NCBI RefSeq assembly: GCF_017161405.1
Contig: NZ_CP071051.1
Span: 2,108,001-2,172,000 of the forward strand
Direction of reading: 5' to 3'
DNA length: 64,000 nucleotides
Source: Leucobacter sp. CX169
GTDB taxonomy: Bacteria; Actinomycetota; Actinomycetes; Actinomycetales; Microbacteriaceae
The notes under the pieces were generated by a model. That model saw nothing but the letters and a program-made list of their open reading frames with translations. It was not told where the DNA came from and ran no database searches. Both the position numbers and the translations under genes were made by a program. Below, piece by piece: positions 1-64,000 of this stretch (the first letter of the stretch is position 1; every line of letters starts with the position of its first letter).

Positions 1-1
1 G

Positions 2-469
2 GTGCAGCTCGCCGCCTCCTTCGGGGCCGTCGTGACCGCAGTCTCCAGCGCCCGCAATCGCGAGTTCGTGACCCGGCTCGGCGCGCAGCACCACGTCGAC
101 TATGCACGCACCCCCGTGGTGGCGCTGGAAGAGCAGTACGACGTCGTGTTCGACGCAGTCGGCAACCTCTCTCGGGCGGACGGCCTGCGCCTACTCGCCC
201 CCGACGGGACATTGGTTCTCGCGGTGGCGAGCCTTGCCGACATGATTCGCTCGCGCGGCCAGGTCGTCACCGGGACCGCGCCGGAACGTGCGGCGGACTT
301 CGCGCTGCTGCTTGAGCTCGTCGCGAGCGGACGGTTCGATCCGTCCGTCGAGGTGCTCGGCGGCCTGGAGGCCCTGCCCGAGGCCTACCGCCGCATCGAC
401 TCGGGCCGGAAGGTCGGCAACCTGGTGATCCTGCCTCAGCAGGACGCAGACCCGAACCGCAGTGCCTAG
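2..469 (+). CDS. Zinc-binding dehydrogenase / quinone oxidoreductase, C-terminal part
   Basis: The window opens inside this gene; only the last 155 residues are visible and the true start lies upstream. The fragment covers the second half of an MDR-family Rossmann domain and the closing catalytic segment: a conserved hydrophobic strand ending in VVFDAVG, a LLAPDGTLVLAV strand, and the usual tail with LPEAYRRIDSGRKVGNLVIL, which corresponds to the family's GKIVL ending. Members reduce quinones or enones, or oxidise alcohols, with NAD(P)H. The substrate cannot be judged. Its stop codon overlaps the convergent response regulator gene by 4 bp. Confidence 0.8.
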   Translation: MQLAASFGAVVTAVSSARNREFVTRLGAQHHVDYARTPVVALEEQYDVVFDAVGNLSRADGLRLLAPDGTLVLAVASLADMIRSRGQVVTGTAPERAADFALLLELVASGRFDPSVEVLGGLEALPEAYRRIDSGRKVGNLVILPQQDADPNRSA

Positions 470-1092
470 AGCAGCCCGAGTTCCATCGCGCGAGTGACCG
501 CACGCGTGCGATCTCCGACCGCGAGCTTCTCGAAGACATGCAGCAAGTGCGTCTTCACGGTGGCCTCCCCGATGCACAGCCGCACCGCGATCTCGGGGTT
601 GCTGAGACCCGCGGCCACGAGGGCCAGTACCTCGGTCTCGCGCGGCGTCAGCGTCGGTTTCGGCGCCGGATCGATGCGCGATCGCGCCACCAATCGGGCA
701 ACCATCTCGGGCGCGAGCACACTTCGCCCGGCTGCCACCGAGCGCACCCCCGCCAGGATCTCGGCCGCGGGTGAAGCCTTGAGCAGGTAGCCGCTGGCGC
801 CCGCCTCGATGGCCGCCAGGATCTGGTCGTCAGTCTCGTACGTGGTGAGCACGAGCACCTGCGGGGCGTCCGCCTGCCCATCGGCGATGCGGGCCGTCGC
901 TTCGACGCCGTCCACCCCGGGCATGCGGAGGTCCATCAGCACGACGTCGGGGCGATGCGCTGAAGCGCGTGCCACCGCTTCCGCTCCATCGCTTGCCTCT
1001 GCCACGACCTCGAGGTCTGATTCGTGGGCGAGCAGCGACACGATTCCCGCACGGACCACGGGGTGATCGTCGACGACCAGGATCCGAATCAT
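466..1092 (-). CDS. NarL/LuxR-family response regulator
   Basis: A 208-residue two-component response regulator. The N-terminal receiver has the acidic pair D8-D9, the phospho-acceptor D54 in VVLMDLRMPG and K105 in GYLLK. The C-terminal LuxR-type helix-turn-helix starts at LTPRETEVLALVAAGLSN (about residue 148). Its start overlaps the stop of the sensor kinase by 4 bp, so the two are translationally coupled. Being last in a run that begins with an ABC exporter, it probably controls that exporter and other envelope-stress genes. The stimulus is unknown. Confidence 0.93.
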   Translation of the reverse strand: MIRILVVDDHPVVRAGIVSLLAHESDLEVVAEASDGAEAVARASAHRPDVVLMDLRMPGVDGVEATARIADGQADAPQVLVLTTYETDDQILAAIEAGASGYLLKASPAAEILAGVRSVAAGRSVLAPEMVARLVARSRIDPAPKPTLTPRETEVLALVAAGLSNPEIAVRLCIGEATVKTHLLHVFEKLAVGDRTRAVTRAMELGLL

Positions 1093-2327
1093 CGGAGGAC
1101 ACCTTTCGCTTGCACCGTCGGCACGGGAAGCGGAAGGCTCACCCTGAGCAGCGAACCGCCCCCAGGGGCGGCTCCAAACGACACGACTCCCCCAGCAAGC
1201 GCCACCCGCTCACGCATGCCGGCGAGCCCGAAACCTGCCGTCTGGTCGTCAGCGTTACGACTCTCGCTCCCAGGGGCCGGTCCGACGCCGTCATCGAGCA
1301 CGGTGAGCAGGACCGCGTCAGGTCCCGCCGCAAGATTCAGGCGCGCGGTCGCTGCACGCGCGTGCTTACGTACATTCGCGAGGCCCTCCTGCGCAGCTCG
1401 CAGCAGGACTACCTCGAGCTCGCGCGGCAGTTCGCTGGGGGTGACGCTCACCGTGACCGAAATTCCCGTCTCGTCCTGAGTGCGCACCGCGATCCGGCTC
1501 AGTGATTCGGCGAGCCCGCGGCCGCCGAGTGGGTGCGTGCTCGCGACCAGCGCGCGTGCCTCGGCAAGCGCGTCCCGCGCCGTGCGCTCGATCAGCGCAA
1601 CCGTGCGGGTTGCCGCGGGCGCAACTGAGGACGCAGCCGCGGGGCCTTCGTCTAGCTCGGCCCCTGCGCGCTCCGCCAGCATGACGAGACCAGTCAGGCT
1701 CTGCGTCAATGTGTCGTGGAGATCGCGCGAGAGGCGCTCCCGCTCAGCCGCCGCGCCTGCCGCTGCGCTGAGCTGCGCCACCTCGCCCTGCGCCTGTGTG
1801 AGCTGCGCGACCAATTCCTTCGCGGCGGCACCGTCCTCTGAGATTCGGGTGATCCAAGTGCCGAGCGCGATCGAGAACGCGAAGCTGAGCGCCTGGATCC
1901 CGGCGACAATCGCGATCGACGCGGTCAGATCGATGCCGGTCGGCCCGAGGCTGACCCACAGGCCGGCCCCGATCAGCAGCGCGAGTACTCCGCTGCCCAC
2001 GACCGCTCGGCCATACGAAGGCGAGAGCATCCACAGCATCGGATAGAGCAGCGCCTGCAGACTGGCGAGATTGGGTTCCGCGGCAACGCCGACGGCCGCC
2101 AGCACGCCGACGATCGCAAGGAACACGAGCGCGAGCCCTGGCCTCGCCTGCTCCGTATCTGCCCGAGCGATGAGGCCCCGCCCCAGCAGCAGATACGCCA
2201 GCAGGATCCCGGCGAGCGACACCGCAGCAACCACCACGTTCGCGGGGGCCGGGTTCGAGAGCACGAGCGCCCCTGCCATCGCAGCGAGCGCCACGGCGAC
2301 CACGATGTCCCACCACTTCATCCGCAT
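1089..2327 (-). CDS. Sensor histidine kinase (HisKA_3 type)
   Basis: About 412 residues. The first 160 are hydrophobic with five or six probable membrane segments and no large extracellular domain, as in intramembrane-sensing kinases. A short coiled stretch rich in Ala, Gln and Glu leads to the dimerisation helix with the phospho-acceptor H204 in RDLHDTLTQS. The HATPase domain follows, with an N-box-like LANVRKHARA, DDGVG and GFGLAGMRERV. I start at ATG 2327 (GTG 2330 is also possible) because GGGAGG lies just upstream; the open frame extends to 2477, but that part reads as noise over the permease gene. Confidence 0.9.
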   Translation of the reverse strand: MRMKWWDIVVAVALAAMAGALVLSNPAPANVVVAAVSLAGILLAYLLLGRGLIARADTEQARPGLALVFLAIVGVLAAVGVAAEPNLASLQALLYPMLWMLSPSYGRAVVGSGVLALLIGAGLWVSLGPTGIDLTASIAIVAGIQALSFAFSIALGTWITRISEDGAAAKELVAQLTQAQGEVAQLSAAAGAAAERERLSRDLHDTLTQSLTGLVMLAERAGAELDEGPAAASSVAPAATRTVALIERTARDALAEARALVASTHPLGGRGLAESLSRIAVRTQDETGISVTVSVTPSELPRELEVVLLRAAQEGLANVRKHARAATARLNLAAGPDAVLLTVLDDGVGPAPGSESRNADDQTAGFGLAGMRERVALAGGVVSFGAAPGGGSLLRVSLPLPVPTVQAKGVLR

Positions 2328-2355
2328 CACAGAGACAGCCTCCCACGAAGGCGAC

Positions 2356-3219
2356 TCACGAGCGGCGAACCCACCGGAAGGTGAGCAAGCTGAGCACCAA
2401 ACCGATCGCAAGCCAGCCCGACAGCACCGCGGAGACCATGCCCAGGTCCCAGGCCCCAGAGACCTCGGCCACGGCAAAGCTCTCGGGAAGGAAGGCCGCG
2501 CGCATGCCCTGAGCCATCCACTTGAGCGGGAAGACTGATGCGATGTTTTGCAGCCATTCAGGCAGCATCGAGAACTGCAGGTAGACGCCCGAGATGAACT
2601 GCAGGATCAGCACGGGGGGCAGCACGACCGCGACGGCGCTCTTGCCAGTGCGCGGGACTGCGGCGAGCGCGACGCCGAGCAGCGCGCACACCGCGGTGCC
2701 GAGCACGAACACCCAGGCAAAAATCCACCAGTTCGCGGCCTCCGTCGGGAGTTCGACGCCAAAGGCGAAGCGGGCGACGAGCAACAGCAACACCGCCTGC
2801 GCGAGCCCGGTGACAAACACCTGCCCGAATTTCCCGATGAAGTAGCTCACCGGAGAGAGCGGGGTCCCGCCAAGGCGAGCGAGTCGTCCGTCGCTCTTCT
2901 CCATCGCGATGTCGACGGCGAGGTTCTGCGTGCCGCTCAGCAGCATGCCCGCCGCGAGCATACCCGTGAGGTAGTAGGTGGCGATGCTCACGCCGCCGCT
3001 GCCGTCAGGGTTCGTGCCGATGTTGCCCTGCGAGCTGAACGCGGCACTGAAGATGACGAGCATCATCACTGGGAAGAGGAAGGTGAAGAACACGGTGTCG
3101 CCCGCGCGGAAGTACCCGCGGAGTTCGAAGAGGGCGAGCCGGATCCCAGTGGGCAGGATCCCGGGAAGGGCCCCAGCCTGGCGCCGGGCGGCGGAGTGCG
3201 AAAGCCCTGCGGCGCTCAT
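2356..3219 (-). CDS. ABC-2 type transporter permease
   Basis: A 287-residue polytopic membrane protein, about six segments, with the ABC-2 permease layout: a cytoplasmic amino end, a hydrophobic helix around residues 35-60 (VFFTFLFPVMMLVIF), then four membrane segments clustered in the second half and a last one near residue 265. It should form the channel half of an exporter with the ATPase encoded immediately upstream, overlapping by 4 bp. The cargo is likely a drug, lipid or antimicrobial peptide, inferred from family and from linkage to a two-component system. Confidence 0.9.
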   Translation of the reverse strand: MSAAGLSHSAARRQAGALPGILPTGIRLALFELRGYFRAGDTVFFTFLFPVMMLVIFSAAFSSQGNIGTNPDGSGGVSIATYYLTGMLAAGMLLSGTQNLAVDIAMEKSDGRLARLGGTPLSPVSYFIGKFGQVFVTGLAQAVLLLLVARFAFGVELPTEAANWWIFAWVFVLGTAVCALLGVALAAVPRTGKSAVAVVLPPVLILQFISGVYLQFSMLPEWLQNIASVFPLKWMAQGMRAAFLPESFAVAEVSGAWDLGMVSAVLSGWLAIGLVLSLLTFRWVRRS

Positions 3220-4109
3220 GCTGCACGCCCTTCGAGCTGCGCGGCGCGGTCGTCGCCGATGAGGCCGAGGTAGATGTCTTCGAGGCTTGGCCTGATCACC
3301 TCGAGCTCTGGCGGTTCGCCGCCGTGCCCGGCGACCAGGCGCGCGACCAGCTCGCCTGGGTGCTCGGTGCGTTCGTCGTGCAGTTGCCCATCGGGCCCGC
3401 GCCAGCGCACCCGAGGCACGCGCGCGAGCGGCCCGCCGATTCGGTCCACGGTATCGATGGCGACCAGGCGCCCACCCGAGATCACGCCGGCGCGATCCGC
3501 GAGCCGGGCCGCCTCCTCGAGGTAGTGGGTCGTGAGCAGGATCGTGGTGCCGTCCGCCTTGAGCGATTCGATGAGGCCCCAGAACTGGTGCCGCGCCTCT
3601 GGGTCAAACCCGGTGGTGGGCTCGTCCAGGAAGAGCACCTCCGGGTTTCCGACGATGCCGAGGGCGACGTCGACGCGCCGCTGCTGCCCGCCCGAGAGCT
3701 TGGTCACCCGCACGTCCCGACGCTCCGCGAGGCCGACGGCGGCGATCACGGCCTCCGGGTCCCGGGGGTTTGGGTACAACGCGGCATAGTGCCGCACGAG
3801 CTCGACGACCGTGTACGGCCCAGTGTCTCCGCTCGTCTGCGTCACGATCCCGATACGCGCCCTCCAGGCACGCCCAGCCGCGACCGGGTCGCTCCCGAGC
3901 ACGCGCACGCTTCCCTCGCTCGGACGGACCACCCCGGTCAGGATCCCGATCGTGGTGGACTTCCCCGCCCCGTTGGGGCCGAGCAGCGCGAAGGTCTCTC
4001 CGCCCGGAATCTCCAACGAAACGTCGTCGAGCACGGTGCGCGCGCCATAGCGTTTGGAGAGCCCGATTGCCTCAATCGCGGCGCCCACCGGGGCAGTGTG
4101 TGCAGTCAT
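3216..4109 (-). CDS. ABC transporter ATP-binding protein
   Basis: A 297-residue nucleotide-binding subunit. Visible motifs are Walker A (LLGPNGAGKSTT), the signature LSGGQQRRVD, Walker B (VLFLDEPTTGFDP) and the H-loop LLTTHYLEEA. A C-terminal extension of about 80 residues is typical of DrrA/CcmA-type drug or lipid exporters. ATG 4109 is preferred; the upstream TTG at 4130 would only add seven residues. The next gene begins inside its stop codon. Together with the permease and two-component genes it forms a four-gene minus-strand operon. Confidence 0.92.
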   Translation of the reverse strand: MTAHTAPVGAAIEAIGLSKRYGARTVLDDVSLEIPGGETFALLGPNGAGKSTTIGILTGVVRPSEGSVRVLGSDPVAAGRAWRARIGIVTQTSGDTGPYTVVELVRHYAALYPNPRDPEAVIAAVGLAERRDVRVTKLSGGQQRRVDVALGIVGNPEVLFLDEPTTGFDPEARHQFWGLIESLKADGTTILLTTHYLEEAARLADRAGVISGGRLVAIDTVDRIGGPLARVPRVRWRGPDGQLHDERTEHPGELVARLVAGHGGEPPELEVIRPSLEDIYLGLIGDDRAAQLEGRAA

Positions 4110-4197
4110 GACACCAGTCTCGCCCGGCAACGGGTAAAGCGGCAGCCGTCAGCCCACTGATCTTTCCCTCCACCGGTCAGTGGATGCGGGTCGTCAC

Positions 4198-4443
4198 TCA
4201 GGGCGCGTCGAAGATCGCCGGTTTGTCTTCGGACGTTGATCCGGCCAGGCGGATGCCGAGCAGCCGCAGCACCTCGAAGTATCGGGCGTTCGCCTGCTTG
4301 CCTTTGCCGAGCTCGAGCTCCGACAGCCAGCGTTGGCTGACGCCGAGCCGGTCGGCGAGATCCTGCTGGCTCGCCCCGTAGCGCTCGCGCACGGAACGCA
4401 CCAGACGTCCGACGTCCTCTGGGGAGCTGATCGGTGATTCCAC
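4198..4443 (-). CDS. Small XRE-family helix-turn-helix regulator (HipB-like)
   Basis: An 81-residue protein that is almost only a Cro/C1-type helix-turn-helix: LVRSVRERYG-ASQQDLADRLGVSQRWLSELE, with the recognition helix in SQRWLSELE. The spacing and length resemble HipB-type antitoxins, but no HipA kinase lies nearby. It lies 88 bp upstream of the ABC exporter operon on the same strand, so it may be the first gene of that transcript or its repressor. An overlapping frame of similar size is a shadow. Confidence 0.8.
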   Translation of the reverse strand: MESPISSPEDVGRLVRSVRERYGASQQDLADRLGVSQRWLSELELGKGKQANARYFEVLRLLGIRLAGSTSEDKPAIFDAP

Positions 4444-4571
4444 ATGGTCCTCCTTTGCACGAATTCGTAGTCACAGCCTACGCGGCGATGGGCACCAGGC
4501 CACCACCCTCCCAGGCAAATTCCCCGCCTGCATCAATACGCTGGGACCACCAACGAAGCTCTGGAGGATCC

Positions 4572-4907
4572 ATGAAGTGCCCTACTGATTCAGCGACACT
4601 CGTCATGAGCGAGCGCAGCGGCGTCGAGATCGATTACTGCCCCGAGTGCCGGGGCGTCTGGCTCGATCGCGGCGAGCTCGACAAGATCATCGACCGCGCC
4701 GAGGCGGAATTTGCCGCGCGCACCCCCGCTGCTGCGGCTCCTGTGGCCCCGGCTGCTCCCGCAGCTCCCCCCGCGCACGCCGCGCCGAGCTACCCGGATC
4801 CCCGCTACGCGCAGCAGCAGCCTCAGTACGACAACCGCGGGTACGACAACCGCGGGTACAACCGGCCGAAGAAGAAGGAAAGCTGGTTCAGCGAGCTGTT
4901 CGACTAA
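4572..4907 (+). CDS. TFIIB-type zinc ribbon protein
   Basis: A 111-residue protein of the zf-TFIIB family. The conserved head is MKCPTDSATL, then IDYCPECRGVWLDRGELDKI; C3, C23 and C26 are potential zinc ligands while the fourth position is Asp, as in many relatives. A low-complexity Ala/Pro linker (about residues 49-70) and a Tyr/Asn/Arg stretch with YDNRG repeated twice follow, and the protein ends in ESWFSELFD. Start ATG 4572 has GGAGG six bases upstream. Function is unknown. The last 28 coding bases before the stop reappear at 5791-5818. Confidence 0.87.
   Translation: MKCPTDSATLVMSERSGVEIDYCPECRGVWLDRGELDKIIDRAEAEFAARTPAAAAPVAPAAPAAPPAHAAPSYPDPRYAQQQPQYDNRGYDNRGYNRPKKKESWFSELFD
4877..4904 (+). 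repeat. 28-bp direct repeat, copy 1
   Basis: The end of the zinc-ribbon gene, just before its stop codon. It matches 5791-5818 at 27 of 28 positions; the only difference is T at 4887 against C at 5801. The two copies are in the same orientation, 914 bp apart, and the dipeptidase gene lies between them. Confidence 0.9.
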
Positions 4908-4917
4908 ACCACCCGTC

Positions 4918-4958
4918 GTCAGCAGGGGCCGATCGCGAAGTTTCGCGCCCCTGCTGAC
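4918..4958. terminator. Hairpin between convergent genes (possible bidirectional terminator)
   Basis: GTCAGCAGGGGC (4918-4929) pairs perfectly with GCCCCTGCTGAC (4947-4958). The interior can also form CGCGAA/TTCGCG. It covers the stop codon and last residues of the dipeptidase gene and sits 10 bp after the zinc-ribbon stop, the usual place for a terminator serving two convergent genes. There is no T-run on either side, so factor-independent termination is uncertain. Confidence 0.5.
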
Positions 4959-5680
4959 TCCGGCAGCGGGAATGAAAAGTGCCACCATTCCTGCGGGTAC
5001 GGCTCGAAGCCAGCGGCGAGCATCGCCTCGCGTAACCGGGTGCGATTCTCGAACTGGGCAGCGTCGATCCCTTCCGCCTCGTAGTGAGAGCGCAGATCGA
5101 AGAGGTCGAACTCGCCGCCCATATCGAGCGGTTCACCCGAGGCCGAGTCGACGAGGGTGAGGTCGACCGTGCCGCCGAGCGAGTGCTTCGAACGCTCGGC
5201 GATGTAACCGAGTTCGAAGAGCTGCGGCTTCTCGAACGTCGGGTAATACTCGGCCCGCGTCGCGTCATCGTCTGTCTGCGCCCAGTCCATGAAGAACTGC
5301 ACGGCGCGTGTTGGGCGATATGCGTCGAGAACGAGCAGCTCGAGCCCTTGCCCGGCGAGCGACGACTGCACGGCCGCGAGCGCCTCGGCCGCGTCATCGC
5401 GCAGCACCGCGGCCGATTCCGATTCGTACCCGTCGACGACCTCGCCGGTGAAGTTGGCGCGGGTGGCGTAGCGCAGCTCGACCGCGATGCTCGGGTCGAC
5501 GTCGCTGACGTACTCAAAGCCCTCGGGGAGCAGCGGGCAACTTGCGCCAGTCACCGCGTCCGCGCTGCCCTCGGCCGCCTCAGGCGCGACCACCGAACGG
5601 GCATGCGTACATCCGGCAAGCATCACCAGCGCCCCGGCGGCGAGTGACGCCGTCACCGCGATCCGCTTCGCGTAGTTCAC
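4919..5680 (-). CDS. D-alanyl-D-alanine dipeptidase (VanX/DdpX family), lipoprotein
   Basis: About 253 residues from GTG 5680, which has GGGGGA upstream. The protein begins with a lipoprotein signal ending in LAGC (Cys24), so it should be anchored outside the membrane. The peptidase M15D core shows DAYRP (R122), the zinc motif SKHSLGGTVDLT (H166, D173) and the second zinc/catalytic pair in EWWHF (E231, H234). VanX-type enzymes hydrolyse D-Ala-D-Ala; a periplasm-side lipoprotein version more likely recycles wall dipeptide than gives vancomycin resistance, and no vanH/vanA genes are here. The gene is flanked by a 28-bp direct repeat. Confidence 0.88.
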   Translation of the reverse strand: MNYAKRIAVTASLAAGALVMLAGCTHARSVVAPEAAEGSADAVTGASCPLLPEGFEYVSDVDPSIAVELRYATRANFTGEVVDGYESESAAVLRDDAAEALAAVQSSLAGQGLELLVLDAYRPTRAVQFFMDWAQTDDDATRAEYYPTFEKPQLFELGYIAERSKHSLGGTVDLTLVDSASGEPLDMGGEFDLFDLRSHYEAEGIDAAQFENRTRLREAMLAAGFEPYPQEWWHFSFPLPESAGARNFAIGPC

Positions 5681-5790
5681 GCGGTCCCCCAACTTCCCAG
5701 CCTGAATCGTCGGCGACAGCCGCCGAGCGATCGATTGACGCCATTCTGGCGCATACCGAGTGCTCGCGCGAAACACCGTCCGCAGAGGTG

Positions 5791-5818
5791 GGAAAGCTGG
5801 CTCAGCGAGCTGTTCGAC
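5791..5818 (+). repeat. 28-bp direct repeat, copy 2
   Basis: A near-exact copy of the zinc-ribbon gene's tail. Read on the plus strand it still encodes ESWLSELFD-like residues but has no gene in front of it and continues without the stop. It overlaps the last codons and stop of the VOC gene on the other strand. Confidence 0.9.
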
Positions 5819-6236
5819 GAGGCAGTTCCGGGGCGATGGCAGCGTGTACGTTGCCGTCGCCCCGCACTTGCGACATGATCGCGAGCGTCTGCCCGTCGGG
5901 GTCGTGGAAGAACGCCATCCACTCCTCGACCCCCGTCTCGTGCTGGTAGATGAGGTGCGGCGCCCCGATGAAGCTCACGCCGCGCTCGGTGAGCAAGGCG
6001 TGGGTCGCATGAATGTCGTCCACGCGGAAGTAGATGACCGACTCGCCCCGCACATCGGTTTCACCCTCGCCCGAGGTGAGAAACAGCCGCATACCGCCGA
6101 GGTCGAAGAACGCCAGGTCGCCAAACCGGTAGAGCATGGCGAAGCCGAGCACGTCGGAGTACCACTGAACCGCCGCCTCGATGTCACTCACCCGCCGGGA
6201 GATTTGCCCGACCGGTCCCATCGTGAACTGATCCAT
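5802..6236 (-). CDS. VOC / glyoxalase-bleomycin resistance family protein
   Basis: A 144-residue protein with the paired beta-alpha-beta-beta-beta units of the vicinal oxygen chelate fold: VGQISRRVSDIEAAVQWYSD and LGFAMLYRFG in the first half, YFRVDDIHATHALL, then GVEEWMAFFHDPDGQTLAIMS in the second. The metal-site Glu of the second unit is not obvious; the DPDGQ loop is present. Members include lyases, dioxygenases and drug-binding proteins, so substrate is open. The final residues and the stop codon fall inside the 28-bp repeat, so the natural C-terminus may have been replaced. Confidence 0.85.
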   Translation of the reverse strand: MDQFTMGPVGQISRRVSDIEAAVQWYSDVLGFAMLYRFGDLAFFDLGGMRLFLTSGEGETDVRGESVIYFRVDDIHATHALLTERGVSFIGAPHLIYQHETGVEEWMAFFHDPDGQTLAIMSQVRGDGNVHAAIAPELPRRTAR

Positions 6237-6264
6237 CGCGACCTCGCAATCTGACTCGGTTCCA

Positions 6265-6308
6265 CGGTAGCCGCGTAAGCCGAATGTGACCTCCGTGTTC
6301 GGCTACCG
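6265..6308. repeat. Inverted repeat with two exclusive pairings
   Basis: CGGTAGCCG (6265-6273) pairs with CGGCTACCG (6300-6308). An inner GCCGAA (6279-6284) can instead pair with TTCGGC (6298-6303), so the two stems compete for the same bases. It lies in the gap between the divergent VOC and sensor kinase genes, about 30 bp upstream of the VOC start. I see nothing else in the 6237-6530 gap. Confidence 0.45.
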
Positions 6309-6530
6309 AACCTGAGCCGCGCGCTCCTTACTCCAACTCACCAGCGGGTGCAGCAGCGAGATCAGCGCACGCCCGGATGGCGGCACCCCTAGACCTACGT
6401 CCTGTCTTTGGGCGAGCGGCCGAGCGGCGGTGCACCGGACGCGTTCGCTGTGCTTAGCTGGTCTCGCACTTCCCGGCGCCAACATCGCGGCGCCGCGATC
6501 AGGGTGCGCCGTGACCCGGGGGGCGAGCGA

Positions 6531-8225
6531 ATGCGAAGGACTGGCGCGCACCACCGCGGGCTACCGCCAATGCGTCGATCGCTCGACCGCTCGCTCATTG
6601 CGCTCGCGTGCGCGGGGATGCTCTTGGTCCTTGTCTTGGTCGCCGTGACTCCGACTGACTTACCGCTCGCCCCCTTCGTGCTCTTTCCCCTCACGGTCGC
6701 GGTGTACCTGGGCGCTGGCCTGCTCGCGTGGCACGGACGCCCCGGCAGCTTGATGGGTCCGCTCATTCTGCTGTCCGGCGCCGCAGTGCTCCTGGTTGGC
6801 CTCGGGAACTCCCCGCTGCCCGTGCTCGCGACCGCCGGCACCCTAGCCGCGACCGTGCCCCTCGCCACGTTCATTCACCTCCTACTCGCCTTCCCCACCG
6901 GTCGACTGCGCACCCGCGCGGCGCGGGCCACCACCGCTATGGCCTACCTCACCGCCACCTTGCTGCAGGCGCCGGTGCTAGGTGAGTCAGTGCAGGCCGC
7001 GGCGGGCGCCATCGTATTCTCGGCCACCGCCCTGCTGCTCATCGTGCGCCTGCGTGCGGCGAGCGGGGCCGAACGCCGCGTCCTCATCCCGCTCTTTTCG
7101 TACGGACTCATCGCGACCATTCTGCTCGTCACGTCCGCTCACCTGTTCCCACTGCTGCTCGGCTGGCAGCTCGACCAGGTGGGCACCTTCCAGCTCGTCG
7201 TCTTCATGGCGCTGCCTGTGGCATTCTCGCTCGCCGTGCTGCGCGGCGGCGTCGCCCGCACCGGCGAGGTCGAAGAGCTCGGCGAGTGGCTCGAATCTGG
7301 GACGACGAACCAGACGGGAATCGCCTCCGCACTCGCGCGGACCTTAGGAGACCCCTCGCTCACCATCTGGTTCTGGGCGCCGCAGCTCAACGCGTTCGTC
7401 GACACACAGGGCGACCAGGTTGCCGACCCACACGGGGACGATCAGCGAGGATTCGAGATCGTCCAGCTTGATGGTCGTCGCATCGGCGCCATCAGCTTCG
7501 ACCGCGCGCTGTCCTCCGAGCCGGAACTCATGAGCACCGCGAGCAGGGTCGTCGCGCTCGCGCTTGACCGCGAGCGGCTCACCGCGCTGTTGCACGCGAG
7601 CCGCACCGACCTCCAGCGGTCTCGGGAACGCCTTGTTGAGGTGGCGGACACCGAGCGTCGGAGGATCGCGCAAGACCTCCATGACGGTCTCCAATCCGAG
7701 CTCGTGCTGCTCGGCATCGAGGCGCAGCAGATGGCGCACGCGGCCGCGGACGACACCGACTTCGCCGAGCGCGCCGTTCGGCTGCGGCGCGACATCGATC
7801 GCTCGGCAGCAGGCCTCCGCAGCCTGGTGCACGCCGTCATGCCCGCGCCCCTCATTCAGCGCGGTCTCTCGGCCGCCGCCGAAGATCTCGTGGATCGCAT
7901 GCCCATTCCCACCGAACTGCACCTTGCTGTCGCTGACGGCGAGCTCTCCGCGGCAATCGAGAGCACCGCATATTTCGTGGTCGCGGAAGCCCTCACCAAC
8001 GCAGTCAAGCACTCGGCGGCGAACTCCATCCGCGTGGCGCTCGAGCGCTCCGGGTCCACCCTGTGCATCGAGATACGCGATGACGGCGTGGGCGGCGCGC
8101 GCGCCGGCATCGGCGCCGGACTCACGGGAATGGCCGAGCGCATCGACGTGCTCGGAGGGGCCATGCGCATCACCAGCGTGCCGGGCGAAGGCACCACGAT
8201 TCGGGCGGAGGTACCGAGTGATTGA
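6531..8225 (+). CDS. Sensor histidine kinase, multi-spanning
   Basis: About 564 residues. The first third has seven or so hydrophobic segments, typical of actinobacterial kinases with an integral membrane sensor. A linker with a poorly conserved GAF-like stretch leads to the HisKA_3 helix, ERRRIAQDLHDGLQSELVLL, with H384 as phospho-acceptor. The HATPase part shows VVAEALTNAVKHS, IRDDGVGGA and GLTGMAERIDVLGG. ATG 6531 has GGGGGG eight bases upstream; ATG 6570 is the alternative. The stop overlaps the GTG start of the partner regulator. Confidence 0.88.
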   Translation: MRRTGAHHRGLPPMRRSLDRSLIALACAGMLLVLVLVAVTPTDLPLAPFVLFPLTVAVYLGAGLLAWHGRPGSLMGPLILLSGAAVLLVGLGNSPLPVLATAGTLAATVPLATFIHLLLAFPTGRLRTRAARATTAMAYLTATLLQAPVLGESVQAAAGAIVFSATALLLIVRLRAASGAERRVLIPLFSYGLIATILLVTSAHLFPLLLGWQLDQVGTFQLVVFMALPVAFSLAVLRGGVARTGEVEELGEWLESGTTNQTGIASALARTLGDPSLTIWFWAPQLNAFVDTQGDQVADPHGDDQRGFEIVQLDGRRIGAISFDRALSSEPELMSTASRVVALALDRERLTALLHASRTDLQRSRERLVEVADTERRRIAQDLHDGLQSELVLLGIEAQQMAHAAADDTDFAERAVRLRRDIDRSAAGLRSLVHAVMPAPLIQRGLSAAAEDLVDRMPIPTELHLAVADGELSAAIESTAYFVVAEALTNAVKHSAANSIRVALERSGSTLCIEIRDDGVGGARAGIGAGLTGMAERIDVLGGAMRITSVPGEGTTIRAEVPSD

Positions 8226-8982
8226 GACGCCGAACAACCCACTGCTGCGCATAGTGCTCGGCGAGGACGAGGTGCTGCTGCGTCGCGGCCTCGAGCTCGT
8301 GCTGAGCCAGGCGGGCATGGTGGTAGTGGGTTCGGTCGGCAACGCTGCCGACCTCGAGCAAGCCGTCGCCAGCCTCTCCCCCGACATGGTCATCACCGAC
8401 ATCCGCATGCCACCGACGTTCACCGACGAGGGCTTGGTCGCGGCCCGCAGGATCCGCTCACGCTTCCCGGGCCTCGCGGTCATGGTGCTCTCGCAGCACG
8501 TGCAGCGCCGCTACGCGCTCGAACTTCTCGGCCAGGCTGGGCCCGGCGACCCGGGGACGCAACCTACCGGCGGCGTGGGCTACCTCCTCAAGCAACGCAT
8601 CGCTGACGTCGACGGCTTCATCGAAGACCTGCGCGAGGTCGCTGCGGGAGGCACCGCGATCGATCCCGAGGTCGTCGCGGTGATGGTGGCGCGCGCCCGG
8701 ATCGCCGATTCGGCTGTCGGCTCGCTCACGCCGCGGCAGCAGGAAGTCTTCGCGTTGGTCGCGGAGGGTCGCAGCAACGGCGCGATCGCCGCCCGGCTGT
8801 TCATCAGCGAGAAGGCGGTCGTACAACATATCTCGCGCATCTACGACGCGCTATCGCTCCCGGTCGCCCCCGACGCCCACCGGCGCGTGCTGGCGGTCTT
8901 GAAGTACCTCAACCGCGATTCCGGCAACTACACGAAAACGAACGACAGCAGCACGCCGACGGTGACCGCGACCCCCACGTAG
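8218..8982 (+). CDS. LuxR-family response regulator
   Basis: About 254 residues from GTG 8218, with GGAGG six bases upstream and an 8-bp overlap with the kinase gene. The receiver has the acidic cluster GEDE, phospho-acceptor D61 in VITDIRMPP and K125 in GYLLKQR. A glycine/proline-rich insert (about residues 106-117) precedes the K loop and is longer than usual. The LuxR helix-turn-helix starts at LTPRQQEVFALVAEGRSN. After LKYLNRD the protein continues as a Ser/Thr-rich tail that is antisense to the 3' end of the next gene. Confidence 0.9.
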   Translation: MIETPNNPLLRIVLGEDEVLLRRGLELVLSQAGMVVVGSVGNAADLEQAVASLSPDMVITDIRMPPTFTDEGLVAARRIRSRFPGLAVMVLSQHVQRRYALELLGQAGPGDPGTQPTGGVGYLLKQRIADVDGFIEDLREVAAGGTAIDPEVVAVMVARARIADSAVGSLTPRQQEVFALVAEGRSNGAIAARLFISEKAVVQHISRIYDALSLPVAPDAHRRVLAVLKYLNRDSGNYTKTNDSSTPTVTATPT

Positions 8983-10283
8983 ACCAGGTTCGGCAGTTGG
9001 AACGAGTGGTCGAACACGAACTTGCCCATCTTGGTCGTGCCGGTTTGGTCAAAGGCGACGGTCGCGACCTGGCTGCCGTTCGCCGGCAGGGTGTACATGC
9101 CCATCGCAGACGGCCACAGCCCCACCAGCAGCGCGGGCGGCAGACCAATCGTGATGCCGATGGGGACAATCGCGTTGGTCGCGCTCGACTGGCTCGTCGT
9201 CAGCATCGCCACGACGAAGAGGGCGAGCGCAAAGAGCAGCGCGCCCAGGAAGGCTGACGAGCCCGAGACCACCGAGCCCAGCCCGTCGACGATGAGCTTC
9301 TGGTTCGCAGCAACGAAGGTGTTTGCGAGCCAGGCGATGCCGAACAGAGCGATCGCGCCGACCATGCCGGCGGGGAACGTCGCCTGCTTGGGCACGTCCG
9401 CTGCCTTGACCTTGCAGAATACGAAGATGAGCGCCGCGATCACGCCCATCGTCACCTCGATGATCACCGTGACGCTCAGCCGCGTGGGGTCGCCGTCGGC
9501 GTTGGTGCCGATGACGGGGCGCAGGCCCTCAAACAGGCCGAACATGACGATCACGCCGACGCCGATGAGGAAGAGTGAGGCGGACATGACTGCGGTGCGC
9601 GGCAGCCTGGTCTCGCCAACGTTGGTTGCGGGCGGCTTGATCTGCGCGTCTGCCAGCCGACGTTGGAACTCAGGATCGTCCTCAAGGTTCTTTCCGTGCT
9701 TGAGCATGACGAGCGCCGCCATGAAGAGTCCGGCGATCGAGGCCGGCCACATGATGAGGAGCAGCCGACCGAGGTCGACGCCCTGCGGCGCCAGCAGCAC
9801 GACCATCGAGGCGGTGGCAGCAGAGACGGGCGAGCACAGGATCCCGACCTGCGACGCGACCGCCGAGACCGCGAGCGCCCGTTCCGGCCGGATCTTCTGC
9901 TGGTACGAGACGTCGTAGATCACTGGCAGCAGCGGGTAGAAGATGTTGCCGGTGCCGGCGCCGACCGTAAAGAGGAACGACATTGCGGGTGCGAGAAAGA
10001 CCACTGAGCGCGGCCGCTTCCGAATCACCTTCGCGGCGACCGCCACCATCCACTCGATGCCGCCCGCAGCCTGCATCACGGAGGCCGCTGTAATCACAGT
10101 AATGACGATGAACACTGCGTCCACGGGGGCGTTTCCCGGGGCCGATCCGAAGCCGAACACGAGCACGGCGACGCCGACGAGTCCCCAGACACCGAGCCCG
10201 ATTCCGCTCGTGCGCGTGCCCATGTAGATTGCCGCAACAACCACGACGAGCTGGGCGAGCATCACCCACACGTTGTCATTCAT
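8928..10283 (-). CDS. Anaerobic C4-dicarboxylate transporter, DcuA/DcuB family
   Basis: A 451-residue, strongly hydrophobic carrier with 10-12 segments. It matches the Dcu family in layout: an N-terminal GIGLGVWGLVGVAVLVFGFG region, PVDAVFIVITVITAASVMQAAGG, then GAGTGNIFYPLLPVIYDVSYQ, KIRPERALAVS and SQVGILCSPVSAATASMVVLL. Members exchange or take up fumarate, malate, aspartate and succinate. Its ATG overlaps the stop of the peptidase E locus by 4 bp, suggesting aspartyl-dipeptide cleavage was once coupled to aspartate transport. It overlaps the convergent regulator by 55 bp. Confidence 0.9.
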   Translation of the reverse strand: MNDNVWVMLAQLVVVVAAIYMGTRTSGIGLGVWGLVGVAVLVFGFGSAPGNAPVDAVFIVITVITAASVMQAAGGIEWMVAVAAKVIRKRPRSVVFLAPAMSFLFTVGAGTGNIFYPLLPVIYDVSYQQKIRPERALAVSAVASQVGILCSPVSAATASMVVLLAPQGVDLGRLLLIMWPASIAGLFMAALVMLKHGKNLEDDPEFQRRLADAQIKPPATNVGETRLPRTAVMSASLFLIGVGVIVMFGLFEGLRPVIGTNADGDPTRLSVTVIIEVTMGVIAALIFVFCKVKAADVPKQATFPAGMVGAIALFGIAWLANTFVAANQKLIVDGLGSVVSGSSAFLGALLFALALFVVAMLTTSQSSATNAIVPIGITIGLPPALLVGLWPSAMGMYTLPANGSQVATVAFDQTGTTKMGKFVFDHSFQLPNLVYVGVAVTVGVLLSFVFV

Positions 10284-11020
10284 GATGAGGGCCCTGTCTG
10301 CACGGGCGCGGAAGCCTCCAGCACCGTAAGCGGGAGTGGCGTTTCGACAATGCGTCCATCGATCGCCTCGACTCGCAGCGCGAGGCCGCCCTCGACCGGG
10401 CTGATCGCCGCTTGGAACACACCATTCTCGAAGTGCACGGATTGCAGGTTGCCGACCGCGTAGCCCGTGCCGAGCTCACCGCTGAGCAGCGCCGCGTGAA
10501 ACAGCGGCTGGCGCTGATCCTCCGCGTCGTAGTGCGGGCAGAAGCTTCCGGGCACGAGGCCAAGCCCCTCGGGCAACACCTGAAGCGTCGGCCCGTAGCT
10601 GTCCGTCGTCCCGCCCTCAAACCAGCAGATCCCGCCGGCGCTGCCGCCAGTGAACACCACGTTCGAGGCCGGATCCTGCCACATCTCGCGCAGGATCGTA
10701 TCGAGACCCTGACCCTTCCACACATCGAGCATGTTGGCGGTGTTCCCGCCGCCGACGTGAATGACGTCGAATCCCCGAACGTACGACGCGAGGTCGTCCA
10801 CCGTGCGATGAAAGAGCGGAAGATGGTGGGGAGCGCAGCGGTCCGAGTCATACGTCGCGTAGAAGCTCACGATGTATGACGCGTCGTCACCGGTCGCGGT
10901 TCACACGAAAAGCACCCGCGGCCGCCTCTTGCCGTTCAACCCGAGTATGAAATCGTGCGTGGGGTCATTCCCCCGCTGCATCATGGCCTTGCCCGCCCCG
11001 GTCGCCACTACGTGCGCCAT
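10280..11020 (-). pseudogene. pepE: Peptidase E (aspartyl dipeptidase, S51) with in-frame TGA
   Basis: The open part (GTG 10870 to 10280, 196 residues) lacks the first 50 residues of the family. Reading upstream in the same frame restores them: from ATG 11020, with AAAGGGG upstream, the codons give MAHVVATG, then FILGLNGKRRPRVLFV, a TGA at 10903-10901, then TATGDDASYIV and on into the open part. With codon 40 repaired it would be 246 residues, the normal length. Serine-nucleophile GGSAGG and HYDAE are intact. PepE cleaves Asp-X dipeptides. Either a nonsense allele, readthrough, or a sequencing error; restart at GTG 10870 would lose the first strand. Confidence 0.85.
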
Positions 11021-11102
11021 CGCTGCCCCTTTGCCGCTCGCCGTGGATTCACACGCTATCCGAGCAAGTATCGAGTGTCGACCAATTTTCGGGTGAACTT
11101 CC

Positions 11103-11678
11103 CTACGCCGGCGTCTCGAGGGGCTCGGCGAGCGCCAGCAGCGCCGCCCGTCCGAGGGTCAGCGCGGCGGGGGTCACATAGGGACTCCCGGCAGCCAACG
11201 CGAGGCCCTCGGCGGCGTGCCGAATCACCAACACGCGCTCGGTGGACAACCCGTCGGCCGCAAACGCGGCATTCCACAGCGCCGCGTCCCGCTCGAAGAT
11301 GTCTTGCACCTCGACTGCGTTCCCGAACACCGCGATCAGCCCGGTCGGACTGTAGACCGAGCTGAGATAGTCGCTGTCTCCGGTGAGCGCCCGGACATAG
11401 CCACGAGTGAATTGCCCGGCGCGTACCTCGCTGAGGTCGATGTGTGCGCGCACCTCCTCCCACATCCGCACGGCGCAGTGCTCCATCACCCCGTAGACCA
11501 AGGCGTCTCGGCTCGGGAAGTGGTGCATGAGCCCGCCCTTGGCGACCCCGGCTCCCTCCGCGATCTCGGCAAGGCTGACCCCGGCCCCGCGCTCCGAGAA
11601 CAAGCGTTCGGCGGCCTCGAGGATCGCGCGTCGGGTGCGTTCTTTGTCGCGAGTGACGACGGGTTCAGTGCGCGACAT
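11103..11678 (-). CDS. TetR/AcrR-family repressor
   Basis: A 191-residue regulator. The N-terminal helix-turn-helix is clear: RRAILEAAERLFSERG, VSLAEIAEGAGVAKGGLMHHFPSRDALV. The C-terminal ligand domain is diverged. The gene overlaps the end of the DHA2 exporter gene by 14 bp and follows it on the same strand, so exporter and repressor are co-transcribed, an arrangement like LfrA/LfrR of mycobacteria (established example). The likely operator is the 39-bp palindrome in front of the exporter. Confidence 0.9.
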   Translation of the reverse strand: MSRTEPVVTRDKERTRRAILEAAERLFSERGAGVSLAEIAEGAGVAKGGLMHHFPSRDALVYGVMEHCAVRMWEEVRAHIDLSEVRAGQFTRGYVRALTGDSDYLSSVYSPTGLIAVFGNAVEVQDIFERDAALWNAAFAADGLSTERVLVIRHAAEGLALAAGSPYVTPAALTLGRAALLALAEPLETPA

Positions 11679-13194
11679 TCACGGCCGATTCTGCCCCGCG
11701 CGGCGACGGGATGACGCGCCAGGCGACCACCGCGGCCACGATGAGCAGCGCCGCGGCCACATACGACGTGGTCTGCACCGCGACCGTGAACGCGTGCTGC
11801 GCGTGCTCGATGACGGTGGTGTTGTCGACCGTCGCCATCGCCACGGCCAACGATTCCTCCACCGCCTTTGTCGTGGCAGCATCGGTGTCAACGGGCAGCG
11901 CGAGGTTCGAACGATAGATCGCCAGCTGCACCGAACCGAGCACGGCGATGCCCAGCGCGGCGCCCAGCTCGTAGGCCGTTTCGGCGATCGACGCCGCGGC
12001 CCCCGCGCGGGCCTCCGGCACCGAGGACACCACGGCGTCGGTCGACAGCGTCATCGCGACACCGACCCCGAGGCCCACGACAGCGAGGAAGATGCCGAGA
12101 CCCCAGTAGCTCGGCATCGTGATGGTCAGGCCGATGCCCGCGAGCCCGATACCGCCCAGGGCCAGGCCGAGGCCGATCGAGCGACCCCGTCCGAGCCACG
12201 CCACCAGGAACCCAATGAACAGCACGACGACCATCGAGGCGATCGTCGAGGGTAGTTCGGCGATTCCGGCGAGCAGCGGCCCGAACTCGCGCACCAGCTG
12301 CAGGTATTGCGAGAAGAAGAAGAGCAGACCCATGAACGCGAAAATGGCGAGACCGTTCGCCGCGACCGAACCGGCGAACGCGGGCATGCGGAACAGGGTG
12401 AGGTCGAGCAGGGGGTGTGCGAGCCGCAGCTGTCGGCGGATGAAGACCCAGCCGGCCAAAAGCCCGATCAGCGCAGTGCCCACCACCACGAGGTCGAAGC
12501 CGCTACTCACCCAGTGCTTGATGGCGAACACGAGCGGAATGATCGACAGGATCGACAGGGCGGACGACAGCAGGTCGATGGGAGCCTTCGCGTCCCCTCG
12601 CGACTCAGGGATCAGGATCGGCCCGGCGACCAGCACGATCACCATGATCGGCACGTTGATGAGGAAGACGGACCCCCACCAGAAGTGTTCGAGCAGCACG
12701 CCGCCGACTAATGGCCCGAGGGCGGCGCCAGCGGTGGCACCCATCGACCAAATAGCGATGGCTTTGGTGCGCTGCTTCGCGTCCACGAACATTGCCCGCA
12801 CGAGCGAGAGCGTCGAAGGCATCAGCGTCGCGCCTGCGATGCCGAGCAGCGCCCGTGCGGCGATGAGCATCTCGGCGCTCGGGGCGAACGCGGCGAGTAC
12901 CGAGGCGACACCGAACGCCGCCGAGCCGATCAGCAGGAGCTTCTTGCGGCCGATGCGGTCGGCGAGATTGCCCATGGTGATGAGCAGGCCGGCGAGCGCG
13001 AAGGAGTAGATGTCGCCGATCCACAGCAGCTGCGAGGCTGTCGGCTCGAGGTCGACGGTCATGGAGGGAACGGCGAGGTAGAGCACCGTACCGTCGACGG
13101 TCAGGAGGACGACGACCAGTACGAGCACCCCGAGGGCAGCCCATTGACGTCGGCCGGCGCGGGCGGGCGGTGCGGATGATTCGGGGTGTGCCAT
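11665..13194 (-). CDS. DHA2-family multidrug efflux MFS transporter
   Basis: About 509 residues with 14 predicted membrane helices, the DHA2 (QacA/LfrA/SmvA) count. Helix 1 carries the acidic membrane residue in VDGTVLYLAVPSM, motif A is LADRIGRKKLLL, and motif C-like GATAGAALGPLVGG lies in helix 5. It should exchange protons for cationic drugs or dyes. ATG 13194 is favoured over GTG 13200 because it begins the normal short polar lead. It is the first gene of a two-gene unit with the TetR repressor. Confidence 0.92.
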   Translation of the reverse strand: MAHPESSAPPARAGRRQWAALGVLVLVVVLLTVDGTVLYLAVPSMTVDLEPTASQLLWIGDIYSFALAGLLITMGNLADRIGRKKLLLIGSAAFGVASVLAAFAPSAEMLIAARALLGIAGATLMPSTLSLVRAMFVDAKQRTKAIAIWSMGATAGAALGPLVGGVLLEHFWWGSVFLINVPIMVIVLVAGPILIPESRGDAKAPIDLLSSALSILSIIPLVFAIKHWVSSGFDLVVVGTALIGLLAGWVFIRRQLRLAHPLLDLTLFRMPAFAGSVAANGLAIFAFMGLLFFFSQYLQLVREFGPLLAGIAELPSTIASMVVVLFIGFLVAWLGRGRSIGLGLALGGIGLAGIGLTITMPSYWGLGIFLAVVGLGVGVAMTLSTDAVVSSVPEARAGAAASIAETAYELGAALGIAVLGSVQLAIYRSNLALPVDTDAATTKAVEESLAVAMATVDNTTVIEHAQHAFTVAVQTTSYVAAALLIVAAVVAWRVIPSPRGAESAVNVAH

Positions 13195-13206
13195 GCGCAC
13201 CAGCCT

Positions 13207-13245
13207 ACCGACCAGACGGTTTGTTCAACAAGCCGACTGGTCGGT
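13207..13245. promoter_or_regulatory. 39-bp palindromic operator, probable TetR site
   Basis: The half-site ACCGACCAGACGGTTTGTT, a single central C at 13226, and its mirror: 17 of 19 base pairs match. It can also be read as two tandem boxes, CCGAC-N2-GACGG (13208-13219) and CCGAC-N2-GTCGG (13233-13244), the second perfectly symmetric. It begins 13 bp upstream of the exporter's ATG, so a bound repressor would cover promoter and leader. No other regulator gene is adjacent. Confidence 0.75.
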
Positions 13246-13456
13246 TTCATCTATGTCACCCCGACGAGTGTGATCCGGCGCAGGATCGACGAAATCTCTC
13301 ACCTGACGCTCACGCAGACCCTGTGCAGCCCCGAAGAAGACGGCGCCCAGCCCACGCACCACTTCGGCTGCTACCGTGGGGCGCTGGCACTCGCTGGCCT
13401 TAGGGAAGACTTCTCGTTGACCGCCCGGCGTTCCGCCCCGCCACGATTCCGTCGCC

Positions 13457-13477
13457 TCCTCTGAGTTACTCAGAGGA
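13457..13477 (+). promoter_or_regulatory. Perfect hairpin enclosing the ribosome-binding site
   Basis: TCCTCTGAG (13457-13465), loop TTA, CTCAGAGGA (13469-13477): a 9-bp perfect stem. The right arm contains AGAGGA, the only good Shine-Dalgarno sequence, six bases before the ATG at 13484. Folding would hide it from the ribosome. As DNA it is also a 21-bp palindrome that a repressor could bind. The rest of the 13246-13456 gap shows no gene. Confidence 0.65.
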
Positions 13478-13483
13478 TTGCTC

Positions 13484-14611
13484 ATGCACCCGTCCACCCC
13501 CATTTCCGTCGTATCCACTCTCCCCCGCGGCAGCCGCGCCATCGTCTACTGCGACGGGCTCTTCGGCGAGCAGGACGGCAAGACCGCCAACGGCCTCGTC
13601 CGCCACTCCGAGAAGTACGAGATCTTGAGCGTCATCGACCGCACGCAGGCTGGCGTCGACGCCGGCATGCTGCTCGATGGCGAGCCCAACGGCATCCCCG
13701 TGCTCGCGAGCCTGGACGACGCGATCGCGCACGCCGGCAGCGTCCCCGACTACCTCATCTGCGGGCTCGCCCCGGCCGACGGGCTACTCTCGAACGCCCA
13801 GCGCATCGTGCTGCTCGACGGCATTGATCGCGGCATGCACATCATCAACGGCCTGCACGAGTTCCTCAACGACGACGCCGAGTTCGTCGCCGCGAGCCTC
13901 GCCGCTGGCGTCACGATCACCGACATTCGGCAGCCGAAGGCCAAGAAAGACCTGCAGATGTTTACCGGCAGGATCTTTGACGTGACCTGCCCCCGCATCG
14001 CCGTCCTCGGCACCGACGGCGCGGTCGGCAAGCGCACCACCGCCACGCTGCTCGTGCAGGCGCTCAATGAGCGCGGTATCAAAGCGGTCATGGTGGGCAC
14101 CGGCCAGACGACGCTCATCCAGGGAGGGAAGTACGGGGTCGCCCTCGACGCCATCATCCCTCAGTTCTGCTCGGGCGAGGTCGAGAACCAAGTCGTGCTC
14201 GCATTCGAGAACGAGCACCCCGACGTCATCGTGGTCGAGGGCCAAGGGGCGCTCAGCCACCCGGCCTACCTGAGTTCCACCGCGATCCTGCGCGGCAGCC
14301 GCCCGCAGGGAGTCGTCGTGCAGCACGCGCCCACGCGTGAGTTCCTCGGCGACTACCCGGCGATCAGGACGCCCACTGTGGCGAGCGAGATCGCCCTCAT
14401 TGAGGCGTTCGCCGCCACCAAAGTGATCGGCGTCACCATCAACCACGAGGGCATGACCGACGTCGAGATCGGCGCGGCCATCGACCAGCACGAGATCGAG
14501 CTCGGCCTGCCCGCGACCGACCCGCTCACCCGGCCGCTCGACCGGCTCGTAGATATGGTGCTGCGCGCGTTCCCGACGATCGAGGCGCCGCTCGCCTCGG
14601 CCACCCGGTGA
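13484..14611 (+). CDS. DUF1611 family protein (DgcN-like)
   Basis: About 375 residues. An N-terminal Rossmann-like region (IVYCDGLFGEQDGKTANGLVR) precedes a P-loop half with GTDGAVGKRTTATLLVQAL and VIVVEGQGALSHP, the hallmark of DUF1611 proteins, which resemble dethiobiotin-synthase-type enzymes. From memory, a characterised relative, DgcN, N-acetylates D-glutamate. Here the overlapping partner is a PLP-type racemase, so a role in D-amino-acid or N-acyl-amino-acid turnover is likely, but the substrate is inferred. ATG 13484 is chosen over TTG 13478 because of the AGAGGA spacing. Confidence 0.85.
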   Translation: MHPSTPISVVSTLPRGSRAIVYCDGLFGEQDGKTANGLVRHSEKYEILSVIDRTQAGVDAGMLLDGEPNGIPVLASLDDAIAHAGSVPDYLICGLAPADGLLSNAQRIVLLDGIDRGMHIINGLHEFLNDDAEFVAASLAAGVTITDIRQPKAKKDLQMFTGRIFDVTCPRIAVLGTDGAVGKRTTATLLVQALNERGIKAVMVGTGQTTLIQGGKYGVALDAIIPQFCSGEVENQVVLAFENEHPDVIVVEGQGALSHPAYLSSTAILRGSRPQGVVVQHAPTREFLGDYPAIRTPTVASEIALIEAFAATKVIGVTINHEGMTDVEIGAAIDQHEIELGLPATDPLTRPLDRLVDMVLRAFPTIEAPLASATR

Positions 14612-15672
14612 ACGCCCCACGCCTGAACATCAATCTCACCACGATCACGCACAACGCTCGGGTACTCGTCGGCTTGCTCGCCCCCAAGGGCATTCAGATC
14701 GCCGGCATCTCGAAGGCCGTGTGCGGCTCCCCCGACGTCGCCGAGGCCATGCTGCGTGGCGGGGCAGCCCGCATCGGCGACTCGCGCGTTGAGAACCTGA
14801 CCCGGCTGCGGGTGGCGGGCGTCACGGCGCCGCTCACGTTGGTCCGCTCACCCATGCTGAGCCAGGTTGAGCAGACGGTATTACACGCGAGCACCAGCTT
14901 GAACACCGAGCCTGCGGTGCTTGACGCGCTCTCTGAGGCTGCCGTGCGGCTCGGCGTGACGCACGGGGTGATCCTCATGGTCGAACTCGGCGACCTGCGC
15001 GAGGGCATCGCGGCCGACGACGTCGTGGCGGCCGCGCGGGCGGTCGAGCGCAGCCCCGGGCTGACGCTCGAGGGGCTCGGAACGAACCTGGCCTGCCATA
15101 GCGGGGTCGTGCCCGATCAACGCAAGATGGACGAGCTCTCGCGGCTCGCGGACAGCGTCGAGGCCGCCGTCGGCCACCCGCTCTCTGTTATCTCTGGCGG
15201 CAACTCGGCGAACCTCGAGTGGGCACTTTCGACCTCAGACACCGGCCGCATCACCGAGCTGCGGCTCGGAGAGGCGATCCTGCTGGGGACGGAGCCGCTG
15301 CAACGCAGCCCCATCGCGGGCCTGCAAACCGGCGCATTCACCCTCGTGGGCGAGGTTATTGAGGCGAAGCTGAAGCCCGTGCAGCCATGGGGCGAGATCT
15401 CCGCGGCCGCGTTCTCGCACCGCACCCCGCCCGTGGGCAACGGGTTCATCCGTCAGGCCATCGTCGCGCTCGGTCGGCAAGACACCGATCTCGCTGGCCT
15501 CATCCCACCGGCCGGCATCACGATGATCGGCATGAGCAGCGACCACCTCGTCGTCGACCTCGGTGACCAGGACGTGTCGGTGGGAGACGAGCTCACGTTT
15601 GGGCTCGATTACAGCGCGCTCATGGTCGCGGCGACCTCGCCGTTCGTCGGCACCCGGACGTTCGCGAATTAG
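14608..15672 (+). CDS. Alanine/ornithine racemase family PLP enzyme
   Basis: A 354-residue fold-type III PLP protein. Near the start, IAGISKAVCGSPDVAEAML contains the lysine expected to bind PLP (K31), followed by GDSRVENLTRL. The region ISGGNSANLEWAL and the LRLGEAILLG segment correspond to the phosphate-binding part of the barrel. Length and layout fit the ornithine racemase (Orr) branch rather than Alr, which is longer at the C-terminus. It overlaps the DUF1611 gene by 4 bp. The pair probably converts or salvages a D-amino acid. Which one is unknown. Confidence 0.85.
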   Translation: MNAPRLNINLTTITHNARVLVGLLAPKGIQIAGISKAVCGSPDVAEAMLRGGAARIGDSRVENLTRLRVAGVTAPLTLVRSPMLSQVEQTVLHASTSLNTEPAVLDALSEAAVRLGVTHGVILMVELGDLREGIAADDVVAAARAVERSPGLTLEGLGTNLACHSGVVPDQRKMDELSRLADSVEAAVGHPLSVISGGNSANLEWALSTSDTGRITELRLGEAILLGTEPLQRSPIAGLQTGAFTLVGEVIEAKLKPVQPWGEISAAAFSHRTPPVGNGFIRQAIVALGRQDTDLAGLIPPAGITMIGMSSDHLVVDLGDQDVSVGDELTFGLDYSALMVAATSPFVGTRTFAN

Positions 15673-16460
15673 GCGCTTTCGCGCACGGCCTCCGGAAGGG
15701 GCTGTGCGCGCTCCCACATCTGCAGCAGCAGCGCCTCGTCCACGCCCTCAATCGCGTGCGAGTCGTCCTCGAGCTGCGGGTTGATGCCCCGCACTTCTTG
15801 GTGCATCTGCTCCATCCGTCGATCGAGCTGGCCGGCGATATCGGCGGTCTGCGTCAGGCTCGCGGCGAGGTGGTCGGGCACCGAGCCGTTGTACTTGTAG
15901 TGAATCTTGTGTTCCAGGCTCGCCCAGAAGTCCATGGCGATCGTGCGAATCTGCACCTCAACGGTCACCGGCACCGGACCCGACGTGAGAAATACCGGAA
16001 TCTGGATGATGGCGTGCAAGCTCTGGTATCCATTGGGCTTCGGGCACTTGATGTAGTCCTTGATCTTCAGCACCTGGACGTCGGACTGCGACGTCAGCGT
16101 CTCGAGCACCCGGTAGGTGTCCGAGATAAAGCTGCAGGTGATCCGGATCCCGGCGATATCGGTGATGCCGGCGCGGATCGACTCGGTCGTCATCTCGAGG
16201 TCGCGCCGCAACGCCTTCTCCAAGATGCTCGCGGTCGACTTGATGCGCGACCCGACGTGCTCGATGGGGTTGTACTGGTGCAGGTGCAGAAACTCGCGCT
16301 GCAGGATCGACACTTTCGTCAGCACCTCGTCGATCCCGAACTGGTGCTCCATCTGCAACCGCAGGAAGTCCTCGCGCATCTTCCGCGCAAAAACGAGCCG
16401 CTCCTGGTTCGGCGAACCGCTCACAAAACTTCGAGGCAATTGCGCGGTGGGAGAACTCAT
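15669..16460 (-). CDS. Small alarmone synthetase (RelA/SpoT-domain protein, RelQ-like)
   Basis: About 263 residues, only a RelA_SpoT synthetase domain with helical flanks, so it should make (p)ppGpp or pGpp from GTP/GDP and ATP. Motifs: HVGSRIKSTASILEKALRR, DIAGIRITC, DYIKCPKPNGYQSLH, and EVQIRTIAMDFWASLEHK, whose Glu and Arg are catalytic in the family. No hydrolase, TGS or ACT domains. ATG 16460 is favoured; GTG 16490 would add ten residues. It converges on the racemase gene with a 4-bp overlap. Confidence 0.92.
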   Translation of the reverse strand: MSSPTAQLPRSFVSGSPNQERLVFARKMREDFLRLQMEHQFGIDEVLTKVSILQREFLHLHQYNPIEHVGSRIKSTASILEKALRRDLEMTTESIRAGITDIAGIRITCSFISDTYRVLETLTSQSDVQVLKIKDYIKCPKPNGYQSLHAIIQIPVFLTSGPVPVTVEVQIRTIAMDFWASLEHKIHYKYNGSVPDHLAASLTQTADIAGQLDRRMEQMHQEVRGINPQLEDDSHAIEGVDEALLLQMWERAQPLPEAVRESA

Positions 16461-16496
16461 ACGAGGCGGTCCTGACGGTCGGTCGATCACAAGCCT

Positions 16497-18146
16497 TCAG
16501 TCTGCCGAACGAGTATTTGAGAGCTCTGAGTGTTCTGCGGTCTGCACGGCGAACACGCGCTCCCCCGCGAGGTACGTCGCGAGCACGACGGTGTCCGCGA
16601 GCTCGGCCGCGCTGACCTGGTGCGGGTCGCGGTCGATGACAATCAGATCAGCGTACTTGCCCACCTCGATACTGCCGAGGTCCTTTTCCGACTGCAGCTG
16701 CCACGCCGCGTTCACGGTGTGGGCGCGGAGCGCATTGTCGAGCGAGACCCCTGCTGCACCGTCTAGGTGCGTTCCGGCATTGCTCAAGCGCGTCATTGCG
16801 ACCGACATGTTGCGAAACGGCTCGAGCGGCGTGACCGTTCCGTCGTTGTGAAAGGTCGCCCGCATGCCCGCAGCGAAGGCCGATTCGGCATCGGCCCAGC
16901 GTGCGCCAGGCTCGCCGAACAGGTCATCGACGAGCACGTCGCCCCAGTAGTGCACGTGCTCGACGAAGACGCTCGCCGTCACGCCGAGGGCCGCGGCGCG
17001 CTCGAACTGGGCCGGAGTCATCGCGCCCACGTGCTCGAGCCGGAAGCGGTGATCGGTCAGCCCCAGCTCGGAGATGACCGCCTCCCAGGCGTTCAGCACG
17101 CTGTCGATCGCGAGGTCCCCGTGCGCGTGGCAGGCCAGCTGCCACCCCTCGGCGGCGTAGGCGCGCGAGATCTCGGTGATCTGCTGCTGGTCGTAATTCG
17201 CCGTGCCGTGATGGCCGGGTTCGAGGCCCATCGACGCGGTCGTCTCGTTCGTGAGGTACGGGAACGTCGTCGCGACGTTGCCCACCCAGGGCGAGCCGTC
17301 GGCCCAGGTCTTGATGCCGACCTGGCGCACCATGTCGTCGCCGTTCTCGCGCGGCACCGACCCGCTGCCGCCGGGGTGCGACATCTCGTACCCTCGAATG
17401 CGCGCGGTCAGTTCGTGCTGTTGCCTGGCTGCGGCGATCAGCGGCGCCTGCTCGGGGTTCCACGACAGGTCACCCATCGTGGTGACGCCCACCTCGCTTG
17501 CGCGACGCAACTCTGCGGCGACGAGTTCGCCAAAATCGGCATATGCGGCGCTCAGCAGCGGGCCGGCAACGGCAAACACCGCACCGATCTCGAGGGCGAC
17601 GCCGGCGAGCTCGCCGTCGGCCTCCCGGACGAACGAGGCCCCGGCGGGGTCGGGGGTCTCGCGCGTCACGCCCGCCAGCCGCGCGGCGGCCGTGTTGAAG
17701 AAGGCGCTGTGCCCCGAGTTGTGCAGGATCACGATGGGGACGTCCCCCGCGAGCTCGTCGAGGCTCATGCGGCTCGGGTCGACGAGGCCGCGCTGCAAGA
17801 GTGGGTCCCACCCGCTGGCGACGACCCCTGTCTGCCGAGTGGCAATGCCCTGACGGATGCGGCGCATGACCTCGTCCGCGGTCGGCACGATGACGGGACG
17901 AATGTCGATGACGTGCTCGCTGAGCACGACAGCACTCGAGGTGGGGTGCCCGTGGGGTTCGATGAGGCCGGGCATGAGGACGTGGTCTCCGAGCTCGACG
18001 ACCTCTGCGCCTGCCGGCAGCCCGGCGCGCAGATCGGCCGCTTCGCCAACGGCCGCGATCCTGCCGCCCTCGACCAACACCGCGCTCGCGCGCGGGTTCG
18101 CCTCGTCGAGCGTCAGGACGTTTCCGATGAACAGTGTTGCCGACAT
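16497..18146 (-). CDS. Amidohydrolase 3 family protein (YtcJ-like)
   Basis: About 549 residues. The amidohydrolase barrel has the first metal motif LMPGLIEPHGHP, an internal CHAHGDLAID, RLEHVGAM and FHNDGTVTPLEP, with a small N/C beta-domain opening in LFIGNVLTLDEANPRASAV. The family hydrolyses amides, formamides or ring amides, with two metal ions; substrates are mostly unknown. Start ATG 18146 has GGGGGAA upstream. It faces its neighbours as a single-gene unit. A 490-residue open frame on the opposite strand is only a shadow. Confidence 0.88.
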   Translation of the reverse strand: MSATLFIGNVLTLDEANPRASAVLVEGGRIAAVGEAADLRAGLPAGAEVVELGDHVLMPGLIEPHGHPTSSAVVLSEHVIDIRPVIVPTADEVMRRIRQGIATRQTGVVASGWDPLLQRGLVDPSRMSLDELAGDVPIVILHNSGHSAFFNTAAARLAGVTRETPDPAGASFVREADGELAGVALEIGAVFAVAGPLLSAAYADFGELVAAELRRASEVGVTTMGDLSWNPEQAPLIAAARQQHELTARIRGYEMSHPGGSGSVPRENGDDMVRQVGIKTWADGSPWVGNVATTFPYLTNETTASMGLEPGHHGTANYDQQQITEISRAYAAEGWQLACHAHGDLAIDSVLNAWEAVISELGLTDHRFRLEHVGAMTPAQFERAAALGVTASVFVEHVHYWGDVLVDDLFGEPGARWADAESAFAAGMRATFHNDGTVTPLEPFRNMSVAMTRLSNAGTHLDGAAGVSLDNALRAHTVNAAWQLQSEKDLGSIEVGKYADLIVIDRDPHQVSAAELADTVVLATYLAGERVFAVQTAEHSELSNTRSAD

Positions 18147-18221
18147 GCCATTCCCCCGTCGTGGCGCTCCGGTGCACCACTTCCTCGGCAATCCTGGCAC
18201 AGGGTGATCTGCGCTGGGCGG

Positions 18222-18620
18222 CTACACCGGGACAGTTGACCGTTCCTGCGAAACGGCCGCGTCGTCGTACTCGGTGTGGGCGACGGCAACGTTCGACATG
18301 TGCTCCATCGCCCACTGCTCAAGGGCGCGCAGCGGGGCGCGCAGCGTCTGACCAGCCTCGGTAAGTTCGTACTCCACTCGTGGCGGAACCTCCGGGTAGA
18401 GCGTCCGCTTCACCAGGCCGTCCCGCTCGAGCGCGCGCAGCGTCTGCGTCAACATCTTTTGCGAGACACCGTCGACGCGCCGAGCGATCTGCCCGAACCG
18501 CATGGGCCCGTCGGCCAGCGTGCCGACGATCAGCACCGTCCAGCGGTCGCCGATGCGGTCAAGCAGTCGGCGCGACGGGCAGTTTCGGTCATACGGGTTC
18601 GCGGCTAGCTCAGTCATCAT
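18222..18620 (-). CDS. HxlR-family transcriptional regulator
   Basis: About 132 residues with the winged helix of HxlR proteins: NCPSRRLLDRIGDRWTVLIVGTL (Cys11 near the start is the redox-sensitive position of several members), RFGQIARRVDGVSQKMLTQTLRALERDGLV and VEYELTEAGQTL. ATG 18620 has GAGAGGAC upstream. It is divergent from an NAD(P)-binding oxidoreductase, the classic arrangement in which HxlR proteins sense reactive electrophiles or oxidants and control the reductase and themselves. Confidence 0.93.
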   Translation of the reverse strand: MMTELAANPYDRNCPSRRLLDRIGDRWTVLIVGTLADGPMRFGQIARRVDGVSQKMLTQTLRALERDGLVKRTLYPEVPPRVEYELTEAGQTLRAPLRALEQWAMEHMSNVAVAHTEYDDAAVSQERSTVPV

Positions 18621-18640
18621 GTCCTCTCGCGCACCAAACC

Positions 18641-18654
18641 GGTACTTACTTACC
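18641..18654. promoter_or_regulatory. Candidate HxlR operator in divergent promoter
   Basis: GGTACTTACTTACC has GGTA...TACC ends in mirror order and is echoed by GGTGCCTACTTCCC at 18659-18672. It sits 21 bp upstream of the HxlR start. The match to published HxlR sites is by general shape only. Confidence 0.35.
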
Positions 18655-18705
18655 AAAAGGTGCCTACTTCCCATGCGCGCCTTACTCTCCTATGGTAACT
18701 ATTGA

Positions 18706-18724
18706 GGGCTCGAAACACGAGCCC
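18706..18724 (+). repeat. Leader hairpin before oxidoreductase
   Basis: GGGCTCG (18706-18712), loop of five, CGAGCCC (18718-18724): perfect 7-bp stem located between a possible -10 (TATGGT, 18691-18696) and the GAGAGGA ribosome site of the next gene. No T-run follows. Confidence 0.5.
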
Positions 18725-18743
18725 CTGAGAGAGGAAGTTCCCC

Positions 18744-19388
18744 GTGACTCGAATTACCGTCCTCGGCGGCACCGGCTACGCCGGCTCCAACATCGTCCGC
18801 GAGGCGGCCTCGCGTGGCCACCAGGTGACCGCCATCTCCCGCAACGTGCCCGAACAGCAGGTCCCCGGCGTGACCTACGTCGCGGCCGACGTGCTCGACT
18901 CCGAGACCCTCAACCAGGCCGTCGCTGGCGCCGATGTCGTCGCAGAGGCGCTGTCTCCGCGCGGTGCACTCGAGGGCAAGCTACAAGGCATCGTGCGCGA
19001 CCTCGCCGCCTTGGCACAGGGTGCCGGCGCGCGCCTCGGCGTCATCGGGGGCGCAGGATCCCTGCTCGTTGCACCGGGAGGCCCCGCGCTCGCAGACACT
19101 CCTGATTTCCCGGACGCTTTCAAGGGAGAGGCGGGCGAGATGGCGGCCGCGCTCGAGGACCTGCGCGCCTCCGACGAAGCGCTCGACTGGTTCTTCGTGA
19201 GCCCGGCGGCCTCGTTTGGCGCCTGGGCGCCGGGCGAGCACACGGGGACGTTCCGCCTCGGGGGCGACGTCCTGCTCGCGGACGAGGCGGGAAACTCAGA
19301 AATCTCGGGCGCCGACCTCGCGCACGCGTTCGTCGACGAGATCGAGCGCCCGGCACACCGTCGCGCGCGCTTCACCGTCGCCTATTAG
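18744..19388 (+). CDS. NAD(P)H-binding oxidoreductase (NmrA/SDR-like)
   Basis: A 214-residue single Rossmann domain beginning ITVLGGTGYAGSNIVREAASRGH, with the GxxGxxG dinucleotide loop, and an acidic DVL at the end of beta-3. There is no YxxxK catalytic pair, placing it with the atypical SDR/NmrA-type group that includes quinone reductases such as QorB. Start is GTG 18744 after GAGAGGA. Its placement opposite an HxlR sensor suggests a role in quinone or electrophile stress. Confidence 0.88.
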   Translation: MTRITVLGGTGYAGSNIVREAASRGHQVTAISRNVPEQQVPGVTYVAADVLDSETLNQAVAGADVVAEALSPRGALEGKLQGIVRDLAALAQGAGARLGVIGGAGSLLVAPGGPALADTPDFPDAFKGEAGEMAAALEDLRASDEALDWFFVSPAASFGAWAPGEHTGTFRLGGDVLLADEAGNSEISGADLAHAFVDEIERPAHRRARFTVAY

Positions 19389-19415
19389 CAGGTTCTCGTC
19401 CGGCGGCGGCGAGCC

Positions 19416-19838
19416 CTAGTCACCCAACGGCCGCTTCCGCAGCTGCTTCGTCGCGGACCGCTGGGTCTTGGCGGCGAGGTGGCGGCGGGTCGAGCCGCGC
19501 GTCGGCTTAGTCGGACGCCGCTTGGCAGGATCCGGCGCGAGCGCGGCGCGCACGAGCTCAGCGAGCTTCTCGAGCGCGATTTCTCGGTTGCGCAGCTGCG
19601 AGCGCTGCTCGGAAGCGGCCACGGTGATCGTCCCCGCGACGAGGCGCCGCCCCAATCGCTCGGTCAATCGTTCCCGCTGCGCATCTGTCAGTGCCGCCGA
19701 ACCCTCGACGTTCCAAATGAGCTCGACCCTGCTGTCGGACGTGTTGACGTGCTGGCCGCCCGGGCCCGACGAGCGCGAGAAACGCCAGCCGAGCTCAGAC
19801 TCTGGAATCGTCAGCGCGGGCGTCACCTCCAGGTCCAT
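19416..19838 (-). CDS. arfB: Alternative ribosome-rescue factor ArfB (peptidyl-tRNA hydrolase)
   Basis: A 140-residue protein of the class I release-factor domain without codon-recognition domains. The catalytic GGQ is in RSSGPGGQHVN (residues 27-29). The C-terminal tail is Arg/Lys/Thr-rich, the part that in ArfB lies in the empty mRNA channel. It frees peptides from ribosomes stalled without a stop codon. The gene is isolated on the minus strand. Confidence 0.93.
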   Translation of the reverse strand: MDLEVTPALTIPESELGWRFSRSSGPGGQHVNTSDSRVELIWNVEGSAALTDAQRERLTERLGRRLVAGTITVAASEQRSQLRNREIALEKLAELVRAALAPDPAKRRPTKPTRGSTRRHLAAKTQRSATKQLRKRPLGD

Positions 19839-19987
19839 GCGTCCAGGGTCCCATGAAACGGGATCAGGATGTGCGCAGCCCGCGCCAGGTCACGGCTCGC
19901 CGTCTTGCGCGCTGAGGCCCGCAACCGAAATGATGAGCGGACCGAGACTTGCAATTCGAGCGGCAACGAACACCAAAGGGGCACATC

Positions 19988-20866
19988 ATGGGGGCAGAAC
20001 ACGCGCACGAAAACCCTTCGGGCTGGAAGCGATTCTGGAACCGTGGCGGGTGGTGGAAAGCCCTGCTCGCCGCGGCCGTCTACCTCGCGTTCTACGTGTC
20101 CCTCTCGTTCCCAATCAGCGCCTGGTTTGGCCAATACGTCGATGCCGACAACGTACTGGCGACCCCGGCGAGCATCTTCTTTGGCCTCGCGCTCCCGATC
20201 CTGATTGGCGCGATCGTTCTTCTCTGCTTCATTGGGTCGCTCGGCTGGTTCCGCGAGATTTTTGGCCGCCAGCCGGTAGCCGGGCGTTGGTGGATGTGGA
20301 TCGCCGTCGCCCTTCTCGTCATCCCGATCGGGCTCCGCGTCGCTGCCACGAGCTGGTCCGAGTACTCGGTCGGGGTCATCCTGACGATGCTGGCAACTGG
20401 ACTCTGCATCGGTCTCGCGGAAGAGCTCATCACCCGCGGCATCGCCGTGAACCTGTTGCGCCGAGCGGGTCACGGCGAACGGACGGTCATGGTGCTGTCT
20501 TCCCTCATCTTCGCCCTGCTGCACACCGTCAATGCGTTTACCCAACCACTCCTCAACGTCGCGCTGACCGTGGCCTACACCTTCGGGTTTGGCGTAATGC
20601 TGTACCTCGTGCTGCGGGTGACGGGGAACATCATCTGGCCGATTTTGTTGCACGCCGCGACCGACCCCACGACGTTCCTCGCCACCGGAGGCGTTGACGC
20701 CGCAGGCAAAACTTCCGGATCCGAGTCACTGATCGCTCTTGCTGGAGTCTTCAACTTCATCTACATCGCGGCCGCGATTGTCGCGATCTTCCTCGTGAAG
20801 GGAAAGGCCTCGCTGCCTTCGGGGCAGTTCGGCCTTCCGGTCAACGCAGCTGGTCGGGAGCGCTAA
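19988..20866 (+). CDS. CPBP-family intramembrane metalloprotease
   Basis: About 292 residues with eight or so membrane segments. The CPBP/CAAX-protease-like signature is present: GLAEELITRGIAVNLL (EExxxR), then SSLIFALLHTVN with the His. Family roles include CAAX-like processing, bacteriocin immunity and sigma/anti-sigma control; the role here cannot be told. ATG 19988 has AAAGGGG upstream. The stop overlaps the convergent DUF1304 gene by 4 bp. Confidence 0.88.
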   Translation: MGAEHAHENPSGWKRFWNRGGWWKALLAAAVYLAFYVSLSFPISAWFGQYVDADNVLATPASIFFGLALPILIGAIVLLCFIGSLGWFREIFGRQPVAGRWWMWIAVALLVIPIGLRVAATSWSEYSVGVILTMLATGLCIGLAEELITRGIAVNLLRRAGHGERTVMVLSSLIFALLHTVNAFTQPLLNVALTVAYTFGFGVMLYLVLRVTGNIIWPILLHAATDPTTFLATGGVDAAGKTSGSESLIALAGVFNFIYIAAAIVAIFLVKGKASLPSGQFGLPVNAAGRER

Positions 20867-21246
20867 GCAATCCCAATCGCGAGCAGGATCACGCCGAGCG
20901 CCGGGATGACTCCCTGCGTCAGTGCGGCGCGCGCCTTGCGCGGGCTCGACAGGAGAAGTACGAGGGCGGCTGCCGCCATCGAGCCGGCCCCGACAAACAC
21001 CAGCGTCGCGCCGACTGCGGCGTGGCCGAGCGCGAACAGCACGATCCCTAGGGCAACGGCGATCGCGAGAAACAAGTTGTAGAAGCCCTGGTTGAAGGCA
21101 AGTTCTTTCGTCGCGCGAGCCTCATCTTCGGTCGTGCCGAAGGTCGCGCGCACGCGCGTGCTCGTCCAGGCGATCGACTCCATGTAGAAAATGTAGACGT
21201 GCAGCAACGCGGCGAGGCCAGCGAGTACGAGTCCTGCGATCACCAT
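20863..21246 (-). CDS. DUF1304 membrane protein
   Basis: A 127-residue protein with four membrane helices. The first holds the characteristic LHVYIFYMESIAW, followed by a KELAFNQGFYNLFLA region, both typical of DUF1304. Function is unknown. It lies 54 bp downstream of the YbaK-type gene on the same strand, so possibly co-transcribed. Confidence 0.88.
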   Translation of the reverse strand: MVIAGLVLAGLAALLHVYIFYMESIAWTSTRVRATFGTTEDEARATKELAFNQGFYNLFLAIAVALGIVLFALGHAAVGATLVFVGAGSMAAAALVLLLSSPRKARAALTQGVIPALGVILLAIGIA

Positions 21247-21300
21247 GATGGGCCTCCTGTGAACTGTGGCGCCCAGGTAATCCGGCGTCTTGACGCGAGC

Positions 21301-21783
21301 CTAGACCATGGCTTTTGGCGCGTCGGCCAAGTCGACGACGTCCGCGGAGAAGGCCCGCACGAGGTCGTCGGCTGACACCTTGGCTCCGATGCCCGGAGCT
21401 CCCGCACCCAACAGGATGTCCTGACCCGCCAGGCTCACATCGAGGATCACCGGCCATGCCGTGCTGGCGCCGAGCGGGGTGATCGTACCGCGCCGGTAGC
21501 CGGTGGCGGCGAATGCCGCGTCGGCATCGGGAAGCGAAAGTCGATTCACCCCGAGGTGGGCGCGAAGCCTTGCCCAATTGAACTGGGCGTCGAGCGGGGT
21601 CAACACGAAAACGAAGGTGTCGCCGCGCTGCACCACAATGGTCTTCACGATCGGGGCACCGCCAAAGTCCGCACTGGTCGGGCGGCCTGAGCCCTCCCGC
21701 TTGAGGAATTCAACCTCGAGTCCGCGTGCCGCGGCGTCCGTCGCCGCGCGCGCGACCTCTGCGGGGGTGGTCTCCGTCATCAT
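21301..21783 (-). CDS. YbaK/EbsC-family aminoacyl-tRNA deacylase
   Basis: A 160-residue single-domain editing enzyme. The catalytic Lys region is APIVKTIVVQRGD (K47), and GRPTSADF and GTITPLGA loops match the family. It likely removes wrongly attached amino acids (Cys or Ala from tRNA-Pro) in trans. ATG 21783 and ATG 21780 are adjacent; the first is used. Confidence 0.88.
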   Translation of the reverse strand: MMTETTPAEVARAATDAAARGLEVEFLKREGSGRPTSADFGGAPIVKTIVVQRGDTFVFVLTPLDAQFNWARLRAHLGVNRLSLPDADAAFAATGYRRGTITPLGASTAWPVILDVSLAGQDILLGAGAPGIGAKVSADDLVRAFSADVVDLADAPKAMV

Positions 21784-21939
21784 GACTCGCTTTCTTCAGC
21801 GTCTCGTTCGCCGCGTTCTCGCAGTACAACATTGTCGGCGTCCCGGATATTTCCGATGCGTCACCGGCATGCAATACTCGGAAATCCAGGGAGCCTGGGG
21901 GCGCCGAGGCAAGAACGGCGTTGGTTCAGAGAGGAAACA

Positions 21940-23298
21940 ATGCGCGAATTGCCGAAGTTCTGGCCCGCCGGGATTCGTGTGGTGTGTGCGGCACTGGTGG
22001 GTGTTCTGCTGATGACGCTCAGTGCCTGCGCGACCGGGGACGGGGTGAAGAAGTCGTTCTCGCAGCAGTTCGCGGGCGACCCCGCGGTCCTGCGCGTCGA
22101 TCTCTCGAGTGCCGACAACATGCCATTCACCGGCGGCGTCGGCGGCACCGTCACCCTCAGGGACGGGCTCAGCGACGCAGCCATTCGCGACTTCGCTGAG
22201 CGAGTCGGCGAGTTTGCCGCGCAACACGCGGGCGACGGAGCAGGCTCCCGCGTGCGCATCGACCTCGTCATGAACGACTGGGCATTCCCGGTGCTGGCCT
22301 CACCCCAGGCAAATGACGCTCTCCTGACGCTCCTCTCTGAGCTGCGCGCTGATCAGCGCGTGAGCGCCGCAACGCTCAGCTCGAAGCAATATCAATCCGA
22401 TGTCACTCATGTCACCCTGGTTGCCGCGACCCCGGCGGAAATACCCGCGCTGATCACCGACGCGCCCGCCGCCTTCGCCGCCGCGGGCATGCGCCCACCA
22501 ATGACGCTCAAATCCCCCGCCGAAGAGCCCGCCCCTATCGAGCTGTCCGGCCGCATGGGGCCCTGGGCGGAGGCGGCATTTCACGCCTACGACGCGCTCC
22601 GCGCAGAGATCCCGCTCACGTCGTTCCGCGCCGAAAAAGATGCCGTCACCGTCACGCTCGTCGACGAACACGACCTCGATATCGCGCGGGCGCTCACCCA
22701 GGCAACCCTCGACTCAACCTCGGCAGAGGTGTTCTTCCAGAGTGACCTCGTCACGCTGTTCCCCGGCGCCCGTGGCGACCAAGCGCGATCCCTGCTGGCG
22801 CAGGTGGATGCCGCCGCACTCGCAGACGTCGTGTCGGTATGGACGAACGACCAGAGCGCGACCCTCACCCTGAATTCGACCGCGAACCTCGCAGAGCTGG
22901 CGCGAGCGATCTCCGATCTCCAGAGCTCGATCGCGCTCGATCAGGTCACCCTCGCAGTAGGCCAGGGGGACGAGCAGACCTTCCGCCTGCAGGCGACCCC
23001 GGGAGAGCTCGAGGCCTCGACCCGAACTGCGCTGGCTCTCGCGAAACGGGACCACGTCACGAGGGTACGGTTGGAACCCGGGAACTCGTTCGACGTCGGG
23101 CTCGACTCCCCCACCGACATCGCCAGCTACGCCGCGCCACTCAGATCGCTCTCCGCCTTCGACGAGCGACTGTGCTTCGACTGGACGACGAGCACGTTCT
23201 GCGTCGAGACCGCCCCCACTATCGACCCCGATTCGATTCGCGGCAACGGCGCACAGGCCGGTCGGTCCTTCGTCGAGGCGTGGAACGCTGCAGGGTAG
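21940..23298 (+). CDS. Lipoprotein of unknown function
   Basis: About 452 residues. A clear lipoprotein signal (GVLLMTLSAC, Cys30) follows ATG 21940, which has AGAGAGGA upstream. The mature part has several repeats of an alpha-beta pattern in which short helices (for example AIRDFAERVGEFAAQH and TRTALALAKRDHV) alternate with strands such as RVRIDLVMNDW; I count about four loosely similar units of 90-100 residues. I recognise no family. No metal or catalytic motif stands out. It lies next to a convergent exporter with a 3-bp gap. Confidence 0.75.
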   Translation: MRELPKFWPAGIRVVCAALVGVLLMTLSACATGDGVKKSFSQQFAGDPAVLRVDLSSADNMPFTGGVGGTVTLRDGLSDAAIRDFAERVGEFAAQHAGDGAGSRVRIDLVMNDWAFPVLASPQANDALLTLLSELRADQRVSAATLSSKQYQSDVTHVTLVAATPAEIPALITDAPAAFAAAGMRPPMTLKSPAEEPAPIELSGRMGPWAEAAFHAYDALRAEIPLTSFRAEKDAVTVTLVDEHDLDIARALTQATLDSTSAEVFFQSDLVTLFPGARGDQARSLLAQVDAAALADVVSVWTNDQSATLTLNSTANLAELARAISDLQSSIALDQVTLAVGQGDEQTFRLQATPGELEASTRTALALAKRDHVTRVRLEPGNSFDVGLDSPTDIASYAAPLRSLSAFDERLCFDWTTSTFCVETAPTIDPDSIRGNGAQAGRSFVEAWNAAG

Positions 23299-23301
23299 GC
23301 G

Positions 23302-24954
23302 TCAGTTCGCGCTCCTTCGCGCCCGCGCCCGTAGCTGCAGCGCGGCCCCAAACCCGAGCAGCAGGAAGCCGCCCGCCGAGAACAGCGCGACGCGTGATGC
23401 GTCCGCAAGCCCGTCGGAAAGGGCCTGCGCGACCGCCGGCCCCGACTCTCCCAGCTTGCCCGTCGTCCCTTCGCCGCGAATCTGCGCAATCGTGCCTCCC
23501 GCACTGAGCTCGGTCGCCTGCACAATCTGAGACGCACCTTCCGACGGCAGACCAGCGACCGCGTCCATGCGTGCGGGCAGCGCCGTCGCGAGGCCTGCAG
23601 CGAGCACCGCCCCAATCAGCGCAGTGCCGAGCGCCGATCCGATTTGACGCACGGTGCTCTGCGTCGCCGAGCCCTGGCCCGACTCCTCCGGCGGAATATC
23701 CGCGAGCACCGTGCCCGTGAGCTGGGCGGAAGCGAGCCCCAGACCCACCCCATAGACGACGAGCACGAGGGCCAAAATCCAGGGCGAGACGCCCGCACCG
23801 AGTAGCAGCGCAGTCAGGGCAACGCCCACCACCTCAATGCCGAGGCCGAGCAACACGACGTTGGGCGCACCCATCCGCTCGGACAGGTGCCGGGCCGAGG
23901 CGCCCGACAGAAATGCGCCGACGCCCATCGCCGCGAGCACGAGTCCCGCTCCGAGTGTGGTGAGCCCCATCGCGTTCACAATGAAGAGCGGGAGCACGAA
24001 GAGCAGGCCAAACTCGCCGATCGCGACGCAGAGCGCGGTGAGGTTGCCCCAGGTGAAGGTCGGGACGGTGAACAGCTGAAGGTCAAGAATCGCCGATCGG
24101 CCATTCTTCGCGCGATGGCGCTCCCAGAGGATGAACAGCACGATCCCGATGATCCCGATGATGCCGGCGATCGGCACCGGCGAAAGCGGAGCCGTCTGCG
24201 GCCACACCCAACCGAAAATCTTGAAGTCCGCAATCGGGGCCCACCAGCCGAGCGAGCGCCCCTCGATCATCGCGAAGACCAGTCCGCCAAAGCCGATAAC
24301 GCTCAGCAAGAGCCCGTCGACGTCGAGACCGCGCGCGGTGATGACGGCCCGGGTCTCGTCGACCGTGAGAAACGCGCCGACGAGCAGGATCGCGCCGATC
24401 GGCAGGTTCACGATGAAGATCCACTGCCAGCTGAACGCGGTGGTCAGCCAGCCGCCGAGCAATGGACCGAAGGCCGCCATGCCCGAGATCACCGCGCCCC
24501 AGACACCGAACGCGACGGCGCGGTCACGTCCGCGGAAGGTGGCGTTGACCGTCGAGAGCGTCGTGGGCAAAATCAGCGCGCCGCCCACGCCTTGCACGAC
24601 CCGGGCCAAGATCAGGGATCCTGCCGTGCCCGAAAGCGCCGCCAGCAAGCTGCCCGCCATGAAGACCAGGATCCCGACCACGAGCATGCGGCGACGCCCG
24701 AGCCGGTCGCCCAGGCGCCCAGCCGTGAGCAGCAGTGCCGCAAAGACCACCGAGTAGATGCCGTTCACCCACTGGGCGTCGCTGAGATCAAGCTGCAACT
24801 CGTCGATCAGCACCGGCAGGGCGACGCCCACGATGGTGCCGTCGAGCACGATCATCGACAGCGCCCCGGCGAGCACGCCGAGACCGATCCAGCGACGGCG
24901 ACCCGAGTGCGTTTCGGCTTCAGCGCCTGACGAGACGCCCACATTGTCGGTCAT
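23302..24954 (-). CDS. DHA2-family MFS drug transporter
   Basis: About 550 residues with 14 helices. Motif A is LGDRLGRRRMLVVG, helix 1 carries VLDGTIVGVALPVL, and helix 5 has GVWGAVISGMAAFGPLLGGW. A long loop between helices 9 and 10 region is hydrophilic (WERHRAKNGRSAI). Start ATG 24954 has GGGGGTT upstream; the open frame extends 120 residues further but that part reads as noise. No local regulator is evident. Confidence 0.9.
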   Translation of the reverse strand: MTDNVGVSSGAEAETHSGRRRWIGLGVLAGALSMIVLDGTIVGVALPVLIDELQLDLSDAQWVNGIYSVVFAALLLTAGRLGDRLGRRRMLVVGILVFMAGSLLAALSGTAGSLILARVVQGVGGALILPTTLSTVNATFRGRDRAVAFGVWGAVISGMAAFGPLLGGWLTTAFSWQWIFIVNLPIGAILLVGAFLTVDETRAVITARGLDVDGLLLSVIGFGGLVFAMIEGRSLGWWAPIADFKIFGWVWPQTAPLSPVPIAGIIGIIGIVLFILWERHRAKNGRSAILDLQLFTVPTFTWGNLTALCVAIGEFGLLFVLPLFIVNAMGLTTLGAGLVLAAMGVGAFLSGASARHLSERMGAPNVVLLGLGIEVVGVALTALLLGAGVSPWILALVLVVYGVGLGLASAQLTGTVLADIPPEESGQGSATQSTVRQIGSALGTALIGAVLAAGLATALPARMDAVAGLPSEGASQIVQATELSAGGTIAQIRGEGTTGKLGESGPAVAQALSDGLADASRVALFSAGGFLLLGFGAALQLRARARRSAN

Positions 24955-25134
24955 GCCAACCCCCAACGCCCCGGAGGGAATGCCGAGGCTTTCCGCGCCC
25001 AGTCTAGGAGTATCGAAAGTCTGGCCGGTATCAACCAAAGGGTTGACTCCTGACGACAATCGACACCGAAGCCCCGCCCCGACACGACCTTCCCAGTAAC
25101 GTAAGCACCCCGACGTGAATATTTGGAGGCTGCA

Positions 25135-27102
25135 ATGAGCGGTGTGATCTGGACCAGCGTGCTCATGGTCGTCCTCACGATTGTGTTCTTGGTAGTGCTC
25201 TCGAGCTTCGCCTCCCGCGTGCTCGGGGTGCGCATCGGCCTCGGCAGGCTGCTCCTCGCTGGCGCACTGGGCCTCGGGCTCGAGGTAGGCTTCGAGTCCC
25301 GATTCGTCTGGGGCCAAGAGGACAGCACCCTGGCTCTCCTGCCGCTCCAGATCGGCATCATTTTCCTCGTCTCGATCGCCACGCTGGTGATTGCCGAGCT
25401 CCTGGTGCCCACGGGTTCCATCCCTCGCCCCGACCAGTGGCTGCCGTCGTTCAAGGCGCGCGTTGCGCGCACACGGCGGTACACCGAGATCTCCCGAATC
25501 GCCTTCCGCAGCGGCCTGATCCCGTTTCGACTCAACACCGAGCGCACGAGCGCGGGCATCGCCGAGCGCACGAAGCAGGCGCGTGCGCTGCGGAGCGCAC
25601 TCGAGAGCGCCGGCGGCGCGTTCGTGAAGCTCGGGCAGCTCCTCTCAACCCGCACCGACCTGCTGCCTCCCGAGTTTCTCGCCGAGCTGTCGCAGCTGCA
25701 GCAGCGGGTACCGCCTGCCGAGTGGACCGAGGTCAAAGCGCTGCTTGAGGAGGAGCTCGGCGGCCCGGTCGACAGGTTCTTCGCCGAGTTCAACGAGACG
25801 CCCCTCGCCGCGGCGTCAATCGGCCAGGTCCACCGCGCGACGCTACTCACCGGCGAGCTCGTCGCGGTCAAGGTGCAGCGGCCCCGGATCACGCCGCTCG
25901 TCGAGCGCGACCTCGACATCACGCTGCGCCTCGCCGCCCAGCTCGAGCGCACGACCAGCTGGGGGCGCGACCTCGGCATTCAGGCGCTCGTCGAGAACTT
26001 CGCCGAGAGCCTGCGTGAAGAACTCGACTACCGCGTTGAGGCGAGCAACATCTCGGCCATGGCGATCACGCAGGCGAAGCACCCCGAGGGCGAACGCGTC
26101 GGGATTCCCCGCCACTACCCCGCGCTGTGCACCGGCAAGGTCTTTGTGATGGAGCTGGTCGTGGGCGAGACCCTGAGCGACCCTCGCGCGTTCACCAAGC
26201 ACCCGGAGGCGGAGCGCATCGAGCAGGCGAACCGACTGCTCCGCTCCACGCTCACGCAGATCATCGAGGACGGCGTCTTTCACTCCGACCTGCACCCGGG
26301 CAACATCATTCTCCGCGGCGACGGCGAGATCGTCCTGCTCGACTTTGGTTCGATCGGACGCCTCGACTCCGAGCTTCGCGCGCAGATCGGCGAGGTCCTG
26401 CTTGCGTTCTACCGCGGCGACTCGGGCGCCTTCGCTGACGCGTTGCTCGGCTTCGTCGAACTGCCCGACGAGATTGACGAGACGGCACTCAGGCGTCAAC
26501 TCGGCGTGTTCGTCGCGACGAAGCTCGGCCCGGGCTCGGCCATCGACGTGACGGTGTTCCAAGAGATGATGCGGCTGTTGACTACGAACCGGATCGCGGT
26601 GCCCGCCGAGCTCGCGACCGCGTTCCGCGCGATCGCCACCCTCGAGGGAACGCTTCGCCATCTGAGCCCCGATTTCGACATGCTCAGTGAGGCCAGCGGC
26701 TATGCAGCGGACCGGGTCACACGAGGGTTCTCCCCCAAGGCAGTGTTCACTTCGTTCAGCGACGAGCTCGCCTCGATCCTGCCGATCGCGCGCCGCCTGC
26801 CCAAGCGCCTCGACCAGCTCGCCGGGACGATTGCTGACGGCCGCCTCAAGATCAACATGCGCTTGTTCGCCGATCGGCGAGATCGTGACCTGGTCCGCAG
26901 CCTCGTCAACCTGATCGCGGCGAGCTTCTTGGCGGCGGCGTTCGGCATCATGGCGGCGATGATGCTCGTGAGCACCAGCGGGCCGGAGGTCACGGAGGGC
27001 ATGACCCTCTTCCAGATCTTCGGCTATCTCCTCGTCGTGCTCTCGGGAATTCTCACCCTGCGCGTACTCTTTGACCTGTTCAGGATCCGCCCGCGGGAGT
27101 AA
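25135..27102 (+). CDS. AarF/UbiB (ABC1) family atypical kinase
   Basis: About 655 residues. Two N-terminal membrane helices and two at the C-terminus bracket an ABC1 kinase-like domain: KLGQLLSTRTDLLP (KxGQ motif), the Ala-rich AAASIGQVH, VAVKVQRP, ELDYRVEASN, GVFHSDLHPGNI and LLDFGSIGR. UbiB/COQ8-type proteins support quinone or lipid homeostasis; in actinobacteria with menaquinone the exact role is unknown. ATG 25135 follows GGAGG. A 619-residue open frame antisense to it is a shadow. Confidence 0.9.
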   Translation: MSGVIWTSVLMVVLTIVFLVVLSSFASRVLGVRIGLGRLLLAGALGLGLEVGFESRFVWGQEDSTLALLPLQIGIIFLVSIATLVIAELLVPTGSIPRPDQWLPSFKARVARTRRYTEISRIAFRSGLIPFRLNTERTSAGIAERTKQARALRSALESAGGAFVKLGQLLSTRTDLLPPEFLAELSQLQQRVPPAEWTEVKALLEEELGGPVDRFFAEFNETPLAAASIGQVHRATLLTGELVAVKVQRPRITPLVERDLDITLRLAAQLERTTSWGRDLGIQALVENFAESLREELDYRVEASNISAMAITQAKHPEGERVGIPRHYPALCTGKVFVMELVVGETLSDPRAFTKHPEAERIEQANRLLRSTLTQIIEDGVFHSDLHPGNIILRGDGEIVLLDFGSIGRLDSELRAQIGEVLLAFYRGDSGAFADALLGFVELPDEIDETALRRQLGVFVATKLGPGSAIDVTVFQEMMRLLTTNRIAVPAELATAFRAIATLEGTLRHLSPDFDMLSEASGYAADRVTRGFSPKAVFTSFSDELASILPIARRLPKRLDQLAGTIADGRLKINMRLFADRRDRDLVRSLVNLIAASFLAAAFGIMAAMMLVSTSGPEVTEGMTLFQIFGYLLVVLSGILTLRVLFDLFRIRPRE

Positions 27103-27111
27103 AGTCCGAGC

Positions 27112-27561
27112 ATGGCCCAGAATCAGAACACCCACGGACACGGCGGATTTAGCGCCGCTGAGGTCGCTGCGATGAAGGCTCACGCCGCCGAACTGCGTGC
27201 CGAGAGTAAGGCAGGCGCGAAGCGCGCCGACGGGCTCGAGGCGCTGCTCGACAGCATCGCGAAGATGACGCCAGAGGATCGCGTGCTCGCCGAGTGCGTG
27301 CACTTGGCGGTCACCCGGAACGCCCCTGACCTCTTGCCCAAGACCTGGTACGGCATGCCCGCGTACGCGAACGCGGATGGAAAGGTCGTGCTCGCGTTCA
27401 AGAACTCGGGCAAGTTCAATTCCCGGTACTCCACGATCGAGTTCCAGGAGGCCGCCCGCCTCGACGACGGCGATATCTGGGCAGTCTCGTTCGCGCTCGA
27501 GGAATGGACACCGGCTGTCGAGGAGAAGGTCACCGAGCTCGTGCGGAAGTCGGTCTCCTAG
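27112..27561 (+). CDS. DUF1801 family protein
   Basis: A 149-residue protein. After a helical N-terminal part (AAEVAAMKAHAAELRAE) comes the DUF1801/YdhG-like fold with LLPKTWYGMPAYAN, KVVLAFKNSGKFNSRYSTIEF and the acidic DDGDIWAVSF. Function unknown; relatives are called iron-chaperone-like or MEP-linked. It begins 9 bp after the AarF gene, so probably one transcript. It converges with the next gene with a 4-bp overlap. Confidence 0.8.
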   Translation: MAQNQNTHGHGGFSAAEVAAMKAHAAELRAESKAGAKRADGLEALLDSIAKMTPEDRVLAECVHLAVTRNAPDLLPKTWYGMPAYANADGKVVLAFKNSGKFNSRYSTIEFQEAARLDDGDIWAVSFALEEWTPAVEEKVTELVRKSVS

Positions 27562-28340
27562 CGAAACCCCTCGAGACGCGCCTGCATCTCCCAGTAGCTG
27601 GTCGCCGGGCGGGGCAGCGAACCGTCTCGAAGCTCTCCCACCGACGCGACCGCCGCGTCGACTGCAGCGCGATACGGCAGGGATCCTGAACTCACTCGGC
27701 ACACCCCCAGTGCGCCCAGCTGGGCGAGCGTGATCGCGGGTTGCGCGAGGACGTTGAGCGGCAGCCCAACCCCGTCGGCGATCAGCCGAATGTCCGCTGC
27801 GTCCAAGACGCCGGGCACGAAGATCCCGTCGGCTCCGGCCTCCTCATATTTGTGGGCGCGCCGCAGCACCGCGTCCACCGTGGCGTCTTCCCCGAACCAC
27901 AGGTTGTCCACGCGGGCGTTGACGAATATGCCCGGGCTTCGCCGCTTGACGGCGAGAATCTTCGCCGTCAAGATCGCCGGGTCGACCAGATGCCCGTGCG
28001 CGCTGTCCTCGAGATTGATTCCGGCGACGCCCCAGTCGGCGAGCTCCTGCACCAACTGCGCCACCTCTTCGGGGTCATCGGAGTGCCCATCCTCGAGGTC
28101 CAAGGTGACGTGGACGGGCAGCCGACACAGCTGCTCCGCGAGCGCGATCGTGGCCGCCCGGCTCGCCCCGGCCCCGTCGGGCCTGCCGCCGCTTGCCGCG
28201 ACACCGAAGCTCGTCGTGCCGATCGCTGGATAGCCCGCGGCGGCGAAAGCGAGGGCCGAACCGACATCCCAGGCGTTGGGTAGCAGCAACGGCTTGCCGT
28301 AGCGGTGAAGCTCCCGAAAAGTTGCCACGATCATTCCCAT
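27558..28340 (-). CDS. Isocitrate lyase / PEP mutase family protein
   Basis: About 260 residues forming a TIM barrel of the ICL/PEPM superfamily: LLLPNAWDVGSALAFAAAG, GTTSFGVAASGG, VTLDLEDGHSD and GINLEDSAHGH, with the conserved acidic metal ligands. The KKCGH catalytic loop of true isocitrate lyases is absent, so it belongs to the carboxyvinyl-phosphonate mutase/oxaloacetate-hydrolase-like side. ATG 28340 and 28334 are both possible; the ribosome site is weak. Substrate unknown. Confidence 0.85.
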   Translation of the reverse strand: MGMIVATFRELHRYGKPLLLPNAWDVGSALAFAAAGYPAIGTTSFGVAASGGRPDGAGASRAATIALAEQLCRLPVHVTLDLEDGHSDDPEEVAQLVQELADWGVAGINLEDSAHGHLVDPAILTAKILAVKRRSPGIFVNARVDNLWFGEDATVDAVLRRAHKYEEAGADGIFVPGVLDAADIRLIADGVGLPLNVLAQPAITLAQLGALGVCRVSSGSLPYRAAVDAAVASVGELRDGSLPRPATSYWEMQARLEGFR

Positions 28341-28581
28341 CGGCGTCGAGCGAACAGGTGAATCGATTCCAGGATAAGTTCCCGACTCGTGATCTCGCCG
28401 TGAAAGCCCGCGAAGGCCCGACGACGACGCACAGCCGCCTCTACGCATCGAGGGCTAGGGTCAAAATGACGTGAGTTCGAGCGCCACTTCCCGGGCCAAG
28501 ACCACCAGTTGCACCCGAGATTTCTCCGGCGGCCGAACATCGTTTCACAACGTTCTTCCACCCAAAGAATTGAGGGAACAC

Positions 28582-29682
28582 ATGAAGATCCAAGCAGCTG
28601 TCGCCACCGCGCCCCAGACCGATCTCGACATTCGCGAGCTCGCGCTCGATGCGCCCCGCGCCGACGAGGTGACGGTGCGCATGGTCGCCTCGGGCGTCTG
28701 CCACACCGACGCCATCGTGCGTGACCAGTGGTATCCGGTGCCACTTCCCGCAGTACTCGGCCACGAGGGCTCGGGCATCGTGGAGGCCGTGGGCGCCGAC
28801 GTTATCGACCTCAAGGTGGGCGACAAGGTCGTGCTTGCACCCGCCTCGTGCGGCGTGTGTGAGAACTGCATCAGCGGGCATCCGCAGTACTGCACCGATT
28901 TCTTCGCGCTCAACTTCGGCGGCAGCCGGGCCGACGGCAGCAAGATGTTCGATGACAACGGCACCCCGATCTCGTCGAACTTCTTTGGCCAATCCTCGTT
29001 CGCCTCGATGACGAACGTGCGCGCCCGCAACGCGGTGAAGGTGTCGGACGATGCCCCGCTCGAACTCCTCGGACCACTCGGATGCGGCATCATGACCGGT
29101 TCAGGATCGGTGCTCAACGTGTTGAAGCCCGGCCCCGGAGAATCGATCGCGGTGTTCGGTACCGGCGCAGTCGGCCTGGCCGGCATGCTCGCCGCGGTCG
29201 CCAGCGGGGCGACGACCATCATCATGGTCGACATCGTGCCCTCGCGTCTCGAGTTCGCGAAGGAGCTCGGTGCCACTCATGTTGTGAACTCCAAAGACGT
29301 GGACGCGGTCGAGGCGATCCGTGAGATCACTGGCGGAAGGGGTGTGCAGTACGCGCTCGACACCACCGGGGTTCCGGCCGTCTTCGCCCAGATGACCAAG
29401 TCGCTCGCGCTGCGGGGACACGGCGTGCTCGTCGGCGCCGCGAAGCTCGGCACCGAGGCCCCTTTCGATATCGGCACGTTGCTCACGAGCGGCATCACCA
29501 TCTCGATGGTGGTCGAGGGCGATGCGGTGCCGCGTGAGTTCATTCCCAAGCTCATCTCGCTCTACCAGCGCGGGCTGTTTCCCTTCGACAAGCTCGTCAA
29601 GACGTACGCGTTCACCGACATCAATTCGGCGTTCGCCGACAGTGAGTCGGGCGCGACGATCAAGCCGGTCGTCCTGTACTAG
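28582..29682 (+). CDS. Aryl/benzyl-alcohol-type zinc alcohol dehydrogenase
   Basis: A 366-residue MDR dehydrogenase. Catalytic zinc ligands are in SGVCHTDAI and GHEGSGIVE, structural zinc Cys in CGVCENCISGHPQYC, the coenzyme loop is GTGAVGLAGM, and DIVPSR after beta-2 (Asp) favours NAD. The pattern resembles benzyl-alcohol dehydrogenase and other aryl-alcohol enzymes. Start ATG 28582 follows GAGGGAA. A strong terminator follows the stop by about 15 bases, so it is a single-gene unit. Confidence 0.9.
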   Translation: MKIQAAVATAPQTDLDIRELALDAPRADEVTVRMVASGVCHTDAIVRDQWYPVPLPAVLGHEGSGIVEAVGADVIDLKVGDKVVLAPASCGVCENCISGHPQYCTDFFALNFGGSRADGSKMFDDNGTPISSNFFGQSSFASMTNVRARNAVKVSDDAPLELLGPLGCGIMTGSGSVLNVLKPGPGESIAVFGTGAVGLAGMLAAVASGATTIIMVDIVPSRLEFAKELGATHVVNSKDVDAVEAIREITGGRGVQYALDTTGVPAVFAQMTKSLALRGHGVLVGAAKLGTEAPFDIGTLLTSGITISMVVEGDAVPREFIPKLISLYQRGLFPFDKLVKTYAFTDINSAFADSESGATIKPVVLY

Positions 29683-29695
29683 CTCGGTTCGTGTG

Positions 29696-29729
29696 AAAGG
29701 TGCCAGGCCTCGGCCTGGCACCTTTTTCT
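29696..29729 (+). terminator. Rho-independent terminator
   Basis: AGGTGCCAGGCC (29698-29709), two bases, GGCCTGGCACCT (29712-29723): perfect 12-bp stem, extended by AA/TT, followed by TTTTCTT. It ends transcription of the alcohol dehydrogenase gene. Confidence 0.95.
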
Positions 29730-29755
29730 TTGTGTCCTCCAGCTTGGTGACCTAT

Positions 29756-29784
29756 TTGCAATGGATACCCCCCCTGGGTATACG
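29756..29784 (+). promoter_or_regulatory. Promoter for MFS exporter
   Basis: -35 TTGCAA (29756-29761), exactly 17 bp, -10 TATACG (29779-29784). The two operator boxes overlap the spacer, -10 and start region. Confidence 0.65.
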
Positions 29785-29803
29785 CTATACCCCGTCCGGG
29801 TAT
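29765..29803. promoter_or_regulatory. Two tandem CsoR/FrmR/RcnR-type operator boxes
   Basis: ATACCC-CCCCT-GGGTAT (29765-29781) and ATACCC-CGTCC-GGGTAT (29787-29803). Half-sites are perfect mirror images, spacing is five in both, and the boxes repeat every 22 bp, two helical turns. C-rich tracts bounded by ATACC/GGTAT are the known form of CsoR, CstR, FrmR and RcnR operators. No such repressor is encoded in the window. Confidence 0.7.
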
Positions 29804-29831
29804 CCCCGGACCATGCCCCAGAGGAGTTCAC

Positions 29832-31262
29832 ATGTCACCCGCAAAGCCCATTTCAGCGACGAAGCGATGGCTCGGCCTGCTGTTGATAGCCACGGCGCAG
29901 TTCGTGGTCATCATGGACACGTCGATCATCGGCGTCGCGCTTCCCGACATTCAGCGAGACCTCGGCTTTACGCCGGAATCGCTGTCCTGGGTGTTCAACG
30001 CGTACGTGGTCGCCTTCGGTGGGCTCCTGCTGCTCGGCGGCCGCCTCGCCGATGCCTTCGGCGCGCGCAAGATATTTGTGCTGGGCTGGGTCATCCTGAT
30101 CGCCGGCTCGCTGCTCGCGGGCGCCGCGAATAGCGTCGGGCTCGAAATCGCCGGGCGCGCGATCCAGGGGGCCGGCTCCGCGCTGATCGCGCCAGCCGCA
30201 CTCACCCTGCTCATGCTGCTCTTTGGTGGTACCTCAGACCTGCCCAAGGCGTTCGCGATCTACGGCGCCGCTGCCCCCATCGGCGGCACCGCCGGCGTCT
30301 TCCTGGGCGGCGTGCTCACCGAGTTCGCCAGCTGGCCCTGGGTGTTCTACATCACCGTCCCGATCGCGCTCGTCGTGCTCGCTTTGACCGCTTCGACGCT
30401 CCCCCGGACTGTGCGCAAGGCGTCCGGATCGATCGACATCGCGGGCGCCGTCACCGCTACCGCCGGCCTCGCAGCCGTCGTGTACGCGGTCGCGAGCGCG
30501 CCCGAGGTCGGCTGGCTCACCCTCCAAACGATCGGCACGCTCGTCGCCGGCATCGCTTTGCTCGCCGTCTTCTTCGTCATCCAGGCGCGCAGCCGCAACC
30601 CGCTGCTGCGCCTCGGCCTGCTGCGGGCCCCCATGCTCGGCGCGGCGAACGGCGCGCAGCTACTGCTGGGCGCAGCGTGGGTCTCGATGTGGTTTTTCCT
30701 GAACCTGTATCTGCAGGAGGTCCTCGGCGCGAGCGCCTTCGCGGCGGGAGCCGCCCTTCTGCCAATAACCGGCCTCGTCGTGATCGTGATGATCGCACTG
30801 GCCCCGAGACTGCAGGCGAGATTCGGTGCGAAGTCGATGATTGTAAGTGGCCTCCTCCTCCTGGCGGTCGGGCTCGTCTGGCTTTCCTTCGTGCACCCCG
30901 ACGGCAACTACGCAGTCGACGTACTGCCCGCGGCCCTCGTGGCGGCGCTTGGAATGTCGCTCGCGTTCGTCCCCTCGCTCGGCACCGCGATCAACGCGGC
31001 GCCGCCCGCCGAGACCGGCGTCGCATCGGGGCTCGTGAGCACGAGCTACCAGATCGGCTCGGCGCTCGGGCTCGCCGTGCTCACCGCCGTCGTCTACGGG
31101 ATCTCGGGCACCGAGCCGTCGACCGCCGAGCTGACCGACGGGTATAGCGCGGCCTTCCTCGGCGCGGGGCTGCTCGCCCTCGCCGGCGCCGTCATCACGG
31201 CGCTCGCGATGCGACAGCCGTCGGCCACCTCCCCCGCGACCGAGGAGCTCGTCTCGGCGTAG
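29832..31262 (+). CDS. DHA2-family MFS transporter under probable CsoR-type control
   Basis: A 476-residue transporter with 14 helices. Helix 1 is IMDTSIIGVALPDIQRDLG, motif A is LADAFGARKIFVLGWV, helix 5 has YGAAAPIGGTAGVFLGG. Start ATG 29832 follows GAGGAG. Uniquely in this window it is preceded by two tandem CsoR-type operator boxes over the promoter, suggesting induction by a metal, aldehyde or sulfur species rather than by a drug-sensing TetR. Substrate unknown. Confidence 0.92.
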   Translation: MSPAKPISATKRWLGLLLIATAQFVVIMDTSIIGVALPDIQRDLGFTPESLSWVFNAYVVAFGGLLLLGGRLADAFGARKIFVLGWVILIAGSLLAGAANSVGLEIAGRAIQGAGSALIAPAALTLLMLLFGGTSDLPKAFAIYGAAAPIGGTAGVFLGGVLTEFASWPWVFYITVPIALVVLALTASTLPRTVRKASGSIDIAGAVTATAGLAAVVYAVASAPEVGWLTLQTIGTLVAGIALLAVFFVIQARSRNPLLRLGLLRAPMLGAANGAQLLLGAAWVSMWFFLNLYLQEVLGASAFAAGAALLPITGLVVIVMIALAPRLQARFGAKSMIVSGLLLLAVGLVWLSFVHPDGNYAVDVLPAALVAALGMSLAFVPSLGTAINAAPPAETGVASGLVSTSYQIGSALGLAVLTAVVYGISGTEPSTAELTDGYSAAFLGAGLLALAGAVITALAMRQPSATSPATEELVSA

Positions 31263-31328
31263 CCACCCGCAGGATCGTTGAAGTGGCGGGCCATTTGGCT
31301 CGCCGCTTCAGCGAGGGGCTCGAGCCCC

Positions 31329-32252
31329 TTACCGAGTCCGAACAATCCCCTCTTGCACTACCGTCGCAACGAGCGTCCCGTCCTGCCGAAACAGGTGACC
31401 TTCGCACACTACGTGGCTTCCCGCGCTACTGAGCATTCGCTGCTCGAACAGGAGCCAGTCGCCGGGAACAGCCTCGGCGTGGAACCAGATCTTCTGGTCA
31501 ATGCTCGTGCTAAACAAGCCCGGCGCGCACCACCCGACGCCGCGCGCGCGCAGCGCAGATTCCAAGATTGTGTCATCCGCCAGGTACGCAATCAACGCCG
31601 GGCCGCCCCACGCTGCATCGCGCAGCGGAGCGAGCGCTGCGCTTTCGGGGGAAAGTCGAACCCAGAGCGCGTTGGTGCTGCCTGCTTTGCCCGCGGCGAC
31701 ACCGTAGCTCGGAGCCGTCACGTGGCGAACGTCGAGACCACGTCCGTTGATCCAATACTCATCGAGAGCGTCCTCCAGCCCGTACGACCCCCGTGCCGCG
31801 ATCGCCTCGGCCGCCGTTGGGAGGGATTCTGGTCGTGGCACCTCACTCAACGAGCTCCTGGCGCCGTGATCCGAGCATTCCAACTTCGCGGGCCGACGGA
31901 ATGAGACTGTGGCGCTGGCCATTTCTGTGCCGTCCTGCCACAGCGAGACGTCGCGCGTGGCGTAGGTGAGCCCGTCCCTGAGCGGCCGCACTCGATATTC
32001 CAGCGCGCCGTTCCGGTCAACCGGTCGCAGAAAGCTGAGGTTGAGCGAGTGAACCGATCGCGCTGGCTCGACGGTGCGAGCCGCCGCGGCGAGCGCGCCT
32101 ACGCAGAGGTCTCCCCCGTACGCCGCGGGCCAGGGAGTGGGCATGGTGTTGCCCGAGAAGCGGATTTCGTCAGCGTGCGCACCCACGGGTGACGGTCGTA
32201 CCTCGATGGCCCAAGGGGTGAGCACCGGAATCAGGTGTGGCACCGCGTTCAA
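31329..32252 (-). CDS. Acyl-CoA thioesterase II-like (double hotdog, TesB type)
   Basis: A 307-residue thioesterase of the TesB/Acot8 layout with two hotdog halves: MPTPWPAAYGGDLCVGALAAAA and the SLNLSFLRPVDRNGALEYRV strand in the first, WGGPALIAYLADDTILESAL and SSAGSHVVCEGHLF in the second. It would hydrolyse acyl-CoAs to free acids. It is the last gene of the degradation cluster, 4 bp after the ligase gene, and may rescue CoA from dead-end acyl-CoA. Confidence 0.87.
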   Translation of the reverse strand: MNAVPHLIPVLTPWAIEVRPSPVGAHADEIRFSGNTMPTPWPAAYGGDLCVGALAAAARTVEPARSVHSLNLSFLRPVDRNGALEYRVRPLRDGLTYATRDVSLWQDGTEMASATVSFRRPAKLECSDHGARSSLSEVPRPESLPTAAEAIAARGSYGLEDALDEYWINGRGLDVRHVTAPSYGVAAGKAGSTNALWVRLSPESAALAPLRDAAWGGPALIAYLADDTILESALRARGVGWCAPGLFSTSIDQKIWFHAEAVPGDWLLFEQRMLSSAGSHVVCEGHLFRQDGTLVATVVQEGIVRTR

Positions 32253-32256
32253 TCTC

Positions 32257-33876
32257 CTAGTCCAGCTCCTTCAGCTTCATACGCAACATCTTGCCGGTGC
32301 TCGTTTGCGGTATCTCGTCAATGAACCGAATCGAGCGAGGGTACTTGTAGGCTGCCATCCGCTCACGGGCCCAACTTATAATCTCGGCTTCCGTCAGCGT
32401 ACCGACGGCCTCGTTCTCGAGCACAAGGAACGCACGCGCCGACTGGCCCCGCGCGCCGTCATCAAATCCGACCACCGCTGCTTGGCGAATGGCCGCATGC
32501 CGTACCAGCATCCGCTCAACCTCTTCGGGGAAGACCGAATAGCCGTTCGACTTGATCATCTCTTTCGAACGACCGTCGAAGAACAGATACCCGTCCTCGT
32601 CAACTCTGCCCATGTCGCCGGAGTAGTACCAGCCGTCTACCTTGACGGCGTCGGTCGCCTCCTGTCGGCCTCGATACCCCAAGAAGACGCTGGGACTCTT
32701 GATTGCCACTTCCCCGAGCTCTCCGGGCGGAACGTCAATCGAGCGGTCATTGGGATCGCAGATTCGCACCGATGTCTCGCAGGTGGGCTTGCCGACACTG
32801 CCGTACCGGATAGCCTGCGGAGGCATCAACGTGTCCCCGGTGTGGGTTTCGCTCATCCCGTAGGCAAACTCGAACAGCGGCACCCCTGATTGGGCAGCCC
32901 AGCTGTCCGAGAGCGCTTCGTCGATCTGCGTGCCGAAGCTCGTGCCGAGATTCATGCGGAATGCCGGGAAGCTCTCCCGCGCAAAGAGAGGGCTCGCCAT
33001 CAATTGCGCGTGCATTGGCGGAGTTGAGTACATCACGCTGACACGGTGCGCCTGCATCGCGCGAAGCACCTCGTCAGCGTCGAAGCGGTTCAGCAGCACT
33101 ATCGTCGCGCCCGCCATAATTGGCGAGTTCACTCCGACGAGCATTCCCGCGATGTGGAAGACCGGCATCACGCTCAGAAATACATCATCCGAACGGAACC
33201 CGTAGGTCGACAGCATGCAGGCGGTCTTAAATTCAGCGTTCCGGAAAGACAGCTGCGCTCCCTTGGGCTGTCCCGTGGTGCCCGACGTGTAAATAACGAG
33301 CGCAGGATCAGTCTCCATCTCGATCGGGGGTTCTTCCGGGGCACGAATGCCCGCTGCGATCAAGTCGAAGAAGCGCTCCGCACCGGCCGCCGGTGCGACT
33401 CCCAGCGGGCCAGGGAAGCTCGCTGAACCTCCGGCGGGCAGCGCCTCCTCGTTGCTGCTCGAGATCAGATGCTCCACCGGGGTCGAGCCTGCAGTTGCCT
33501 CGACGACGGAGGCGAGATCGTCCGTCGTAATCAGGACCTTCGCTCCGAGATCGGTCAGCTGGTACTCCAACTCCCACTTCTTGAACATTGGATTGCAGGG
33601 GCCAACCACTGCTCCGAGTTTCTGAGCCGCGAAGAATGACACGAGAAATTGCGGGCAGTTCTGCATGAAGACGGCAACGGTGTCACCCTTCTCGACTCCC
33701 CGCGCAGCGAGCTGGGCAGCAAGTGAATCAGAGCTTTCATCAAGCCAGCGATAGCTAAACTCTCGACCGTAAAAGACGATCGCCGTCTTGTCGGGACTCG
33801 TCGCCGCGTGCTCACGCAGATAAGCGTGCAGCGGAATGCCACGGGTCGGTGCCAGGGTCGCGTTTGTGTGCGTCAT
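32257..33876 (-). CDS. Acyl-CoA synthetase (AMP-forming ligase)
   Basis: A 539-residue ANL enzyme. Visible are the P-loop YTSGTTGQPKGAQ, the aromatic GFRSDDVFLSVMPVFH, GEVAIKSPSVFLGYRG, DGWYYSGDMGRVDEDGYLFFDGR and the catalytic Lys near STGKMLRMKL. It activates a carboxylic acid to its acyl-CoA by way of acyl-AMP. In the cluster it should activate the acid brought in by the symporter or made by the alcohol dehydrogenase. The chain length cannot be read from the sequence. Confidence 0.93.
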   Translation of the reverse strand: MTHTNATLAPTRGIPLHAYLREHAATSPDKTAIVFYGREFSYRWLDESSDSLAAQLAARGVEKGDTVAVFMQNCPQFLVSFFAAQKLGAVVGPCNPMFKKWELEYQLTDLGAKVLITTDDLASVVEATAGSTPVEHLISSSNEEALPAGGSASFPGPLGVAPAAGAERFFDLIAAGIRAPEEPPIEMETDPALVIYTSGTTGQPKGAQLSFRNAEFKTACMLSTYGFRSDDVFLSVMPVFHIAGMLVGVNSPIMAGATIVLLNRFDADEVLRAMQAHRVSVMYSTPPMHAQLMASPLFARESFPAFRMNLGTSFGTQIDEALSDSWAAQSGVPLFEFAYGMSETHTGDTLMPPQAIRYGSVGKPTCETSVRICDPNDRSIDVPPGELGEVAIKSPSVFLGYRGRQEATDAVKVDGWYYSGDMGRVDEDGYLFFDGRSKEMIKSNGYSVFPEEVERMLVRHAAIRQAAVVGFDDGARGQSARAFLVLENEAVGTLTEAEIISWARERMAAYKYPRSIRFIDEIPQTSTGKMLRMKLKELD

Positions 33877-33939
33877 TGCTCTCTATCGTTCCGTCGTGTC
33901 TCGTCGCTGCCGGGCAGGGCGCCCGGCCCAGCAAGCGTT

Positions 33940-34719
33940 CTAGCTACCTGAAAAATTCGCTGGGCGCTTTTCGGCGAATGCCGCTGCCCCCTCAGCAAAG
34001 TCGCGCGTCAGAGCAGACGAGACGCTCGCCGAGGCTTGCATCCGGAGAGCGGTGGCGAGCTGAGACTCCTCGGTCGCAACAATCGCGCCCTTCATGAGTC
34101 CAATCGCGCGGGTCGCGGCGTTCGCCAGCTGCGTGGCGAGTTCAGTGACCGCCGCATCCAGCTCCGTTGCCGCGACAACCTGGGTGATCAGGCCCCAACT
34201 TTGGGCCTCGACCACACCCACCATTTCTCCGGAGTAGAGCAGTCGCGCGACAACCTGACGCGGCACCATTGCTGGCAGCACTGCTGTGCCAGCCGCAATC
34301 CCTCGCAGCACGAAGGGAAGTCCGATCTTCGCGTCCTCCTCGGCGATAATGAAATCCGAGGCAAGCGCGATCTCAAGTCCTGCCCCGAGCGCGTAACGCT
34401 GAACTCGACAAATCACCGGCTTCTCAAGATGACGAATGGCGCTGACGAGCGCTGGGTAACCGCGCAGATACTCTTCGAGCGTGTCGTCGAACTTCGGATG
34501 CGCATCCGTGCCCATGTCGATCAGGTCGTCCCCTGCGCAGAAGGCGCGGCCGGCACCCTCGATAACGAGAACCCGCACTTCGGGGTCGAGCCCTGCCTGC
34601 CGAATACCGGCTCCGATCGCAGCGATCATGCTGTTATTCAGGGCGTTGAGCGCGTCCTGGCGGTCGAGGGTGATCCGGGCGATCCGATCATTGACGGAGT
34701 AGTGGACGTTGTCGGTCAT
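33940..34719 (-). CDS. Crotonase-family protein (enoyl-CoA hydratase-like, second Glu missing)
   Basis: A 259-residue crotonase-fold protein. The oxyanion-hole regions are EGAGRAFCAGDDLIDM and YALGAGLEIALASDF (first catalytic Glu, E116), but the second catalytic Glu region reads LPFVLRG, with Phe136 where hydratases have Glu. It should therefore not be an ordinary hydratase; isomerase, lyase or thioesterase-like activity is likelier. Its stop overlaps the adjacent 4HBT thioesterase gene by 4 bp. It is the second crotonase in the cluster. Confidence 0.88.
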   Translation of the reverse strand: MTDNVHYSVNDRIARITLDRQDALNALNNSMIAAIGAGIRQAGLDPEVRVLVIEGAGRAFCAGDDLIDMGTDAHPKFDDTLEEYLRGYPALVSAIRHLEKPVICRVQRYALGAGLEIALASDFIIAEEDAKIGLPFVLRGIAAGTAVLPAMVPRQVVARLLYSGEMVGVVEAQSWGLITQVVAATELDAAVTELATQLANAATRAIGLMKGAIVATEESQLATALRMQASASVSSALTRDFAEGAAAFAEKRPANFSGS

Positions 34720-35126
34720 TCTGAGTCCTTCTCGGGAGGGAGGATGTGGGTGCCGAGCGCGGCGCGAACGGAGTCGCTGAGGGGCTCAGCCCTTTTCGAT
34801 TCAGGGTCAACATTGACGTAGGTTGCGCGGCCGCGGCAGCACAGTTCCCCGCCCTGGCGCATTTCCTCGTACAGGGTGAGCGAGCTATTCCCCACCCGCT
34901 CGACCCAGGTGTGCACGACCACAGGATCCGGGTAGCGAAGCTCATGGATGAAGTCCACCGTGAGGTTTACGACGATCATTCGCCACTGGCTGAAGTCGTC
35001 CACTGGCCCGCAGAGGGGAAAGAAGTCTCGGCGCGCTGCCTCAAACCACACCGGGACAACGGTGTTATTGATGTGGCCAACGGCGTCGGTCTCGGAGACT
35101 CTGGGGTGGATCACGGTTTCAAACAC
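34716..35126 (-). CDS. 4HBT-family acyl-CoA thioesterase (YbgC-like)
   Basis: A 136-residue single hotdog protein. The catalytic-Asp motif is SETDAVGHINNTVVPVWFEAARRDFF, followed by the buried strand FIHELRYPDPVVVHTWVERVG. It hydrolyses short acyl-CoAs in relatives. It begins the second half of the cluster, 80 bp after the symporter, and overlaps the crotonase gene by 4 bp. Two different thioesterases within one degradation operon are notable. Confidence 0.88.
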   Translation of the reverse strand: MFETVIHPRVSETDAVGHINNTVVPVWFEAARRDFFPLCGPVDDFSQWRMIVVNLTVDFIHELRYPDPVVVHTWVERVGNSSLTLYEEMRQGGELCCRGRATYVNVDPESKRAEPLSDSVRAALGTHILPPEKDSE

Positions 35127-35151
35127 GAAGTTCCTAGCTACTGAGGGGTGC

Positions 35152-35184
35152 CGGGACGCCAGCCCAGATCGGACTGGCGCCCCG
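35152..35184 (-). repeat. Intercistronic hairpin within the cluster
   Basis: CGGGACGCCAG (35152-35162) with CTGGCGCCCCG (35174-35184): 11-bp stem, one mismatch, loop 11, in the only gap of size between the symporter and the 4HBT gene. No T-run on the transcript side. It may be an mRNA-processing or attenuation point. Confidence 0.5.
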
Positions 35185-35206
35185 ACGATTCATTCTTTAC
35201 TGCTTC

Positions 35207-36718
35207 TTATTGTGCGAAGCGTGCCTTCGCTTCGGCCGCATCCGCATCGGTGTACTCACGCTCGTGAGCGATAGCGATCCGGTGCAGGTCGAACTCGGTT
35301 GGCGGCTTCGTCAGCAGGCTGACGAAGATGCAGGCCACGAGGGAAACCGGCAGGGAGATCAGGATCTGCGAGAGTGCTGGCAGGCTGAATCCCCAGAGCA
35401 GAATCAGGTAGGAGGCGCCGCCGGCAATCGCGCCAGCCAGCGCGCCGATGCTGTTCATCCGCTTCCACCAGATGCCCAGTACCGTCGGGAAGAAGAGCGC
35501 CGAGGCAAGCAGGCCCATTGCGGCCGTATAGAGCAGTGTGAGCAACGCTGGCGGGTTCAGCGAGAGCGCAAGGGTGATGAGGCCAAAGACGATGATGCCG
35601 CCCTTGGTCATCTTGCGCTTCGTGTCGTCACTCATGCCCGGGCGGAACTCCGGCATGAGGTCGTAGGAGAACGCGGCGCTGAGGCCGAGGAGCATTGCGC
35701 TCACCGACGACATCACAGCCGCGAAAATACCCGCGAAGGCGACCGCCATCAGCCAGTTGGGCACGCTCTCGAGGAAGATCAGTAGCGTCTCGTCGGCGTT
35801 GTCGAGGTCGGCGCCGTTCGTGATGATGATCGTTGACGCGACGATCGCGATCACGGTGATAATGCCGGTGAAGACGTACAGACCCAGTCCGAGCACCAGC
35901 GATGCCCGGCCGGTGCGTTCGTTCTTTGCGGCGAACAGGCGCATGACGGTGTGCGGCAGAACTGCGTTGACAGTAGCCCATACGAGGAAGCCACCGACGT
36001 AGGCGACAAACGGGAAGGTGCCCTCGTCTCCGCCAGCGGTCCACTGCGGGCGAAGCTCTTGAGCGATCTCGTAAGAGTTGATCCCGCCCCCGTTGGTGGT
36101 CATTGCGATCGCACCCGTTGCGACGATGATGCCGATCATCAGCAGACCCTGGAAGAAGTCGGTCAGGGTCACCGCCTTCATGCCTCCGATGAAGGTGTAG
36201 AACACGTAGACGACACCGATCAGAACAACCGAGCCCGCATACGGAATGCCGAACAGCCGCTCGCCGATCATGCCGCCGACCTTCATCTGTGCCACCAGGT
36301 ACGCCACGAGGGTCACCACGAGAACGATCGGGACAATGATGTTCAGGCCCTTGTTCTTGAATCGCGCCTTGATGAACTCCGGCACCGTCGAGACGTTCAT
36401 ATTGCGCAGGGTCTTCGCCAGGAAGAACGTCGTGATGAGGTACCCGACTGCGACACCAGCGTTGTAGGCAGTGATGTAGCCCCAACCTCCGGCGTAGGAA
36501 AGGCCGAGGTTGCCGAGCATCGTGCCACCGGTTGCGAAGGCTGCGAAGATCGCGAATCCGTTGACCCAGAAGCCGACGCCACCGCCGCCGGTCAGGTACT
36601 CCTTTGCGGTGCCCGACGTCTTCTGGCGGGACGCGTAAATGCCAATGCCGACACAGATCAGCATGTAGGCAATGAGGACAATGAGCGGTAGAACTTGAAC
36701 CTTATCCACGTGCTTCAC
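35207..36718 (-). CDS. Sodium:solute symporter (SSS family)
   Basis: A 503-residue carrier with 13 or so helices, LeuT-fold SSS family. The family region is FATGGTMLGNLGLSYAGGWGYITAYNAG and the middle IGGMKAVTLTDFFQGLLM, with the helix 8-like MSSVSAMLLGLSAAFSYD. Relatives carry acetate, pyruvate, proline or other organic acids. It overlaps the small membrane protein gene by 17 bp and ends the first block of the cluster, so it probably imports the substrate the enzymes degrade. Confidence 0.93.
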   Translation of the reverse strand: MKHVDKVQVLPLIVLIAYMLICVGIGIYASRQKTSGTAKEYLTGGGGVGFWVNGFAIFAAFATGGTMLGNLGLSYAGGWGYITAYNAGVAVGYLITTFFLAKTLRNMNVSTVPEFIKARFKNKGLNIIVPIVLVVTLVAYLVAQMKVGGMIGERLFGIPYAGSVVLIGVVYVFYTFIGGMKAVTLTDFFQGLLMIGIIVATGAIAMTTNGGGINSYEIAQELRPQWTAGGDEGTFPFVAYVGGFLVWATVNAVLPHTVMRLFAAKNERTGRASLVLGLGLYVFTGIITVIAIVASTIIITNGADLDNADETLLIFLESVPNWLMAVAFAGIFAAVMSSVSAMLLGLSAAFSYDLMPEFRPGMSDDTKRKMTKGGIIVFGLITLALSLNPPALLTLLYTAAMGLLASALFFPTVLGIWWKRMNSIGALAGAIAGGASYLILLWGFSLPALSQILISLPVSLVACIFVSLLTKPPTEFDLHRIAIAHEREYTDADAAEAKARFAQ

Positions 36719-36986
36719 CGATCTCTACTGCAGCGTCTTCGCTGCGGTTGCTACTCTTGGCTTCGTCTTTGGGCGACGGCGTAATAAAGAGGTCGATGAT
36801 CATGACGGCGAGAGCCACGATCATGATGCCGACCATCAGCCAATTGATGATCGCGGTACCCGCGACCTGGGTGTTGAACGTGTATGGGTTGATCGCGAGC
36901 ACGCAGAGCGCGAGCACAACAATCGTTGAGATCAGCCGATACCGGGATATCGGGAAGAATCCCTTCGGATTATGCAGTTCCGACAT
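36702..36986 (-). CDS. Small two-helix membrane protein, likely symporter subunit
   Basis: A 94-residue protein with two membrane helices (about 18-34 and 49-69) and an acidic Ser/Lys tail. ATG 36986 has AAAGGA upstream; the longer frame on this strand is a shadow of the crotonase gene. It overlaps the symporter gene by 17 bp and the crotonase gene by 17 bp, so the three are tightly coupled. SSS carriers of organic acids often have such a small partner subunit (DUF4212-type). The sequence did not let me assign the family. Confidence 0.75.
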   Translation of the reverse strand: MSELHNPKGFFPISRYRLISTIVVLALCVLAINPYTFNTQVAGTAIINWLMVGIMIVALAVMIIDLFITPSPKDEAKSSNRSEDAAVEIGEARG

Positions 36987-37782
36987 GAGGGGTGTCCTTT
37001 CGTGGGACTTCATCGTTGAAGTTCGGCGGTCGTTTTTCGAGGAAGGCGGCCATGCCTTCTCGTTTCTGGGTCGTGGAGAACAGCACCGCTTGGGCGAGTT
37101 TTTCCACGAGCAGTCCGGAGTCGAGTCCGGGCTGGGTATCTCGGATGGCGAGCTTCGCCAGCCGGGCGGCGGCGGAGCCCTGCCGCTGGATCGTTCGAGC
37201 GAGTTCCCCCGCGCGTTCAAGCAGCGCTTCAGGTGACACGCATTCGCTGACCACATTGAGCTCGAGTGCGCGCGCGGCCTTGATCGGCGTGCCAGTGAGT
37301 ACGTGGTAGAGCGCCGGACCCTGCCCCACGATGCGAGACAGCCGCTGCGTTCCGCCGGCGCCCGGGATGATCCCGAGGGACAGTTCCGGAAGGCCAAGCG
37401 AAGCCAAGTCACTCGCGATCCTGATGTCACAGCTGAGCGCAAGCTCGAAGCCTCCGCCGAAGGCATATCCATTCACCGCGGCGATCGTCGGCTTTGGATA
37501 GCCGGCAAGCCAGGTGAAGAACTCCTGCATTCCGCTGCCTAGCGCCATTTCAAGGGGATCTTTCCCTGCCAGCTCAGCAATGTCGGCACCGGCTGCAAAG
37601 GCGCGCTGCCCGGAGCCGGTGACGATCACCACGGAGACCTCGGGGTCTCGTTCCCAGTTGAGAAGAGCAGTACGCATCTCGTCGATCATCTGGTCATTCA
37701 GGGCGTTGAGCGCCTCGGGACGATTCAGCGTTAGCGTCGCGATGCCCGAGGCGAGGCTCGTCTCGATCAGCACGGCGGTCAC
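36970..37782 (-). CDS. Enoyl-CoA hydratase
   Basis: A 270-residue crotonase. Both catalytic Glu are present: E113 in YAFGGGFELALSCDI and E133 in GLPELSLGIIPGAGGTQRL, the GAGGTQRL being the classical hydratase signature. It hydrates trans-2-enoyl-CoA to 3-hydroxyacyl-CoA. The dehydrogenase and thiolase genes next to it supply the following two steps. Confidence 0.93.
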   Translation of the reverse strand: MTAVLIETSLASGIATLTLNRPEALNALNDQMIDEMRTALLNWERDPEVSVVIVTGSGQRAFAAGADIAELAGKDPLEMALGSGMQEFFTWLAGYPKPTIAAVNGYAFGGGFELALSCDIRIASDLASLGLPELSLGIIPGAGGTQRLSRIVGQGPALYHVLTGTPIKAARALELNVVSECVSPEALLERAGELARTIQRQGSAAARLAKLAIRDTQPGLDSGLLVEKLAQAVLFSTTQKREGMAAFLEKRPPNFNDEVPRKDTPHVGTA

Positions 37783-38654
37783 GCCTTCTCTCCGTAACTA
37801 AAGAAGCCCTGCCCGGACTTGCGCCCGAGGTTCCCGGCCTCGTAGAGGTCAACCAAGCTTTTCGCCGGGCCATCGGCCGGGTCGCCGCTCTCTTGCGCCT
37901 GCAGGTTCTTGATGTGGTAGTTCACGTCGATTCCCGTCAGATCCAGAAGGGCAAACGGACCGATTGGGTGGCCCAATCCAGCGCGTACGGCCACGTCAAT
38001 ATCTTCTGCCGAGGCAATGCCTGCCTCGTAGAGGCTGAGCGCCTCGTCAAAGATCGCGGTCAGGATCCGGTTGACAACGAAGCCGAATATCTCTCGTGCA
38101 ATGAGTACCGGCTTCTTGCCCATCTGTTCGGCGAGGGCCATCGCTCGCGACACGGTCTCGTCGGAGGTGTGTTCGCCCTGCACGACCTCGACGAGCTCCA
38201 TAACGAGTGCCGGGTTAAAGAAGTGCATATTGCAGACCCGTGATGGGTCAACAACCACGCCGGAGAGCTTCGAGCTCACGATGCTGGAGCTGTTCGTCGC
38301 AAGCACCGCGTGCACCGGCGCGAGCCGAGAGAAGCGCTCGAAGAGATCACGTTTCGCCTCGAGGTTCTCCACGATCGCCTCGATCATGAAGTCGGCGTTC
38401 GCAGCGGCATCCTCAAGTTCCGTCGTGGTGCGCAGCCGAGCGAAGGCCGCGTCGGCCTCGTCCTGCGTGTTACGGCCCTTTGCTACGCGACGTTCCATGT
38501 GGCCGCGCAGCTCCGTCACCGCAGCATCGAGCCGGTTCACGTCAATGTCGAATAGCGTCACCTGGTGTCCGGCAAGCGCCCCAACGAGTGCGATTTGCGA
38601 ACCCATTGCGCCGCTCCCGCACACAGTGAGAGCGATTGGTGAAGTGGTGATCAT
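37779..38654 (-). CDS. 3-hydroxyacyl-CoA dehydrogenase
   Basis: A 291-residue single-function enzyme. The Rossmann start CGSGAMGSQIALVGALAG with Asp after beta-2 (LFDID) indicates NAD use. The active-site NSSSIVSS and HFFNPALVMELVEVV (catalytic His) are intact, as is the C-terminal IDVAVRAGLGHPIGPFALLDLTGID. It oxidises 3-hydroxyacyl-CoA to 3-ketoacyl-CoA. Overlaps of 4 bp with both neighbours make it part of a coupled run. Confidence 0.94.
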   Translation of the reverse strand: MITTSPIALTVCGSGAMGSQIALVGALAGHQVTLFDIDVNRLDAAVTELRGHMERRVAKGRNTQDEADAAFARLRTTTELEDAAANADFMIEAIVENLEAKRDLFERFSRLAPVHAVLATNSSSIVSSKLSGVVVDPSRVCNMHFFNPALVMELVEVVQGEHTSDETVSRAMALAEQMGKKPVLIAREIFGFVVNRILTAIFDEALSLYEAGIASAEDIDVAVRAGLGHPIGPFALLDLTGIDVNYHIKNLQAQESGDPADGPAKSLVDLYEAGNLGRKSGQGFFSYGEKA

Positions 38655-39874
38655 GCCTGGCTCCTCGTTGCGCTTTCGGCGCTGGTCAAGTCGGCTAGGG
38701 GCGCGTCCATGCCCGGTATTTCGCGTTCAAGGGAGAGGGCGATGCCCTGTCCCCCGCCGATACACGCAGTGACGAGGCCTCGACGAAGGCCGCGCGTGCC
38801 CAGCTCGGTGATGATCTTGGCGATCAGCATTGTTCCCGTTGCCGCGATCGGGTGGCCGTGCGCAATGGCGCCGCCCAGCACGTTGAGTTTCTCGGCGGGG
38901 ATCCGCAGCTCTTCCTGGCAGGCGAGCACCTGAGCTGCGAACGCCTCGTTGAGTTCCACCAGGTCGAAGTCCTCAAGACGCTGCCCGGTCGCGGCAAGGA
39001 GCTTCCGAACTGCAGGCACTGGGCCGATGCCCATTCGGGTGGGGTCAACTCCGGCGACCGCCCACCCGGTGATGGTCGCGAGTGGAGTAATTCCCCGCGC
39101 GTTTGCCTCGGCTCGGCTCATCACCACCGTCGCAGCCGCACCGTCGTTGATCCCTGATGCGTTGCCTGCAGTAACGCTGCCCTCGGGGTCGAACACTGAA
39201 CGAAGGCTCGCAAGTTTTTCGATTGAACTATCTGCACGAGGGTGCTCGTCCCGCAGAAAGAGCGAGCCGTCCGGCTGAGCAACCCCAACGAGATGTTCGT
39301 CAAAGGCGCCGCGCGCCTGGGCCGCCGCCATACGCTTCTGACTCTCAAGGGCATACGCGTCCTGCGCCGAACGTGAGATTCCGTAGTCCGCCGCGAGGTT
39401 CTCAGCGGTGATCCCCATCACCGGGTCACCAATCTCCGCCGGCGCCAGTTCACGGCGCAGAAAACGAGGCGGCTGAGCATCGTATGCGCGAGCGCTGCGC
39501 GCAAGCTGATGCGGCTCGTTCGTCATGCTTTCTGCCCCACCGGCAACGTAGATTCCGCCTGTGGCAAGCACCGCCTGTGCAGCGAGCGCCACCGAATTGA
39601 TGCCGGATCCGCACTGACGATCGATCGTCAGCGCCGGCACGCTTTCGCCCAGCCCGGCGTGCAACGAGGCGACTCGCGCCACGTTGCCCTGCGGCGAGAG
39701 AGTGTTACCCAAAATCACATCAGTGATGTCCTCGGGGGCAACTCCGGCTCGGGCCACCGCTTCGCGAATGACAATGCCGCCAAGTTCCGATGCTTGGTAG
39801 CCGGCAAGCGCACCGCCTTTGCGGCCAATCGCGGTACGTACCGCGGAAACAATTACAGGAAGTGAGTCGTTCAA
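38651..39874 (-). CDS. Acetyl-CoA acyltransferase (thiolase)
   Basis: A 407-residue thiolase. Nucleophile Cys88 is in DRQCGSGINSVALAAQ; the His/Cys pair of the second half is in NEAFAAQ, GGAIAHGHPIAATG and CIGGGQGIA. The enzyme cleaves 3-ketoacyl-CoA with CoA, releasing acetyl-CoA. It follows the alcohol dehydrogenase with a 4-bp overlap. With the dehydrogenase and hydratase it gives three of the four classic beta-oxidation steps; the acyl-CoA dehydrogenase is absent. Confidence 0.94.
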   Translation of the reverse strand: MNDSLPVIVSAVRTAIGRKGGALAGYQASELGGIVIREAVARAGVAPEDITDVILGNTLSPQGNVARVASLHAGLGESVPALTIDRQCGSGINSVALAAQAVLATGGIYVAGGAESMTNEPHQLARSARAYDAQPPRFLRRELAPAEIGDPVMGITAENLAADYGISRSAQDAYALESQKRMAAAQARGAFDEHLVGVAQPDGSLFLRDEHPRADSSIEKLASLRSVFDPEGSVTAGNASGINDGAAATVVMSRAEANARGITPLATITGWAVAGVDPTRMGIGPVPAVRKLLAATGQRLEDFDLVELNEAFAAQVLACQEELRIPAEKLNVLGGAIAHGHPIAATGTMLIAKIITELGTRGLRRGLVTACIGGGQGIALSLEREIPGMDAPLADLTSAESATRSQA

Positions 39875-41031
39875 GTGAGCTGCTCCATCAGTGGGCTCGG
39901 CGCCGGCTGCGAGGTCTCGCCTGGCATCGGAAACGTGATCATCTGCCGAAGGGCTCGGCCCTCTGCAAGCAGATCCATTGCCTCGTTGAGTCCGTCAAGG
40001 CTGATATGCGAACTCACCAACCGCTCAACGGGAAGTCGCCCCGAACGCCAGAACTCGGCAAAGATCGGGATGTCGCGCTGCGGAAGGGCTGAGCCTAGGT
40101 AGCAACCGACGATCGTTCTGGCCTCGGCGACGAGTCCGAGCGGGGAGATCGACGAGCGAGCGTCAGCGTGCGGGAGCCCGACCGTGATGGTCTTTCCACC
40201 TGGCGCAGTCAGCTGCACGGCGGTTTCGAACGCGGGGGCGCTGCCCGCAGCCTCGATAACGCAATCTGCCGTTTCTCCGGCAGCCAGCATCTCCTGCGGC
40301 GTGAATGCAGCGATAGCGCCGAGCTGGCGAGCGAGCTCGAGCTTCTCGGGGTTCATATCGACGCCGATCACCGGGCCTTGCCCGACCGCAATCGCGGTCA
40401 TCAGAGCCGCCATCCCGACACCGCCGAGCCCGACGACGATGGTGCGCTGGCCCGGCTGCAACCGCGCTTCGTTGAGCACTGCACCGCCACCCGTGAGCAC
40501 AGCACAGCCCAGCAAGGCGGCAACTTCTGCGGGCACATCGCTATCAACTCGCACGAGGGAGCGGTAGTCAACGACCGCATGGCTCGCAAATCCCGAAACC
40601 CCTAGATGATGGGCCACCGGCTCGCCGTCACGGCTGAGACGAACGTCGCCCTCGAAAAGGGTGCCCAACGTGTTCGAACGGGTGCCCGGCTCACAGGGCA
40701 ACCGTCCTCCTGCGAGGCACCCATCACATTTCCCGCAACGAGGCAGGAAGGTGAGTACCACTCGGTCTCCGACGGCCAAGTCGGACACCTGCCCACCAAA
40801 GGCTTCGACGATCCCGGCGGCCTCGTGGCCGAGGAGCATCGGCACTGGCCGAGGTCTGTTGCCGTCCACCACGGAAAGGTCGGAGTGGCAGAGCCCAGCG
40901 CTTTCGATCCGAACAAGCACCTCGCTCGGGCCGGGCGCCGCGAGCGAGAGCTCGCTAATGCTGATGGGCTGGCTCGAGGCGAACGGACGAGGTCGCCCAA
41001 CTGCCTCGAGAACTGCGCCGTATATCTTCAC
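39871..41031 (-). CDS. Zinc-dependent alcohol dehydrogenase (MDR family)
   Basis: A 386-residue dehydrogenase starting at GTG 41031 (GGGG upstream). Catalytic zinc: SAGLCHSDLSV and LLGHEAAGIVE; structural zinc: PRCGKCDGCLAGGRLPC. Coenzyme loop VVGLGGVGMAAL, with GVDMN after beta-2 (Asp, NAD). First gene of the cluster and opposite the GAF-PucR regulator. It may oxidise the alcohol or hydroxy compound that feeds the ligase and beta-oxidation genes. The length and zinc-loop pattern fit class III-like or aryl-alcohol enzymes. Confidence 0.92.
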   Translation of the reverse strand: MKIYGAVLEAVGRPRPFASSQPISISELSLAAPGPSEVLVRIESAGLCHSDLSVVDGNRPRPVPMLLGHEAAGIVEAFGGQVSDLAVGDRVVLTFLPRCGKCDGCLAGGRLPCEPGTRSNTLGTLFEGDVRLSRDGEPVAHHLGVSGFASHAVVDYRSLVRVDSDVPAEVAALLGCAVLTGGGAVLNEARLQPGQRTIVVGLGGVGMAALMTAIAVGQGPVIGVDMNPEKLELARQLGAIAAFTPQEMLAAGETADCVIEAAGSAPAFETAVQLTAPGGKTITVGLPHADARSSISPLGLVAEARTIVGCYLGSALPQRDIPIFAEFWRSGRLPVERLVSSHISLDGLNEAMDLLAEGRALRQMITFPMPGETSQPAPSPLMEQLT

Positions 41032-41077
41032 GTAACCGGTACCCCTTTGTGTGCTGCTGCGGTTCGAAGACCAATCG

Positions 41078-41106
41078 TTGCAGGGTCACTTCGGCATTCA
41101 TATATT
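41078..41106 (+). promoter_or_regulatory. Promoter of the GAF-PucR gene
   Basis: -35 TTGCAG (41078-41083), 17 bp, -10 TATATT (41101-41106). Just downstream, AATCAC (41111-41116) and GTGATT (41128-41133) form an inverted repeat with an 11-bp spacer before the ATG at 41149; the site could serve the regulator for its own control. Confidence 0.6.
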
Positions 41107-41148
41107 AGCGAATCACACAAGAGTCGCGTGATTGTGTACGATCTGACC

Positions 41149-43035
41149 ATGATCAACGGCGATTCGTCTCCACTGCACTCACTTCTTGCCCTCATTGAGT
41201 ACTCCGGCAGCCCCGCAATGCTCGAGCTCGAGCTCGAGCGAGTCCAGGCTGCCGGACTGCTCACGGACGCCGATGCCGCGGCTGCTCGCAGGGTGCAGCA
41301 AAGCCTCGTCCGTGGCCGCCGTCGGGAGAACCTGCTTCGCGTGCTCCTCGAGTCCTCCACTGATCTGTCGGCGATTACGGACTTCGAAGAGGTACTTCAG
41401 GCGATCGTGCGACGCACCCGCACATTGCTCGGAAGCGACATGGCCTACATCAGCCTGAACGACTACGAGCGGCAGGAGACCTACATTCACACGACCGACG
41501 GCGTGGCGACTGAGAGCTACCGGAAGATTCGCATGGAGCTCGGCACCGGCGTGCTCGGCAAGATCGCCGGCGGCACCATCCCGTCACAGTCGCTCGACTA
41601 CACGGTTGATCCCGATTTCATTCACGTGCCAGAGATTGACCGCACGGTTGAAGACGAGGGAGTGCGCTCGATTATGGGGGCACCCTTGCTTCGCAATGGC
41701 GTGCTCCTTGGCGCGCTTCTTGTCGCAGAGCGTTATCAACGCAAGTTCACCGCGGAGGAAATGTGGCTCGTCGAATCGATGAGCTCTCTGGCGAGCGTCG
41801 CTCTGAGCAATGCTCGCCTCATCGGCGAGATGAAGGAGACCATTCGCGAGCGAGATCTCATTCAAACTGAACGAGAACGGGAGCATCTCAGCCTCGCCGC
41901 CGACCAGCAATTTGAGCGTGCCCTCATGGAGTGCATCGTCGGCGACGATCCATACGGCAGCTTCCTTCGCCTCCTCAGCGCCGGCACGGGCGCAGAGACC
42001 TGGATCGTTGATGGTGCGGGTCGACCATTACACGGCGCTGGCACCCCACCCATTCATCGCAGCGAGCTCCTTGACGCCATGTCGCGGTCTGCGCAGACTG
42101 CAGAGTCTTTCACCCTCACTGGCGCGTTGAGCCCCGGCGACGTATCGATGCACCACACCGTCATGACCGCAAATGCCGGCTCCCGAGTTCTCGGGGCGGT
42201 GCTGCTCAGCGGCGAAGCAAGCGAGGCGAGTCGGCGAGCACTGACTCGATCCGGACTGATTCTAAGCGTCATGCTCTTGATTGACGAAACCCGATTCGAG
42301 AGCGATCTCCGCGCCCAATCTGAGCTCATCGGGCTACTCATTCGACCCGGAGCCGGGCAGGATCTCAGCGTTTCGCCACGCGCCGCCAGATTCGGGGTCA
42401 ACCTTGGCCGACCAGTGACTGTCCATGTGCTCGACGCACATGGACAGGAGGAGCGCGCGCTCAGCCTGTTGCGCGCACTCACCGACACCTCCCAGGGGGT
42501 AATGGCGACCGTCAATGGCACCGTCGTCCTCATCCACCCAGACAACGTCGCTGACCAGGCTCTCGCGTTGCTCACCTCGCAGAACCTTGTCGCCACCATT
42601 GGCACCGAGTCCGTTGACTCTTTCTCGGGTTCACTGCAGGATCAACACTCGTCCGCGGAGCGATCACTCAGGGCACTCCTCGCCCTCGGAATGGTGGGTA
42701 CCTCGGGAAGTCGCCAGAGCCTCGGAATGGTGGGCCTGATCCTGCACACGGCCAGCCCGGAATCTATCGACGACGTGATCGCCGGCACGCTCGGCGCCCT
42801 CATCGACTACGACGCGCACCGTCAGACCCAACTGGTCGAGACAGTGTGGGCGTTCTTCACTGCAGGGCGAAAGCACAGCACCGCCGCGGCCGAGCTGCAC
42901 GTGCACCCCAACACACTTCGCCAACGTCTCGACCGAGTCGGTCTCATTCTCGGGGCCGACTGGCTTGAGCCCAGTTCAAGCTCCCAGCTCTTTCTTGCTC
43001 TGCAGTTGCAGAGACTTCGCGGCCAGCACGTCTGA
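41149..43035 (+). CDS. GAF-domain PucR/CdaR-family regulator
   Basis: About 628 residues. An N-terminal helical part is followed by a GAF domain (about residues 60-230; from DLSAITDFEEVLQAIVRRTR to SLASVALSNARL), a middle region, and the PucR C-terminal helix-turn-helix (ETVWAFFTAGRKHSTAAAEL, HVHPNTLRQRLDRV). PucR/CdaR proteins activate catabolic operons when a ligand binds. It is divergent from the ten-gene degradation cluster, which it most probably controls. ATG 41149 is used; the open frame reaches 181 codons upstream across the neighbour. Confidence 0.88.
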   Translation: MINGDSSPLHSLLALIEYSGSPAMLELELERVQAAGLLTDADAAAARRVQQSLVRGRRRENLLRVLLESSTDLSAITDFEEVLQAIVRRTRTLLGSDMAYISLNDYERQETYIHTTDGVATESYRKIRMELGTGVLGKIAGGTIPSQSLDYTVDPDFIHVPEIDRTVEDEGVRSIMGAPLLRNGVLLGALLVAERYQRKFTAEEMWLVESMSSLASVALSNARLIGEMKETIRERDLIQTEREREHLSLAADQQFERALMECIVGDDPYGSFLRLLSAGTGAETWIVDGAGRPLHGAGTPPIHRSELLDAMSRSAQTAESFTLTGALSPGDVSMHHTVMTANAGSRVLGAVLLSGEASEASRRALTRSGLILSVMLLIDETRFESDLRAQSELIGLLIRPGAGQDLSVSPRAARFGVNLGRPVTVHVLDAHGQEERALSLLRALTDTSQGVMATVNGTVVLIHPDNVADQALALLTSQNLVATIGTESVDSFSGSLQDQHSSAERSLRALLALGMVGTSGSRQSLGMVGLILHTASPESIDDVIAGTLGALIDYDAHRQTQLVETVWAFFTAGRKHSTAAAELHVHPNTLRQRLDRVGLILGADWLEPSSSSQLFLALQLQRLRGQHV

Positions 43036-43100
43036 GACGCGGCCTCACGGGAGCCAGGTCAGCAGCCTGGAGTAGTACATAAACTCCCCCTTGCGCGCCG

Positions 43101-43146
43101 GCTACTTGGTGTTACTATCTAGTGGTAGTCAGTAACACCAAGTAGC
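43101..43146. promoter_or_regulatory. Perfect 16-bp inverted repeat, probable PadR operator
   Basis: GCTACTTGGTGTTACT (43101-43116), 14-bp spacer, AGTAACACCAAGTAGC (43131-43146): every base pair matches. A -35-like TTGCGC (43091-43096) and -10-like TACTAT (43113-43118) overlap its left arm, and AAAAGGGG precedes the PadR start just after it. A bound PadR would block the promoter; in RNA it would be a strong hairpin next to the ribosome site. Confidence 0.8.
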
Positions 43147-43161
43147 GAGAAAAGGGGCGTC

Positions 43162-43512
43162 ATGGGCAAGCAAATGACCGAGATGCTCAAGGGCACGCTC
43201 GAGGGGATCGTCCTGGCGATCCTGGCCGTTCAGCCGGCCTACGGGTACGACATCACCGCAAGACTCCGCGAGCAGGGCTTCGCCGAGATCGCCGAGGGCA
43301 CGGTCTACGCGCTGCTCGTGCGGATCGAACAGCGCGGCTTCGTAGACGTGGCGAAGGTCCCCTCCGAAAAGGGTCCGCCGCGCAAGGTGTACTCCCTCAA
43401 CTCGGCGGGCAGGGAGTACCTCAGCGAGTTCTGGGGCACCTGGAGCTTCCTCGCCGAGCGCATCGAACAGCTTCACCGAGACATCGAACAGACACAGAAC
43501 GAAGGAGAATGA
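43162..43512 (+). CDS. PadR-family transcriptional regulator
   Basis: A 116-residue winged-helix repressor: LKGTLEGIVLAILAVQPAYGYDI, GTVYALLVRIEQRGFVDV, VYSLNSAGREYLSEF, with a C-terminal dimer helix. It begins a four-gene unit (PadR, DUF1048, ATPase, permease), an arrangement common for drug-responsive ABC-2 exporters in actinobacteria and Firmicutes. The perfect 16-bp inverted repeat in front is the likely operator, so it should control itself and the exporter. Confidence 0.93.
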   Translation: MGKQMTEMLKGTLEGIVLAILAVQPAYGYDITARLREQGFAEIAEGTVYALLVRIEQRGFVDVAKVPSEKGPPRKVYSLNSAGREYLSEFWGTWSFLAERIEQLHRDIEQTQNEGE

Positions 43513-43514
43513 CC

Positions 43515-43877
43515 ATGGCCGCCAAGTGGATCGAGACTCTCACCGGGTCCCTCGAACAAAAGAAGCAGTACAAGCAGTACAAGGCACGCATCGAGGCACT
43601 CCCCGAGCCGTACCGCGCCGCCGCGAAGGCGTTCGAGCGGTACTTCATGTACTTCGGCGGCGTCACCGACGGCGACACGCTCGTCACCATGTTTGGCGAT
43701 TTCGCCGACCTCTGGGAGCGCGCGTCCATCGACGGCACCTCAGTCCGGGCCCTGGTGGGCGACGACCCTGTCGAGTTCGCCGAGGACTTCGCCCGGTCGT
43801 ACAACGGAAAGCAGTGGATCGACAAAGAACGCACGCGCCTGACCGATGCCATCGATCGGGCCGCCTGCGAGGCCTAA
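43515..43877 (+). CDS. DUF1048 protein
   Basis: About 120 residues, mostly helical and charged: EQKKQYKQYKARIEALPEPYRAAAKAFERYF, FGGVTDGDTLVTMFGDFADL, DPVEFAEDFARSY. DUF1048 proteins almost always accompany PadR and an ABC-2 exporter, but their action is not known to me. ATG 43515 has AAGGAG seven bases upstream; the overlapping ATG 43509 is too close to that site. Confidence 0.88.
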   Translation: MAAKWIETLTGSLEQKKQYKQYKARIEALPEPYRAAAKAFERYFMYFGGVTDGDTLVTMFGDFADLWERASIDGTSVRALVGDDPVEFAEDFARSYNGKQWIDKERTRLTDAIDRAACEA

Positions 43878-43902
43878 GCGCCTCGAGAACGGAGATTTCA
43901 CC

Positions 43903-44703
43903 ATGGCCACCACCCGAGCGCCCGCGATTCAGACACAGGGCATCACCAAGTCCTTCGGCACGGTCGAAGTCCTCCGCGGCGTCGACCTCGAGGTCCAAGC
44001 GGGAAGCATCGTCGCGCTGCTCGGGTCGAATGGTGCGGGCAAAACCACGCTCGTCAGGATCCTGTCGACCCTGCTGCGAGCCGACGCGGGCACCGCAACG
44101 GTGCACGGGTTCGACGTCGCGGCGGCGCCCGGCGACGTTCGACAATCGATCAGCCTGACCGGCCAGTTCGCGGCGGTCGACGAGGTACTCACCGGGCGCG
44201 AGAACCTGATCCTGATTGCCAAACTGCGTCACCTCGCACAGCCCGGCGCGATCGCCGACCAGCTGCTCGCCCAGTTCTCGCTCACCGAGGCGGGAGACCG
44301 CAGGGCGGCGACCTACTCGGGCGGCATGCGCCGCCGACTCGACATCGCCATGAGCCTGATCGGCAATCCGCCGATCATCTTCCTCGACGAACCGACCACA
44401 GGACTCGACCCCCAGGCACGCATCGAGGTGTGGCAGACCGTGCGTCAGCTCGCCGAGGGCGGTACCACCGTGCTCCTCACCACGCAGTACCTCGATGAGG
44501 CGGAGCAGCTCGCCGACCGGATCGCGATCCTGCACGAGGGCACGATCATCCAAAACGGCACCCTCGCGGAGCTCAAGCAGCTGCTCCCGGCCGCGAAGGT
44601 CGAGTATGTGGAAAAACAACCGTCGCTCGAGGACGTGTTCCTCGCCCTCGTCGGAGACACCGGCGAGACGGTCGACGACCCCGCACGAAAGGAAGACCGA
44701 TGA
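43903..44703 (+). CDS. ABC-2 exporter ATP-binding protein (DrrA-like)
   Basis: About 266 residues. Walker A is LGSNGAGKTTL, signature TYSGGMRRRLD, Walker B IIFLDEPTTGLDP, H-loop LLTTQYLDEA (Gln instead of the usual His in the LTTH motif, as in DrrA-type ATPases). The C-terminal part has the daunorubicin-type LPAAKVEYVEKQPSLEDVFLAL. ATG 43903 has GGAG upstream. The next gene starts in its stop codon. With its permease it should export a drug or lipid. Confidence 0.92.
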   Translation: MATTRAPAIQTQGITKSFGTVEVLRGVDLEVQAGSIVALLGSNGAGKTTLVRILSTLLRADAGTATVHGFDVAAAPGDVRQSISLTGQFAAVDEVLTGRENLILIAKLRHLAQPGAIADQLLAQFSLTEAGDRRAATYSGGMRRRLDIAMSLIGNPPIIFLDEPTTGLDPQARIEVWQTVRQLAEGGTTVLLTTQYLDEAEQLADRIAILHEGTIIQNGTLAELKQLLPAAKVEYVEKQPSLEDVFLALVGDTGETVDDPARKEDR

Positions 44704-45464
44704 CCAGCCACGTCCTGGGCGACACCGGCGTCCTGACCGGCCGCTCGCTGCGGCACATCCTCCGCAGCCCCGACACCATCATCACGACCGCGATCACCCC
44801 GATCGCGCTCATGCTGCTCTTCGTCTACGTCCTCGGCGGGGCGATCAAGACCGGCTCCGACCAGTCGTATATCAACTACATGCTGCCCGGGATCCTGCTC
44901 ATCACGATCGCGTCCGGCGTCGCGTACACCGCGTACCGACTCTTCCTCGACCTGCAGGGCGGGATCTTCGAGCGCTTCCAGTCGATGCCGATTGCCCGCT
45001 CGAGCGTGCTGTGGGCCCACGTACTGACGTCACTCGTGGCGAATATCGTCTCAATCGTGATCGTTGTCGGGGTCGCGCTGCTGATGGGCTTTCGATCCGG
45101 GGCATCAGTCGGCGCCTGGCTCGCGGTCGCCGGAATCCTGGTGCTGTTTACCCTCGCACTGACCTGGCTCGCCGTGATCAGCGGACTCTCGGCGAAGACG
45201 GTCGACGGCGCGAGCGCGTTCAGCTACCCGCTCATCTTCCTGCCGTTCATCAGTTCGGCGTTCGTGCCCACCAGCTCGATGCCCGGTCCAGTCGCCTGGT
45301 TTGCCGAACACCAGCCGGTGACCTCGATCGTGGACACGATCCGCGCACTCTTCGCCGAGCAGCCCGTCGGCAGCGAGATCTGGATCGCCCTCGCCTGGCT
45401 GGTCGGCATCCTCATCGCCGCCTACGCCTACGCGATTGTGATCTATCGCCGCAAGCTCAGCTAG
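44700..45464 (+). CDS. ABC-2 type permease (DrrB-like)
   Basis: A 254-residue membrane protein with six helices: SLRHILRSPDTIITTAITPIAL at the start is the DrrB-like cytoplasmic lead, then MLLFVYVLGGAI, and ITIASGVAYTAYRLFLDLQGGIFERF, the ABC-2 signature loop. It overlaps the ATPase by 4 bp. The convergent LysR gene overlaps its end by 8 bp. Confidence 0.92.
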   Translation: MTSHVLGDTGVLTGRSLRHILRSPDTIITTAITPIALMLLFVYVLGGAIKTGSDQSYINYMLPGILLITIASGVAYTAYRLFLDLQGGIFERFQSMPIARSSVLWAHVLTSLVANIVSIVIVVGVALLMGFRSGASVGAWLAVAGILVLFTLALTWLAVISGLSAKTVDGASAFSYPLIFLPFISSAFVPTSSMPGPVAWFAEHQPVTSIVDTIRALFAEQPVGSEIWIALAWLVGILIAAYAYAIVIYRRKLS

Positions 45465-46425
45465 CCTCGGTCCCGAGAGTGGGACGTGAGGCCCGGCCTA
45501 CCAGCCCGTCCACCTCGGGCGTGACCGCGGAGAGCACGTTCGCCGTGTCGATGACGAGGTCGCGCATCGCCCGCGCCGCCCGCCCGAGCGGCACGTCACC
45601 GCGATGGGCGAGACTCACGGTGCGGGTCAGGCCGTCGGCTCGCAGGCGCACCGAGCGAAGCGACGGCCGGTCCGCGAGCACCATGGCGGGAACGACCGCG
45701 ACGCCGAGCCCGCGCTCGACGCAGCGCAGCACCGCATCCATTTCCGAGCCCTCCAGCACGATCTGCGGGACGAGCCCCGCTTCGCCAAACGCCCGCATGG
45801 TGGCCGCGCGCACGTCGTAGCTCTCGTGGAAGGTGATCTGCGGCAGCTTCGCGAGCTGCGCGAGCGTCAAGGAAGTCCGGGATCCGAAGAGCGGGCTCTG
45901 CGCCGCCGAGATCACGACGAGTTCCTCGGTGAGCAGCGGAATACGCTCGAGGCCGGAGGACTCACCGCCGCCCTCGTCCGAGGTGGTGATGAGCGCGAGA
46001 TCGAGCGCACCCTCGGCGAGACCCTCGAGCAGGCCGTGCGAGCCGCCCTCGGTGAGGTGTAGTTGAATCCCGGGGTATGCGGTGTGGAATGCGGCGAGCG
46101 CCTCCGCGACCAAACTGATGCACAGCGTCGGGGTCGCGCCGAGACGCACTCGCCCGCGCTTGAGCCCCGCGAGCTCCTGCATCTCGTGGCGCACGGTCTC
46201 CGCGTCCGCGAGCATTCTCTTCGCGAGCGGCAGCAGCGACTCACCGGCGGCGGTAAGCGAGACGTTGCCCCGGATTCTGTGGAACAGCTCCGCGCCGAGT
46301 CCCTGTTCGAGCGTCGCGATCTGCCTACTGAGCGATGGCTGAGCGAGGTGCAGGTTGGCCGCTGCCCGGGTGAAATGCCCGGTTCGGGCCACTTCCACGA
46401 AACTCCGCAACTGTTCCAAGTTCAT
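45457..46425 (-). CDS. LysR-family transcriptional regulator
   Basis: About 322 residues. N-terminal helix-turn-helix: LEQLRSFVEVARTGHFTRAAANLHLAQPSLSRQIATLEQ. The effector domain is of the usual two-lobed type (VRLGATPTLCISLVAEAL). ATG 46425 is used because the alternative, ATG 46431, lies inside a perfect AT-N11-AT box that would be its own operator. It is divergent from the FAD oxidoreductase gene and probably activates it. Confidence 0.9.
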   Translation of the reverse strand: MNLEQLRSFVEVARTGHFTRAAANLHLAQPSLSRQIATLEQGLGAELFHRIRGNVSLTAAGESLLPLAKRMLADAETVRHEMQELAGLKRGRVRLGATPTLCISLVAEALAAFHTAYPGIQLHLTEGGSHGLLEGLAEGALDLALITTSDEGGGESSGLERIPLLTEELVVISAAQSPLFGSRTSLTLAQLAKLPQITFHESYDVRAATMRAFGEAGLVPQIVLEGSEMDAVLRCVERGLGVAVVPAMVLADRPSLRSVRLRADGLTRTVSLAHRGDVPLGRAARAMRDLVIDTANVLSAVTPEVDGLVGRASRPTLGTEAS

Positions 46426-46429
46426 GCTC

Positions 46430-46475
46430 ATAGCGTACCGCTATCGAAATGACTCACATCATTCATTGGACTAAT
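46430..46475. promoter_or_regulatory. Two LysR-type boxes in divergent promoter
   Basis: ATAGCG-TAC-CGCTAT (46430-46444) is a perfect AT-N11-AT palindrome. ATTCATTGGACTAAT (46461-46475) is a second ATT-N9-AAT element; centres are 31 bp apart, three helical turns. This is the arrangement of recognition and activation sites of LysR proteins. Confidence 0.65.
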
Positions 46476-46502
46476 CAAGTCGCCGATTTTAGCGTTGAGC
46501 GC

Positions 46503-48242
46503 ATGACCCCCTCACTCCCCCACGAACGCCAACTCTCCACCACCGTCCTCGTCATCGGCACCGGCGGCTCAGGCCTGCGCGCCGCCATCGAACTCGCAGA
46601 GCTCGGCACCGACGTGCTCGCGATCGGCAAGCGCCCGCGGCACGACGCGCACACCTCCCTCGCCGCGGGCGGCATCAACGCGGCCCTCGCCACGATGGAC
46701 GAGGAAGACTCGTGGCAGCAGCACGCGGCCGACACGCTCAAGGAGAGCTACCTGCTCGCGAACCCCCACACGGTCGAGATCGTGACCCGCGGCGCCGCCG
46801 AGGGCATCCATGACCTCGAGCGCTACGGCATGCCGTTCGCGCGCGAGGCCGACGGCCGCATCTCGCAGCGCTTTTTCGGCGCACACACGTTCCGCCGCAC
46901 CGCGTTCGCGGGCGACTACACGGGGCTCGAGATCCAGCGCACCCTGGTGAACCGCGCCGCCGCGCTGAACATCCCCATCCTCGACGAGGTCTACATCACC
47001 CGTCTGCTCGTGCAGGACGGCCGCGTCTGTGGCGCCTACGGCTTCGAGATCAACACCGGCACCCGCATCCTCATCCACGCCGACGCCGTGATCCTGGCCG
47101 CGGGCGGGCACAACCGAATCTGGCGGCGCACCTCGTCCCGTCGCGACGAGAACACCGGCGACTCGTTCCGCCTCGCGGTCGACGCGGGCGCCCGGCTGCG
47201 CGACCCCGAGCTCGTGCAGTTCCACCCGTCGGGCATCATCGAACCCGAGAACGCTGCGGGCACCCTCATCTCGGAGGCGGCGCGCGGCGAGGGCGGCATC
47301 TTGACCAACGCGCTCGGCGAGCGCTTCATGGAGCGCTACGACCCCGAGCGCATGGAGCTCTCGACCCGCGACCGGGTGGCGCTGGCGGCATACACCGAGA
47401 TTGCGGAGGGGCGCGGCACCGCGAACGGCGGCGTCTGGCTCGACGTGTCGCATCTGCCGCGCGCGGTCATCATGGAGCGGCTGCCACGGGTCTACCAGAC
47501 CATGATGGAGCTGCAGATGCGCGACATCACCCGCGAGCCGATCGAGATCGCGCCCACCGCGCACTACTCGATGGGCGGGGTGTGGGTGCGACCGGAAGAT
47601 CACAGCACCGACGTCGACGGCCTATACGCGATCGGAGAGGCGTCGAGCGGCCTGCACGGCGCAAACCGCCTCGGCGGCAACTCGCTCATCGAACTGCTGG
47701 TCTTCGGCAGGATCGTGGCGCGGGCGGCCCGCGAGTACTCGGCGACGCTTGCCGCCCAGCCCCGCTCGCGCGAGAGCCTCGCGACCGCGCGCGCCGAGAT
47801 CGACGATCTGCTGGCCGCGGAAGGCCACGAGAACGTGCGGGCGCTGCAGCGCGAGATCCGCAACATGATGACCGAGCACGCGGGCGTCGTGCGCAACGAG
47901 GCAGGGCTACTTGAGGGGCTCGCCAAGCTCGCAACCATCGAGGAGCGCATAGCCCGGGTGGGCATCCACCCCGACATCGCTGGCTTCCAGGATCTCGCCC
48001 ATGCGTTCGACCTCAAAGCCTCGGCGCTCGCGGCTAGGGCCACGCTCGAGGCCGCGCTCGAACGGCGCGAGACCCGCGGTTGCCACAACCGGAGCGACTT
48101 CCCCGAGACGGACCCGGCGCTCACCGTCAACCTCGTCTGGTCGCCGAGCACGGGCGTCACCCGCGAGGCGATCCCGCCGATCCCGGAAGAGATCGCGGCG
48201 TTGATGGTGGAGGTGTCGACGGTCGGGAAGCTCGTGGAGTAG
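46503..48242 (+). CDS. FAD-dependent oxidoreductase (L-aspartate oxidase / fumarate reductase flavoprotein family)
   Basis: About 579 residues. FAD-binding start TTVLVIGTGGSGLRAAIELAELG, SLAAGGINAAL, substrate-cap region with ELVQFHPSGI, SEAARGEGGI, APTAHYSMGGVWV and AIGEASSGLHGANRLGGNSLIE; C-terminal helical domain with RGCHNRSDFPETDP. This pattern is shared by NadB, SdhA and FrdA; without the nadA/nadC or sdhB/C partners I cannot choose. Regulated by the divergent LysR. ATG 46503 is used; SD is weak. Confidence 0.85.
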   Translation: MTPSLPHERQLSTTVLVIGTGGSGLRAAIELAELGTDVLAIGKRPRHDAHTSLAAGGINAALATMDEEDSWQQHAADTLKESYLLANPHTVEIVTRGAAEGIHDLERYGMPFAREADGRISQRFFGAHTFRRTAFAGDYTGLEIQRTLVNRAAALNIPILDEVYITRLLVQDGRVCGAYGFEINTGTRILIHADAVILAAGGHNRIWRRTSSRRDENTGDSFRLAVDAGARLRDPELVQFHPSGIIEPENAAGTLISEAARGEGGILTNALGERFMERYDPERMELSTRDRVALAAYTEIAEGRGTANGGVWLDVSHLPRAVIMERLPRVYQTMMELQMRDITREPIEIAPTAHYSMGGVWVRPEDHSTDVDGLYAIGEASSGLHGANRLGGNSLIELLVFGRIVARAAREYSATLAAQPRSRESLATARAEIDDLLAAEGHENVRALQREIRNMMTEHAGVVRNEAGLLEGLAKLATIEERIARVGIHPDIAGFQDLAHAFDLKASALAARATLEAALERRETRGCHNRSDFPETDPALTVNLVWSPSTGVTREAIPPIPEEIAALMVEVSTVGKLVE

Positions 48243-48246
48243 GAAG

Positions 48247-49116
48247 CTACGCCTCGTCGGACGGTGGCCTGGGTCGATACACCCAGGTCACCATCACGAC
48301 CGAGATGATCATCAGCAAGAACCACGCGATAATCTTCTGCGGCGAGACGAGCTCCCAGCCGGCCTCCTGATTCGGGTACAGCCAGGCTCCGGCCCAGGTG
48401 GCGATGTTTTCGGCGAGCCAGATCACCAGCGCGACCCCGGCAAACACGACGAGCACGGGCACCTTCAACGTGACCCGCCAGATCCGGAAGTACATGATCG
48501 TGCGACCCCACAAGAGCAGCACGAGCCCGAGCAGGATCCAGCGCGCATCGAATATGAAGTGGTGCGCGAAGAAGTTGACGTAGATCAGGGTCGCGACGAC
48601 GGTGGTCACCCAGATCGGCGGGTAGCGGCTGAAGCGCAGGTCGTGCAGCCGGTAGACGCGCACCATGTACGAGCCGACGGCCGCGTACATGAATCCGCTG
48701 AACAGGGGAACGGCGCCGATCCTGAGCACGCCCTCTGCTCCATAGGTCCACGAGCCAGCGTCGGTCTTAAACAGCTCCATCGCGGTGCCGGTGAGGTGGA
48801 ACAAAACGATGACCCAGAGCTCGCGGCCGCTCTCGAGTTTGCAGACAAGCATCCCGATTTGAATCAGGATCGCCGCGATAGTGAGGGCGTCGTTGCGGGC
48901 AAGCGCAGCGTCGTCCGGGTACCAGAGCCTCGCGGCGACGATCGCGAGAAGCAGCAACGCCCCGAAAATGCATGCCCACCCCTGTTTGAGCAGGAACACG
49001 GCGCACTCGATGGCCACGGCGCGGCGCCCCGATGCGGGGTTTCGTGCGAGAACACGGTTCGCCGTCCGGTCAATCGCCGCCTCGAGCGGCGTGAGCATGC
49101 GGTGAGCCCCGGTCAT
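48247..49116 (-). CDS. DUF817 membrane protein
   Basis: About 289 residues with seven membrane helices. DUF817-type motifs are recognisable: the ELFKTDAGSWTYGAEGVLRIGAVPLFSGFMYA stretch, VYRLHDLRFSRYPP and HHFIFDARW. Function unknown. ATG 49116 with GGAGA is used; ATG 49098 is possible. Confidence 0.87.
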   Translation of the reverse strand: MTGAHRMLTPLEAAIDRTANRVLARNPASGRRAVAIECAVFLLKQGWACIFGALLLLAIVAARLWYPDDAALARNDALTIAAILIQIGMLVCKLESGRELWVIVLFHLTGTAMELFKTDAGSWTYGAEGVLRIGAVPLFSGFMYAAVGSYMVRVYRLHDLRFSRYPPIWVTTVVATLIYVNFFAHHFIFDARWILLGLVLLLWGRTIMYFRIWRVTLKVPVLVVFAGVALVIWLAENIATWAGAWLYPNQEAGWELVSPQKIIAWFLLMIISVVMVTWVYRPRPPSDEA

Positions 49117-49190
49117 TCTCCGAGAGTAGTGGGCGCAGCCTGACCCCGCTGGCGGTAGCGTGTGTCCCACGACCACTCTGGAGGCACCAC

Positions 49191-50051
49191 TTGAGCACTT
49201 TGGCACAGCACGCCGTGATTCACGACGCCGTCGTCCTCATCACGGGCGCGGCCCGCGGCATGGGCGAAATCTACGCACGCATGGCCGTCGCGCAGGGCGC
49301 CCGGGCGGTGGCGATCTGGGACGTCGACGAGGCTGCGGCGAGCGCGCTTGCCGCGAGCCTCGACCGCTCCTCATGCCTGGTGCGGCCCTTCGTGGTCGAC
49401 GTGTCCAGCCTCACTGACGTACGCCACGGCGTCGCCGAGACCCGCGAGCAGCTCGGCGAGGTCGACGTGCTCATCAACAACGCGGGCATCGTAAAGGGCG
49501 GCCCGTTCTGGGAGCACGACCCAGAGCGCGACATCGAACGCACAATGCAGGTGAACGCGCTCGCCCCGATGTGGCTTACCCACGAATTGTTGCCGTCGAT
49601 GATGCTGAACCGCTCGCGCCCGAAGCGCATCTTGAACATCGCGTCGGCCGCCGGCACGATCGCGAATCCGAACATGAGCGTCTATGCGGCGTCGAAGTGG
49701 GCGTTGATTGGCTGGAGCGAGTCGTTGCGCCTCGAACTCGCGCAGGCCGGATGCACCCACATCGCCGTGACCACGTTCTGCCCGAGCTTCGTCTCGACCG
49801 GCATGTTCGAGGGCGCGCGAGGCCCGCTCCTCACGCCCATCATGACGCCCCGCCAAGCGACGAGTGCCGCTTGGCGCGGCATGCTCGCCGGCACCCCCAT
49901 CGTGACGAAGCCGTGGACGGTCAAGCTCGCGATGGCGATGCGCGGGGTCCTACCGACGCGCGCGTGGGACGCGGTCGCCGATCGGGTCTTCAACGTCTAC
50001 TCGTCGATGGACAAGTTCACGGGACGAGGCGGCCCCGGGCCTGGCCGCTAG
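49191..50051 (+). CDS. Short-chain dehydrogenase/reductase
   Basis: A 286-residue classical SDR. Glycine loop LITGAARGMGEIYAR, NNAGIVKGG, catalytic Ser in NIASAAGTI, YAASK for Tyr and Lys. The Asp after beta-2 (IWDVD) favours NAD. Start is TTG 49191 with CTGGAGG upstream. Substrate unknown; a steroid- or polyol-like alcohol is typical for relatives of this length. Confidence 0.92.
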   Translation: MSTLAQHAVIHDAVVLITGAARGMGEIYARMAVAQGARAVAIWDVDEAAASALAASLDRSSCLVRPFVVDVSSLTDVRHGVAETREQLGEVDVLINNAGIVKGGPFWEHDPERDIERTMQVNALAPMWLTHELLPSMMLNRSRPKRILNIASAAGTIANPNMSVYAASKWALIGWSESLRLELAQAGCTHIAVTTFCPSFVSTGMFEGARGPLLTPIMTPRQATSAAWRGMLAGTPIVTKPWTVKLAMAMRGVLPTRAWDAVADRVFNVYSSMDKFTGRGGPGPGR

Positions 50052-51178
50052 CGCCCGCTACCCGCCTGTGGGCCCCTGTCCACCTGGCCCGTGGCCCCCA
50101 GGAACCGGATGAACACCGAGATCCAGCCGAAGATCAGCGCGAAGACGATAATCTCGAGCGCGGTCAGCCCAAAGTAGCCAACGGCAAACAGCAGCACTGA
50201 CACGACGACCGAGGCGAGGAAGATCCAGGCAGAGATGAAGTAGGCGCGCGGCATACCGCGAAGCACCTTGGGGCCAAGGACGAGCATGCCGAAGAACATG
50301 ACCGCCATGCCGCTTGCGAACGTGTTGTGCACGATGAGGCTGACGTTCACCGGCACAATGCCGACGCCCGCGATCATGAGGCCCATCACGATGAACATCC
50401 GTGAGATCACTTTGGCGCTGTTCTGTTGTGCGAGCACTCCCCTCTCGACGAGTACCTGCAGGTCGTGGGAGAGGTAGACCGCGAACGTGGTGAGCAGCAG
50501 CCCGCCCACTACGAGCGTGCCGTTAAACACGAGGCTCGAGATGCTCCAGAACGTGCCGAGCTCGCTGAAGTGGAGCTTCCACCATTGGGGATCGGGGGTG
50601 GTCACCATCGCCGTAAACGTGCCCATCGTGACGAAGGCCATGAGCAGCGTCGACATGCGCTGCGTGTTCACGAGCACAATCGAGAGGTACGTCACGTAGG
50701 CGCTGAGCCCCACAAACAACGCGGAGAGCGCCGTCGCCCAGAAGGGATCAATCAAGAGGCCGACGAACCCCTTGCTCAGCACGAGAAAGGCCGCCAGCAC
50801 CGAAATCACGGTGAGGACGACGTGCACCGACACGACGGCCACCGCGTTGACCGAGAACGTGAACGGGCGAAGGCTCAGCCGCCATTCCTGTCCCGGCGAG
50901 TACCGCATCCGCCAGTAGCCCACCCCTGTGGTGACGCCGACGGCCACGCCGGCGGCAATCGCGACGATATTACCGAGCGACCAGTCCCCGTGCAGTGGCA
51001 TCGGCGGGAAGGCGAGTCCCACGACGAGTCCAACCACGGCCCCGATGGTCCCCGCGAGCAGCGCTGCATAGATCGCCTGCGACTCGACACTGACCGATCG
51101 CTGCGGCGCCAGGACGGCGATGAGCTGCTCCGCTGCCGCGCGGGGCTCAGCCATGGACTCGCCGCGAAGGTCGTTCAT
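50048..51178 (-). CDS. Membrane protein, possibly DUF998-like
   Basis: A 376-residue protein with nine or so helices. The region TPDPQWWKLHFSELGTF and the following FNGTLVVGGLLLTTF resemble DUF998 family members, though the assignment is by eye. ATG 51178 is used, ATG 51154 possible. It overlaps the SDR gene by 4 bp at its end. Function unknown. Confidence 0.65.
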   Translation of the reverse strand: MNDLRGESMAEPRAAAEQLIAVLAPQRSVSVESQAIYAALLAGTIGAVVGLVVGLAFPPMPLHGDWSLGNIVAIAAGVAVGVTTGVGYWRMRYSPGQEWRLSLRPFTFSVNAVAVVSVHVVLTVISVLAAFLVLSKGFVGLLIDPFWATALSALFVGLSAYVTYLSIVLVNTQRMSTLLMAFVTMGTFTAMVTTPDPQWWKLHFSELGTFWSISSLVFNGTLVVGGLLLTTFAVYLSHDLQVLVERGVLAQQNSAKVISRMFIVMGLMIAGVGIVPVNVSLIVHNTFASGMAVMFFGMLVLGPKVLRGMPRAYFISAWIFLASVVVSVLLFAVGYFGLTALEIIVFALIFGWISVFIRFLGATGQVDRGPQAGSGR

Positions 51179-51221
51179 TGATACTCATGCCCTCAGGATG
51201 GCAGAGGGTGATCGCCTGGCG

Positions 51222-52313
51222 CTATGCCCGCGCCCGGTAGCTCCGCACGGTCGCCCATGCCTTCTGGAACGCGGACATCACGGGCGGGCCAAGCACCATA
51301 CCCAACACCCCAGCGACGACGCCGCCGACAATCGTAGAGAGCAGCACCATCACGGGGTGCAGGTTGAGCGACGACCCAAGCGCCCACGAGCTCACCGCGC
51401 TCTGCACGACGCCGTTCGAAACGAGCAGGCTGAGCGCGACGATCAGCGCGGCCGGCGCTCCTCCAAAACCGAAGGCGATCAGCACAGCGAATGCGCCAGT
51501 GACCCATGCGCCGACATACGGCACGAAGGACAGGAAGAAATAGAGGATGATCATCGGGATGACGAGCGGGATCCCGAGCAACAGGAGCGGGATGACGAAG
51601 ATCGGGCCCGTGATGAGTGCCGTAACCGCGGTACCGCTGAAGTATCCGCGCAGCGACTGACGGACGTTGACGTCAATCTGGGTGAGAAGTTCCCGGTCTT
51701 GCCCGGTGATCCGAGCAACCCACTCTGGGAAGATCTGGCCATCGCGCAGCACGAAGAAAAGAAAGTACAGCGCAAAGAACGTCCCAATGCCGAACGACAC
51801 CGCTCCGAAGATGGCTCCCGTCGCGAGCCCCATCGCCCCGCGCCCCGCGATCCCGGCGTACTCGCTGCCGGCCTTGCGTAGCTGGTCGATCCAGGCGGGG
51901 TTGAGGTCGAGCGAGCGCGCCCAGTCCATCAGCTGGTTCCAGCCGCTCATCACTTGTTGTGTGATCTCGGGCAGCTGCTGGATGAAGCCCCGCACGACCA
52001 CCACGGCCACGACGGTAGCCAGCGCGGTCGCCACGAGCAACACGATCGCTGCTGCCAGCGTGCGCGGCACCCGCAGCTTCACCAGCCACGTCACGACGGG
52101 CTCGAACACGGTGCCGAGAATCACGGCGATCACGAGGGGCGTCAGGATCCCGCTCAGCGCGCTGATACCGCCGGCCACGACGACGACCAACAGGATCGCT
52201 CCGACGGCCGACCAGCTGGCCACGCCGAGTTGGCGCAAGCGCCCGAACCCGGAGTCCCCTGCTGGGTGGTCGTCCCCTGCCATGCGCCCCGCGGTGCCGT
52301 TCGCCGTATTCAT
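51222..52313 (-). CDS. AI-2E family transporter (TerC/YhhQ-type, PerM-like)
   Basis: About 363 residues with eight helices, typical of the AI-2E exporter family: GGISALSGILTPLVIAVILGTVFEPVV, a middle soluble part, and GPIFVIPLLLLGIPLVIPMIILYFFLSFVPYVGAW. Family members export autoinducer-2 or other substrates, or act as Na+/H+ antiporters; the real cargo is unknown. ATG 52313 has GGGAG six bases upstream. Confidence 0.88.
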   Translation of the reverse strand: MNTANGTAGRMAGDDHPAGDSGFGRLRQLGVASWSAVGAILLVVVVAGGISALSGILTPLVIAVILGTVFEPVVTWLVKLRVPRTLAAAIVLLVATALATVVAVVVVRGFIQQLPEITQQVMSGWNQLMDWARSLDLNPAWIDQLRKAGSEYAGIAGRGAMGLATGAIFGAVSFGIGTFFALYFLFFVLRDGQIFPEWVARITGQDRELLTQIDVNVRQSLRGYFSGTAVTALITGPIFVIPLLLLGIPLVIPMIILYFFLSFVPYVGAWVTGAFAVLIAFGFGGAPAALIVALSLLVSNGVVQSAVSSWALGSSLNLHPVMVLLSTIVGGVVAGVLGMVLGPPVMSAFQKAWATVRSYRARA

Positions 52314-52467
52314 TGCGCTCCCAGTCTTTGGGGCCGGTGCGGCCCGCCTCAGGTCTCCAGTGCGCTTCGCAGGATCCCGTCGATGCACGTTCTCCCAGCG
52401 TAGAGGCAGACCAGTCCTTCCGCGGCCGGTCGGGGCCCGAAAATTTGCGCGATCCAGCGAAGCTGCG

Positions 52468-53397
52468 CTAACTCGGAGAACGCGCCGGCGTCTGCAGCGC
52501 AGCGCTCAGCAGTTCGCGTGCCGCGTGCGTGGGCGGCTGTTTTCCTTGCCTCCACACCGCGCCCAACTGTCGCTGAAAGGCGACGCGATCGACGCTCACC
52601 TGAACCAGGCGCGACTCGTGAATGAACCGCTCGGCCGGACGCGTGCTGATGACCGCGGGTGCGACGTTCGCTGCAGCGGCCTCGAGCACGGCGAAGTTGC
52701 TGGGCAATTCCAGCGCCGGCCCAGCGAACTGGGAGGGGTCAACACCGTGTTGCAGGAGTGTCGCTAGCAGCACCGATCGGCACCCTGAGCCCACTTCGCG
52801 TGTCACCAGAGGCGTCTCTGCGAGGGTCCACTGGCTGATGCGGCGAAGCGTCGCCCAGGGATGCTCCGGTGCGACATAGACGCCGAGTTCGTCCTGTGCG
52901 AGAAACGCATAGCTCAGCCCTGGCGGCGGCTCGCTCCCCTCGACGAAACCGATATCCGCTTCGGAAGCGAAGACGCGTCGCACCACTTCACGCGTATTTG
53001 TGGACTGGGACTTGATCGAACGGGGGTCGTTGCCGTTCTGCACGAACGTCATGATCCACTGGGGCAGGAAGTGCTCGGCGATCGTGAGGCTTGCGGCAAC
53101 GGAGACGGCGGTCCCGGGCGCCACAAATGCTTCCCACGCCTCGTCCATCTCGGCCGCCGCGCGCAGCACCGGCTGAGCGAGGGCGAGCAGCGCTGCTCCA
53201 TCCCCCGTCAGGTGCGAGGAACGGGCGGCTCGTACGACGAGCTCTCTTCCGAGACGGTGCTCGAGCCGGCGCACCCTGAGCGACGCCGCCTGCTGGGTGA
53301 TCCCCAGCTCGCCAGCGGCAAGAGTGATCGAGCCGGTTCGCGCGATCGATTCGAGCAGCTCGAGGGCGCGCAGGTCGGGCAGCTGAGGACTGAACAC
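52468..53397 (-). CDS. LysR-family transcriptional regulator
   Basis: A 309-residue regulator with N-terminal helix-turn-helix (LRALELLESIARTGSITLAAGELGITQQAASLRVRRLE) and a diverged effector domain. It is divergent from the HPP gene. A palindrome immediately upstream of its start is its probable site. Confidence 0.9.
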   Translation of the reverse strand: MFSPQLPDLRALELLESIARTGSITLAAGELGITQQAASLRVRRLEHRLGRELVVRAARSSHLTGDGAALLALAQPVLRAAAEMDEAWEAFVAPGTAVSVAASLTIAEHFLPQWIMTFVQNGNDPRSIKSQSTNTREVVRRVFASEADIGFVEGSEPPPGLSYAFLAQDELGVYVAPEHPWATLRRISQWTLAETPLVTREVGSGCRSVLLATLLQHGVDPSQFAGPALELPSNFAVLEAAAANVAPAVISTRPAERFIHESRLVQVSVDRVAFQRQLGAVWRQGKQPPTHAARELLSAALQTPARSPS

Positions 53398-53411
53398 TTC
53401 ATCATTCTACG

Positions 53412-53428
53412 CACAACCATGCGTTGTG
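53412..53428. promoter_or_regulatory. LysR-type operator
   Basis: CACAAC (53412-53417), five bases, GTTGTG (53423-53428): perfect mirror halves, 14 bp upstream of the LysR start, in the divergent promoter to the HPP gene. Confidence 0.6.
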
Positions 53429-53568
53429 ACACGGCAACCCGTGGTTCGTTGTGGGGGCGGCGCATTCGGCCATAGCGTTGATCTCAGGGCACAGGCGGCA
53501 CGCGCTTCCCGTCGCCTCTCCCCAGCCTTTCGTTCGAGTGGCACCCCGCGCAACCTTGAGGAACACTC

Positions 53569-54165
53569 GTGGCAGATACTGAACAGTCACCCATCCCTAC
53601 CACCGCTGCTCGCGGTACTTGGGCGGCGGCGTTCTGGGCACGCATTCGCCCGACTCAACCAGCGCTCCCGTGGCACGCCATCCTCGCAGCTGCCGTCGCT
53701 GGCGGTGTGACCATCGCTCTCCTGGGCGAGGCAGGCAACCTCGCCGGCACCCCCATCCTGATCGCCGCGTTCGGCTCATCGTGCGTGCTCATCTTTCTCG
53801 TGCCGGACGGCCCGCTCTCGCGGCCGCTCAACGTGGTTGGCGGGCACTTCCTTGCGGCGCTTTGCGGTCTCATCGTGCAGACTTTCCTCCCCGTGACCTG
53901 GTGGAGTCTCGGCCTTGCGGTCGGCCTCGCGATGGCTGCGATGGCGACCGCGCGCGTGATCCACCCGCCCGCCGGAGGAACCCCGATCGCGCTGATGCTT
54001 GGCGGGGAGGGGTGGGACTATTTGTTCACCCCGGTACTTGCTGGAGCACTCGCGCTGAGCGCCTGCGCGTTGATCTACCGGTTCCTCCTCGCGCGCTTCA
54101 GCCGCGCGAGCCGGGCTCCGGCAGACGTCGCGAAGGATCCTGCCGCAGATGTCCTCGCCAATTGA
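53569..54165 (+). CDS. HPP-family membrane protein
   Basis: A 198-residue protein of the HPP family with four or five helices; the family signature is seen in RVIHPPAGGTPIALMLGG. Cyanobacterial relatives act as nitrite transporters, but roles vary. It lies divergent from a LysR regulator that likely controls it. Confidence 0.9.
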   Translation: MADTEQSPIPTTAARGTWAAAFWARIRPTQPALPWHAILAAAVAGGVTIALLGEAGNLAGTPILIAAFGSSCVLIFLVPDGPLSRPLNVVGGHFLAALCGLIVQTFLPVTWWSLGLAVGLAMAAMATARVIHPPAGGTPIALMLGGEGWDYLFTPVLAGALALSACALIYRFLLARFSRASRAPADVAKDPAADVLAN

Positions 54166-54244
54166 CAGCCATCCGTGACAGCATGTGACCCACATCGGCC
54201 CGCGCCCACTTGGGCAGCGCCCCAGAGAATGGTCCAGGTACCCC

Positions 54245-54703
54245 ATGGCTCGCTCCTCGAAGACGTTCCTCGCCCAGCTGAGCGAGCCGAAACCGCCGAC
54301 GTCGCGCGGTCGCACGATTCTGCGCGTCATCCTGGGGGCATTTCTCGTCTTCGCCGGCATCGGCCACCTCACCTTTGGCCGCGGGGAGTTTCAGGCGCAG
54401 GTCCCCGAGTCGTTGCCGCTCAGCGCCGACCAGGTCGTCGTCGCCTCAGGGGTCGTCGAGATCACCCTGGGCGGGGCGCTCGCGCTCCTCGCTAAACGCC
54501 GCGTCCCGGTCGGTTGGGCGGTGGCACTGCTCTTCATCGCCGTGTTCCCCGGGAACATTTCACAGTGGCTGAACGCGCGCGACGGCTTTGGGCTCGACAC
54601 CGACACGAAGCGCTTCGTCCGACTGTTCTTCCAGCCCGTGCTCGTGCTCGCCGCGCTCTGGTCCACCGGCGCCTGGCGCGATCGCCCGCGCCGGAAGCGC
54701 TAG
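54245..54703 (+). CDS. DoxX-family membrane protein
   Basis: About 152 residues with four helices: [29 protein letters not shown], then [23 protein letters not shown] and [20 protein letters not shown]. DoxX-like proteins are linked to quinone-dependent redox reactions; the function here is unknown. The end overlaps the MFS gene by 4 bp. Confidence 0.87.
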
Positions 54704-56169
54704 GAAGACGCGCTCGGCTGCACCGGCAGGCTCGCGGTGTCGTAGCGCGGCTGGCGCTTGGGCAGCAGCAGCGTGAGCACGAGCCCGATCAGGGCGGCCC
54801 CCGCACAGAGCGCAAAGCTCAGCTTGAACCCAAACTCGTTCGGCGTCGTCACCCCGTTGACGGTGACGATGTTCACGGACAGGATCACGCCGATGACGGC
54901 GCTGGCCGCCGTCGAACCCAGGGTGCGCATGACCGAGTTCAGACCGTTCGCCCCCGCGGTCTCGGACGCTGGCACCGCGGCCATGATCAGCGTCGGCATC
55001 GCGGCGTACGCGAAGCCCACGCCAAAGCCGACCAGGGTGGCGATCAGCACGGTGTGCCAGATCTCGGTCATGAGCCAGATCGCGAGGAGATAGCCGACCG
55101 CGATCAGGGCGATCCCGAGGAAGAGGCTGGTCCGGGCGCCGTGTCGATCGGTCAGCCGGGCCGCGGCACCCGACATCGCCCACATGACCAGGCCGCTCGG
55201 CATCAGGCAGAGGCTGGCGATAAGCATGCTCTGGCCGAAGCCGACCCCCGTATCAGTCGGCGACTCGAGCAGCAGCGGCAGGGCGACTGCCGTGGCGAAG
55301 AAGGCGAAGCCCACGGTGACCGAGGCCAGGTTCGTGAGCAGCACCGAGCGCCGCATCGACACGCGAATGTCGATCAGCGGGCTCGAGATGCGCAGCTCGT
55401 ACCAGGCCCAGAGGCCCAGCACGGCGATGCCGCCGAGCGTGGTGCCGAGGGTCAGCGGGCTCGTCCACCCCCACGCAGCGCCCTTCGAGACGCCCAGCAG
55501 GATCCCGACCAGGCCGACCGCGAACCCGATCGCGCCGACGAAGTCGAAGGACCCTGGGCTGCGCAGCGTACTGACCGGCACGATCGTGATGACGAGCACG
55601 AAACCGATCGCGCCGAGCGCGCCCGAGGCCCAAAACAGCATGTGCCAGTCGAGGTACTGCGAGATGACTGCCGAGACCGGCAGCCCCACCGCGCCGCCAA
55701 TGCCGAGGGTGGCACTCACGAGCGCCACCGCCTTGCCGAGGCGATCGCGGTGCAACACGTCGCGCAAGATGCTGATGCCGAGCGCGATGACGCCGAGTCC
55801 CGCGCCCTGCAGCGCGCGCCCGACCACGAGGGGAATGAGCGTGGAGGAAAGGGCGGCGATCACCGAGCCCAGCACGAGGCTGCCGAGCAGCACCAGCATG
55901 ATCCTGCGCTTGCCGTAGAGATCGCCGAGGCGACCGCCGATCGGTGTCGCCACCGCGGCGGCGAGCAGCGTCGCGGTCACGACCCACATCGCGTCCGCCT
56001 GCGTCACGCCGAGCAGATGAGGGAGCTCGGGCAGCAACGGGGTGACCAGGGTCATCATGAACGACGCCACCAGGCCGGTGAACGCGAGTGCCGCGACGAT
56101 TGCGCTGTCGGGCTGCTTCCGGCTCAGACGCTTTCGTTCAGATTCGCTCAGCCACGATGCGTCGCTCAT
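54700..56169 (-). CDS. MFS drug transporter (DHA2-like)
   Basis: About 489 residues with 14 helices. [20 protein letters not shown] in helix 1-2 and motif A in [13 protein letters not shown] are visible; helix 5 has [19 protein letters not shown]. Start ATG 56169 with GGGGG upstream; the open frame runs on to 56928 but is antisense to the dehydrogenase. It overlaps DoxX by 4 bp. Confidence 0.9.
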
Positions 56170-56364
56170 GCGCCCCCAGTCAGTGTTGTCAGATTTCGCT
56201 GCAACTCCGCAGGGTGCCACTCTAATGCGTCGGGCACTCGCCTGGTGATCGGGCCGGATCCTGCCCAGCAGCCATCGAGCGCAGCACAAGCCGCAGCAGA
56301 TATCGTCAGTAGCGAGAGCGCCGGTGCCACCAGCAGCGGCGACCACCAGAATCTGAGGAGCCCC

Positions 56365-57405
56365 ATGCGAACCGTGAAAGCTTTCGGCGCCGTTTCCGCG
56401 ACCGATCCCCTCGAGCCGATGACGATTGAGCGCCGCGACGTCGGACCGACCGACGTGCTGATCGATATCGAGTACGCCGGGATTTGCCACTCTGACATTC
56501 ACACGGTGCGCGGCGACTGGGGACCCATCGCATACCCGCAGGTGGTCGGCCACGAGATCGTCGGCCGCGTCGCCGAGATCGGCAGCGCCGTCACCCGTCA
56601 CCAGGTCGGTGACCTGGTCGGCGTCGGTTGCCAGTCGAATTCCTGCCGCACGTGCGAGCAGTGCCTGAGAGGCGAAGACCAGTACTGCCTGAACGGCAAC
56701 GTGCCGACGTACAACGGCCCCGACGTTGACGGGTCCATCACCCAGGGCGGCTATGCCGAGGCGACCGTCATCGACCAGGACTTCGTGCTGAAGATGCCCG
56801 AGGGCCTCGACCCGGCCAAGGCGTCGCCGCTCTTGTGCGCCGGCATCACGACGTACTCGCCGCTCAAGCGATGGGGTGCGGGGCCCGGCAAGCGGGTCGC
56901 CATCTTGGGGATGGGCGGCCTCGGCCACATGGGCGTCAAGATCGCGAGCGCGCTCGGCGCCGAGGTCACCGTGCTGTCGCGCGGCACCGCGAAGTCGGCC
57001 GATGCGTTGGGCTTTGGCGCATCGCGCTACGTCGACACCACCGACGCGGCGGCCCTCGCCGAGCTGGCGGGCAGTTTCGATCTGATCCTGAGCACCGTGT
57101 CGGCCCCGCTCGACATCGTCGTGTACCTCGAACTGCTCGACATCGACGGCACGCTCGTGAACGTCGGCGCCCCGCCAGAGCCGTTCACCGTCCCCGCGTT
57201 CGCGCTGATCGGCGGTCGTCGCGCTCTCGCAGGATCAATGACCGGCGGTATCCCTGAGACACAAGAGATGCTCGACTTCTGCGCCGAGCACGGCATTCTC
57301 CCCGAGACCGAGCTCATCGGAGCGGACGGCATCAACGACGCCTACGAGCGCGTGCTGTCGGCCGACGTTCGGTACCGCTTCGTGCTGGACACTTCGACCC
57401 TGTAG
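56365..57405 (+). CDS. NADP-dependent alcohol dehydrogenase (CAD/YahK family)
   Basis: A 346-residue MDR dehydrogenase. Zinc ligands: [38 protein letters not shown]; coenzyme loop [12 protein letters not shown]; after beta-2 SRGTAKSAD lacks the acid and has an Arg-Gly, fitting NADP. The pattern is the cinnamyl-alcohol-dehydrogenase/YahK type, broad aldehyde reductases. ATG 56365 follows GAGGAG. It is divergent from the MFS gene. Confidence 0.9.
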
Positions 57406-57561
57406 GGGGCAGGGGCCGGTGGGTGCTGCGGTCTGCCGTTTTGGCGCAGGATCGTGGCCACCGCCGGCCCACCGGGTTTCGTGACCGTACTGTGATGAAA
57501 ACCTGGTGGTTTGGGGCCATCTCGAGGCCTGAATGTCGGTGGTCCAAGCGACCATCACCAC

Positions 57562-59280
57562 ATGGAATTCATCACCTCACTCGAGCAGCAGTTGGCGGCC
57601 GTCCGCCAGCTGGTCGGTGAGGTGCCCGAGGCTTCGTCGCTTCCCGAGATCGTGCGGGCTCTGTCTGACGCTGACGTCGTCGCGGTGCTCGAGGCGACGT
57701 CAGCGCTTTCGCGCTCGGTCGAGCGGTTGCAGATCGCCGCGTCCGGCGTGGTCGCGTGGCGCTCGACGCGCGAGAGCGGACATGCGGGTATAGCGCAGGC
57801 GTTGGGGCACCGCAACCCGGTGTCGCTGGTGCAGCAGATCACGGGGGCCAGCCGGGTTCAGGCGATGCGCGAGGTCCGGGTGGGACAGTCGTTGCTCGAG
57901 AGCGCGGCAGGGGTGGGGCCAGCTGGCGCCGCTGCCGACATCCCCCGGCACGAGACTCCGGTCACCCCCTGGCACGCGCCTATCGATCGGGCGCTGCTCG
58001 CCGGCTCGATCACGTCCGACCATCACGACGCCATTCATTCGGGTCTCGGCCAGCCGCCCGTGCCGACGGAGGCCGATGTGGCGGCGATCGCTGCCGCTGC
58101 CGAGCTTGATTCCCTCGCAGCACGGTGCCAGGCGGCCACTGCAATGTCCGAGACCTGGAGCCTCGCCGCGGAGCACCTCATCGCTGAGGCCGGCGTGCGT
58201 ACGCTCGAAGAGCTCCGCAAGGCTGCACGCGCGGTGCGCGACGAGCTTGACCCGGTCGGTGCGGAACGCCGCTTCACTGACCGGTACGAGGCGCGGTCGT
58301 TTCGCATCTGGATCGACGCACAGGGCGCCCACCACGGCGCGTTTACCTTCGATGACGAATCGGCAGCCTGGGTGAAGAGTCTGATTGATGCCGCGCTGCG
58401 GCCCCGCCGCGGCGGGCCCCGCTTCGTCGACCCGGAAGAAAAGGCCCGGGCCGACGAGCTACGAGAGGATCCGCGCTCGAACGAGCAACTCACGCACGAC
58501 CTCATGATCGATGTGCTCCGCAGCGGCACCCTCGCGACTGTCTCCGAGGTGTTCGGCGCTCGGCAGGCCGGCGTGCGGGTCGTCACGGTGACTGCGAACA
58601 CCCGCTCGAGCGGTTTCGGCGGCTCAGACAACCGAGGCAACTCGGGGAACACGGGCAACTCAGACAGCTCAGAGGACTCAGCCGGCTCAGAGGGTGCAGG
58701 TGTGTCGGACCGCGCTCGTTTCGAGCATGCATTCCTCGAGCTCGATGGCGCTCCGGTCCCCCTCGGGGTCGCCGACCGAGCGGTCTGCAATACCGGCACT
58801 GTTTCGGTCACGGTTGACCCGCTGGGCAACCCGCTCGACGTGGGCCGCGAACAGCGACTCTTCACCACCAAACAACGCATCGCACTGTCGATCCGCGACG
58901 GCGGCTGCCGTTGGTCCGGCTGCGACAGCCCCGCAACGCACTGCGAGGCACACCACATCGATGAGTGGGCCGCCGATCAGGGCCGCACCGATATTGACCG
59001 CGGCATTCTGCTGTGTCGGTTCCACCATATGCAGCTCCACCACAACGGCTGGAGGATCACGCGAGACAGGACAGGAACGTTCCTGCTGCATCCGCCGCCC
59101 GGGCACCGCACCAGTAATGCGGTTGAACTCCCCATCCGCGTGATCCGTTTGTACGCCTGGGGCACACTCCCGCAGCCCTCGGTAAGGTTCCGGCCAGGTG
59201 AAAGTGCGCCGCCGCAACAGGTGCGATCAGAGAATCGGGACCGCTGGGCTCACACGAATCGGGAATCCGTCAGAGCGTGA
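57562..59280 (+). CDS. DUF222 (13E12-repeat) HNH endonuclease family protein
   Basis: About 572 residues. N-terminal DUF222 (SSLPEIVRALSDADVVAVLEA, AASGVVAWRSTRESG), a Gly/Asn/Ser-rich low-complexity insert about residues 350-380 (GNSGNTGNSDSSEDS), then the HNH domain: RDGGCRWSGCDSPATHCEAHH, ILLCRFHHMQLHHNGW. Such genes are numerous in actinobacterial genomes and are sometimes called REP13E12-associated; nuclease activity is plausible but unproven. ATG 57562 is used; SD is weak. Confidence 0.9.
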   Translation: MEFITSLEQQLAAVRQLVGEVPEASSLPEIVRALSDADVVAVLEATSALSRSVERLQIAASGVVAWRSTRESGHAGIAQALGHRNPVSLVQQITGASRVQAMREVRVGQSLLESAAGVGPAGAAADIPRHETPVTPWHAPIDRALLAGSITSDHHDAIHSGLGQPPVPTEADVAAIAAAAELDSLAARCQAATAMSETWSLAAEHLIAEAGVRTLEELRKAARAVRDELDPVGAERRFTDRYEARSFRIWIDAQGAHHGAFTFDDESAAWVKSLIDAALRPRRGGPRFVDPEEKARADELREDPRSNEQLTHDLMIDVLRSGTLATVSEVFGARQAGVRVVTVTANTRSSGFGGSDNRGNSGNTGNSDSSEDSAGSEGAGVSDRARFEHAFLELDGAPVPLGVADRAVCNTGTVSVTVDPLGNPLDVGREQRLFTTKQRIALSIRDGGCRWSGCDSPATHCEAHHIDEWAADQGRTDIDRGILLCRFHHMQLHHNGWRITRDRTGTFLLHPPPGHRTSNAVELPIRVIRLYAWGTLPQPSVRFRPGESAPPQQVRSENRDRWAHTNRESVRA

Positions 59281-59299
59281 GGCGCCGCAGAGCCTGAAA

Positions 59300-59530
59300 T
59301 CAATGCCGCCGATTCCCGCCGACTCCCGGGCTGTCGGTGTTCCTGAGAGCCCGGGCCCAAGTGTGCCGTTCAAACGGCATCCCCAGGATGCCGCGGCGGC
59401 GGCGGCCGAGCGCGAGCGCGCCAGCCAGCAGACCCGCGAGCAGCAGCCCCATTGCACCGAAGAGCGCCGGGCCCATCTCTGATCCGGTCAGCGCGATAAT
59501 CTCGGCCGGGTTGCCCACCGGGCCAGTCAT
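59300..59530 (-). pseudogene. Sortase-substrate C-terminus remnant or tiny wall protein (LAxTG-like)
   Basis: The frame from ATG 59530 gives 76 residues, with no ribosome site. It holds IALTGSE, a hydrophobic stretch (FGAMGLLLAGLLAGALAL) and the basic cluster RRRR, the classic layout of a cell-wall sorting signal, here of the LAxTG class used by actinobacterial class E sortases. Upstream codons in the frame (DGTLDAAGKITAISMTG) look like the end of a longer secreted protein, but beyond 59596 the frame runs antisense-free over the next gene as noise. I read this as the decayed tail of a surface protein. Confidence 0.4.
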
Positions 59531-59595
59531 CGAAATGGCCGTGATCTTGCCCGCCGCGTCGAGCGTTCCGTCCGCGATCCCGATGCGCCGCGTGC

Positions 59596-59979
59596 TTACT
59601 GGCCTGGTCCGTTGAACGCGATCATAAATGCGAGCACCGCGAGCACCAGAGCGAGCGGCGTCATTACCCATCGCTCTCGCGTAGACCTCGAGATCGCGTT
59701 CATCAGCACTCCGAGGGCGAGATAGCCGAACACGACCCACATCCCGATCGTGGCAATCGCCTCGGGAAGGACGTCAATGATGTCCGCGCGATCGAGCACA
59801 ATGATGGCAATGGTGGCGTAGATCACGAGCGACGCGGCGGAGGCCACGCGATACTTCAGTGGCAACGTTCCAGGGTGTTGCCCACCCCAAGCGAAGCTGC
59901 CCCACGGAGCGCCGCAGGCGAGCGCAACCTGGAAGAGCGCGAGAACTGCGAGCAACGCGACGAATGCAATAGCGATCAC
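59596..59979 (-). CDS. Small four-helix membrane protein
   Basis: About 127 residues from GTG 59979 with AGGA eight bases upstream, overlapping the stop of the dioxygenase gene region, so translation is coupled. Four hydrophobic segments: VIAIAFVALLAVLALFQVAL, AASAASLVIYATIAIIVL, TIGMWVVFGYLALGVLM and ALVLAVLAFMIAF. I recognise no family. It follows the intradiol dioxygenase gene directly and may be its partner. Confidence 0.6.
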   Translation of the reverse strand: MIAIAFVALLAVLALFQVALACGAPWGSFAWGGQHPGTLPLKYRVASAASLVIYATIAIIVLDRADIIDVLPEAIATIGMWVVFGYLALGVLMNAISRSTRERWVMTPLALVLAVLAFMIAFNGPGQ

Positions 59980-59989
59980 GAGCGAAATC

Positions 59990-60979
59990 CTAGCCGCCGG
60001 GCGGGGTTTCTCCCGGGCCACCCGCGGGCGGGGTTCCTCCACCGCTCGGGGCACCAGGCGGAGGCGTGCCGCCTGCACCGCCTCCACCCGATGGCGCCGC
60101 GCCCGCAGTCGGCTCCGTGCGGGTATCGACACGCACGGTGAGCGCCACCCGATACCCGTTCGTCGGGTCGCCCGTCACGGTCGCGAGCTGCAGCTCACCG
60201 CCATCGTCGCTGAAGACGTTGTCGTTCGCGAGGCTCACTTGTGAGAGGTTCGCGGTTGAGCCCTCGTACCCGGGCAGCGCGAAGACCTTCTTGCTGACAT
60301 CCTCAGGCAGGGCGACCTGAGACGTCGCGATCGCGTTCGTCGAGTCGGTGATCGATGCGACGTTCGGGTACACCTCGAAGTGGATGTGCGGCCAGCGGCC
60401 GGTGTAGCAGGCGGGGAAGATCGAGGTGTACGACACCTTCCCTTCAGCGTCTGCGACCTGCACCCCGCGAAGATAGGTCACGTCTTCGAGGCCGGAAGAG
60501 TACATCGAGTACCCTCCAGCGCTGTCGCAGTGCCAGACATACACGGCCACATCCGTGAAGGGCGCGTCGTTGTTCGCCATGTCGAGAATGGTGAGCGTGA
60601 GCGCCATGGGTACGCCCGTCGCAGTCGTTCCCCCGTCAATGCTCGAGCGAATGTCGCTGCGCACGATGCCCGACTGGTTCAACACGTCGACCCCGTTCGA
60701 GCCGTCACCCGGGTAGGGGCCGGCCGTCTCATCGGGAATCTCGCCCGCCGCGGTGGTCGCCGTGGCCGAACCGCTGCCCGGGGCGATGGTCGAGCACGCG
60801 GCGAGCGCGAGCGTGCCGACGCCGACGCCGAGCAGGCCGAGCACTCCCCGCCGGCTCATCAGCGTGCGCACATCGAACAGGACGCCTTGGTCGACGACCT
60901 CCTCATCCGCACGGTCGAGCAGTCGACCCTCGTAGGCGGGCCCCTCGGGGGTGTGATCGGGTTCGGGAATGCGGCTCAT
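59990..60979 (-). CDS. Intradiol-type dioxygenase family protein, Tat lipoprotein
   Basis: A 329-residue protein. After a 40-residue cytoplasmic lead comes a twin-arginine signal, SRRGVLGLLGVG, ending in the lipobox LALAAC (about residue 61). The dioxygenase fold shows VYVWHCDSAGGYSMYS and YTGRWPHIHFEVY, supplying the two Tyr and the HIH pair that bind iron(III) in protocatechuate 3,4-dioxygenases. The C-terminal tail is Gly/Pro-rich and disordered. An exported version suggests action on catechols outside the cell. ATG 60979 has GGAG upstream; larger frames overlap the MarR region as noise. Confidence 0.85.
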   Translation of the reverse strand: MSRIPEPDHTPEGPAYEGRLLDRADEEVVDQGVLFDVRTLMSRRGVLGLLGVGVGTLALAACSTIAPGSGSATATTAAGEIPDETAGPYPGDGSNGVDVLNQSGIVRSDIRSSIDGGTTATGVPMALTLTILDMANNDAPFTDVAVYVWHCDSAGGYSMYSSGLEDVTYLRGVQVADAEGKVSYTSIFPACYTGRWPHIHFEVYPNVASITDSTNAIATSQVALPEDVSKKVFALPGYEGSTANLSQVSLANDNVFSDDGGELQLATVTGDPTNGYRVALTVRVDTRTEPTAGAAPSGGGGAGGTPPPGAPSGGGTPPAGGPGETPPGG

Positions 60980-61092
60980 GATCGTGCTCCAAACAGTGGG
61001 GAGAGTGGTCGTGATCCTGAGCCTCCCCTGTCCGCCTATGCGGAGCCAAGCAGGAAGCTGAGTGCAAGCCGAACGCAGCATGTCCATTTGAA

Positions 61093-61117
61093 TTGTGCAC
61101 AACTTAATTGCGTGCAA
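61093..61117. promoter_or_regulatory. Two MarR/OhrR-type boxes
   Basis: TTGTGCACAA (61093-61102) is a perfect 10-bp palindrome; TTGCGTGCAA (61108-61117) keeps the TTGC...GCAA halves, with centres 15 bp apart. They lie 10-35 bp upstream of the MarR start, in the divergent promoter to the dioxygenase. Confidence 0.65.
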
Positions 61118-61127
61118 GAATAATTCC

Positions 61128-61610
61128 ATGCCCGTGACCGATGAAATGGTGTGCTTCTCGCTGTACGCCGCGACCCGCGCGACCACCCAGGCGTACCGCC
61201 AACTGCTCGAGCCGTGGAACCTGACGTACCCGCAGTACCTGGTGCTCGCCACCCTGTGGATCGAAGGAGAACAGACCGTCTCGTCGCTGGGCGAGCACCT
61301 GCAGCTTGACTCGGGCACGCTCTCTCCCCTGCTTCGCCGCATGGAACAGAGCGAGCTCGTGCGACGCGAACGGCGCTCGACCGACGAGCGCGTCGTGACG
61401 GTCGCGGTCGGCTCGCGTGGCCTCGCACTGCGCGCCGAGCTCGCCCACATTCCGGCCCAGATTGCCGCGGGCACCGGGCTCACCGACCGGGCCGCCGCGG
61501 CAGCGCTCATCGAGACGCTGCAGCGCCTCACCGAGACGATGCACGCCGTCGGCACGCTCCCCACCAACGACACAATCACCAATACCACTTCGAAGGAGTC
61601 ACACAAATGA
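61128..61610 (+). CDS. OhrR-like MarR-family regulator
   Basis: About 160 residues. MVCFSLYAATRATTQAYR at the start has the redox-sensing Cys9 in the position of OhrR's peroxide-sensing Cys; LTYPQYLVLATLWIEGEQ, VSSLGEHLQLDSGTLSPLLRRMEQ and RRSTDERVVTV complete the winged helix. Loss of activity on Cys oxidation would induce its target. It overlaps the quinone oxidoreductase gene by 4 bp and is divergent from the dioxygenase. Confidence 0.92.
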   Translation: MPVTDEMVCFSLYAATRATTQAYRQLLEPWNLTYPQYLVLATLWIEGEQTVSSLGEHLQLDSGTLSPLLRRMEQSELVRRERRSTDERVVTVAVGSRGLALRAELAHIPAQIAAGTGLTDRAAAAALIETLQRLTETMHAVGTLPTNDTITNTTSKESHK

Positions 61611-62602
61611 CCACGAACACCACCATGCGCGCCCTCGTCCAGCACCAGTTCGGCAACCCCGCCGAGGTCCTGGCCGTCGAAGAGCATCCGCTCCCCCAGC
61701 CCGGCCCCGGCCAGGTGCGCGTCCGCACCCTCCTCGCCGCCGTGCACAACCACGACCTGCTGACGGTTCGCGGACTCTACGGTTTCAAGCCCGAGATGCC
61801 CGCACAGTCGGGCACCGAGGCCGTCGGCGTTGTCGACGCGCTCGGCGAGGGTGTCACACACCTCGCGGTCGGCCAGCGCGTCGCCAGCGGCGGAACGTTC
61901 GGCGCCTGGGCCGAGTACTTCGTCGCTGACGCCGCAGCGCTCATCCCTGTCATGGACGCCATTCCAGACGAGGCTGCCGCCCAGCTCGTGTCGATGCCGT
62001 TCAGCGCGATCAGCCTGCTGCACTTCCTCGACCTCAAGGAGGGCGACTGGGTGCTGCAGAACGCCGCCAACGGGGCGGTGAGCCGCATGATTGCCCAGCT
62101 GGGCGCTGCCCGCGGAATCAACGTGGTCGGCCTGGTGCGACGTGACGCCGGCGTCGACGAGCTCCGCGCCGAGGGCATCGAGCGCGTGATCTCCACCGAG
62201 TCCGCCGACTGGCGCGAGCAGCTCGCCGCGATCACCGGCGGCGCCGAGATCCGCGTCGGTATCGACTCGGTCGGCGGCAAGGCAGCGGGCGACGTCCTGT
62301 CGGCCCTCGCCACGAACGGCACCCTCGTCGTCTTCGGCGCGATGGCCTCGCCGACGCTCGAGCTTTCCTCAAGCGACCTCATCTTCAAGCAGGCCACGGT
62401 CAAGGGCTTCTGGGGCAGCGTGGTCAGCCGCGAGATGAGCGCTGAACTGAAGGGCCAGCTCTTCGGTGAGCTGATCGGGCGCGTGCTCGACGGCACGCTC
62501 ACCCTCCCGGTCGCGGGCACCTTCGGCTTCGACGAGATCGGCGCCGCGGCTGCGGCGAGCGCCCAGCCCGGCCGCGTCGGCAAGGTGCTGCTGCGCCCGT
62601 AA
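61607..62602 (+). CDS. Quinone oxidoreductase-like zinc-free MDR protein
   Basis: A 331-residue MDR enzyme. ALVQHQFGNPAEVLAVEE, GTEAVGVVDALGEGV, and coenzyme-binding segment QNAANGAVSRMIAQLGAARG; no structural-zinc Cys cluster, so it belongs to the QOR/MECR-type group. It should reduce quinones or enones with NADPH. Co-transcribed with the OhrR-like regulator, it is probably induced by organic peroxide or electrophiles. Confidence 0.9.
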   Translation: MTTNTTMRALVQHQFGNPAEVLAVEEHPLPQPGPGQVRVRTLLAAVHNHDLLTVRGLYGFKPEMPAQSGTEAVGVVDALGEGVTHLAVGQRVASGGTFGAWAEYFVADAAALIPVMDAIPDEAAAQLVSMPFSAISLLHFLDLKEGDWVLQNAANGAVSRMIAQLGAARGINVVGLVRRDAGVDELRAEGIERVISTESADWREQLAAITGGAEIRVGIDSVGGKAAGDVLSALATNGTLVVFGAMASPTLELSSSDLIFKQATVKGFWGSVVSREMSAELKGQLFGELIGRVLDGTLTLPVAGTFGFDEIGAAAAASAQPGRVGKVLLRP

Positions 62603-62612
62603 CTTTCACCCG

Positions 62613-62680
62613 GCAGGATCCTGCCCGACCACAGTGCGCCCGTCCGGGCAGCTCACTTCGAGCCACCCGGGCGGGCGCAC
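62613..62680. repeat. Palindrome and strong hairpin between oxidoreductase and GTPase
   Basis: GGCAGGATCCTGCC (62613-62626) is a perfect palindrome. GTGCGCCCGTCCGGG (62634-62648) pairs with CCCGGGCGGGCGCAC (62666-62680), 14 of 15. They probably end the upstream transcript, but only TTGT follows. Confidence 0.5.
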
Positions 62681-62711
62681 TTGTATCCTGGCGGAAAGAC
62701 GAAGGGGCACC

Positions 62712-63842
62712 ATGGCAACCGACGGTTGGTCCGATGACGAGTTCCGCCAGAAGTGGCAGGAGCAGGCAGACCAGATTGGCCGCTTCAACCTGGCCATCTT
62801 CGGCAAGACCGGGGTGGGCAAGTCGACCCTCATCAACGCGGTCTTTGGTGAGGACGTCGCCCCCACCGGCATCGGCGAGCCGGTCACGATGGACAACCAT
62901 CTCTACCTGCACCGCGCCGGCTTTCTCGGCCTGCTCGATACCCGCGGGCTCGAGATTGGCAAGGACACGGATGCGCTGATTCGCGAGCTCGGCGACTACG
63001 TCAAAAGCATGCGCAAGCAACCCCTGCAGGATCAGGTCCACGCGGCCTGGTACTGCGTGCGCGCGACCGACCGCCGCTTTGAAGACACCGAGGCGGACTT
63101 CATCCGCCGGTTGCACGACCTCGGCCTGCCCGTCGTCGTCGTCCTGACACAGGTGCCATCCCGCGGCGCCGAGTACCACCGCGACGCGGTCGCGCTCGCC
63201 GAGCATATCGCCGGCTTGGGCCTGCCGATCTTCGGCGGCGGGCCGATCCTGGTGATGGCCGCCGAAGACCAGTTCACCGGCCAGGTCGAGCACGGGCTGA
63301 AGGATCTCGTTGATGCCACCTTTCGCGTTGCTCCAGCAGGTGTCGAAGCAGCATTCATCGCGGCGCAAAAAGTCGACCTCGACCGCAAACACAAGCAAGC
63401 CAAAGACGTCGTCAAAGTGGCTGCCGGGATGGCGCTAGCCGTCGGCGCGGTGCCGATTCCGATGGCCGACGCCGGCGTGCTCGTCCCCATCCAGCTCGGC
63501 ATGATGGCGAAGATCGCCGCGATCTATGGCGTCAAGATGGAGACCGCGACGATCGCCGCGACTGTCGCGACGACTGCGGCCACGGCCGCGGGCCGCAGCG
63601 CCGCGGTCAGCCTCATCAAGCTCATTCCGGGCGCCGGGTGGGTCGTTGGCGGCACCATTTCGGCGGCCGTCGCCAGCACGTTCACCTTCGCCGTCGGCTA
63701 CGCCTGGGCAACGGTGTGCGGCGAACTCACCCAGGGGCGACTCAAAGGCGCCGACGGGGCGCTCGACACCGAGCTGGTGCGCAAGCTCTTCACCGAGCAG
63801 TTCGCGGCGTGGTTCAAGAAGGATGGGTTGAAGAAGCCGTGA
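62712..63842 (+). CDS. Era/YcjX-like GTPase with C-terminal membrane region
   Basis: About 376 residues. G1 is FGKTGVGKSTLIN, G3 is DTRGLE; where TKxD or NKxD is expected the sequence has VLTQVPSRG, so base specificity is uncertain. The C-terminal third is rich in Ala and Gly with probable membrane-inserting helices, as in DUF697-type GTPases. Function unknown; such proteins often act in membrane or envelope events. ATG 62712 has AAGGGG upstream. Confidence 0.82.
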   Translation: MATDGWSDDEFRQKWQEQADQIGRFNLAIFGKTGVGKSTLINAVFGEDVAPTGIGEPVTMDNHLYLHRAGFLGLLDTRGLEIGKDTDALIRELGDYVKSMRKQPLQDQVHAAWYCVRATDRRFEDTEADFIRRLHDLGLPVVVVLTQVPSRGAEYHRDAVALAEHIAGLGLPIFGGGPILVMAAEDQFTGQVEHGLKDLVDATFRVAPAGVEAAFIAAQKVDLDRKHKQAKDVVKVAAGMALAVGAVPIPMADAGVLVPIQLGMMAKIAAIYGVKMETATIAATVATTAATAAGRSAAVSLIKLIPGAGWVVGGTISAAVASTFTFAVGYAWATVCGELTQGRLKGADGALDTELVRKLFTEQFAAWFKKDGLKKP

Positions 63843-63885
63843 CGAGGGGGCGCTGAGGTCCCTGCCCTCCTGTGCGACACCCTGG

Positions 63886-64000
63886 TCAGTGAGTGACGAT
63901 CGCCTTCGCCAGAATGATGATCAGGCCGAACGAGGCCGTGGCAAGCGCCCCCAATAGCCGCACGTGCAGCGCCGCCCCACGCCGGCGATACGCCAGGTAA
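63886..64000 (-). CDS. Membrane protein, C-terminal fragment
   Basis: The window ends inside a minus-strand gene. The last 38 codons are visible, with a basic stretch (YRRRGAALHVR) followed by one hydrophobic helix and the stop TGA at 63886. No family can be assigned from so little. The gap to the GTPase is 43 bp. Confidence 0.5.
   Translation of the reverse strand, partial: YLAYRRRGAALHVRLLGALATASFGLIIILAKAIVTH

Follow-up and report, generated by a model that had tools for sequence, protein, structure and literature searches.

A DHA2-type exporter with tandem CsoR-type boxes as a probable member of the copper regulon of Leucobacter sp. CX169

Which repressor, responding to which signal, would control a drug-type exporter of Leucobacter sp. 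CX169 whose promoter carries two CsoR-type boxes, and what might such a pump move? The gene lies in the window, the whole stretch of 64,000 nucleotides that was analysed (bases 2108001-2172000 of the 2.94-Mb single-contig genome, 66% GC). The features of the locus are the following:

29695..29726, + strand: predicted intrinsic terminator of the alcohol dehydrogenase gene that lies upstream, with a stem of 14 bp, a loop of 4 nt and a T tail (scan background about one per region)
29756..29761, + strand: -35 element TTGCAA, read from the sequence (in several relatives, TTGACA stands at this distance from the box)
29765..29781, + strand: predicted CsoR operator box 1, ATACCCCCCCTGGGTAT, i.e. ATACCC-CCCCT-GGGTAT, a perfect palindrome of 17 bp
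29779..29784, + strand: -10 element TATACG, read from the sequence, at 17-bp spacing from the -35 element and overlapped by box 1
29787..29803, + strand: predicted CsoR operator box 2, ATACCCCGTCCGGGTAT, i.e. ATACCC-CGTCC-GGGTAT, a perfect palindrome of 17 bp on the expected transcription start
29820..29826, + strand: ribosome-binding site AGAGGAG, read from the sequence (AGGAGG at the equivalent place in relatives)
29832..31262, + strand: DHA2-type MFS exporter with 14 transmembrane helices, 476 aa, a single-gene unit (MFS_1, 9.5e-50)

The two ATACCC-N5-GGGTAT boxes were found exactly where the first-pass annotation of this DNA had placed them, 22 bp apart from start to start. Box 1 occupies the spacer between the -35 and -10 elements and the first half of the latter, so the claim that the pair covers spacer, -10 and start holds. 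The accompanying description of the promoter as a good one does not, as its strength is moderate, with four of the six consensus positions in the -35 element, and it was not among the matches of a consensus promoter scan. In several relatives the box lies inside a TTGACA-N17-TATACC promoter of the same layout. The terminator upstream can be read, short of proof, as setting the exporter apart as its own transcription unit; an operon of the alcohol dehydrogenase and the exporter was rejected because of this terminator between the genes. When the window was scanned for ATACCC-N5-GGGTAT with up to two mismatches, three matches were obtained compared to 0.44 expected, and none of 100 shuffles gave three.

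The published type-2 consensus of the Streptomyces lividans CsoR has the core ATACCC/GGGTAT around N5, plus TAC-N9-GTA (PMC3902906), and box 1 is identical to that core. Both boxes at the exporter show this core, the TAC-N9-GTA inverted repeat and two G/C tracts, and they overlap the promoter as it is inferred from the sequence. Type-1 operators, as defined for RcnR and FrmR, have one G/C tract flanked by short inverted repeats (PMC12724321), a definition that the exporter boxes do not fit.

Absence of the boxes from relatives of the exporter had been named in advance as grounds for giving up CsoR-type control, and the opposite was found. A search over 84,980 genomes yielded 80 loci, and an exact TACCC-N5-GGGTA within 200 bp upstream of the start was present in 69 of the 75 actinomycete orthologues with readable upstream sequence; four of the remaining six carry a version with one mismatch. 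The spacer was N5 in 110 of the 112 boxes counted, the other two being N6 and N8, and no N2, N3, N4, N7 or N9 box was detected upstream of the 75 genes. In contrast, 27 DHA2 paralogues (43% identity or less), drawn from the same bacterial family, all lack an exact N5 box upstream (Fisher 3e-19, a value that overstates independence, as the orthologues are kin to each other). The stronger argument is that the boxes occur in more than 20 genera, in which their cores and positions differ. A comparison of 30 close orthologues showed the arms of box 1 to be nearly constant, unlike the flank upstream of it, and few of them have an exact box 2. Therefore, box 1 is taken as the core operator. A second box 22-23 bp downstream was seen in about a dozen relatives and is degenerate in many others. 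The exporter itself is patchily distributed, being present in only two of the 59 other genera in the family sample, which fits horizontal transfer.

The surroundings of the orthologues point towards copper. A copper ATPase, a CopZ-like protein, a YHS protein, CsoR or a recurrent unnamed protein was encoded within about 4 kb in some 48 of 77 orthologue loci, a few of which depend on weak or antisense ATPase matches, compared to none of 17 loci of DHA2 paralogues with copper genes at that distance. In about 29 of the 77 loci no copper gene was seen within that distance, and the exporter of the present genome has none adjacent. Four Rhodococcus plasmids carry the exporter, and in the two that were inspected it stands among genes for CopA, HMA, four-helix copper-binding and CsoR proteins. 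As it is found on such plasmid-borne copper islands in Rhodococcus, it can therefore move with them. A protein of about 324 aa without a Pfam match, encoded between CopZ and the copper ATPase, recurs in about 25 orthologue loci and is likely an unnamed component of the copper islands.

The same box was also looked for in the rest of the genome, as the first-pass annotation had proposed. Only five perfect copies exist in the 2.94 Mb, against zero copies of the reversed control pattern. Two of them lie at the exporter promoter and the other three are all at copper loci: a pair at 2898997 and 2899029, 32 bp apart, lies ahead of genes for a CopZ-like chaperone and a copper ATPase (copZ-copA), and a single copy at 1630646 lies at a copper-ATPase island. 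In addition, a copy with one mismatch, at 2466709, lies in front of a solitary csoR gene at a distance of about 60 bp. Thus, copZA and csoR, which are known copper targets, share the box of the exporter in this genome, with one mismatch in the case of csoR. A looser pattern (TACCC-N3..7-GGGTA) added N4 sites at 183 kb and 931 kb, each at a CstR-type gene, as well as a small number of sites that are likely due to chance. The N4 boxes at the CstR-type genes are in tandem, at genome positions 183487/183515 and 931618/931644, outside the window. Sites with N5 or N3/N4 spacers at 1014431, 1859515 and 2662807 were discarded as regulatory elements, as they are inside reading frames, lack copper genes and seem to have arisen by chance. 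A second DHA2/EmrB-type transporter in the window (23302-25317, minus strand) has no CsoR box upstream.

A genome without any CsoR-family gene would likewise have spoken against the proposal, and five such genes were found. The nearest is about 329 kb from the exporter, in agreement with the observation that no such repressor is encoded nearby. That the repressor is encoded elsewhere is thus correct for this genome, although it is not an unusual trait, as csoR and the exporter are no more than about 5 kb apart in only about 15 of 77 orthologue loci. Three of the five proteins have the Cys-His-Cys ligands of copper-sensing CsoR; one is the product of the solitary csoR (genome 2466804), and two are encoded in islands. 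The other two lack the histidine (Cys-Cys) and are CstR-like, and the gene of one of these adjoins a persulfide dioxygenase-rhodanese gene. None of the five reaches the curated cut-offs of the RicR, RcnR or FrmR models. With three candidate copper CsoRs and possible crosstalk, the cognate repressor of the exporter could be any of several. CsoR-family genes were present in all 40 orthologue-bearing genomes searched; in the 37 genomes whose best matches were read, 30 have the Cys-His-Cys type, and the seven without a strong match have a Cys-His-His type. Cys-His-His CsoR proteins were seen in Agromyces, in Leifsonia Root4 and in a Microbacterium, and this N5 box precedes several of the Agromyces ones by about 50 bp. 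A Cys-His-His CsoR is a working copper sensor in Thermus.

The length of the spacer was followed in a blind test that started from box patterns and not from genes, with one site per genus over 60 genera of the family. A copper ATPase, CopZ, a copper-type CsoR or this exporter was found at 25 of 29 N5 loci, whereas none of 21 N4 loci had a copper gene or this exporter and five had CstR (Fisher 4e-10, which again overstates independence). The reversed control pattern was absent from the genomes searched. In relatives, every exact box seen ahead of a Cys-His-Cys CsoR gene had an N5 spacer, as did the boxes of the Cys-His-His type, whereas those of CstR genes had N4, with N3 boxes around one CstR gene. 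A difference of one base in the spacer thus seems to separate the copper CsoR regulon from the CstR regulon across the family.

The control by a CsoR-type repressor claimed at the outset is strongly supported at the sequence level, with five CsoR-family genes in the genome and the boxes conserved upstream of most orthologues, and the exporter very probably belongs to the copper (CsoR) regulon. The signal had been left among copper, nickel/cobalt, formaldehyde and persulfide; since the spacer is N5, the neighbours are copper genes and the repressors are Cys-His-Cys or Cys-His-His CsoRs, it is likely to be copper, and the other three are disfavoured. A persulfide sensor of the CstR type, which would place the exporter in sulfide detoxification, could be imagined because two of the paralogues encoded in the genome are CstR-like (Cys-Cys, no His) and have tandem boxes that closely resemble those of the exporter. 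Such a role is highly improbable, as the CstR boxes are N4 both here and in relatives, none of the 112 boxes counted upstream of exporter orthologues has an N4 spacer, and copper genes, not sulfur genes, recur beside the exporter. It is most improbable that the boxes are bound by a nickel/cobalt sensor resembling RcnR or InrS or by a formaldehyde sensor resembling FrmR: the zinc alcohol dehydrogenase directly upstream would fit formaldehyde and InrS does govern an MFS nickel permease, but no protein of the genome is at the curated RcnR or FrmR cut-offs, the operator is of type 2, unlike the published type 1 of RcnR-like repressors, and the alcohol dehydrogenase is split from the exporter by the terminator and is not among its recurrent neighbours. 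Palindromes with G/C tracts can also arise in a genome of 66% GC in the absence of any regulator, but the probability that the boxes are of this kind is negligible; the reversed control was absent from the genomes searched, and a chance origin is refuted by the conservation of the box upstream of the orthologues.

Control by a copper-responsive CsoR would operate as follows. At low free Cu(I), apo-CsoR tetramers from the distant csoR gene would bind both boxes and, sitting on the -35/-10 spacer, the -10 element and the transcription start, would block RNA polymerase. A rise in cytosolic Cu(I) would lead to its binding at the Cys-His-Cys site and to the release of CsoR, and the exporter would then be made alongside CopZ and the copper ATPases. 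The protein would act as a proton-coupled antiporter that aids the cell under copper stress. Its most likely cargo, as a guess, would be a small organic molecule, either a carrier of copper or one that turns toxic in its presence.

Assignment of the protein to the DHA2 group is based on its MFS domain and on a predicted model (pLDDT 87) with a 14-helix fold, for which the best matches among solved structures were EfpA and QacA. The EmrB-type model TIGR00711 gave 1.1e-63 and 215.7 bits, below the curated cut-off of 230.2, so the protein is not placed in that subfamily. In QacA, a triad is formed by D34, Y63 and R114 (PMC10425836); D29, Y58 and R109 of the exporter, conserved in the orthologues, match it with a constant offset of 5, and this suggests proton coupling. 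The signature residues of the clade are M28, T30, N56, W86, E105, M128, W283, M286, W287, N291, M320, Y406 and S410, of which the four methionines are kept without exception in 74 orthologues and hardly occur in the 27 paralogues. Cysteine is absent from all 74 orthologues, and histidine averages 0.6 per protein compared to 4.6 in the paralogues. This composition argues against a thiol copper site and leaves the methionines as possible ligands; speculatively, the scarcity of both residues may reflect life under copper stress. The copper importer CcoA carries motifs of the M/H/C-x3-M/H/C type (MxxxM / HxxxM), and no such motif was found in the exporter protein of the window.

These features bear on what the exporter moves. 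A small organic compound is the favoured guess over export of copper or of lipids. With copper control accepted, it is possible that the pump exports Cu(I) or a copper complex and not an organic toxin: its place in the copper regulon is a dedicated one, and the methionines at 28, 128, 286 and 320 are set apart from the paralogues. Against this, cysteine is missing and histidine almost so in the 74 orthologues, the protein of the window lacks the M/H/C-x3-M/H/C motif, and P-type ATPases already export Cu(I). The more specific proposal of a new class of copper-stress exporters, in which this DHA2 clade would pass Cu(I) or a complex of copper with a small molecule along a cysteine-free path lined by methionine and tryptophan, beside the P-type copper ATPases, is doubtful. 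That the protein moves or flips lipids, as EfpA is reported to do, and would be induced by copper for the repair or remodelling of copper-damaged membrane, is unlikely; the closest solved structures are of EfpA, one of them with bound lipids, but identity to EfpA is only about 30% and no lipid genes recur beside the exporter.

Compared to known systems, the case is closest in its operator to the CsoR regulon of S. lividans (PMC3902906), which has the type-2 N5 operator and a copper CsoR with copZ-copA targets. The targets known there are csoR, copZA1 and copZA2, to which the DHA2 exporter, with tandem boxes 22 bp apart, would be added here. In Synechocystis, InrS, a member of the CsoR family, controls nrsD, which encodes a nickel permease of the MFS (PMC4182526). 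There too, a repressor encoded away from its target governs an MFS transporter, and nrsD also responds to copper; however, InrS is mainly a nickel sensor, and both transporter and operator are others. In Mycobacterium tuberculosis, the membrane permease Rv0849 belongs to a region under the control of RicR (PMC7924339). RicR is similarly a CsoR-family copper repressor that is solitary and acts on loci that are scattered, although Rv0849 is in an operon with lpqS and cysK2, and the likeness is one of regulation. EfpA and QacA share the 14-helix DHA2 fold with the exporter, and QacA the positions of its triad, but identity is 24-30%, QacA is under QacR, and at the position that this offset assigns to the acidic D61 of QacA the exporter has N56.

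The earlier remark that control of a drug-type MFS by the CsoR family would be new is thus too broad in view of InrS-nrsD and RicR-Rv0849, and keeps its value for this DHA2 clade, for which no report as a CsoR target was found. A full-text search of open-licence papers found no report of a CsoR-controlled DHA2 or MFS copper exporter, and transporters and the MFS are unmentioned in an inference of CsoR regulons from gut metagenomes (PMC4938975). The operator, the kind of repressor and MFS pumps under the CsoR family are already known; a DHA2 clade in a copper CsoR regulon is the part for which no precedent was found.

Copper tolerance of actinomycetes is usually attributed to P-type ATPases, chaperones and oxidases. 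With the box kept in more than 20 genera, often among copper genes, the exporter probably contributes to the tolerance of excess copper in these bacteria in a way that has been overlooked. If so, either a small molecule that needs to be expelled is formed or brought in under copper stress, or copper leaves by an undescribed route. Copper exposure would then turn on a drug-type efflux pump, and cross-protection between copper and drugs is directly testable. A relative with 47% identity to the exporter was also seen beside a copper ATPase, on a contig of a metagenome-assembled genome labelled Nitrosopumilus (archaeal), which may be a binning error or a sign of wider spread.
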